Positions 1 to 32,411 of a stretch of 32,411 nucleotides of DNA are shown one piece after another; position 1 is the first letter of the stretch; every line of letters starts with the position of its first letter. Under the pieces are notes generated by a model that ran no database searches, had not been told where the DNA came from, and was given only the letters and a program-made list of their open reading frames with translations. Made by a program: the position numbers and the translations under genes. Source of the stretch: Pseudomonadota bacterium (GTDB lineage Bacteria; Desulfobacterota; Desulfarculia; Desulfarculales; Desulfarculaceae); assembly GCA_018819925.1 (NCBI GenBank), contig JAHJPG010000015.1:1-32411 (forward strand), read 5' to 3'.

Positions 1-669
1 CAAGATGCGATAAAAATTAAGAATGATATTTCTTTGAGACTTATAAGGCTGGAAAGAATTTTTAAGATACAAAATAAAACCCTTAATAAATTTACTGGTG
101 TTGGCTTTCTTGTCTCTACGTTAAGGCTAGAGCTAATAAAACAAGCCTATACGATCCTGCCGTCCAGCCCTTCCATTAACTTCAATGTTAGCCGGTTGCC
201 CCCCAATGTTTTAAGTAAAGTTATGCATTTTCAAGATTTACAAAAAATCCTAAACATCTGCTTAACCTCGGCGGCTAGTGACCCACTGGAATCTACAAAA
301 GGAATACTTGGCTACTTGAGCAGCCAAGGCAAGCTTACCAAAGAAATCGAAATTATGTGCTTCGATTTCATGAATATTACTTCCCTTACTGCTCAACAAA
401 CAATTTTATTGTTAAATGCAAATTGTATTTGTGCATCCCTTGATGCATTGATCGCATTAGATGGCATTATAAAGGGCCCTGCTGGTCAATTGCGTGGGTT
501 AGAAACAAAACGAAAACACTATGAAAAACTTATGCAAAACCTTCAAAAAAATGCAGAGGACATGTCTGAAGAACTGTTTAAAAGACTATCTACATTACTA
601 AATGAGTATTTTAAAATAGTAGAAAAACTTATGCCCACCTACCTACAAGAGCGCCTAAAACATAAATAG
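1..669 (+). CDS. Hypothetical protein, 5' end outside window
   Basis: The frame is open from the first base of the window and ends with TAG at 667-669. A TTG at 34 could start a 211-residue protein, but no ribosome site precedes it and the frame continues upstream, so I treat the gene as partial. The visible product is largely helical, rich in Leu, Ile, Asn and Lys, with a Lys/Glu-rich C-terminal stretch that could be a coiled coil. No enzyme motif, signal peptide or membrane segment is evident. The DNA is strikingly AT-rich beside the GC-rich genes that follow, which points to acquired DNA. I do not recognise the family; an accessory or defence-type helper is possible but unsupported. Confidence 0.6.
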   Translation, partial: QDAIKIKNDISLRLIRLERIFKIQNKTLNKFTGVGFLVSTLRLELIKQAYTILPSSPSINFNVSRLPPNVLSKVMHFQDLQKILNICLTSAASDPLESTKGILGYLSSQGKLTKEIEIMCFDFMNITSLTAQQTILLLNANCICASLDALIALDGIIKGPAGQLRGLETKRKHYEKLMQNLQKNAEDMSEELFKRLSTLLNEYFKIVEKLMPTYLQERLKHK

Positions 670-747
670 GTTTTTACACCGAGTGGGATAAATTCACGGA
701 GCGCTATTTCGAGGAATAGCCCCCTACCCCTTGCCGAGAGGATCGCC

Positions 748-1371
748 TTGAGCCCACACCCGCGAGACAACTCCTCCACCGCGCAAATGGAAGCATTGCG
801 CCTCAAGGCCCTGAACCTGGGCGCGGACAAGGCCGCCGTCATCGACACCAGCGCCATCTCCGTATCCGAGGCGGTGGCCTTCAAGTGCCAAGTGCCCCGC
901 TGCCCCAACTACGCCTCCTGCGCCAACTGCCCGCCCCACGCGCCCACGCCCGAAGAGTTCCGGCGGGTGCTCAATAGCTTCAGCAAAGCCATCCTATTCA
1001 ACAAGCGCTTCACCCCCGAGGTGATGTTGAGCCCTGAAGAAGATGCCGCCCGGACCGAGGCCTTTCGCTCCATATTCGAGCTGGCCGCCAAGCTGGAGTC
1101 GGCCGCCTTTTACGCCGGACACTACCTGTCCTTCGGCCTGGCCGCCGGTTCCTGCCGCAATGTGTTATGCCACGAACAGAAGGCATGCGCGGTGCTGGAG
1201 GGCAAGGCCTGCCTGTTCCCCGCCCTGGCCCGGCCCTCCATGGAGGCGGTGGGCATTGATGTTTTTCAACTCGCCGCCCTGGCCGGTTGGGACATGCAGC
1301 CCTTGGGCCGTGAGGCAAAGGCCGACAAGGTTGACGACTCCTCGCTCACCGGGCTCGTGGTGGTGGGGTGA
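748..1371 (+). CDS. DUF2284-like cysteine-rich metal-binding protein
   Basis: A 207-residue soluble protein. Cysteines C47, C52, C58 and C61 (pattern C-x4-C-x5-C-x2-C followed by PPHAPTP) and a second set at C136, C141, C147 and C155 match the DUF2284 type of predicted metal-binding proteins, which probably hold an iron-sulfur cluster or zinc. The biochemical role of the family is not established. The TTG at 748 is taken as start because a GAGAGG ribosome site lies just upstream; ATG at 787 is an alternative. The gene is GC-rich like the core genes, stands alone on this strand, and converges on iorBA. These proteins are common in anaerobes. Confidence 0.75.
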   Translation: MSPHPRDNSSTAQMEALRLKALNLGADKAAVIDTSAISVSEAVAFKCQVPRCPNYASCANCPPHAPTPEEFRRVLNSFSKAILFNKRFTPEVMLSPEEDAARTEAFRSIFELAAKLESAAFYAGHYLSFGLAAGSCRNVLCHEQKACAVLEGKACLFPALARPSMEAVGIDVFQLAALAGWDMQPLGREAKADKVDDSSLTGLVVVG

Positions 1372-1406
1372 GCGGTCATCCCTTCCCTTTCCATCCAGCA
1401 ATAGCC

Positions 1407-1452
1407 GTCATCACGAGGAGCATCTTAGAAAAGATGCGACGTGGTGATCTTC
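1407..1452 (+). repeat. Dispersed palindromic repeat unit 1 (GTCATxxCGAGGAGC type)
   Basis: The unit starts GTCATCACGAGGAGC and ends GCGACGTGGTGATCTT, with an inner hairpin (CATCTTagaaAAGATG). Start and end resemble the GTCATTGCGAGG...GTGGCAATCT intergenic repeats seen in many Desulfobacterota genomes. It is the first of three related units in the gene-free stretch 1372-1836. Confidence 0.6.
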
Positions 1453-1533
1453 GTTTTCCCCCAGATGGGAGGGGTCGCGGCGTGAGGGGCGGTTGGGTCG
1501 TGTCTGGTGAGCGCAGGCATGACAAGGGAAAGG

Positions 1534-1610
1534 GAAGATTGTCACGGCCGGGCAGACCGGAAGGCCTGGTTCCCTCACGCGCTGGCCTCTGCCCGGCCTC
1601 GCAATGACGG
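1534..1610 (-). repeat. Dispersed palindromic repeat unit 2, inverted
   Basis: Read on the minus strand it begins GCCGTCATTGCGAGGCCGGG and ends CCCGGCCGTGACAATCTTC, the best-preserved of the three copies. Its centre forms a hairpin: GCCGGGCAGA near one end pairs with TCTGCCCGGC near the other. Orientation is opposite to units 1 and 3. Confidence 0.65.
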
Positions 1611-1718
1611 CTATTGGTCGAATGGAAAATTGGAGGAGCCGCTGGATTGCGAGGTCGAGAGGCGGGACGGGGCCGCCTGGCCATGTAGGGGATAAACCCT
1701 TCTCCTACACTGCCTGCC

Positions 1719-1757
1719 GGTGCGAGGAGCGGCCCCTGACGCGGCGAAGCAATCTCT
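1719..1757 (+). repeat. Dispersed palindromic repeat unit 3
   Basis: A shorter, more degenerate unit with GTGCGAGGAGCGG at its start and GCGGCGAAGCAATCTC at its end. Apart from these units and the iorB terminator I see nothing gene-like in 1372-1836; the short open frames there overlap the repeats and lack ribosome sites. Confidence 0.5.
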
Positions 1758-1784
1758 GCTGCCACCCCACTCGGTTGCACCCAA

Positions 1785-1817
1785 CAAAAAGAGGGAGCCC
1801 CCGAAAGGGCTCCCTCT
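1785..1817 (-). terminator. Rho-independent terminator of iorAB
   Basis: On the minus strand AGAGGGAGCCC, a 6-base loop (TTTCGG) and GGGCTCCCTCT form an 11-bp perfect stem followed by a T run. It begins about 20 bases beyond the iorB stop codon, so it ends the iorA-iorB transcript. Confidence 0.9.
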
Positions 1818-1836
1818 CTGCTTTGTCTAGTCGGCC

Positions 1837-2424
1837 CTAGGCCGCAGCCTTGAAGCCCAGATCAAAGGCCTGGACGTTGGACGCGGCAAAGCGCTTTTTG
1901 GTCTGGGAGCGGATGATCTTCTTCATGGTCTTGACGTCGATGGGAAGCTCGACCGCGCCGAACAGCGCGCCCAGCATGACCATGTTCAGGCTCAACGGGT
2001 TCTTGGCCTCTTCGGCCAAGCTCTGGCCGTCGAAGGCGATGACCTTGCCCAGCTTGCTCCTCAAAAAGGCCACCGAGTCCTCGGGCTTGGGGTACGCCGC
2101 CGCGCCGATGGCCACGGTAAAGGGCGGTGAGGGCCGGGTGTTGGTGATGAGCAGGGTGTCCTTGTTGGCCTTGTTGAGAATGCGCAGGGCCTCCACCGGC
2201 TCGAAGCAGACCACCACGTCGGCTTCGGCATTGGACACGATGGGGCTGGTGGCGTCGCCCAGGATCACCGCCGACTCCACCACGCCGCCGCGCTGGGCCA
2301 TGCCGTGGATCTCGCTGACCACCACGTGCTGGCCCGCCGCCAGAGCCGCCTGGCCAAGAAGGTTGCTGGCCAAGAGGTTACCCTGGCCGCCCACGCCCAC
2401 GAAAACTATGCGTTGGGTGCTCAT
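1837..2424 (-). CDS. iorB: Indolepyruvate:ferredoxin oxidoreductase, beta subunit
   Basis: The 195-residue gamma-type subunit of the thiamine-dependent 2-oxoacid:ferredoxin oxidoreductase family. With IorA it oxidatively decarboxylates aryl pyruvates made by transamination of aromatic amino acids to aryl-acetyl-CoA, reducing ferredoxin in the cytoplasm. It shows the N-terminal GVGGQGNLLAS loop and the EIHGMAQRGG motif typical of this subunit, and its length is usual for IorB. The start is certain: AGGAGG lies six bases before ATG and overlaps the iorA stop codon, so the two are translationally coupled. Reduced ferredoxin from this reaction is the natural electron donor for the Rnf complex encoded nearby. 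Confidence 0.93.
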   Translation of the reverse strand: MSTQRIVFVGVGGQGNLLASNLLGQAALAAGQHVVVSEIHGMAQRGGVVESAVILGDATSPIVSNAEADVVVCFEPVEALRILNKANKDTLLITNTRPSPPFTVAIGAAAYPKPEDSVAFLRSKLGKVIAFDGQSLAEEAKNPLSLNMVMLGALFGAVELPIDVKTMKKIIRSQTKKRFAASNVQAFDLGFKAAA

Positions 2425-2434
2425 GATTTCCTCC

Positions 2435-4339
2435 TTAACCCTCGGCCTTCACCGGCAGGATTGCGTTTTCAGGACAAATTTGGGCGCACAGGGCGCAGCC
2501 GATGCACTGCAAGGGGTTGATCCTGGCCTGGCCGTTCTCCACGAACATGGCCGGACAGGCAACCTTTTTGATGCAGTCCAGGTGACCCTTGCACTTGTCC
2601 TCGACCACCTGGAAGACCCGCTTGGTGAGCGGAGCCACCCGGCGGGCGAACAGGGGGCAAAGCTCCTGGCTGATGACCACGCTGACCCCTTCAAAGGCGA
2701 TGGCCTCTTCAATGGCCTTTTTGGCGGAGCGCACCTTGAAGGGCTTGATGGTGGTGACATGCTGCACCCCCAGGCCGCGGATCAGGGGCTCCAAGGGGAT
2801 GTGGGTGGTGCTGTCGCCGATAGACTCGGTGTTCACCCCGGGGTGGGGCTGATGGCCGGTCATGGCCGTGGTGCCGTTGTCCAAAATCACCAGGGTGAAG
2901 TTGTGGTTGTTGTGCACCGCGTTGGCCAGGCCGGTGATGCCGCTGTGGAAGAAGGTGCTGTCGCCGATGAAGCTGACCACCTTCTGACCCGTAGCCCGGG
3001 AGATGCCCCCGGAGCTGGATACCGAAGAGCCCATGCAGATCAGGAAGTCCGCCGCCTTGATGGGCGGCAACACGCCCAGGGTGTAACAGCCTATGTCCGT
3101 GGGGTAGATGGTCTCGTCGCCCGCCACTTCCTTCACCGCGAAGTAGGTGGCCCGGTGGGGGCAGCCGGGGCAGAGGTTCGGCGGCCGGCCGGGAGGGGTG
3201 GGCATGCCGGCCAAGTTCAGCTCGGCGGTGTCCTTGTGTTTGATGCCAAAGTACTTGGCAATGGTCTGGCGCACCAGGCGGGGAGTGTACTCAAAGGCCC
3301 GGCTGAAAAAGGCGGGGGGCTCGATGTCCACGCTCTTGGCGGGAACCTTGCCAGCCACCTTGCCCGCGATCTCCACCGCGATGCCCTTTTCCTGGGCCAG
3401 GGCCCGCACGGCCTCTTCCAGGATGGGCTCCAACTCCTCCACCACCAGCACCTTGTCCACGCCTTTTAAGAAGCTGGCGATCTTTTTCTCGGGAAGGGGA
3501 TAGGTGAAGCCCAGTTTGAGCACCTTGATCTTGCTCTTGGCCCCCAGGTCCGCCACTGCGTCCATTACGTAGTTGGTCGCCACTCCGCTGGTGATCACCC
3601 CCAGCTTGCCCTTGCCGACCACCTTGTTGTAGGGGCTTTTTTCGCTGATGGCCTGGGCCTGGTTGTAGATACCCAGCAGGCGCAGGTGCAGGTTGCGGCT
3701 CACCGCGGGCACGGTGACGAACTGCATGGGGTTTTTAACGAACTTGCTGGTCTGCTTCACCTTGCCCAGTTTGACGAAGGGCACCGCTTCCCGGGCATGG
3801 TTCACTCGGGTGGTGGTCCTGATCATCACCGGGCTACCCAATTCCTCACTGAGATCGAAGCAGTAGGTGGTCATCTCCTTGGCCTCGGCCGGGCCGGTGG
3901 GCTCCAGCATGGGCAGACCGCTGAGGCGCGCGTAGTAGCGGTTGTCCTGCTCGTTCTGGCTGGAGAACAGGGAGGGGTCGTCGGCGGTGAGAATCACCAT
4001 GCCCGCGCGGACCCCCACGTAGGCCAGGGTCATCAGGGGATCGGCGGCCACGTTGACCCCGACGTGTTTCATGGTGCATAGGGTGCGAACCCCGCTGGCC
4101 GCCGCCCCGGCGGCGCATTCCAGGGCAACCTTCTCATTGGTGGAGTATTCGAAATAATACTTCACCTTGTCCGGGAACTGCTTCCTGAGGCGGTATAAAG
4201 TGTCTGGCACCTCCGAGGACGGCGTGCCCGGGTAACAGGTGGCAAAGGCCATGCCTGCCTCCAGGGCTCCGCGCACGATGGCCTCGTTTCCCAAGAGCAG
4301 GTGCTCTTTACCGCCTGAAGGAGTCAGCAGTACATCCAT
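2435..4339 (-). CDS. iorA: Indolepyruvate:ferredoxin oxidoreductase, alpha subunit
   Basis: The 634-residue catalytic subunit of arylpyruvate:ferredoxin oxidoreductase. In order it has a pyrimidine-binding domain (ATCYPGTPSSEVP near the N-terminus), a central transketolase-C-like domain, a thiamine diphosphate domain with a GDSTFFHSG...N Mg/TPP motif, a PGCPH cysteine motif just before that domain, and a C-terminal ferredoxin domain with CIGCALCAQICP. Length and order match known IorA. ATG at 4339 (minus strand) follows GGAG. It is the first gene of an iorA-iorB pair 10 bases apart. The physiological role could be aromatic amino acid fermentation or, in reverse, reductive synthesis from aryl acids; sequence alone cannot decide. 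Confidence 0.95.
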   Translation of the reverse strand: MDVLLTPSGGKEHLLLGNEAIVRGALEAGMAFATCYPGTPSSEVPDTLYRLRKQFPDKVKYYFEYSTNEKVALECAAGAAASGVRTLCTMKHVGVNVAADPLMTLAYVGVRAGMVILTADDPSLFSSQNEQDNRYYARLSGLPMLEPTGPAEAKEMTTYCFDLSEELGSPVMIRTTTRVNHAREAVPFVKLGKVKQTSKFVKNPMQFVTVPAVSRNLHLRLLGIYNQAQAISEKSPYNKVVGKGKLGVITSGVATNYVMDAVADLGAKSKIKVLKLGFTYPLPEKKIASFLKGVDKVLVVEELEPILEEAVRALAQEKGIAVEIAGKVAGKVPAKSVDIEPPAFFSRAFEYTPRLVRQTIAKYFGIKHKDTAELNLAGMPTPPGRPPNLCPGCPHRATYFAVKEVAGDETIYPTDIGCYTLGVLPPIKAADFLICMGSSVSSSGGISRATGQKVVSFIGDSTFFHSGITGLANAVHNNHNFTLVILDNGTTAMTGHQPHPGVNTESIGDSTTHIPLEPLIRGLGVQHVTTIKPFKVRSAKKAIEEAIAFEGVSVVISQELCPLFARRVAPLTKRVFQVVEDKCKGHLDCIKKVACPAMFVENGQARINPLQCIGCALCAQICPENAILPVKAEG

Positions 4340-4383
4340 GCTTCCACTCTCCGGCCAATATTGTTGATTGTTTTCCCTCGCCC

Positions 4384-4423
4384 ACCGTCGGAGCCCGCCG
4401 AGGGGCGTACCCCCTGACGACGG
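4384..4423 (-). other. Possible stem-loop in the iorA leader
   Basis: On the minus strand CCGTCG, TC, AGGGG, a short loop, CCCCT, a bulge and CGACGG can pair into an interrupted hairpin between the iorA start and any upstream promoter. It has no clear T run. It may be a leader structure or chance GC-rich pairing. Confidence 0.25.
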
Positions 4424-4577
4424 ACGACTTTGACGGCCCGGCGCCTTACAGTTACAAATTAGCTACAAAGTAACTATCGTGAATTTAGTCGTACATTGTA
4501 TTTGATGTCAAGGATAAAAGCGTTTTTCTACAGCAAAATACCCGCATGGAAAGCCTAGTATGGCTGACCGGCGGAGG

Positions 4578-4592
4578 CTAGGCGATGCCTAG
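4578..4592. promoter_or_regulatory. Perfect CTAGGC-GAT-GCCTAG palindrome before the signalling genes
   Basis: A 6-base inverted repeat with a 3-base spacer, with a further GCCTAG half-site at 4553-4558. It lies seven bases before the best -35 box of the response-regulator gene, a position typical of an activator site. The 335-base gap 4340-4674 otherwise holds the iorA leader and this promoter region. Confidence 0.4.
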
Positions 4593-4598
4593 TTGGCA

Positions 4599-4627
4599 TT
4601 GACTTCTAATACGCTCTGGTTTAAGGT
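4599..4627 (+). promoter_or_regulatory. Candidate sigma-70 promoter of the response-regulator gene
   Basis: TTGACT at 4599-4604, a 17-base spacer and TAAGGT at 4622-4627. The -35 box is good and the -10 box poor, which would suit an activated promoter. Confidence 0.35.
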
Positions 4628-4674
4628 CAAAATCAATTCCCACCCTCTTACATCACTCTCAGCCAGGTGTAAAA

Positions 4675-5067
4675 ATGGCTAAAATCCTTATTATCGACGA
4701 TGACGACGATTTCCGCGCCGCCACTTCCGCCATCTTGGAGTCGGCGGGGCACATGGTGCTGATCGCACACGACGGCAAGGCTGGCCTGGAGATGGTGAAG
4801 GCCGAAGATCCTGACTTGATCGTCCTGGACATCATGATGGATTCCATCTACGAGGGCTTCTCGGTCATAACCACCTTGCGGGCAACTCCGGAGTATATGG
4901 ACTTCCGCGATATCCCGGTGTTGATGTGTTCCGCGGTTAAGCAGATCACCGGCGAGCGTTTTGACATTCCGGCTGAAGCGCGTATCGCCCAAGGCGACGA
5001 CTTCCTGGATAAGCCTTTTACTTCCGAGGCGTTGTTTAACAAAGTTAATAAATTACTTCAAGCCTAG
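4675..5067 (+). CDS. Single-domain response regulator (CheY-like receiver)
   Basis: A 130-residue stand-alone receiver domain with no output domain. It has the acidic pocket (IIDDDDDF, residues 6-13), phospho-acceptor D52 in LIVLDIMMD, S86 as the switch Ser/Thr, and K113 in LDKPF. A loop of about 20 residues between the D52 strand and the next conserved segment is longer than in CheY and is typical of a receiver subgroup paired with hybrid kinases. ATG at 4675 has a modest CAGGTG site. The gene is followed 11 bases later by a receiver-histidine kinase and probably forms one operon with it, acting as phospho-relay partner. The signal sensed is not evident. Confidence 0.88.
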   Translation: MAKILIIDDDDDFRAATSAILESAGHMVLIAHDGKAGLEMVKAEDPDLIVLDIMMDSIYEGFSVITTLRATPEYMDFRDIPVLMCSAVKQITGERFDIPAEARIAQGDDFLDKPFTSEALFNKVNKLLQA

Positions 5068-5078
5068 GCGAGGATGGC

Positions 5079-6200
5079 ATGAGCCCTCACCGCCTCGAGC
5101 CCCGCCTCGAGCCGCACATCCTGTGCATCGATGACGACCCAGTTGCACGCGAGTCGGCCCAACTGCTTCTAAACCGTTGGGGCTACCGGGTCAGTTTGGC
5201 CGATTGCGGCGAGGCGGGTCTCGAAGCCATCGCCACGGCCCCTCCGGATCTGGTCTTGGTGGACCTGCAGATGCCGGGCATTGACGGCATCGAGGTGCTG
5301 GAGTGGGTGCGTCAAAACCACCCGTCCATAATCTGCGTGATGGTCACCGGGCACGCCACCCTGCAAAAGGCGGTGGAGGCCATGAAGGAAGGGGCTTACG
5401 ACTTTTTGGCCAAGCCCTTTTCTCCAGACGAGCTGAAACTGACCGTGGAACGCGGCCTGGAGCGGCGTAGGCTCGTCCTGGAGGCCGAGAGACTGCGCTC
5501 CGAAAAAGCTATAATGCAGGCCAACTTCGTCACCCTGGTTTCCCACCAGATGCGCTCCCCCTTGGCGGCGGTGCGCCAGCTTTTGGAGGTGCCGGTCAGC
5601 CAAGCGCTGGGGCCGGTGCCCGAAGCCTACCAAGGATTCATCAAAAGAGCGGCGGACCGCCTGGACTTGTTGGCCCGCACCCTCAACGCCTGGCTGGCCA
5701 TGAGCCGTTTGGACCAGGAAGGCATCTACAGCCGCATGACCACCGCGGAGATGGGCGCCCTGCTAGAGGACTTGGTCGAGCGGGCCGAGGCCGACGTGAC
5801 CGCGGCGGGCCAGACTCTCAAGGTTGAGATCATCGACGGTCAGAGCCTGCTGGAGGTGGACCGGGAGAGCCTGTTGGAGGCCCTGTACAACATCGTGAGC
5901 AACTCGGTGAAATACAACCGGCCTCAAGGGCTAGTCACCATTCGAGCCTGCAAAAGCCCTGACGGCGTGGAGTTGTCCATCAGCGACCAGGGTCCCGGTG
6001 TGTCCGCCCAGGAAGCCGAGTACATTTTCGATGAGTTTTACCGTTCTCGCCGCCGCGACATAAAGGACAAACCCGGCACCGGGCTGGGGCTGGCCATCTC
6101 CCGCAAGGTGGTCCGGGCCCACGGCGGGGAGATAAAAGTCACCTCCGGGCCTGGAGAAGGGGCCACCTTCACAGTGAGTCTGCCCTGTCTGGAAGGCTAA
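5079..6200 (+). CDS. Receiver-histidine kinase (REC-HisKA-HATPase_c)
   Basis: A 373-residue cytoplasmic protein without membrane segments. The N-terminal receiver has D62 (LVDLQMPG) and K112 (AKPF). A coiled helix leads to the dimerisation/phosphotransfer domain with H156 in LVSHQMRSPL. The ATP-binding domain follows, with N277 (YNIVSNSVKYN), DQGPG at 304-308 and GTGLGLA at 334-340. All catalytic residues are present. A kinase with its input replaced by a receiver is driven by another kinase or modulates a relay, so the adjacent single receiver is a likely partner. ATG at 5079 has GAGG five bases upstream. No DNA-binding output lies nearby, so the target is unknown. Confidence 0.92.
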   Translation: MSPHRLEPRLEPHILCIDDDPVARESAQLLLNRWGYRVSLADCGEAGLEAIATAPPDLVLVDLQMPGIDGIEVLEWVRQNHPSIICVMVTGHATLQKAVEAMKEGAYDFLAKPFSPDELKLTVERGLERRRLVLEAERLRSEKAIMQANFVTLVSHQMRSPLAAVRQLLEVPVSQALGPVPEAYQGFIKRAADRLDLLARTLNAWLAMSRLDQEGIYSRMTTAEMGALLEDLVERAEADVTAAGQTLKVEIIDGQSLLEVDRESLLEALYNIVSNSVKYNRPQGLVTIRACKSPDGVELSISDQGPGVSAQEAEYIFDEFYRSRRRDIKDKPGTGLGLAISRKVVRAHGGEIKVTSGPGEGATFTVSLPCLEG

Positions 6201-6214
6201 CGTACCGGTATTGG

Positions 6215-6243
6215 TTGACATGGCCGCCATCTATGCATAATAT
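6215..6243 (+). promoter_or_regulatory. Promoter of the rnf operon
   Basis: A perfect TTGACA at 6215-6220, a 17-base spacer and TAATAT at 6238-6243. The leader of about 200 bases before rnfC is GC-rich near its start and contains a short GCCGCaaGCGGC hairpin near 6400, but I recognise no riboswitch in it. Confidence 0.65.
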
Positions 6244-6451
6244 TTGGGCCCGGGTGGCGGGCTCATGGGCCCGCGCAGGGGGAAAACGCCAACTGGTTGT
6301 ATTTCCCATATAAATGCTCGGCCTTGATCGGCGAGGCTACGCCACGGCCGGATAATTTTTAGCCCACCTTGTGGCTTTATTCACGAAAGGCAACCATCAG
6401 CCGCAAGCGGCTTGTATAGCATCTGAGCGCCTGAACTGGAGTTCGTTGGTG

Positions 6452-7813
6452 ATGAAACTTTCAAATTGGTTTAAAGGCATAAGCCTTCCCCGCCCGCCAG
6501 CGGCGGCTCCGCCGGTAGGTTTGCCGGCCCCGGAAAAGGTCTATCTGCCCCTGCGCCAGCATCGGGGGGCGGTGGCCGAACCAAAGGTCGAGCCGGGACA
6601 GAGAGTGGCCCTGGGCCAAGTGGTGGGCGCCTCGGAGGAGTTCGAGTCGGCCGCCGTGCAGGCCACGGTCAGTGGCGTGGTGGAGGCCATCGTCGACACC
6701 GTGGACCCGGCCGGGGAAAAAGTACCCACCGTGGTCATCCAAAACGATGGAGCGGACGCCTGGGCCGACGAGTTGGCCGGTGCAGCCATCCTGGAAGACC
6801 CCGCCGCGGTAAAGGCCACCCGCCCCAGCCACCTGCTTAGGCGGCTGCGCGAGGCGGGCCTGGTGCGGGCCCAGGTGCAGGGACGCCCTCTGCACGTGGA
6901 CCTAAGCCCGCCCATGGCGCCCCAATCCTATCTCTATATGACCGGCATACCGGTGGTGCGGCCTATCGACACCCTGATCATAAGGGCAGTGGACGTCGAC
7001 CCGCCGGTTTGTCCCAACCAATCCTGCATGGGCGAGGCTTCCCAAGATTTGGCCGTGGGCGTGGCCGCCCTGGCTCGCATCAGTGGAGCCAAGCGGGTCA
7101 TCCTGGCCCTGCCCTCTGGAGTGGATGCCGCTGGAATCGCGGCCATTGCCGCGCAATATGAGTGGGAGGTCGCCTCGGTGAGCCAGAGGGCCTACCCCTT
7201 TGCCAGCGACAACCTTCTGGTGCAGTCGCTCACCGGCCGCGAGGTGCATACACCCTACGGCGAGCCCCGGGACGTGGGCGTGCTCTTGGAGCCTCTGATC
7301 AGCGCCTTGGACGTTGGCCGGGTGCTATCCAGTGGCCGTCCGGTCATCGATCGGGTATTCAGCGTGGCCGGCGAGGTCAAGAATCCCCAAACCTTCCGGG
7401 TCCGACTGGGCACCCCCATCAGCCAAGTGCTGGATGCGGCCGGCGGCGGCCCCTCCCGCCCGGGCAAGATAATCGTTGGCGGGCCCATGATGGGCCTGGC
7501 CATATTCGACCCCGCCACCCCAGTGACCAGGGAAACCGTGGGCGTGTTCGTTCAGAGCGCGGCCTCGGTGGTTGCCTACGCCGACCATCCCTGCATCCAC
7601 TGTGGACGTTGCGTGGCGGTGTGTCCGGTGAACCTCATACCTTCGGATTTGGGCAAGCTCTGCGAGTTCCGCATGTACGAGGACGCGGCCGAGATGAACT
7701 TGATGAACTGCATCGAGTGCGGCTGCTGCGCCTACGTATGTCCGGCCAGGCGCCCCATGGTCCACTTCCTGCGTCATGGTAAGAGCGAAGTTCTGGCCGG
7801 GAGGATGGAGTGA
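6452..7813 (+). CDS. rnfC: Rnf electron transport complex subunit RnfC
   Basis: The peripheral NADH-side subunit of the ferredoxin:NAD+ oxidoreductase (Rnf), 453 residues. It has a glycine-rich flavin/NAD region resembling NuoF, and near the C-terminus two CxxCxxC...CP ferredoxin motifs (CIHCGRCVAVCP from about 381, CIECGCCAYVCP from about 420). It is soluble and docks on the membrane subunits. ATG at 6452 is preferred over an in-frame codon at 6371, because the usual RnfC N-terminus (a short leader, then the LPLRQHRGA region) begins there and GGAG precedes it. First gene of rnfCDGEAB-apbE; its TGA overlaps the rnfD ATG. Confidence 0.96.
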   Translation: MKLSNWFKGISLPRPPAAAPPVGLPAPEKVYLPLRQHRGAVAEPKVEPGQRVALGQVVGASEEFESAAVQATVSGVVEAIVDTVDPAGEKVPTVVIQNDGADAWADELAGAAILEDPAAVKATRPSHLLRRLREAGLVRAQVQGRPLHVDLSPPMAPQSYLYMTGIPVVRPIDTLIIRAVDVDPPVCPNQSCMGEASQDLAVGVAALARISGAKRVILALPSGVDAAGIAAIAAQYEWEVASVSQRAYPFASDNLLVQSLTGREVHTPYGEPRDVGVLLEPLISALDVGRVLSSGRPVIDRVFSVAGEVKNPQTFRVRLGTPISQVLDAAGGGPSRPGKIIVGGPMMGLAIFDPATPVTRETVGVFVQSAASVVAYADHPCIHCGRCVAVCPVNLIPSDLGKLCEFRMYEDAAEMNLMNCIECGCCAYVCPARRPMVHFLRHGKSEVLAGRME

Positions 7814-8817
7814 TGAACCAAAACCTGCTAACCGTATCCACCTCCCCCCACATCCTGGGACGCACCACGGTGCGATCCATGTACTTGGAGTACATGATCG
7901 CCTTGGCGCCGGCCCTGTTGATGGGCTTGTACTACTTTGGAGCCCCCGCCCTGATCACGGTCCTTTTGGCCGTGGCCTCCGCGGCGGTGTCCGATTTCAT
8001 CGTCAGCTTTATAACCAAAAAGCCCTCCACTCTCAGCAACCTGCACATCATCTGCCTTGGGCTGGTGCTGGGCCAGATCCTTCCCCCCGGCGCGCCCTGG
8101 TGGCTGCCGGTGGTGGGCGGCGCGCTCACCGTGTTCTTGGGCATCGGCATCTTCGGCGGCATCGGCTACTACCCCATGAACCCGGTGCTGGTGGCCTGGG
8201 TGGCCCTGGCCATCTCCTGGCCCGAGGCCATGAACTCCTTCCTTGACCCCCTGCCCCTGGGCACCGAGGGCGACTGGGCGGAGGCCGAGACCCCACTGAT
8301 GCAGCTCAAGGGCGACATCGGCACCCTGCAAGCCTTTGAGCTAGGCGTCCTGTGGCTGGGCAAGGTTCCCGGAGCCATCGGAGCCACCAGTTCCTGGGCC
8401 CTCCTGGCCGGCGGCGTCTACCTTATCATCCGGCGCATCATCCCCTGGCAGATTCCCATCGGCGCCCTGTTGGGCGCGGTGGGCATGGCCCTTCTGGCCG
8501 CCTACACCGACCCCGCCATCGAAGAGTTGGGCTTGGAGGGATTCGCGGCCCACATGGACGTGGCTTGGTTCCACCTGGGCACCGGCGGCCTTTTGATCGC
8601 CGCCTTCTTCGTGGGACCGGAGCCGGTGTCTTCGCCGGTCACCCCCTGGGGAACCCTCCTGTTCGGAGTGGGCATTGGCTTGATGGCCATCATCGTGCGC
8701 ACCTGGGGCGGCCTGGTGGATGGCGCCTTCTATGGCGTGTTGCTGATGAACGCGGCAACCCCCCTGTTGGACCGTATACGCCCCCGGGTCATCGGAAAGG
8801 TGGTGAACGGTGCGTGA
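7813..8817 (+). CDS. rnfD: Rnf complex membrane subunit RnfD
   Basis: An integral membrane subunit of 334 residues with about nine or ten hydrophobic segments, homologous to NqrB and part of the ion-translocating core. The GAIGATSS segment near residue 190 fits the [S/G]AT site where FMN is covalently bound to threonine in this family. ATG at 7813 overlaps the rnfC stop (ATGA); a GTG one codon earlier is the only alternative. RnfG begins eight bases before its end. Whether Na+ or H+ is pumped cannot be read from the sequence. Confidence 0.95.
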   Translation: MNQNLLTVSTSPHILGRTTVRSMYLEYMIALAPALLMGLYYFGAPALITVLLAVASAAVSDFIVSFITKKPSTLSNLHIICLGLVLGQILPPGAPWWLPVVGGALTVFLGIGIFGGIGYYPMNPVLVAWVALAISWPEAMNSFLDPLPLGTEGDWAEAETPLMQLKGDIGTLQAFELGVLWLGKVPGAIGATSSWALLAGGVYLIIRRIIPWQIPIGALLGAVGMALLAAYTDPAIEELGLEGFAAHMDVAWFHLGTGGLLIAAFFVGPEPVSSPVTPWGTLLFGVGIGLMAIIVRTWGGLVDGAFYGVLLMNAATPLLDRIRPRVIGKVVNGA

Positions 8818-9385
8818 TATCATCAAAATGCTGGTGGTGCTCACCGTGATTTGCACGGCAAGCGGCTTTTCCCTGGCTCTGGTTCACGATGTGACCAGGG
8901 AGCCCATCGAGTACAGCCGGCTGAAATTCGTCAAGGAGCCCGCGGTCAAGGCCGTGCTTTCCGGCTATCAGAACGACCCCATCAAGGATCGCCTGAGCAT
9001 CCCGGTGGGAACCGATAAAAAGGGCAAGCCGGTCAAGTTGATCGTTTTCCCGGCCAAAAAGGACGGCAAGACCTTCGCGGTGGCCTTTGAATCATCCTCT
9101 GCCGGCTATCACGGCGACGTCGGGGTGATGCTGGGTGTGGACCTGAACTCCAAGAAGCTCACCGGCCTCAGCATCGTCAGCCACACCGAGACCCCCGGTC
9201 TGGGCGCCCGCATAATCGAGCCGAACTTCACCGACTCCTTCAAGGGCAAGCCCATGGACAAGGAGTTGGGTGTCGGTGACATCAACGCCCTTTCCGGGGC
9301 CACCGTATCCACCAAAGGCGTGGTCGCAGCGGTCAACAAGGCCCAGGCCACTTTGGACAAATACCGCGACAAGATGGTTCAGTAG
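8810..9385 (+). CDS. rnfG: Rnf complex subunit RnfG
   Basis: A 191-residue subunit with one N-terminal membrane helix (residues about 5-26) and an outward-facing FMN-binding domain. The SGATVST motif at 162-168 carries the threonine (T165) that receives covalent FMN from ApbE, which is encoded at the end of the operon. The GTG start at 8810 overlaps the rnfD end, so translation is probably coupled. Length and order match RnfG/NqrC. Confidence 0.95.
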   Translation: MRDIIKMLVVLTVICTASGFSLALVHDVTREPIEYSRLKFVKEPAVKAVLSGYQNDPIKDRLSIPVGTDKKGKPVKLIVFPAKKDGKTFAVAFESSSAGYHGDVGVMLGVDLNSKKLTGLSIVSHTETPGLGARIIEPNFTDSFKGKPMDKELGVGDINALSGATVSTKGVVAAVNKAQATLDKYRDKMVQ

Positions 9386-9396
9386 GGAGCGCGGTC

Positions 9397-10014
9397 ATGA
9401 GCATAACTAGAGAATTCACCAAAGGCTTGTGGGAAATCCTCCCGCCCTTCCGCCTGGTTCTGGGGCTCTGCCCCACCCTGGCGGTAACCACCTCGGCCGA
9501 AAACGGCATGGGCATGGGGCTGGCCACCACCTTCGTGCTGGTCTGCTCCAACCTGCTGGTGTCCTTGCTGCGCAAGATAATCCCCAGCAAGGTGCGCATC
9601 GCGGCCTATGTCGTGATTATCGCCAGCTTCGTGGTCATCGTGGAGCTGATGATGCAGGCCTATGCCTTCCCTCTGTATCAGGCGCTGGGCATCTTCATCC
9701 CCCTGATCGTGGTCAACTGCATCATCCTGGGCCGGGCCGAGGCCTTTGCCGGCAAGAACGGCCCGGTGGCCAGCATCGCCGACGGTTTGGGCGTGGGTAT
9801 TGGCTTCACCATCAGCCTCGCCGTGCTGGGCGCCTTCCGCGAGTTGATCGGCAGCGGCACCGTATGGGGCAACAGCGTCTTTTGGGAGAGCTTCGAGCCC
9901 TTCACCTTCATGGTGCGGGCGCCGGGCGCCTTCGTGGCCCTGGGCCTGTTCCTGGCCGCGATCAACCTGATCAGCTCCAAGCTTGACGATCGTAAGCGGA
10001 GGGCCCAGTCATGA
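9397..10014 (+). CDS. rnfE: Rnf complex membrane subunit RnfE
   Basis: A 205-residue membrane protein with six predicted helices, homologous to NqrD. The GLCPTLAVTTSAENG segment near the N-terminus contains the conserved cysteine that, with its counterpart in RnfA, binds the intramembrane iron-sulfur centre in the Rnf/Nqr family. A GGGAG site precedes ATG at 9397, 11 bases after rnfG; the stop overlaps the rnfA ATG. Confidence 0.95.
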   Translation: MSITREFTKGLWEILPPFRLVLGLCPTLAVTTSAENGMGMGLATTFVLVCSNLLVSLLRKIIPSKVRIAAYVVIIASFVVIVELMMQAYAFPLYQALGIFIPLIVVNCIILGRAEAFAGKNGPVASIADGLGVGIGFTISLAVLGAFRELIGSGTVWGNSVFWESFEPFTFMVRAPGAFVALGLFLAAINLISSKLDDRKRRAQS

Positions 10015-10601
10015 GTTTCGGCGACTACATGCTGTTTATCGTCAGCGCCATCTTGGTCAACAACATCCTGTTGGCCAAGTTCCTGGGCAACTGCCCCTTC
10101 CTGGGGGTCAGCAAGCGCATGGACACCGCCACCGGCATGTCCATGGCGGTCATCTTCGTCATGGTCATGGCGGGAATGATCACCTGGCTGGTGCAGTACT
10201 ACATCCTGGTTCCCCTTAACATCGAATACCTCCAGACCATCGCCTTCATCCTGGTGATCGCCGCCCTGGTGCAACTGGTGGAGATCGTGATGGCCAAGAG
10301 CCTGCCGGCCCTTTACCGGGCCCTGGGCATCTTCCTGCCCCTGATCACCACCAACTGCGCGGTGCTGGGTGTGGCCATCATCAACATCAACGAAGAATTC
10401 GACTTCGTGGACACCCTGGTGTTCTCCCTGGCCTCGGCCGTGGGCTACAGCCTGGCCCTGATCCTGTTCGCCGGCATCCGCGAGCGCTTCATGCTCACCA
10501 AGATGCCCAAGGCGTTTCAGGGCACCTCCATCGGCCTGGTGGTGGCCGGCTTCCTGGCCTTGGCCTTCAGCGGGTTCAGCGGGCTGGTGGGCGGCCACTA
10601 G
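10011..10601 (+). CDS. rnfA: Rnf complex membrane subunit RnfA
   Basis: A 196-residue membrane protein with six helices, homologous to NqrE and the topological mirror of RnfE. It has the conserved N-terminal NNILLAKFLGNCPFLGVS segment with the membrane cysteine, and LPLITTNCAVLG in the central half. ATGA overlap with rnfE indicates coupled translation. An 80-base gap separates it from rnfB. Confidence 0.96.
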   Translation: MSFGDYMLFIVSAILVNNILLAKFLGNCPFLGVSKRMDTATGMSMAVIFVMVMAGMITWLVQYYILVPLNIEYLQTIAFILVIAALVQLVEIVMAKSLPALYRALGIFLPLITTNCAVLGVAIININEEFDFVDTLVFSLASAVGYSLALILFAGIRERFMLTKMPKAFQGTSIGLVVAGFLALAFSGFSGLVGGH

Positions 10602-10682
10602 GCCGCGTTTCTAAAGAAGGGTGCCCAAGGAAGATCGACACCTGACAGCGCGGGCTGCGGCGCCCGCGAGGAGATCATAGGA

Positions 10683-12785
10683 ATGTTATTTGAAGCCCTG
10701 GCAATCGGAGGACTGGGTTTGGCCTCTGCCCTGGGCCTGGGAGTGGCCGCCAAGGTCTTCGCCGTTGAGGTGGACCCCCTGGTGGAGGCGGTAGAGGGAG
10801 CCCTGCCCGGCGCCAACTGTGGCGGCTGTGGCTACGCCGGCTGCGCCTCGGCGGCCCTGGCCATCGCCAGCGGCAAGGCTGCGGCCAACATCTGCGTGGG
10901 CGGCGGCCCCGAGGTAGGCGAGGCGGTGGCCCAGGTCATGGGGGTGGAGGTGGTCTACCGCGAGCCCGACGTCTCGCAAGTGGACTGCACCTACTCCACC
11001 CAGATAGCCCAACTGAAATATAAATACGACGGCGTGCAGGACTGCCGGGCGGCGGCCTTGTTGGCCGGCGGCCCCAAGGTATGCGAAATCGGCTGCCTGG
11101 GCCTGGGTTCCTGCGTCAAGGTCTGCCCCTTTGGAGCCATCGCCATCGGACCCGAGGGCTTGCCCGTGGTGGACCCCGCCCTATGCACCGGCTGCGGCAA
11201 CTGCGAAAAGGTCTGCCCCAAGAGCATCATTCACCTGACCTCGGTGACCAGGCGCATCCTTGGCTTCAACGCCAACTACAACTGCCTGGCCCCCTGCCAG
11301 GCCACCTGCCCGGCCCAGATAGACATTCCCAGCTACATACGGGCCATCGGAGAGGGGCGCTACGAGGACGCCGTCTCCGTGATCAAGGAGCACAACCCCC
11401 TGCCCCTGGTCTGCGGCAGGGTCTGCCCCCATCCTTGCGAGGATCAATGCCGCCGGGGCAAGACCACCGAACCGGTCAACATCAACCATCTCAAGCGCTT
11501 CGCGGCCGACTACGAGATGAACTCGGGCAAGCGGATTCAACCGTTCTGCTTGCCCAAGAACGACCGCAAGGTGGCCATCGTGGGCGGCGGGCCCGCCGGC
11601 CTCACCTGCGCCTACTACCTGGCCCGCCTGGGCTACGCGCCCACCATCTACGAGGCCCAACCCCACTTGGGCGGCATGCTGCGCTACGGCATCCCCGAGT
11701 ACCGCCTGCCCAAGAAGACCCTGGATTGGGAAATCCAGGGGATTTTGGATTTGGGCGTGGATGCCAAGACGGACATGGCCATGGGCGAGGGCTTTACCCT
11801 GGAGAGCCTCAGACAAGAGGGCTATGAAGCCATATTCCTGGGCGTGGGCTGTTGGTCCAGCCGGGGCATGCGGGTGGAGGGCGAGGACCTCGACGGGGTC
11901 CTGCCCGGCACGGACATGCTCATCGACCGCGGCAACCTCAAGGACACCCCGGTGGGCGAGAGAGTGGTGGTCATCGGCGGCGGCAACACGGCCATGGACT
12001 GCGCCCGCACCTGCTGGCGCCTGGGGGCCAAGGAGGTCACCGTCCTGTACCGCCGCACCGAAAAAGAGATGCCGGCCAACGCCATCGAAATCGAGGAGGC
12101 CAAGCACGAAGGGATCAAGTTCCACTTCCTGGCGGCCCCCACCAAGCTCGTCGGCGAAAACGGCAAACTCACCGGCCTGGAATACATCAAGATGGAATTG
12201 GGCGAGCCCGACTCCTCGGGCCGCCGGCGTCCGGTGCCCATCGAGAACAGCGAAACCATCCTGGAGTGCGACAACGTCATCGCGGCCATCGGCCAGTTCC
12301 CCGACCTAGCCTTCTTGGAAGAGGACGCCTCGGCCAAGGACTTGGCCATCACCAAGTGGAACACCATCGACGCCAACGTCGACGCCGGCACCACCAACAT
12401 CCCCGGCGTATTCAGCGGCGGCGACACAGTGACTGGCGCGGCCACCGCGGTGGAGGCCATAGGGGCCGGCCGCCGGGCCGCGCGGGCCATACACCTCTAT
12501 CTCAGCGACGAAGACCCCGGGCCTCTGGACAACTGGGTGCGCGGCCCCAAGGAGCTGCCCATGGTCAGCCAGACCCCGGACGCGGCTCCGGCAGGACCAC
12601 GAGCCAAGATGCCCGAACTCAGCGTCCCGGATCGCGCCAACAGCTTCGTCGAGGTGGAGCTTGGGCTCACCAAGGAGATGGCAATGGCCGAAACTCAGCG
12701 CTGCCTGCAGTGCGGACTCTATTGTTACCGACATAATGACCAGCCTTACGAGGCTTGGAAATGGGAGAGGAAGGATAATGCCTAA
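10683..12785 (+). CDS. rnfB: RnfB fused to a GltD/NfnB-like FAD-NAD(P) oxidoreductase
   Basis: At 700 residues it is more than twice the usual RnfB length. Residues 1-28 form the membrane anchor. C46, C49, C54 and C71 form the Fe-S domain typical of RnfB, and 134-178 hold two [4Fe-4S] ferredoxin motifs (GSCVKVCP, CTGCGNCEKVCP). From about 195 a second enzyme begins: cysteine motifs CLAPCQATC and CGRVCPHPCEDQC, an FAD site GGGPAGL at 301-307 and an NAD(P) site GGGNTAMD at 432-439, as in the small subunit of glutamate synthase and NfnB. The tail ends in CLQCGLYC. A GAGGAG-rich site precedes the ATG. The fusion suggests that ferredoxin entry into Rnf is linked to an NAD(P)H or bifurcating flavin centre. 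One continuous frame spans both parts. Confidence 0.93.
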   Translation: MLFEALAIGGLGLASALGLGVAAKVFAVEVDPLVEAVEGALPGANCGGCGYAGCASAALAIASGKAAANICVGGGPEVGEAVAQVMGVEVVYREPDVSQVDCTYSTQIAQLKYKYDGVQDCRAAALLAGGPKVCEIGCLGLGSCVKVCPFGAIAIGPEGLPVVDPALCTGCGNCEKVCPKSIIHLTSVTRRILGFNANYNCLAPCQATCPAQIDIPSYIRAIGEGRYEDAVSVIKEHNPLPLVCGRVCPHPCEDQCRRGKTTEPVNINHLKRFAADYEMNSGKRIQPFCLPKNDRKVAIVGGGPAGLTCAYYLARLGYAPTIYEAQPHLGGMLRYGIPEYRLPKKTLDWEIQGILDLGVDAKTDMAMGEGFTLESLRQEGYEAIFLGVGCWSSRGMRVEGEDLDGVLPGTDMLIDRGNLKDTPVGERVVVIGGGNTAMDCARTCWRLGAKEVTVLYRRTEKEMPANAIEIEEAKHEGIKFHFLAAPTKLVGENGKLTGLEYIKMELGEPDSSGRRRPVPIENSETILECDNVIAAIGQFPDLAFLEEDASAKDLAITKWNTIDANVDAGTTNIPGVFSGGDTVTGAATAVEAIGAGRRAARAIHLYLSDEDPGPLDNWVRGPKELPMVSQTPDAAPAGPRAKMPELSVPDRANSFVEVELGLTKEMAMAETQRCLQCGLYCYRHNDQPYEAWKWERKDNA

Positions 12786-13791
12786 GAGCCTGGACCGCCG
12801 CTCCTTCCTGCGGTTTGCCGGCAGCACGGCCCTGGGTGCGGCCGCCCTGCCCCTGGTTTCGCCGGCCATCGGCCTGGCCAGCCTGGGCCGGGGCCTAAAC
12901 GCCGCGCAGGAAACTCGGATGATGATGGGCACCCTGGTCTCGGTTACGGTGCTGGACCCCTCGCCAACCAAGGCCCAAGAAGCCATGAACGCCGCCTTCG
13001 GGGCCATGGCCAAGCTTACGCCCGTCTTTGACCGCCACCGCCCCGGCGGGCCCGTGGCCGCCTTCAACGCCGAGGGCCGCCTGACCGAGTTGGAGCCCCG
13101 CCTCAAGGCGGTGTTGGAGCTGTGCCGCGCGGTGCAGGAAAGCACCGGCGGGGCCTTTGACCCCAGCGTGGCCCCGGTCATCGACACGGTCAAGGCCAGC
13201 TTCATCCAAAACCACCAGCCCCCCAGCCGCACCCAGATGGCCCAGGCCCTCTCGGCGGTGGGCGGGATTCGCTACGACGGCCGCAGCCTGCGCCAGACCA
13301 AGCAAGGCGCGGGCATCACCCTGGACGGCGTGGCCAAGGGCTTCATCGTGGACGAGGGCCTGGCTGCCGCGTCCAGGGCCGGGGCCAATCATGTGCTCAT
13401 CAACGCCGGCGGCGACGTGGGCGTCTTGGGCGACCGGGGCGGCAAGCCCTGGCGGGTGGCCGTGGCCGACCCGGACCAGCCCACCAAGCCCAAACTGACC
13501 GTTTCCCTGACCAGCGGAGCCCTGGCCACCAGCGGTGACTACGAGGTCTACTTCGACCGCGAGCGGCTGTATCACCATATCGTCAACCCGGCCACCGGGC
13601 GCATCCCCGGTTCGGGCCACAGCGTGAGCGTGCGCGCTCCCAAGACCTCCCTGGCCGACGCCCTGGCCACGGCCTGCTTTGTCATGCCGCCGGCCGAAGC
13701 TCACCGCTTCCTGACCAGCCGCCCGGGCCTGGAGGGCCTCATCCTCACCCGCTTCGGGCAGCGCTACCAGACCAAGGGTTTCGCCGCCTAG
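12778..13791 (+). CDS. apbE: FAD:protein FMN transferase (ApbE)
   Basis: A 337-residue flavin transferase that splits FAD and attaches FMN to threonine in SGAT motifs, here most likely of RnfG and RnfD. The N-terminus has a twin-arginine signal (DRRSFLRFAG, then a hydrophobic stretch), consistent with work on the outer face of the membrane. Family motifs include MMGTLVSVTV, GGAFDPSV, LDGVAKGFIVD and INAGGDVGVLG, plus ATSGDYEVYF and HHIVNPATG near the C-terminus. ATG at 12778 overlaps the rnfB stop and follows AGGAAGG; the longer in-frame extension upstream lies inside rnfB. It is the last gene of the operon. Confidence 0.95.
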   Translation: MPKSLDRRSFLRFAGSTALGAAALPLVSPAIGLASLGRGLNAAQETRMMMGTLVSVTVLDPSPTKAQEAMNAAFGAMAKLTPVFDRHRPGGPVAAFNAEGRLTELEPRLKAVLELCRAVQESTGGAFDPSVAPVIDTVKASFIQNHQPPSRTQMAQALSAVGGIRYDGRSLRQTKQGAGITLDGVAKGFIVDEGLAAASRAGANHVLINAGGDVGVLGDRGGKPWRVAVADPDQPTKPKLTVSLTSGALATSGDYEVYFDRERLYHHIVNPATGRIPGSGHSVSVRAPKTSLADALATACFVMPPAEAHRFLTSRPGLEGLILTRFGQRYQTKGFAA

Positions 13792-13811
13792 GCAGCCCTA
13801 AACCAACCCCC

Positions 13812-13845
13812 AAAAGCCCGATGGCCATCGGCCATCGGGCTTTTT
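13812..13845 (+). terminator. Rho-independent terminator of the rnf-apbE operon
   Basis: AAAAGCCCGATGGCC, a 3-base loop and GGCCATCGGGC followed by five T. The stem is perfect and begins 20 bases after the apbE stop. The flanking A run also allows weak action on the other strand. Confidence 0.95.
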
Positions 13846-13969
13846 GATGTAAATTATTACCTTTTGACTTTTTTTCTGCCGGTATTGTAAGTTTAGTTAT
13901 CGTTAAGAGCACATTGAGCAGTCTGGTTTAGTCGGCATTATTTCTTTGCCCTTCTAAGGAGTGATGTCC

Positions 13970-15643
13970 ATGTTTGGTATCGGGCGCTCCCCACTTAGAT
14001 GCTTTTACGTTTCCCTTTTCATTTTCAGTCTGTTGCTCGCCCCTCCGGCATCGTTGGCCGCGGATTTAAGCATACCGCCCAGTGAAATCCTGGCCATCCT
14101 CACCGCCGCCCAGGTCAACCAGGAATTGATTGACCAGGGCCGGGCCACCCCCAGCACCCTTCCCTTTAAACAGGGCTCCAGCGTGTATGAGGTGAAGTTG
14201 AGCCAACCGGCCTGGTTCGTGCGCTACTACGCCTATGACCCCACCCGCCTCAAGGGAGGCGCCGTGGGAGGGTGGACCATGTTCGCCTCCGCGGTGCGCG
14301 GCCTGAACGTGGCTCAGGTGCGCAGCCTCTTCGCCCTTCCCGCCATGCCCAATTATGTGTCGTCCGTGGTGGTGCCCGCCGGGACCACGCTGCGCCTGGG
14401 CTGGGCGGGCCCCATTGCCGGCTGGGGGACCGGCGGCGGGGAGCAGTTTTTGATGATGGACCGCATCGCCATCGACAATTACCATCCCCAGAACGCCTTC
14501 CCGGCCATGGTCTATCCCCAGAGCCTAAGCTCCCGGGTCGGCGGCGGCCTTGGAGGCGTAATGGCCGGCTACATAGACAACCTGCCGGCCTGGTCGCCGT
14601 TCAGCCTGCTGGAAGTGGCGCGTTTGGGCATGGAGTACACCCCGCCCCAGCAGATTGCCCAGGCCCTCGCTCAGACCTCCGCCGAGCGCTATGACAGCCT
14701 CACCCGCATAGGGATAAACGACAGCCTTCTCTTTGCTTCCAGCCTGCCCTGGACCGTGGCCCCGTTAGCCGGAGGCGCGCCTTACGCGCCCGCCGGCAAG
14801 GCTGAAAACGCTTCGGAATACAAGGTCTGGGCCCGGGGCGCGGCGGCCTACCAAAGTTTCGACACCGTGGACCAGCACTCCGGCTACAACAGCGTGGCCG
14901 GTGGCATAGTCAGCGGAGTCACCCGCCAAATGGGCCGGACCGCCTTGGGCGGAGCGGTGGGAGTGATCTACGACAGCTTCGACTGGCAAGACAACCCCGG
15001 CGACGGCGGGGTGGCCAGCTATTACCTGAGCCTTTATGGCAACCGGCGCTGGGGGTCGGCCTTTGCCGGAGCCTACCTGGCCGGCGGCTACCACTTGGCC
15101 GATGTCAACCGCAAGATATCCTTCCCCTTGGTGGACATCGTCGCACGTTCAAAGCCAGAGTCCATGACCGCGGCCCTGGGCCTTAGCGGAGGCCTGGACT
15201 GGCAATTGAACGGGTGGCAGGTGCAGCCTTTGGCCCAAGCCCATTTGGTGTACCTGAACCAGCAGGCCTTCAGCGAACACAACGCCTATGACCTTAATCT
15301 GGACGTGGACAGCCTTGAAGCCTGGAGCCTGCGCACCACCTTGAGCCTGGGGGTCAGCAAGTCCTATGCCTGCGGCCAGGACGGCTCCTGGAGCCCCTAC
15401 GCCAGCCTGGGCTGGGGCCTGTTGCTGCCCCTGGACGACCGTCAGATCACCGCAAGCTTCAACGGGCAACCCAACAGCTTCACGGTGGAGGGCTACAGCG
15501 ACGCCCTTAACACCCTTTTGCTGGGATTGGGCGTCAAACTGAAGCTGGCTCCGGGACGAACCGTGACGGTGGGCTATGACGGTGAATTGGGCCAGGACTA
15601 TATGAGCAATCGTCTGAGCGCCTGGCTGAAGATAGACTTCTAG
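13970..15643 (+). CDS. Autotransporter-like outer-membrane beta-barrel protein
   Basis: A 557-residue exported protein. ATG at 13970 is chosen because AAGGAG lies eight bases upstream; the ATG at 13964 is too close. Residues 1-31 are a signal peptide ending ASLAA. Residues about 32-200 form a compact domain with GGWTMFAS, a VPAGTTLRLGWAGP segment and GTGGGEQF. From about residue 280 alternating aromatic/hydrophobic strands resemble an autotransporter barrel, ending with WLKIDF, the expected C-terminal aromatic signature. There is no long beta-helical passenger, so the N-terminal domain itself must be the surface or periplasmic effector; its activity is unknown. TTGACT at 13864 may belong to its promoter. 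The gene stands alone between two terminators or convergent genes. Confidence 0.75.
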   Translation: MFGIGRSPLRCFYVSLFIFSLLLAPPASLAADLSIPPSEILAILTAAQVNQELIDQGRATPSTLPFKQGSSVYEVKLSQPAWFVRYYAYDPTRLKGGAVGGWTMFASAVRGLNVAQVRSLFALPAMPNYVSSVVVPAGTTLRLGWAGPIAGWGTGGGEQFLMMDRIAIDNYHPQNAFPAMVYPQSLSSRVGGGLGGVMAGYIDNLPAWSPFSLLEVARLGMEYTPPQQIAQALAQTSAERYDSLTRIGINDSLLFASSLPWTVAPLAGGAPYAPAGKAENASEYKVWARGAAAYQSFDTVDQHSGYNSVAGGIVSGVTRQMGRTALGGAVGVIYDSFDWQDNPGDGGVASYYLSLYGNRRWGSAFAGAYLAGGYHLADVNRKISFPLVDIVARSKPESMTAALGLSGGLDWQLNGWQVQPLAQAHLVYLNQQAFSEHNAYDLNLDVDSLEAWSLRTTLSLGVSKSYACGQDGSWSPYASLGWGLLLPLDDRQITASFNGQPNSFTVEGYSDALNTLLLGLGVKLKLAPGRTVTVGYDGELGQDYMSNRLSAWLKIDF

Positions 15644-15669
15644 AACGGCCGAAGGGGGATGATCCGTCC

Positions 15670-16143
15670 TCAGCGCCGGGTCATCTCCAAGGGGCCGCCC
15701 AGCTTGGCGGGCTTGAAGCTTTTGATCTTGCCCGGCCCCAGGAGCTTCTCGCCCGGATTTTGGTTTACGAACAAAATCTTGCCGCTTATCTTGTTGTCCT
15801 TGAACTCGCCGCTGAACTGGCAGCGCCAGATCATTTCCTCGCCCTCGAACCAGAGGAAATCTTCCTGGACCTGGCCCTTGGTTATCTCCAAAACGATCTG
15901 GTCCTGGGGATTGCCGCCCACTATGAGGCTGCCGGTTAGGCTGTCACCGGCCTGTTTCAGATCGGCCTTGATGGAGGTGGCCTGGCCCTTGTCCTTTGGG
16001 CCGGCATCCTCCTTGGCCAGCAGCACCGTACCTTGGTAGCGGCCCTGCACCCAGGCAGGGGAGCCGGCCCAGGCCGATATCCCGCCCACCGCCAGCAACC
16101 CTAGCACCCATAACCCGACAAACCCGAGACGCAGTCCGCGCAT
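15670..16143 (-). CDS. Small exported protein of unknown function
   Basis: A 157-residue protein with a clear signal peptide (hydrophobic 5-24, cleavage near SAWAG). The mature part has alternating beta-type sequence with the pattern 'GxYxGTVLLAKED...LTGSLIVGG...FSGEFKDNKISGKI', which suggests a small lipocalin-like or beta-sandwich fold that measures or binds a ligand. AAGGAG lies five bases before ATG. It converges on the autotransporter gene, with 26 bases between them, and diverges from the TPR lipoprotein. No family is recognised with confidence. Confidence 0.7.
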   Translation of the reverse strand: MRGLRLGFVGLWVLGLLAVGGISAWAGSPAWVQGRYQGTVLLAKEDAGPKDKGQATSIKADLKQAGDSLTGSLIVGGNPQDQIVLEITKGQVQEDFLWFEGEEMIWRCQFSGEFKDNKISGKILFVNQNPGEKLLGPGKIKSFKPAKLGGPLEMTRR

Positions 16144-16275
16144 GACATCTCCTTGGCTGGTTGTGGCTAAAATCTATCACTTACTTTGCCTTGTTGCAGC
16201 CTTGGGTTTGCCTAAATGCCCGGGGATGTGTTTCAATAGCCACGCCGGTGTTCAACCCCTAGGGAGCGCGTCACC

Positions 16276-16755
16276 ATGCACAGAATCATTGCCTTGCTGG
16301 TCTGCCTGATTGTTCTCTTGGCCATGGGCCTGACCCTTGGTGGCTGCGGCAATAGCTCCCTGGAGCAGGGCCTGCGGGCCGAAAGGGCGGGTAACGAGCA
16401 TGATGCCTTTGCCGCCTACAGCGCGGCCATCGCCTCCACCTTCATGGTTAGCAACAAAAGATCCCAGGCCTACGCCGGCCGGGCCGGCATTTATGTCGAG
16501 CGAGGCAAGCTGGAGTTGGCCCTCAAGGACCTGGATAAGGCCCTGCAACAGGACGCCCAGTGCGAGGCCGCCTATTACAACCGCGCGGTGCTCTATCTGC
16601 TTCAGGGCAAACCGGAGCTGGCCCAGGGCGACGCCAAACGCCTCATAGAACTTGACCCGCAGGTGCCCGCCGCCCGCCGCCTCTACGACTTGGTCCAGAA
16701 ACCTCCGGCAAAGTTCACCCTCCCCCTCACCTGGATGAAGGCCACCAAAAAATAA
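16276..16755 (+). CDS. TPR-repeat lipoprotein
   Basis: A 159-residue protein with a lipoprotein signal: hydrophobic residues 4-21 and lipobox LGGC, with C24 as the lipidated residue. The mature part carries about three tetratricopeptide repeats (AYAGRAGIYVERGKLELAL, then AYYNRAVLYLLQGKPELA), so it probably acts as a protein-protein adaptor in the envelope. A GGGAGCG site lies upstream of ATG at 16276. It is divergently arranged with the exported protein at 15670-16143. The partner cannot be inferred. Confidence 0.82.
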   Translation: MHRIIALLVCLIVLLAMGLTLGGCGNSSLEQGLRAERAGNEHDAFAAYSAAIASTFMVSNKRSQAYAGRAGIYVERGKLELALKDLDKALQQDAQCEAAYYNRAVLYLLQGKPELAQGDAKRLIELDPQVPAARRLYDLVQKPPAKFTLPLTWMKATKK

Positions 16756-16869
16756 GCCTTCGCACCGCCCCGGAAACTTGCCTGGATACCTCTGTGGGCT
16801 TTGCCTAATTGGTGAATAGGGAGGCGAGAAACCTCCTACACCGACCAAAAGGGCCGCATCAGCCTGAAA

Positions 16870-16896
16870 TGAACCGCCCCGGTTTTCCGGAGGCTC
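16870..16896 (-). repeat. IS3 terminal inverted repeat, transposase 3' side
   Basis: Starts TGAACCGCCCCGG and continues into TTTTCCGGAGGCTC. It matches the other terminus with one gap and a few mismatches, and carries the TGAACCGCCCC sequence common at IS3-family ends. Confidence 0.9.
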
Positions 16897-16907
16897 TTTT
16901 GTTTGAG

Positions 16908-17493
16908 TCAGGCCACCATGGCCGGGGTTTCCTTACTTCGACAATATGTCATCTCGAGTTCCACGGGTGGAATGTTTCCTCTGGGCTCGAGCCGCCGCCG
17001 GTTGTTGAACCAACCCACCCATTCCAGCGTCGCGAATTCCACGTCTTCAAGCTGGCGCCACGGTCCGCGCCGGCGGGTCACCTCGGTCTTGTACAGGCCG
17101 ATCACCGTCTCGGCCATGGCGTTGTCGTAGGAGTCGCCCACGCTGCCCACCAACGGCTCGACGCCCGCCTCGGCCAGGCGCTCGGTGTAACGGATCGAGC
17201 TCATTGGGCCGGCTCGCGGTGAAATCGCGCTTCACCAGGTCGGCCGGCCGGGCGGCGTCGTCGTCCGCCACGGCTGTTTGAGACGCCCACGCTCCGATGT
17301 GGTCAGGCCGGCGCGGACACCCTGGTCACGCTCGGCTTGATGCAGCCAACCGCAGAGAGTCTCGCCAGTGCAGCCGATCTTGGCCGCAATGGAGCAGATG
17401 GCTTGCCACTGGGATTGGTACTCATCCTGGTGCTCCAGGAGCATCCGCACCGCCCGCTCTTTAACCTCTGGGAAATATCTGATTTGCTTGGAT
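16908..17493 (-). pseudogene. IS3 transposase remnant (orfA joined to orfB pieces)
   Basis: On the minus strand orfA runs from about 17493 (KQIRYFPEVKERAVRM, then the helix-turn-helix with GCTGETL and W-LHQAERDQG) to ERGRLK. The sequence then jumps into the middle of orfB (DDDAARPADLVKRDF, ending RPNEL) and jumps again, out of frame, to the orfB end (SIRYTERLAEAG...SYDNAMAET...WFNNRR). The missing parts include the orfA end, the orfB start and two acidic residues of the DDE centre. The usual orfA start is ATA here. The product cannot be an active transposase. Confidence 0.9.
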
Positions 17494-17517
17494 ATGACTC
17501 CATCCTCTCAAGTAATA

Positions 17518-17545
17518 GAGTCTCCGGCAATCCCGGGGCGGTTCA
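17518..17545 (+). repeat. IS3 terminal inverted repeat, orfA side
   Basis: Read on the minus strand from 17545 it is TGAACCGCCCCGGGATTGCC then GGAGACTC, the partner of 16870-16896. Confidence 0.9.
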
Positions 17546-17579
17546 CTCTGACACCAAGCAATCAGGAGAAAAATTACGC

Positions 17580-17609
17580 TTGACATAAAATAAAAGCATA
17601 TAGTAAAAC
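17580..17609 (+). promoter_or_regulatory. Promoter of the cyclase/HpsN-like transcription unit
   Basis: TTGACA at 17580-17585 in an AT-rich stretch. The -10 box is uncertain: TAAAAC at 17604-17609 has an 18-base spacer, while TATAGT at 17599-17604 is a better match but has only a 13-base spacer. Either choice lies on or beside the operator at 17604-17615, as expected for repression. The promoter is 35 bases inside the end of the IS copy, so it belongs to the accessory region. Confidence 0.55.
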
Positions 17610-17615
17610 GTTTTA
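17604..17615. promoter_or_regulatory. LacI-family operator O1
   Basis: TAAAACGTTTTA is a perfect 12-base palindrome with the central CG typical of LacI/GalR operators. It overlaps the candidate -10 box. Closely related sequences occur at 20600-20624, and a LacI-family gene lies at 30915-32018. Confidence 0.65.
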
Positions 17616-17731
17616 GTTGCATGGCAATGGTGATTACAAGGTGTTTGCGTGAAGCTAGAGTCGGTACGTCGTGGACTCCGCAGCACCTAGGTGCATCGGG
17701 GCAACCACAATGCAAGCAAGGAGCGCGACAA

Positions 17732-18427
17732 GTGTTTACAGGTAAAGTGATTGATCTTTCTCAGGAAATCTATCAGGGTATGCCTGTATATCCCGGGCAC
17801 CTTAAGACCGTGGTTTTTACCCACCTGTCCCATGAAGAATGCAAAAAGATTTTGGGGACAGGCTTTTCCTATGAAACGCGTGGGATACTTCTTTGCGATC
17901 ACGGTCCTACTCACATCGATTCGGTGAGCCATCTCTCGCGGGATCCAGAGGCAGAGTCCATTGACCAGTTGTCCCTGGAAAAGTGCGTAACTTCAGCCAT
18001 ATGTCTGGATGTGAGCGATGTTGCTCTGCGCACCCAGTTCGGTGTGGAGAAGATAAAGGAACAACTGGACAAATGGGGGCTGGATATCCGACAGGGCGAT
18101 ACGGTCTTGTTTTACACCGCCCATTATGATCGGTATTACGGCAAAGACGAGTACATGACCGAATATCCAGGCCTGGACAAGGCGGGTACGGAGTTCATTA
18201 TCGACAGTGGTTGCGTGAATTTCGGGGTTGACTCCCCCAGCCCGGACATGTGGTACGACAAAACCTATCCTTGCCATAGCACCTGCGCCGACCGAAAGAT
18301 CACCCACATAGAGAACCTGTGCAATTTGGATAAGTTGGTGGGCAAGAGGTTCACCTTTATCGGCTTGCCGCTCAAGATTCGCGGGGGCACGGGCTCCCCC
18401 ATTCGGGCAGTGGCAATACTGGGCTGA
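17732..18427 (+). CDS. Cyclase-family (kynurenine formamidase-like) metal hydrolase
   Basis: A 231-residue protein of the PF04199 'cyclase' fold, whose members hydrolyse amide or lactam bonds (arylformamidase, isatin hydrolase) with a Mn or Zn pair. The signature H-x-G-x-x-H-x-D variant is present as H57-GPT-H61-I-D63, and the N-terminus (VIDLSQEIYQGMPVYPG) is typical. GTG at 17732 is chosen because AAGGAG lies eight bases before it and family similarity starts there; the longer frame from 17621 would run through the operator-promoter region. It is the first gene after operator O1 and is followed 66 bases later by the HpsN-like dehydrogenase. Substrate unknown; a cyclic amide, lactone or formamide is plausible. 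Confidence 0.88.
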   Translation: MFTGKVIDLSQEIYQGMPVYPGHLKTVVFTHLSHEECKKILGTGFSYETRGILLCDHGPTHIDSVSHLSRDPEAESIDQLSLEKCVTSAICLDVSDVALRTQFGVEKIKEQLDKWGLDIRQGDTVLFYTAHYDRYYGKDEYMTEYPGLDKAGTEFIIDSGCVNFGVDSPSPDMWYDKTYPCHSTCADRKITHIENLCNLDKLVGKRFTFIGLPLKIRGGTGSPIRAVAILG

Positions 18428-18493
18428 CAAGTCTGCGATGATGGCGCTTAAAAATTATATATTCGAAGCGTTAGCCATATAACGGAGCTGGAA

Positions 18494-19765
18494 ATGGCGA
18501 CATATCTGAAGGAAGCAAAGCCAAAACCCAAGGAAGACCTTACTGCCGTACGGAAGACGGTACGGGAGATCATCGAAAAGGTGCGGACCGAAGGTGAGGC
18601 TGGAGTTAGATACTATTCGGAAAAGTTCGATAAGTGGTCTCCGCCCAGTTTCAAATTGGGCGAACAGGAGATACAGAACGTCAAGAAGCAGCTTCCCCAG
18701 TCCATGGTGGAGGACATTGAATTCTGTCAGGCCCAGATCCGCAACTTCGCCCAAGCCCAAATGGATACTCTGAACGATATGGAGGTGGAGACCCTTCCCG
18801 GCGTCCACCTGGGGCAGAAAATAATACCCATACAAAGCAGCGGATCCTACGTGCCGGGCGGACGTTACCCCATGCTGGCGTCGGCGCATATGACCGTGGT
18901 CACCCCCAAGGTGGCCGGTGTGAACCGGGTGGTGGCTTGTTCTCCGCCTGCCCAGGATACCGGTCCGTATCCGGCAACAATTTACTCCATGGCCGCAGCC
19001 GGTGCGGATGAGATCTACTGCATGGGCGGCGTGCATGCCCTGGCCGCCATGGCCTATGGAATGGAGGGGCTGGAGCCGGTGGACTTGGTGGTTGGGGCCG
19101 GCAACAAATACGTTGCAGAGGCCAAGCGCCAGCTCTTCGGCGATGTTGGAATCGATCTTCTGGCAGGACCCACCGAGATTTTGGTAATTGCCGATGACCA
19201 CGCCGATCCCCGCATAGTAGCGGCCGATCTCCTAGGGCAGGCTGAACATGACCCTAACTGCCGTATTTGCCTTCTTGCCCTTTCCAAGAAAATCGCCGAC
19301 TCCACCCTAGCCGAGTTGGAGAAACAGCTAGAGGTGTTGCCCACCAAGGAGGTGGCAAGCATATCTTGGCGCGATGGAGGCGAAATCATTTTGGCGGACT
19401 CCAGTGAAGAGGCGGTAACGATCTCCGACAAATGGGCCCCGGAGCACCTGGAGGTGCAGACGGCTGATTGGCGCTACTTTTTGGATAATTGCCGCAACTA
19501 CGGCTCCATGTTCTGCGGCGAGGAGACCACTGTTGCGTACGGCGACAAGACCATAGGCACCAACCACGTGCTGCCCACCATGAGGGCCGCCCGTTACACC
19601 GGCGGGCTCTTTGTGGGTAAATTCGTCAAAACGGTGACTTATCAGTATGCTAGCCAGGAGGCTTCGTTAAAGATCGCCGAGGTGTGCGAACGCGCCTGCA
19701 ACTATGAAAAGATGCTGGCCCATGGCATAAGCTGTCGGGCCCGGGTGGAAAAGTACGGCAAGTGA
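18494..19765 (+). CDS. Histidinol dehydrogenase family enzyme, HpsN-like
   Basis: A 423-residue Zn-dependent NAD+ dehydrogenase of the HisD family, which oxidises a primary alcohol to the acid in two steps. The usual Zn ligands appear as Q249, H252, D351 and H410, and the catalytic pair as E317-H318 (WAPEHLE); GTNHVLPT is also intact, so it should be active. No histidine biosynthesis gene is near. Its place beside an SDR and a TRAP transporter instead resembles HpsN, the R-dihydroxypropanesulfonate dehydrogenase of sulfonate degraders. GGAG precedes ATG at 18494. The last bases overlap the GTG of the SDR gene. The substrate is probably a polyol or sugar-like alcohol; the HpsN assignment is inferred from context. 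Confidence 0.88.
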   Translation: MATYLKEAKPKPKEDLTAVRKTVREIIEKVRTEGEAGVRYYSEKFDKWSPPSFKLGEQEIQNVKKQLPQSMVEDIEFCQAQIRNFAQAQMDTLNDMEVETLPGVHLGQKIIPIQSSGSYVPGGRYPMLASAHMTVVTPKVAGVNRVVACSPPAQDTGPYPATIYSMAAAGADEIYCMGGVHALAAMAYGMEGLEPVDLVVGAGNKYVAEAKRQLFGDVGIDLLAGPTEILVIADDHADPRIVAADLLGQAEHDPNCRICLLALSKKIADSTLAELEKQLEVLPTKEVASISWRDGGEIILADSSEEAVTISDKWAPEHLEVQTADWRYFLDNCRNYGSMFCGEETTVAYGDKTIGTNHVLPTMRAARYTGGLFVGKFVKTVTYQYASQEASLKIAEVCERACNYEKMLAHGISCRARVEKYGK

Positions 19766-20526
19766 GTCACCCAGAATACAACTTTGAGGGCAAGGTGGCC
19801 CTGATTACCGGGGCCAGTGGAGGCATTGGGTCGGCGGTCGCCGAACTCCTGGGACTGGCCGGATCCAGGGTTTTCATAGCCGGCACCCGGGAGGACAAGC
19901 TCAACCAATTGGCCAGCCAACTGAGGGCTCGGTCGATAGAATGTTCCCGTCTGGCCCTGGACATTACCGCCCCGGGGGCGCCCGCCCGCCTGGTGGATGC
20001 CGCGGCAAAGGAGTGGGGAAGGCTTGACATCCTGGTCAACGCCGCCGGCATCAATCGTCCCCAAAAAGCCGAAGAGGTCAGCGAGGAAAATTGGGACGCG
20101 ATCTTCAACATCAATCTGCGGGCCCTTTTTCTGGTAAGCCAAGTCGCCGGCAGGAAAATGATTGATCAGGGATACGGCAGGATAGTAAACATTTCCTCCC
20201 AGACCGGTAAAGTTGCGATTCCTTTAAGGGCGGCCTATTGTTCCAGCAAGGCGGCGGTTGATGCTCTGACCCGCTCACTGGCTTTGGAGTGGGCGCCTTA
20301 CAATGTAACGATCAACGCGGTGGCTCCCACCTTCGTGGAGACACCCTTTGTGTCCGAGATGTTCAAGGACGCAGATTTCATGAGTTATGTGCTCGATAGC
20401 ATACCCCTTGGCCGCATGGCCACCGCCCAAGAGGTGGCTCATGCGGTGCTTTATTTAGCCAGCGATCATGCCGCTATTGTCACCGGACATGTTCTCTTAG
20501 TCGATGGAGGTTGGACCATCAAGTAG
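19762..20526 (+). CDS. Short-chain dehydrogenase/reductase (SDR)
   Basis: A 254-residue classical SDR. The NAD(P) site TGASGGIG is at 16-23, NAAG at 94-97 and structural N119; the catalytic residues are S147, Y160 and K164 (YCSSK). The C-terminus G-HVLLVDGGWT is standard. It resembles the gluconate 5-dehydrogenase / 3-oxoacyl reductase group, so oxidation of a secondary hydroxyl of a polyol or sugar acid is plausible. GTG at 19762 overlaps the stop of the preceding dehydrogenase (GTGA), indicating coupled translation and probably consecutive reactions. In sulfonate degraders an SDR works with HpsN to interconvert the two enantiomers of the diol. Confidence 0.9.
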   Translation: MSHPEYNFEGKVALITGASGGIGSAVAELLGLAGSRVFIAGTREDKLNQLASQLRARSIECSRLALDITAPGAPARLVDAAAKEWGRLDILVNAAGINRPQKAEEVSEENWDAIFNINLRALFLVSQVAGRKMIDQGYGRIVNISSQTGKVAIPLRAAYCSSKAAVDALTRSLALEWAPYNVTINAVAPTFVETPFVSEMFKDADFMSYVLDSIPLGRMATAQEVAHAVLYLASDHAAIVTGHVLLVDGGWTIK

Positions 20527-20599
20527 CCTCCGCCGGCGGCCAAGGCATCGGCCTTAGGTCGGGGCCTGATATAAAGGCCGGCTGGGGTGAGGTGGTCAC

Positions 20600-20624
20600 C
20601 AAACGTTTTAGTAAAACGATTTTG
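20600..20624. promoter_or_regulatory. LacI-family operator pair O2 before the TRAP genes
   Basis: Two adjoining sites, CAAACGTTTTAG and TAAAACGATTTT, repeat the AGTAAAACG core of operator O1. They lie about 85-105 bases before dctQ in the 180-base gap 20527-20706, which otherwise shows no gene. A promoter probably lies here too, but I cannot place its boxes with confidence. Confidence 0.6.
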
Positions 20625-20706
20625 TTGTCGGGGTGTCTGCCCTGCATTTACTCGAAGGCATGGCAGGCGACTAGATCCATACCCTACAACCTGAAGGCGT
20701 AGCTAC

Positions 20707-21228
20707 ATGGAACCAGACACTGCTCAGGGTAGTTTTTGGGATACGGTCGAGAAAGTAAACCAAGGTACTAACGCGGCCTTAGTGGCTTTATCGGCAGTGG
20801 TTCTTATTGCCATGGCCTTTATGGTCACCTACGACGTGCTTGTACGCAATATCTTCAACGCTCCTCTGCCTGCCAGCGTTGAAATCAGCCAATTAATGGC
20901 GCCTTATGTCGTTTTCTTACCTTTCGCCTACACCTTAACTGTCGGCGCTCATGTCCAAGTGACGCTGTTGACCATGCGGTTGCCCAGGTCTCTGTTTCTG
21001 AGCACTGAAGTGCTGGTCTACGTTTTGGATTTCCTGTTTTTCGCCGTGCTCACCTACTTCTCTTGTAGGGAATTCTTGGCGTCTTGGGCCTGCGACGAAA
21101 TTATGCTGGCCGCAATCAAGCTCCCCTGGTGGCTCGGAAAATTCTCCATGCCCTTGGGAATGTTTTTTATGGCCTTACAGTGCCTATTACAGTTGACGAA
21201 AACCATCAGGGCCATAAAGGAGCTGTAA
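20707..21228 (+). CDS. dctQ: TRAP transporter small membrane subunit (DctQ)
   Basis: A 173-residue membrane protein with four hydrophobic segments (about 25-48, 60-80, 97-118 and 140-162) and the DctQ pattern VTYDVLVRNIF...PASVEISQ. Together with DctM it forms the membrane part of a tripartite ATP-independent periplasmic transporter that imports an organic acid or related anion using a sodium or proton gradient. ATG at 20707 has only a weak ribosome site. DctM begins two bases after its stop. It follows LacI-type operators. Confidence 0.92.
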   Translation: MEPDTAQGSFWDTVEKVNQGTNAALVALSAVVLIAMAFMVTYDVLVRNIFNAPLPASVEISQLMAPYVVFLPFAYTLTVGAHVQVTLLTMRLPRSLFLSTEVLVYVLDFLFFAVLTYFSCREFLASWACDEIMLAAIKLPWWLGKFSMPLGMFFMALQCLLQLTKTIRAIKEL

Positions 21229-21230
21229 TC

Positions 21231-22553
21231 ATGGACCCTTTGATGTCGGGCTTGATCGGACTAGCAGTGCTGGTGGTGCTTCTATTTCTAGGTGTTCACA
21301 TAGGAGTGGCGCTGGGCCTTGTGGGTATAGTCGGAATGGCCACCATGGTGGGCTTGGATGCCGCCATGTCTTCGGCTGCGGATACCATCTATTATAAGGT
21401 GGCGTCTTTCGATCTGATAACCATTCCCCTGTTTATATTAATGGGCTATCTCGCATCAGCAGGGGGAATCAGTTCAAACGTTTTCAAAGCCCTGAACCTT
21501 TGGGTGGGCCGCTTCAAGAGCGGTATAGGCGTCTCCACCGTAATGAGTTGCACTGCGTTTGGCGCGGTCACCGGCTCATCGTTGGTGACGGCCTCGGTGT
21601 TTTCCTCCATCTGCGCTCCGGAAATGCGCAAATTCGGTTATGACAAGAAAATCGCCTATGGCATTTGCGCCTCGGGCGGCATGATAGGCATGCTGATCCC
21701 CCCAAGCATTCTCATGGTTATCTATGGAGTGTTGGCCGGAGAATCCATCGGCAAGCTATTAATCGCCGGGGTCACTCCAGGCATTCTCCTGATGGTCTTG
21801 TTTTCGTTGGCCATAGTTTTAATGGGCATCTGGCGGCCAAGCTTGATCAAGTCTAAGGAGGCCCCCCGTCTATACTCATGGCGTGAAAAAATTTTTGGGC
21901 TTTTGAATATTTGGCAGGTGTGGTTCGTAGCCTTGGTCATTTTCGGAGGAATCTTCGGAGGCATTTTCAATCCTACGGAAGCGGCCGCAGTGGCGTCCAC
22001 CTTTCTGGTTTTAATTCTTTTGTTTTCTAAATTTCGCCAAAGTTGGCGTCTGTTCGTGCCGGCCTTCAGAGATACGGCTTCCACCAGTGCCATGATTTTT
22101 TTGGTCATGAGTGGGGCTGCGGTCTTCTCCCACTTTTTGGTTCTAACGGGAGTCGCTAACTCCGTGGCTGAAATAGTTTTAGAGATGAATTTGTCCAACC
22201 TGGCCTTAGTCTGTGTGTTGGCCATCGTGTACGGCGTCTTGGGCTGCGTCCTAGACTCTATCTCCATGCTTTGCATAACCATACCCATCTTTGGTCCCAT
22301 CGTGGAAGCAGCGGGTCTCGATCCCATCTGGTACGCGGTGGTCGTGGTGATGGCCATCGAGTCCGGGCTTATAACCCCGCCGGTGGGACTGAACGTTTAT
22401 GGAGCCTACGCAGTGGCGGAGAAAGATGTGAGCCTGGAGGACATTTTCATGGGAGTGATGCCCTTTTTCTTGATGGTATGGGTGTCAATCGCGCTGCTGA
22501 TCTTTTTCCCGGTTGTGAGCACGTGGCTTCCGGAGTTGATGCTCGGCAAATAG
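21231..22553 (+). CDS. dctM: TRAP transporter large permease (DctM)
   Basis: A 440-residue membrane protein with about 12 hydrophobic segments, the transport channel of the TRAP system. Family motifs include SGSLVTASVFSSI-like sequence near residue 120, GMIGMLIPPSILMVIYG, FNPTEAAAVAS and the C-terminal ESGLITPPVGLNVY. ATG at 21231 is preferred because AAGGAG lies eight bases upstream within the dctQ end; the longer frame from 21084 overlaps dctQ and is not credible. Codon use is less GC-rich than in the core genes, in line with acquired DNA. Confidence 0.94.
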   Translation: MDPLMSGLIGLAVLVVLLFLGVHIGVALGLVGIVGMATMVGLDAAMSSAADTIYYKVASFDLITIPLFILMGYLASAGGISSNVFKALNLWVGRFKSGIGVSTVMSCTAFGAVTGSSLVTASVFSSICAPEMRKFGYDKKIAYGICASGGMIGMLIPPSILMVIYGVLAGESIGKLLIAGVTPGILLMVLFSLAIVLMGIWRPSLIKSKEAPRLYSWREKIFGLLNIWQVWFVALVIFGGIFGGIFNPTEAAAVASTFLVLILLFSKFRQSWRLFVPAFRDTASTSAMIFLVMSGAAVFSHFLVLTGVANSVAEIVLEMNLSNLALVCVLAIVYGVLGCVLDSISMLCITIPIFGPIVEAAGLDPIWYAVVVVMAIESGLITPPVGLNVYGAYAVAEKDVSLEDIFMGVMPFFLMVWVSIALLIFFPVVSTWLPELMLGK

Positions 22554-22626
22554 GGACCCGCATTCAAAAGGTGCTAAAGCTGCGCGCGCATTTTAATCGC
22601 GAACGCTAATGCAAGGAGATTTTGTA

Positions 22627-23694
22627 GTGAAAAAGCTGTGTTTATTGCTTTTGGCTTTGTGTCTGTTGGCTGTCTTGGGCACCGCCGCCCATGCGGAAAT
22701 CAAACCTATAAAGCTTAGGTTAGCCTCGGCTTTTCCTCCACCCAATGTGGCCTTGGGGAGCTATGCCGCCAAGGTGTGGATGGATACCATCACCAAAAAA
22801 ACCGGCGGCAAGGTGACTTTCCAGGCCTTTTGGGGGGGCGCTTTGGGCAAGCCGCCCGAGCACCTCAAGATTGTGGGTAAGGGCGTGGCCGACCTGGTGC
22901 TGACCAACGCCCAATATACACCCGGCAAGCTCCCCCTGGCCCAGTTCGAATATGTTTTCCCCTTCGGCCCGGTGGATCCTGTGGTCGTGACCAAGGCCAA
23001 GCTACAACTCATGAGCGAGTTCCCCGAATTCGGCCGCGACTTGGCCAAACGCAACATAGTACAGATAATGAACGCCTCTGGCGCCGTTTACCAGATACTG
23101 TCCAAAACCCCCGTCAAAACCCTGGCGGACTTCCAGGGGCAGAAAATATCGCTGATCGGGCGCTATTTCGGCCGCTGGGTCAAGGTGGCTGGAGCCATCC
23201 CGGTGGTGGCGGCAGCTCACGACCGCTACACCATGCTGCAAACCGGGGTGGTGGACATGGACCTTCTGCCCGTAGACCTTTTCGCCTCGTTTAAGATTCA
23301 GGAACAGGCCAAGAACTTCGTGGGCGTCCGGGCCATGACCGGCAACTTCTTCGATCTTTACATGAATAAGAAGAGTTTCAGCCAGATGCCCAAGGAATTG
23401 CAGAAGCTATTCATTGAGACCGGCGCTGAGGTGGCCATGAAGGTGGCCACGGAAATTGTTCCCGCCTGGACCAAAAAGGTGATGGCGCAGTTCAAAAAGT
23501 CGGGTGTGGTGTTCTGTGACCTGCCTGAGGCCGAACGCGACAAGTGGGCCCAAATGATCCCCGACATACCGGCGGAATGGGCAATCGAGGTGGAGGCGCA
23601 AGGCTACCCAGGTTGGAAGATAGTAGACCGCTGGCAGGAGCTTACCACCAAGTACGGTTACAAATGGCCCCGCAAATGGGGTGTAAAAAAATAA
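22627..23694 (+). CDS. dctP: TRAP transporter substrate-binding protein (DctP)
   Basis: A 355-residue periplasmic receptor of the TRAP system. Residues 1-23 are a signal peptide ending AAHA. The mature chain follows the DctP pattern: KLRLASAFPP at the start, KVTFQAFWGGALGKPPE, the central KISLIGRYFGRWVKVAGAIPV (substrate-binding region) and a helical C-terminus. GTG at 22627 is chosen because AAGGAG lies eight bases before it; ATG at 22609 would place the ribosome site inside the gene. Its ligand defines the cluster and is the most useful clue to the pathway, but it cannot be read by eye. A terminator follows 40 bases after the stop. Confidence 0.93.
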   Translation: MKKLCLLLLALCLLAVLGTAAHAEIKPIKLRLASAFPPPNVALGSYAAKVWMDTITKKTGGKVTFQAFWGGALGKPPEHLKIVGKGVADLVLTNAQYTPGKLPLAQFEYVFPFGPVDPVVVTKAKLQLMSEFPEFGRDLAKRNIVQIMNASGAVYQILSKTPVKTLADFQGQKISLIGRYFGRWVKVAGAIPVVAAAHDRYTMLQTGVVDMDLLPVDLFASFKIQEQAKNFVGVRAMTGNFFDLYMNKKSFSQMPKELQKLFIETGAEVAMKVATEIVPAWTKKVMAQFKKSGVVFCDLPEAERDKWAQMIPDIPAEWAIEVEAQGYPGWKIVDRWQELTTKYGYKWPRKWGVKK

Positions 23695-23733
23695 CTTAAT
23701 AGGGGATCCGTTGGCCGTCACCAAATGCTTTTG

Positions 23734-23785
23734 GCGGACCCGCGCATCATAACCGCAAGGTATTTCCATGCGCGGGTCCGCTTTT
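23734..23785 (+). terminator. Rho-independent terminator after dctP
   Basis: GCGGACCCGCGCAT and ATGCGCGGGTCCGC form a perfect 14-bp stem around a 20-base loop, followed by TTTT. It closes the TRAP unit. An in-frame ATG at 23768 lies inside the stem, which argues against that start for the next gene. Confidence 0.88.
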
Positions 23786-23824
23786 CGCTCAAGGCCAGAC
23801 ATCCCAACTTCATATGGAGAAAAC

Positions 23825-24577
23825 ATGGCATACGAAGTCAAACCGATTTTTCTCGGCACCATCGATGGTGATCAGTCGGGTTTTACCTACATGGTTTTTC
23901 CTGGCACCCCGATCAAATTGGACGTGGTGTTTTTCCTGATAACGGGGGCTTCCAAGACGATTCTTTTCGACACGGGTTCGTGGGCCGCTTTGATGGCCAA
24001 CTATTGGCCCGGTAAGGGGTGGGACTTCCAGACTTTTGAAGAGGGCTTGGCCAAGGAAGGGTACGCCCCCGAGGATATAGACATCATAGTGCAGAGCCAT
24101 CTGCATCACGATCACGTAGGAAATACCTCCAAGTGCACTAACGCCAGTGTGTACGTGCAAGAAGACGAATGGGCCTTTTGCCGTGCGCCGCACCCTCTGC
24201 AAGCTGGGTATTATCCGCCCGAATTGTACGAGGGCTGGAACATGAAGCTGATTAAGGGCGACAAGCAGCTGTTCCCCGGGATCGAAATTCTACATACTCC
24301 CGGGCACACTCCGGGGACGCAGTCGCTGACCGTGGAGACCAAGGAAGGTTTGACGGTGATTCCGGGTTTCTGTTGCACTCATCACACATTCCAGAATCCC
24401 AAGGAGGCCCTTCCCGCTGGGCATCCTTTCGCCGAAAACTGGGAAGTATTCACACCTGCCATCGCAACCGATCTTTGCCAAGCATACAACAGCACCCTAC
24501 GGCTAAAAAGCATCGCCGATGTCATGCTGCCATGCCATGGGCCCGGATTTGGGGTTTACCCCGAGGACAATGCGTAA
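23825..24577 (+). CDS. Metallo-beta-lactamase-fold hydrolase, AHL-lactonase-like
   Basis: A 250-residue hydrolase. The metal motif H92-x-H94-x-D96-H97 (SHLHHDHVG), H161 (HTPGHTPG) and H238 (PCHGPG) match the lactonase subgroup. The aspartate that normally bridges the two metals (GD motif) appears replaced: the corresponding stretch reads VIPGFCCTHH, so metal content or activity may differ. ATG at 23825 follows GGAG and starts where the fold starts; the longer frame begins inside a terminator. Context with a cyclase hydrolase, SDR and cupin suggests opening of a lactone or similar ring made from the imported substrate. A role in quorum quenching is possible but less likely. Confidence 0.85.
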   Translation: MAYEVKPIFLGTIDGDQSGFTYMVFPGTPIKLDVVFFLITGASKTILFDTGSWAALMANYWPGKGWDFQTFEEGLAKEGYAPEDIDIIVQSHLHHDHVGNTSKCTNASVYVQEDEWAFCRAPHPLQAGYYPPELYEGWNMKLIKGDKQLFPGIEILHTPGHTPGTQSLTVETKEGLTVIPGFCCTHHTFQNPKEALPAGHPFAENWEVFTPAIATDLCQAYNSTLRLKSIADVMLPCHGPGFGVYPEDNA

Positions 24578-24583
24578 TTAATA

Positions 24584-24597
24584 CTAAACCGTTTGCA
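24584..24597. promoter_or_regulatory. Possible LacI-type site before the cupin gene
   Basis: CTAAACCGTTTGCA resembles the operator sites at 17604 and 20600 (AAAC/GTTT arms) but has an unbalanced centre. It lies about 70 bases before the cupin start. It may extend LacI control to this gene, or be chance. Confidence 0.3.
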
Positions 24598-24663
24598 TGG
24601 GATTTGGGGCGCTGATCCCAATAGTTTGCGGGAGCGCCCTGACACCTGGAAGGAGTTCTTTTC

Positions 24664-25068
24664 ATGGAAATTTCTAGCGTCGCCATTGCGGTAAAGAATA
24701 AGGTCGAGCAATTCCCTTACCGGGGAAAAAACTTGCCTGTTAAGGACGTGTATATCCAGTGGCTTTCCCAGGCCGGTCCCGCGGATTCTCCCGAATATGG
24801 GCTGCGCCTGTTCACTGTGGGTCCGGGAGGGGAGATACCGATTCACAAGCACTTTTATTACCAGACCATGTTTATTCTGTCCGGTTCATTAATAGGCTAT
24901 GCCTATGACATGGATACCGACGAAAAGACCATGGAGCAGTCGCTAGGAACCGGGGAATTGGCGTTTATTCCCACCATGGAGCCGCATTCATTTGTTAATC
25001 CCAGCGACACGGAAGAATGCACTTTCCTGTGCTGCATCGCCAATGTTTATGAGGACGAGGGACAATAG
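24664..25068 (+). CDS. Small cupin-domain protein
   Basis: A 134-residue single-domain cupin. Cupin motif 1 is GGEIPIHKHFYYQTMFILSG with H61 and H63 as metal ligands, Q67 where many cupins have Glu, and the second motif contains H108 (PTMEPHSFVN). Such proteins act as dioxygenases, isomerases or ligand-binding accessories; in an anaerobe an isomerase or lyase role is more plausible. ATG at 24664 has AAGGAG eight bases upstream. It lies 86 bases after the MBL-fold gene on the same strand and probably belongs to the same pathway. Confidence 0.85.
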   Translation: MEISSVAIAVKNKVEQFPYRGKNLPVKDVYIQWLSQAGPADSPEYGLRLFTVGPGGEIPIHKHFYYQTMFILSGSLIGYAYDMDTDEKTMEQSLGTGELAFIPTMEPHSFVNPSDTEECTFLCCIANVYEDEGQ

Positions 25069-25161
25069 CCTAAATTATACGGCAAGATGGTTGGGAAAGG
25101 GCTTCCTGCACCTGAGAACCTGCCGATATGGTGTCTAAAACTAGTATCATTCGGAGGTTTC

Positions 25162-25206
25162 ATGGTGTCCCATGGTAATGAAAGATCAACGCTTCACAAG
25201 GTTTGA
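25162..25206 (+). pseudogene. Truncated start of an unknown gene in the 25069-25388 gap
   Basis: GGAGG at 25153-25157 stands five bases before ATG, but the frame closes after 14 codons. The strong ribosome site with no gene behind it suggests a gene head cut off by rearrangement. The rest of the 320-base gap shows no gene, terminator or repeat I can support. The gap separates the less GC-rich catabolic cluster from the GC-rich CoA-transferase block, so it may be a junction. Confidence 0.3.
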
Positions 25207-25388
25207 TTTCAACCGCTAGATGATGGTTGATTTCCAGGGACGAAGCTTTCATTGGAAACTTAATACGCCTGCCCATCTCCCAATCTTTTTATCTGGGGGC
25301 CGGTTTTTGCCCTTGTCGCAATCAACCGCCAGAACGATAGGCCGGCAAACCAAGATCAACTTGGAACCGCCACGATAGGGTGCGAAAA

Positions 25389-26429
25389 ATGCATATGGAT
25401 ACACAAGAGAACCCTAGGATACTTGACCAGATAACTACCGAGACCCCGGTGGGTCTACCCCAGGGAGAGGGACCGCTTTTCGGCGATCCCGATCCCGACG
25501 CCGCCCGTGCCTTTTTCATGGGCAAGTCCCGCTCCGAAACCGACAAGCGCATGAGCGCCAAACAAGCGGTAGAGCGCTTTATCACCGATGGCTGTTACCT
25601 GGCCATCGGCGGTTTCGGGGCCAACCGAATCCCCACCGTGATACTCCACGAGATTTTGCGGGCCCGGCGGCGGGGTATGGCCTTTTTGGGGCACACCTCC
25701 ACCCACGACTTTCAACTTTTGTGCGCGGGCCACTGCCTGAACCGGGTGGACGCCGCTTATATCGTGGGCCTGGAGGCCAGGGGGCTTTCGCCCAACGCCC
25801 GCCGAGTGGTGCAGTCCGGCGAGGTGGAGTTGTGCGAGTGGACCAACCATGCCCTGTCGGTTCGCTTGCAGGCCGCCGCCTCGGGCCTGTCCTACGGCTT
25901 GCTGCGCTCCATGCTGGGCACGGACACCTTCCGGCGCTCGGCCGGCAAGGTGGTGCGTTGCCCCTTCACAGGCAAGAAGTTCGTGGCCCTGCCGGCCCTA
26001 TGGCCCGACGTGGCGGTGATCCACGTGCATGAGGCCGACGTCTTTGGCAACGCCCGCATCAGGGGCATCTCCGTGGCCGACATGGAACTGGCCCGGGCAG
26101 CCAAACGGCTGATAATCACCGCCGAGCGTTTGGTGCCCAATTTGGAGATACGCCAGGACCCCACCCGCACCGCCATTCCCTACTACCTGGTGGACGCGGT
26201 GGTGCATGCCCCCTTTGGCAGCTACCCGGGCAACATGCCCTATGAATATTTTTCAGACGAAGACCACCTGATGCAGTGGCTGGCAGCCGAGAAAGACCCC
26301 GAAATTTTCGCCCGTTTCCTGGACCAATACATCTACCAGGTTGCCGATTTCGACGAATACCTGCAGCTGTGCGGCGGCCTGGGCCGCTTGCGCGAACTGC
26401 GCGACCAGGAATGCCTGGCGGCCGACTAA
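25389..26429 (+). CDS. CoA-transferase family protein, alpha subunit
   Basis: A 346-residue subunit A of the class I CoA-transferase family (glutaconate CoA-transferase / IpdA-like). After about 50 unusual N-terminal residues the conserved part begins with KQAVERFITDGCYLAIGGFGANRIP, the usual glycine-rich start, and includes NHALSVRLQAAASGLSYG, IHVHEADVFGNARI and IITAERLVP. With the B subunit it would move CoA between acids, or hydrolyse a ring-derived acyl-CoA as IpdAB does. ATG at 25389 follows AGGG; ATG at 25395 is possible. GC content is clearly higher than in the TRAP genes. It forms an operon with the B subunit 48 bases downstream. Confidence 0.85.
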   Translation: MHMDTQENPRILDQITTETPVGLPQGEGPLFGDPDPDAARAFFMGKSRSETDKRMSAKQAVERFITDGCYLAIGGFGANRIPTVILHEILRARRRGMAFLGHTSTHDFQLLCAGHCLNRVDAAYIVGLEARGLSPNARRVVQSGEVELCEWTNHALSVRLQAAASGLSYGLLRSMLGTDTFRRSAGKVVRCPFTGKKFVALPALWPDVAVIHVHEADVFGNARIRGISVADMELARAAKRLIITAERLVPNLEIRQDPTRTAIPYYLVDAVVHAPFGSYPGNMPYEYFSDEDHLMQWLAAEKDPEIFARFLDQYIYQVADFDEYLQLCGGLGRLRELRDQECLAAD

Positions 26430-26477
26430 AGTCATCCGGCCACGCTTCAGCATGCTTTTTCCTAAAAGGAGCCCGGT

Positions 26478-27248
26478 ATGAGCGCCTCATACAACATGAT
26501 GGAAATGATGATCTGCGCGGCCGCCCGCATACTGGAAGACGGCAAGACCGTGGCCGTGGGCACCGGCGCGCCCTGCGCGGCGGCCATGCTGGCCCAGAAG
26601 ACCCACGCCCCCAACCTGGTGATCGCCTTCGAGGCTGGGGGACTGGCGCCTCGGCTGAGCCAGATGCCCATATCCGTGGGCGACTCGCGCACCTTTTTCC
26701 AGGCCAACTCCGCCGCCGGCATGGCCGAAATGATGACCACCTGCGCCCGGGGCATGGTCGATTACGCCTTTTTGGGCGGGGCCCAGATAGACAAGTACGG
26801 CAACCTCAACTCCACTTCGGTGGGCGATTATAAAAAGCCCAAGGTGCGCTTTCCCGGCAGCGGCGGGGCCAACGACTTCGCCTCCCTATGCTGGCGCACC
26901 CTTATCATGACCGTGCATAACCGCTCGCGCTTCGTGGAAAAGGTGGAGTTCCTCACCTCGCCGGGCTACCTGGGAGGCGAAGGCGAACGGGAGGAAGCGG
27001 GCCTGCCGCCGGGCACCGGCCCCTACAAAATCATCACCGACCTGGCCATTCTGGGCTACGGCGAAAAAAGCCGCCGCATGCGTCTGGAAAGCCTCCACCC
27101 CGGAGTCAGCGTGGACAAGGTTCGCGAGAACACCGGCTTTGCCTTGGAGATGCCGGAAAAGGTCGCCCTGACCCCGGAGCCCACTGCTGAGGCGTTGAGG
27201 GTGCTGCGCGAGCAGGTCGACCCCCAACGCTACGTTATAGGTAAATAA
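26478..27248 (+). CDS. CoA-transferase family protein, beta subunit
   Basis: A 256-residue subunit B matching the preceding gene. E52 in IAFEAGGLAP aligns with the glutamate that carries CoA in glutaconate CoA-transferase, so transferase activity is plausible. Other family segments are FLGGAQIDKYGNLNST and PGSGGANDFASLC. AAGGAG lies six bases before ATG. The substrate cannot be named; the block with a thiolase remnant and a Pat-like protein suggests acyl-CoA metabolism of a carboxylic or ring-derived acid. Confidence 0.88.
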   Translation: MSASYNMMEMMICAAARILEDGKTVAVGTGAPCAAAMLAQKTHAPNLVIAFEAGGLAPRLSQMPISVGDSRTFFQANSAAGMAEMMTTCARGMVDYAFLGGAQIDKYGNLNSTSVGDYKKPKVRFPGSGGANDFASLCWRTLIMTVHNRSRFVEKVEFLTSPGYLGGEGEREEAGLPPGTGPYKIITDLAILGYGEKSRRMRLESLHPGVSVDKVRENTGFALEMPEKVALTPEPTAEALRVLREQVDPQRYVIGK

Positions 27249-27322
27249 GGCCAAGGCCGGCGCGGGCATCGTCCACCCTTCCCTCCGTCCGCGTCGGCTG
27301 CGGTCCCTGCAAGGGCCCAGCC

Positions 27323-29995
27323 ATGTTTACCGAAGCGCTCAAAAGGCTTTTTCGCCCTCGCGGGGTGGCCATTTCGGCTCCCTCGACTCCCGGAGAAGAA
27401 GTCCCGCTACTGGCGCGGAATATCGCGGAGGGAGGCTACCAGGGCCGCATCGTCCTTTTGGGCGAAGGGCCGCCACCGCCACCTCCTTTTCAGCGATACT
27501 CCACACCGGCCGAGGCTGGACCGGGTCTGGACCTGGCCCTGGTTGCAGGCGAAGTTCAGGGCCTGGCCACGAGCCTGGCCGCCCTGGGCTCCGCCGGGGT
27601 GAAGGCGGTGGTGGCCTACGGGCCCTCTCCCCCAGGCGAGGCCTGGCGGGCATCGCTGTCCGCCGCGGCCAGGGCAGCGGGGGTGCGCTTGGTGGGCCCC
27701 GGCTCCTGGGGACTGGTCAACAGCGCGGTTGGCTTGGTGGCGGCTCAGGAGCGGCCCTCGCTACGTCACGGAGGGCTGGCCCTGGTTACCCAGAGCGGGG
27801 CCGTATGCGGCTACTGCCTGGCCGAGGGCGCTCAACGCGGTCTGGGTTGGGGACTGGTGCTGGACTTGGGTGCTGAAGTGGACCTGTCTCAGGACGAGGT
27901 GATCGACTACCTGGCCACCCACTACCAGGCCAAGGCGCTGATGCTGCATTTGGGCCGCGTACGGCGTCCCGCCTCTTTCATGTCCGCCGCGCTCGCCGCC
28001 TCCCGCCTCAAGCCGGTGGTGGCCATAAAGACCGGGGAATACGCATGCCCCTGCCCCATCACCCCATCCGATACCTTCCCGGAGCCATATCCAGGGGAGG
28101 CGTGGGACGCAGCCCTGAACCGGGCGGGGGTGCTGTGCGTGGACAGCCTGGACGAGTTGCTGTCGTTTGGCGAACTGGCGGGACGCCGGCAGGAGTGCCG
28201 GGGCCCCCGGATGTTGGTGGTGAGCGCCTCCGCCGGAGCGGGAAGGCTGGCCCTGGACGCCAACCGCCGCCACGGCTTGGCTCTTGCGAAGCTGGAGGAG
28301 CATACACGCCTGGCCCTGGCTGAGTTGGGCTGCCAGGCTGCGGATGAACAAGGCCTAGTCCTGATGGGGCCTGCCGTGGACGAAGCCACTTTTCAAGCGG
28401 TGGCAACGGCCTGCTTGCAGGACCCTGGCGTTGACGCGATGCTGGCGGTGCTGGCGCCCTGCCGATGCCTGGAGCCTGCCAATTTAGCCCAGGCCCTCTG
28501 CCGGGCCGCCGCCCAAGGCCAGGCCGGACCTCGCCAGGTGCTCGCTTTGGCGGTTTGGCCTGGCGCGGCAAAGCCTGAATCTCAAGACCCTCTTCGCGAG
28601 TCCATCACGATATTCGCCACGCCTGAGAGGGCGGTGGAGGCCTACGCCGGTTTGTGGCGCCACACCGAGATTATGCGTGTTGCCAAGCAGATTCCCCGCA
28701 AACCACTGGGGCGCTTCCAGCTTGACCGGCCGGCCGCTTACCGTTTACTGGAAGATGCCGTGGGCCAAGGCCGAAGCACCCTCTACGTTGACGAACGGCT
28801 GGAGTTGCTCAACGCATACCGTCTGCCGGTGCTGCCGGTCCAGGCTGTTCACAGCCCGGCGGAGTTACAGCAGGTCTGTGAAGTCTGGGGATATCCCGCC
28901 CGGCTGCTCTTGGCTCCCCGTCCCGCCTCGGGAAGCGATCACCGCCCGGAGTTGACCGCTCGCCTGGACGACCCCACTCAGGTCCAGGAGCGATGGCAGG
29001 TCCTGCATCAGAAGGCCGCCCGCCAAGGCTTGGATATCCAAGAGGCCCTGGTGCAACCGTGGCCATCCACGGCGGAACCGAGCCTCATGATGGGATGGCA
29101 CCGCCACCCGGAACTGGGGCCATTGCTGGTGTTCGGCGAAGGCGGTGAGCGGCCGGGGACCTTGCGGGAGCGGTCATGGGGCCTCCCCCCCCTGAACCGC
29201 GCCCTGGCCCAGGCACTGATGGCCCGCACCCAAGTCTACGCCATGGTCACCGAGGGCGAGAGATGCAATCGGGTATGGCCCTCGATGTTGGAAGAGGTTT
29301 TGATCAAATTATCCCAGATGGCCCAATATCTGCCCCAGATAAAAAATCTTAACGTCAACCCGGTGCTTTTGGCTGACAAAATGGCCTGGTTCGCCGACGC
29401 CCGGGTTGAGTTGGCCCCCGTGGTGCGGCCCGCGCCTCCCCACCTCATCGTAAGCCCCTACCCCGAGGGCCACGAGGTCCGGGCCAGGTGCGAGGACGGA
29501 CTTGAGGTGCTTTTGCGGCCGATCCGGCCCGAAGATGCGGATCTGGTGCGGAAGTTTTTCTCCCGGCTCTCGTCCGAGAGCATCTATCACCGGTTTTTTC
29601 GGGATTTGCCGGGGCTGTCCTCGCAGATGCTCCTACGTCTGACCCAGGTGGACTATGACCGGGAAATCGCCTTGGCGGCCATGTGGACCCACGGCATGAC
29701 GGAAAAAATGCTGGGCCTGTGCAGCTTGGCCCAGCGGCCGGGATCGCAGTGGGCCGAGTTCGCGGTGTTGGTTGAGGATCATTGGCAGCGCCATGGAATC
29801 GGCAAACTTTTGCTCACGCAAGTGCTCAAAATCGCCAGGTCGCGGGGGCAGCTAAATGTAATGGGAGTGGTGCTGCGTCAGAACCGGGCCATGCTCGAAC
29901 TGGGACGCAGTGTGGGTTTCCGAGCGGACAAGCCCCAAAACGGCTTGGTTGAACTTCGCCGGGAGCTTGAGGGTGAACCTGCCCTTTTCGGCTAG
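27323..29995 (+). CDS. Pat-like protein: degenerate acyl-CoA synthetase fused to GNAT acetyltransferase
   Basis: An 890-residue protein with the domain order of protein acetyltransferase Pat: CoA-binding domain (about 1-140), succinyl-CoA-ligase-like domains (150-450), an ATP-grasp-like domain (470-700) and a C-terminal GNAT domain (725-880) with the acetyl-CoA loop QRHGIGKLL near 822-830. The ligase part looks inactive. Where active ADP-forming synthetases have the phospho-histidine motif SHTG after 'KTG', residues 236-262 read without any histidine, and the ATP-grasp Lys/HKS motif is also lost. It would acetylate lysines of acyl-CoA enzymes, with the dead ligase part sensing CoA esters or nucleotides. 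ATG at 27323 has a weak AAGGG site. It follows the CoA-transferase genes. Confidence 0.82.
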   Translation: MFTEALKRLFRPRGVAISAPSTPGEEVPLLARNIAEGGYQGRIVLLGEGPPPPPPFQRYSTPAEAGPGLDLALVAGEVQGLATSLAALGSAGVKAVVAYGPSPPGEAWRASLSAAARAAGVRLVGPGSWGLVNSAVGLVAAQERPSLRHGGLALVTQSGAVCGYCLAEGAQRGLGWGLVLDLGAEVDLSQDEVIDYLATHYQAKALMLHLGRVRRPASFMSAALAASRLKPVVAIKTGEYACPCPITPSDTFPEPYPGEAWDAALNRAGVLCVDSLDELLSFGELAGRRQECRGPRMLVVSASAGAGRLALDANRRHGLALAKLEEHTRLALAELGCQAADEQGLVLMGPAVDEATFQAVATACLQDPGVDAMLAVLAPCRCLEPANLAQALCRAAAQGQAGPRQVLALAVWPGAAKPESQDPLRESITIFATPERAVEAYAGLWRHTEIMRVAKQIPRKPLGRFQLDRPAAYRLLEDAVGQGRSTLYVDERLELLNAYRLPVLPVQAVHSPAELQQVCEVWGYPARLLLAPRPASGSDHRPELTARLDDPTQVQERWQVLHQKAARQGLDIQEALVQPWPSTAEPSLMMGWHRHPELGPLLVFGEGGERPGTLRERSWGLPPLNRALAQALMARTQVYAMVTEGERCNRVWPSMLEEVLIKLSQMAQYLPQIKNLNVNPVLLADKMAWFADARVELAPVVRPAPPHLIVSPYPEGHEVRARCEDGLEVLLRPIRPEDADLVRKFFSRLSSESIYHRFFRDLPGLSSQMLLRLTQVDYDREIALAAMWTHGMTEKMLGLCSLAQRPGSQWAEFAVLVEDHWQRHGIGKLLLTQVLKIARSRGQLNVMGVVLRQNRAMLELGRSVGFRADKPQNGLVELRRELEGEPALFG

Positions 29996-30140
29996 GCGCC
30001 AAACTGAGCAGGCCATCTTGGTCACAGAGATGATCCATGGCAGGACATGCAAAATCGAGACGGGCCACAACCTGACCAAAAGGCACGACGCCAACGGCCA
30101 TACCAGCCCGCCGACCTTTGCAGACAAAATGATCGCTTAG
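29996..30140 (+). pseudogene. Gene-end remnant of unknown family
   Basis: An open stretch ending with TAG at 30138-30140 encodes about 43 residues including VTEMIHGRTCKIETGH and TSPPTFADKMIA. It looks like the C-terminus of a larger oxidoreductase-type protein, but I cannot name the family. It has no start of its own, and its frame runs back into the Pat-like gene in a different phase, so it is likely debris. Confidence 0.35.
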
Positions 30141-30155
30141 ATAAAGGAATTACGT

Positions 30156-30450
30156 ATGCCCAGAGTTGCCGTAATCGGAGTAGGGCAGCCGGCCTTTGTG
30201 CGCGGCTATCCCGGCTCCACCCGCGCGAATTGGCTATTGAGGCCTACGCCGAGGCCATGACCGAGGTAGGGGCTCAAAACAACGATATCGGGGCCACGGT
30301 GACTTGCTTCGGCCCGGAGTTTGACAAGCAGCGCTCCCATCCGGAGTCATCGCCGAGTACTGCGGCCTGAGCCCCCAGCCCACCTTTTACGTGGAGAGTC
30401 TGTGCTCCAGCTCTTCCACCGGGTTCAAGCTGGCCTACTCATGCCTATAA
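30156..30450 (+). pseudogene. Thiolase-family gene fragment with two frameshifts
   Basis: AAGGA precedes ATG at 30156 and the first frame (MPRVAVIGVGQPAFVRG) is a typical thiolase / SCP2-type start. Similarity passes to a second frame near 30220 (ELAIEAYAEAMTEVG) and to a third near 30340 (GVIAEYCGLSPQPTFYVES). It reaches the active-site segment ESLCSSSSTGFKLA, with the nucleophilic cysteine, then stops at TAA 30448-30450. Two frameshifts and loss of about two thirds of the gene make it non-functional. It was probably linked to the CoA-transferase genes before decay. Confidence 0.8.
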
Positions 30451-30914
30451 CCGATTAAGTTAACTGAGAAAGTCTCCATTGGCAAAAGGTAAATCTTGTC
30501 TCAAGGGCTTTGACGACATACACTGAACGCTCTGATGGAAAATCGCAATGGACTTTTGGTTGATTTCCAGGTTGCCCAGGCCACGGTCGCGGCTTAAAGT
30601 CGAGGATAGCCAAGCTCCCGGTGGCCCCGAGTATCTCCGGAGGCGCACGGGGGAATTACCCCCATGGCTAACCACCGAATTAACCGCCTGCCGCCCAAAA
30701 TAAGGATAGAATCCAGCAGGCAAGTGCCAAGCCAGCTCGCACAAGACCATTTTTAAACATCATGCTATTCTCTGGCTGAAGTCTGCATCGCGGAATTTCT
30801 TGAGTATGCCTATCTCCCGCTGAAAGTGGAAATAGGCGGTTAAGTTGGCTGATTACCGCCCAGTTGCCACAGGTATTGTAGCAGCTATTTAGCAAAACCG
30901 AGGTTATTGCCCAA
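30451..30914. other. 464-base non-coding stretch before the LacI-family gene
   Basis: No gene of credible length was found. GGGGGAATTACCCCC at 30651-30665 is a perfect inverted repeat around an AATT centre, and an ATG beginning inside it opens only 30 codons without a ribosome site. The thiolase sequence ends abruptly at the left edge, so this stretch is probably recombinant debris plus the regulator promoter. CAAAACCGAGGTT near 30892-30904 could be an autoregulatory site but matches the other operators poorly. Confidence 0.4.
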
Positions 30915-32018
30915 GTGCCAAAGTATCCAATAAAGAATGTTTCCAAGCTGACAATAAAAGATATCGCCGAACTGGCTGGCGTATCTCCTTCCAGCATCTC
31001 CATAGTGTTAAACAACAAGGAAGGAGTCAGCGTCAAAACCAGGGATCGGATTCTGAAGATTATCAGGGAGTTCAATTACACCCCCAACCAAGTGGCTCGT
31101 TCCCTGGTACAGCGCAGGTCCCACTGCATCGGGATGGTCATACCCAACACCTACAATTATTCAGTGTTCCCGGAATTGGCTTGGGGCGTGGAAATGGTGT
31201 TAAAACAGCACGGTTACTCCCTGAGCCTTATTTCCACCCACGATGACTCTGAGATTGAAGCTCGGGAAATTGAAAACGCCAAGGCCAGAGGCATCGACGG
31301 CATCATTATTTCTTCGGCCTTGTTGGGCACCCAAAACCTGCCCCGGCTGGTGAAAGAGGGCTTTCCGGTCATAAGCCTTCTGCGCAGGGTGTATGATTGC
31401 CCCCTCTTGGAGTTTGTTATTGTCGATCACTTCAAGGGCGGATACATGGCCGCAGAACACGTGATACGCATGGGCCATCGTAGGATAGGATTATTACGTG
31501 GCCCCTCCAACCTGTCTCCTGGCTTGGAAAGATACGAAGGGATGCTTCAGGCGGCGACAGATTACGGCATATCGCTCTATCCTGAACTTCTCCGGCAAGG
31601 TCCATTTTCCCAGGAGTTTGGGTACGAAGTGACGAGGGACATGCTGCAGATGGGCCCGAAACGGTGGCCCACCGCCGTAGTATGCGGGAACGATGACATG
31701 GCTTTGGGCTCCTTTGAGGCCATCCTGGACGCAGGGTTGGAGGTGGGACGTGATATTGCCGTGGTGGGGTTCAACAATATCAAGACCACATCTCTCAGGA
31801 GGATCGAGATTACCACCATCTCCCAGCAATCCCAGGAAATGAGCCGGCTCGCGGCCAAGCGCCTCGTCGAGCGCATCGAAAACTCAGAACAGGTGTCTCG
31901 ACCCTATCAGAAGGTACTGGAACCAGAGCTGGTCATACGCAAGAGCTGCGGATACGCACCCGGCAAATACCTCATGGACAGGCCCGCTATAGCCAACTTA
32001 GGACGACACGAGGGTTGA
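30915..32018 (+). CDS. LacI-family transcriptional regulator
   Basis: A 367-residue regulator. The N-terminal helix-turn-helix (TIKDIAELAGVSPSSISIVLNN, about residues 13-34) and hinge (VARSLVQRRSHCIGMVIP) are typical of LacI/GalR. The rest is a periplasmic-binding-protein-like sensor with GHRRIGLLRGP and VVCGNDDMALG. Such proteins respond to small sugars, polyols or their phosphates. GTG at 30915 follows GAGG and is the only start preceding the HTH. It probably binds the TAAAACGTTTTA-type operators before the cyclase and TRAP genes, 10-13 kb to the left. GC content is modest, like that of the TRAP genes rather than the adjacent CoA-transferase block. Confidence 0.93.
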   Translation: MPKYPIKNVSKLTIKDIAELAGVSPSSISIVLNNKEGVSVKTRDRILKIIREFNYTPNQVARSLVQRRSHCIGMVIPNTYNYSVFPELAWGVEMVLKQHGYSLSLISTHDDSEIEAREIENAKARGIDGIIISSALLGTQNLPRLVKEGFPVISLLRRVYDCPLLEFVIVDHFKGGYMAAEHVIRMGHRRIGLLRGPSNLSPGLERYEGMLQAATDYGISLYPELLRQGPFSQEFGYEVTRDMLQMGPKRWPTAVVCGNDDMALGSFEAILDAGLEVGRDIAVVGFNNIKTTSLRRIEITTISQQSQEMSRLAAKRLVERIENSEQVSRPYQKVLEPELVIRKSCGYAPGKYLMDRPAIANLGRHEG

Positions 32019-32119
32019 CCCTTTTCTAGCTCGGTCCGCTGGCTCACCGGTAAGGCCTAGAAGGATTCTCCAGGGCTTATCTTGTACGTCGTCAGATCAA
32101 GCGGTACGTCTTTGTTCTA

Positions 32120-32411
32120 ATCCAAGCAAATCAGATATTTCCCAGAGGTTAAAGAGCGGGCGGTGCGGATGCTCCTGGAGCACCAGGATGAGCACCAATC
32201 CCAGCGGCAAGCCATCTGCCCCATTGCGGCCAAAATCGGCTGCACCGGCGAGACTCTTCGCGGTTGCCTGCATCAAGCCGAGCGTGACCAGGGTGTCCGC
32301 GCCGGCTTGACCACATCGGAGCGTGGGCGTCTCAAACAGCCGTGGCGGACGACGGCGCCGCCCGGCCGGCCGACCTGGTGAAGCGCGATTTCACCGCGAG
32401 CCGGCCCAATG
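32120..32411 (+). mobile_element. Internally deleted IS3-family element (copy R), truncated at left, running off window
   Basis: 292 bases match the minus strand of 17202-17493 without gaps and with about ten mismatches by eye. The orfA remnant and the deletion joint after ERGRLK are the same as in copy L. The left terminal repeat and orfA start region present in copy L are missing: similarity begins abruptly at ATCCAAGC. The rest lies beyond the window. The 101 bases between the LacI-family stop and this point show no gene. Confidence 0.9.

What the first reader, a model, noticed from the sequence alone, without database searches (positions are those of the whole stretch)
10683..12785. RnfB fused to a GltD/NfnB-like flavoprotein
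One uninterrupted frame joins a complete RnfB to an FAD/NAD(P) module with its own cysteine clusters. This would place an NAD(P)H site directly on the ferredoxin-entry subunit of Rnf, possibly allowing bifurcation or NADPH-linked electron input. Classical Rnf complexes lack this.
Basis: partly seen in the sequence, partly recalled or inferred. Interest (0 to 1): 0.6.

Follow-up and report, generated by a model that had tools for sequence, protein, structure and literature searches.

The report
Rnf subunit fused to NADPH flavoprotein
In this sulfate-reducer-type bacterium the ferredoxin-side subunit of an ion-pumping membrane complex (Rnf) is fused to an NADPH-binding flavoprotein while the usual NADH site on another subunit is lost; the fusion is a known but biochemically untested Rnf type, and what is new here is evidence on how the module probably works and that one Rnf core may be served by two such subunits.

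Summary
The fusion is real. Window 10683-12785 is one 700-residue frame: complete RnfB (1-190) plus a GltD-like FAD/NAD(P) module (200-608) with a cysteine-rich tail. It closes an rnfCDGEA-B-apbE operon. Full-length homologues occur across Desulfobacterota, in UBP15 and in one Aminicenantes MAG. The type has been reported ("Tol2-type"/Rnf2; PMC5109826, PMC11887813) and never tested biochemically.

What I add: (1) RnfC beside a fusion has lost the FMN/NADH motifs in 30 of 30 loci; they persist in 13 of 15 loci with stand-alone RnfB. The nucleotide site has moved from RnfC to RnfB. (2) The module is StnC/NfnABC-type: Lys271 matches the lysine of non-bifurcating StnC, whereas NfnB and this genome's own NfnB-like protein have glutamate. 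So plain NADPH relay is favoured over bifurcation. (3) Fusions form two deep clades: A with the NAD(P) site intact (this one), B with it lost, often beside RseC-family and NuoF-like or formate-dehydrogenase genes. (4) 15 of 19 genomes with two fusions have a single rnfD, suggesting one pump served by two input subunits.

Binding of NADPH, direction of flow and the partner at RnfC are inferred.

The parts
10683..12785 (+). rnfB-gltD fusion gene, 700 aa
10683..11252 (+). RnfB part (residues 1-190): N-terminal membrane helix, FeS domain (C46, C49, C54, C71), 4Fe-4S ferredoxin domain
   Evidence: TIGR01944 over cut-off; PF04060, Fer4; PDB RnfB 7zc6_B, 9eri_B
11280..12506 (+). GltD/StnC-like module (residues 200-608): Fer4_20, FAD and NAD(P) Rossmann folds
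   Evidence: fold match 9bov_A Z 40.4 over 466 residues, 8oh5_C Z 38.7
11493..11495 (+). codon of K271, equivalent of StnC K170 (non-bifurcating); NfnB has Glu
   Evidence: PMC10482914
11970..12080 (+). NAD(P)-binding motif GGGNTAMDCART and YRRTEKEMPAN (residues 430-466)
   Evidence: intact in all clade A fusions, lost in clade B
12702..12725 (+). C-terminal CLQCGLYC (C674, C677, C681), possible extra Fe-S cluster
   Evidence: invariant in alignment A1; region aligns with StnC/NfnABC but not NfnB
6452..7813 (+). rnfC (Met start 6452; frame from 6371); both 4Fe-4S clusters kept, FMN/NADH motifs lost
6851..7021 (+). stretch of rnfC where GxGGAxFPT and NGAECEPYLTxD are replaced (EAGLVRAQVQGRPLHV ... 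RAVDVDPPVCPN); approximate coordinates
7810..8817 (+). rnfD
   Evidence: TIGR01946
8810..9385 (+). rnfG (model RnfG_DVU2794)
   Evidence: NF045876
9397..10014 (+). rnfE
   Evidence: TIGR01948
10011..10601 (+). rnfA
   Evidence: TIGR01943
12778..13791 (+). apbE flavin transferase; probable ATG overlaps the end of the fusion gene by 8 bases
   Evidence: PF02424; sequence

Best explanation
This is the RnfB of an Rnf2-type complex. The C-terminal StnC-like module binds FAD and, most likely, NADPH, and passes electrons one by one through its own Fe-S clusters into (or out of) the RnfB clusters, then through RnfA/E, RnfG and RnfD to RnfC. RnfC keeps its two 4Fe-4S clusters but not the FMN/NADH site, so its outer partner is not a pyridine nucleotide. 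The nucleotide site has in effect moved from the RnfC end to the RnfB end of the pump. Shown here: the fusion, its motifs, the loss in RnfC, Lys instead of Glu next to FAD, and the operon. Inferred: NADPH rather than NADH, no bifurcation, the electron path and ion pumping. Not known: direction, and the partner at RnfC (a ferredoxin, a quinone at RnfD, or a periplasmic cytochrome at RnfG).
For: RnfC motifs lost in 30 of 30 loci with a fused RnfB against 2 of 15 with a separate RnfB (Fisher p 1.4e-9, not corrected for kinship). One of the two exceptions is Methanosarcina (L148), whose Rnf is known to work without NAD (own knowledge). Nuo51 domain score of RnfC falls from 174-191 bits (classical) to 43-20 bits or no match in fused loci; the window's own is 35.7. 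The RnfC model keeps the fold (Z 44.5 to 9eri_C). NAD(P) motif intact in all 34 clade A fusions of the tree. Best solved relatives are NfnABC/StnC. K271 is invariant in the alignment of 28 fusions and equals StnC K170; NfnB chains 5jca_L and 4ylf_B, and this genome's NfnB-like protein (L006), have Glu there. In the own genome only two RnfBs pass the model's cut-off and both are fusions; rnfD is single.
Against: No biochemistry exists. The NADPH preference rests on the YRRT..EMPAN motif shared with NADPH enzymes. Non-bifurcation rests on one ligand position, the cluster spacing and overall similarity to StnC. Loss of FMN from RnfC is read from motifs; Pfam Complex1_51K still scores just above its cut-off in the window (35.7 against 31.2), so weak flavin binding is not excluded. 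StnC C114 is not conserved (I215 here).
Confidence: 0.62

Rival explanations
1. The module bifurcates like NfnB: NADPH electrons split at FAD, one to ferredoxin, the other through the Rnf chain to a better acceptor.
For: Same fold as NfnB (Z 31 to 5jca_L); RnfB keeps ferredoxin-type clusters.
Against: Lys271, not Glu, beside FAD; spacing CPHPCEDQC as in StnC, not CPQEEQCEGAC as in NfnB; closer to StnC/NfnABC by sequence and fold; the StnC FAD does not bifurcate (PMC10482914); no NfnA gene seen beside the fusion.
Confidence: 0.12
2. Inverted Rnf: ferredoxin (or another one-electron carrier) docks on the bare 4Fe-4S clusters of RnfC and NADP+ is reduced at RnfB, so the complex is a ferredoxin:NADP+ enzyme with the two ends swapped, or runs in reverse, driven by the ion gradient.
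For: RnfC keeps both cluster motifs in all loci checked although the nucleotide motifs are gone. If ferredoxin and NADP(H) both acted at RnfB the current would bypass the membrane.
Against: No docking evidence; the ferredoxin-type domain of RnfB is also conserved; direction is not testable from sequence.
Confidence: 0.18
3. The module is a remnant or a structural add-on without nucleotide chemistry.
For: A sister clade has lost the NAD(P) motif and persists.
Against: In clade A, to which this gene belongs, FAD and NAD(P) motifs are kept at about 50-56% identity across families.
Confidence: 0.06
4. Assembly or sequencing artefact joining two genes.
For: None.
Against: Same junction in many independent genomes; the related Rnf2 complex of D. 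multivorans was detected by proteomics (PMC5109826).
Confidence: 0.005

Closest known systems
Rnf2 / Desulfobacula toluolica Tol2-type Rnf (PMC5109826, PMC11887813)
   Same: RnfB of about 700 aa with a NAD-binding part; RnfC without a working NADH site; same gene set.
   Different: RnfC of the window is less eroded: SLBB and a weak Nuo51 match remain, whereas a Desulfobacula RnfC (L089) has neither. No multihaem cytochrome in the window.
StnC of StnABC and NfnA of NfnABC (8oh5, 9bov, 9n5u)
   Same: GltD-like module with FAD, NADPH motif, lysine beside the proximal cluster, and extension to about residue 680.
   Different: There it is joined to a NuoG/Fdh-like domain and a HydBC-like bifurcating pair; here to RnfB and a membrane pump.
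Classical Rnf (Acetobacterium woodii 9eri, Clostridium tetanomorphum 7zc6, Azotobacter 8ahx)
   Same: All six subunits, RnfB N-terminal part, fold of RnfC.
   Different: No flavoprotein on RnfB; RnfC carries FMN and NADH.
NfnB (NfnL) of NfnAB
   Same: Fold and cofactor arrangement.
   Different: Glu cluster ligand, separate NfnA partner, soluble, bifurcating.
Na+-NQR (NqrF, NqrA)
   Same: Works alike: nucleotide enters at the single-helix subunit, and the RnfC homologue NqrA has no cofactors.
   Different: NqrF is an unrelated FNR-type protein; not a member.

Membership tests
Rnf complex (RnfABCDGE) | all six subunits in one operon | tested here: met
   C, D, G, E, A and B over or at family cut-offs
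Rnf complex (RnfABCDGE) | RnfC with FMN/NADH motifs GxGGAxFP and NGAECEP (classical ferredoxin:NAD Rnf) | tested here: not met
   so not a classical ferredoxin:NAD Rnf
Rnf2 / Tol2-type Rnf | RnfB about 700 aa with NAD-binding sites besides the cluster domains | tested here: met
   in one clade with Desulfobacula and Desulfosarcina fusions
Rnf2 / Tol2-type Rnf | RnfC lacks the NADH-ubiquinone oxidoreductase and SLBB domains (as written in PMC5109826) | tested here: inconclusive
   FMN/NADH motifs lost, but PF01512 (35.7, cut-off 31.2) and SLBB (46.9, cut-off 27) still pass
Electron-bifurcating NfnB | Glu ligand of the 4Fe-4S cluster next to FAD | tested here: not met
   Lys271
Electron-bifurcating NfnB | NfnA partner subunit | not tested
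   the neighbouring genes were assigned to other families, but no search of the genome for NfnA was made
StnC-type NADPH module | conserved Lys (K170) beside the proximal cluster and GltD fold with NADPH motif | tested here: met
StnC-type NADPH module | NADPH oxidation activity | not testable with these tools
   needs protein

The most novel reading that the evidence does not exclude
RnfB-type fusions are exchangeable electron-input subunits of one Rnf pump. Clade A takes NADPH directly. Clade B, whose NAD(P) site is dead, takes electrons from a neighbouring NuoF-like NADH dehydrogenase or a formate dehydrogenase, often with an RseC-family helper. Both plug into a single rnfCDGEA core.
Probability: 0.35. 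Interest if true: 0.75.

Novelty: new variant of a known kind. Interest (0 to 1): 0.48.

Why it matters
Rnf is treated as the ferredoxin:NAD pump of sulfate reducers, and flux models and mutant phenotypes (for example D. alaskensis, PMC4215793) are read that way. If the nucleotide site sits on RnfB, prefers NADPH, and RnfC has none, the reaction and perhaps the direction assigned to this pump in a widespread group of sediment bacteria need revising. A lysine/glutamate marker and an RnfC-motif marker make the question directly testable.

Tried and rejected
Artefact of assembly: rejected. Bifurcation by the module: disfavoured by K271 and cluster spacing. Multihaem cytochrome as the universal partner: most Desulfobacterales loci with a fusion have a haem-rich frame next to rnfC, but the window and Desulfocarbo have none, so it cannot be the general answer; PMC4215793 also found dhcA dispensable. 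That the fusion is an extra copy beside a normal RnfB: rejected for this genome. A literature search for RnfB with GltD found nothing on the fusion; the prior description turned up under 'large RnfB'. The supplementary text of PMC11887813 (fig. S18), which compares Rnf1 and Rnf2, could not be read. Whether Dde_0586 of D. alaskensis itself is the long form was not checked; Desulfovibrionaceae relatives (L090, L131) have it, although PMC11887813 assigns that family Rnf1 and PMC11434368 calls it a loss of rnfB with an FAD-dependent oxidoreductase in its place, which is probably this fusion (inference). The two-fusions/one-core count rests largely on drafts and on setting aside 399-447-codon hits as NqrB by length and score. 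No model coordinates were available, so cofactor distances were not measured. One alignment call failed on a stop in a reference that overran the gene end and was repeated without it.

Full report
Observation. Window 10683-12785 (+) is a single 700-codon frame with a ribosome-binding-like GAGGAG upstream. Residues 1-190 are a complete RnfB with the N-terminal helix, the GANCGGCGYAGC cluster and the ferredoxin domain. Residues 200-608 are a GltD-type module with Fer4_20, FAD and NAD(P) Rossmann folds, and the tail carries C674, C677 and C681. The gene follows rnfC, rnfD, rnfG, rnfE and rnfA and overlaps apbE by 8 bases. In this genome (96% complete) only two proteins pass the RnfB model's cut-off; both are such fusions, this one and one on contig C59. 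rnfD is present once.

Conservation. Full-length matches in one open frame occur through the genus and family (93-71% identity), in many Desulfobacterota families, and in named genomes: Desulfocarbo indianensis, Desulfosarcina alkanivorans, Desulfobacula, Pseudodesulfovibrio, Desulfovibrio, two near-identical UBP15-type MAGs and one Aminicenantes MAG. Across 395 phylum genomes RnfB frames form two size groups. A stop hidden in the linker is therefore excluded.

What happened to RnfC. In classical Rnf the NADH/FMN site is on RnfC. In the window the FMN/NADH stretches GxGGAxFPT and NGAECEPYLTxD read VRAQVQGRPLHV and RAVDVDPPVCPN. Testing both motifs over all loci with a complete RnfC: 0 of 30 keep them when RnfB is fused, 13 of 15 when RnfB stands alone. 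The two exceptions are Methanosarcina (L148), whose Rnf is known to serve methanophenazine rather than NAD (own knowledge), and a Desulfofervidaceae MAG (L134). The 4Fe-4S motifs of RnfC are kept throughout. The Nuo51 score shows a gradient: 174-191 bits in classical RnfC, 83 in L134, 36-43 in the window and its nearer kin, none in Desulfobacula. The predicted RnfC keeps the RnfC fold (Z 44.5, rmsd 2.4 over 428 residues, to 9eri_C), with a poorly predicted insertion next to the lost loop. Kinship among loci means the p-value (1.4e-9) overstates the evidence, but UBP15 and Aminicenantes agree with Desulfobacterota.

What the module is. The best solved relatives are NfnA of NfnABC (9n5u, 47%), NfnABC of Caldicellulosiruptor (9bov) and StnC (8oh5), ahead of NfnB (5jca), by sequence and by fold (Z 40-39 over about 470 residues against Z 31 over about 400). 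In StnC the FAD does not bifurcate and the proximal cluster is liganded by K170, where NfnB has a glutamate (PMC10482914). K170 aligns with K271 here, invariant in 28 aligned fusions. NfnB chains have LERF where the fusion has LKRF. The same genome also encodes a protein with the NfnB pattern (L006, CPQESQCEGVC...LERF), a useful internal contrast. The YRRTEKEMPAN motif matches NADPH-dependent relatives. The most likely chemistry is NADPH:Fe-S electron relay without bifurcation (inference).

Two clades. A tree of 64 fusions splits into two fully supported halves. Clade A (34 rows, including this gene) keeps the NAD(P) motif, and 27 rows lie beside rnf genes. Clade B (30 rows, including the own genome's second copy at C59) has lost it (for example GGGKQTLAAAR, no RR) while keeping the FAD-type motif and all clusters. 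Further loci show clade B both inside rnfCDGEAB operons (again with RnfC motifs lost) and outside them. It is repeatedly next to an RseC/MucC-family gene, with a NuoF/HydB-like gene (L101, L106, L162, L173, L178, L179), a NuoG/formate-dehydrogenase-like gene (L165, L166, L172, L174, L175, L177) or FdhA plus FdhB-like genes (own genome and kin). So where the fusion loses its own nucleotide site, a separate NADH or formate enzyme tends to lie next to it.

One core, two input subunits. Of 19 genomes with two full-length fusions, 15 have a single rnfD once NqrB-like hits are set aside. In G380 and G240 the one rnfD lies beside the clade B fusion; in the window's family beside clade A; in G097, G435 and G286 beside neither. 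This suggests, and does not prove, exchangeable input subunits.

Mechanism. If ferredoxin and NADPH both act at RnfB, current between them would not cross the membrane, so a pumping reaction needs a partner at the other end. RnfC now offers only 4Fe-4S clusters; a quinone at RnfD or a periplasmic cytochrome at RnfG are alternatives. A haem-rich frame sits next to rnfC in most Desulfobacterales loci but not in the window. Direction and partner stay open.

Known or new. The long RnfB and the altered RnfC were described for D. toluolica Tol2 and D. multivorans, with the remark that the mode of action differs and awaits verification (PMC5109826). Rnf2 is abundant and constitutive in Desulfobacteraceae (PMC11887813). 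The 2025 Rnf/NQR review does not mention Desulfo- genera, NADPH or fusion (PMC12174285). New here, as far as the held literature shows: the systematic RnfC test, the StnC-type lysine, the two clades with their neighbours, the one-core/two-fusions count, and the occurrence outside Desulfobacteraceae. The window is a less eroded variant of that known kind.

Noticed in passing
own genome C59:429-2474 (L002): Second RnfB-GltD fusion with a degenerate NAD(P) Rossmann motif, followed by an FdhB-like protein and the start of a molybdopterin formate-dehydrogenase-like gene; contig ends there.
   Followed up: partly
L101, L106, L162, L173, L178, L179: Recurrent cassette of NuoF/HydB-like protein, RnfB-GltD fusion without NAD(P) site, and RseC/MucC-family gene, in some cases outside any rnf operon.
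   Followed up: partly
L134 (Desulfofervidaceae MAG), 5817-14160: Stand-alone RnfB, RnfC without the FMN/NADH motifs, and RseC-family plus universal-stress-protein genes right behind rnfB; electron partner unclear.
   Followed up: partly
L080 and L087 (UBP15-type MAGs), about 12600-14300: Frame with 22 CXXCH motifs (very large multihaem cytochrome) directly downstream of a fused rnf operon.
   Followed up: no
The genome search G134, G166, G220, G244: Shorter (about 600 codons) proteins matching residues 101-684 only, that is without the RnfB membrane helix and first cluster domain.
   Followed up: no
L124 (Salidesulfovibrio brasiliensis), 3132-5245: Fusion gene split over two overlapping frames, either a frameshift in the draft or a real break.
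   Followed up: no
window 13961-15643 (+): Protein with an autotransporter beta-domain directly after apbE.
   Followed up: no
window 1837-4339 (-): Two-subunit 2-oxoacid:ferredoxin oxidoreductase (POR domains), a possible ferredoxin source, upstream of the rnf operon.
   Followed up: no
window 4675-6200 (+): Response regulator and response-regulator/histidine-kinase hybrid just upstream of rnfC.
   Followed up: no
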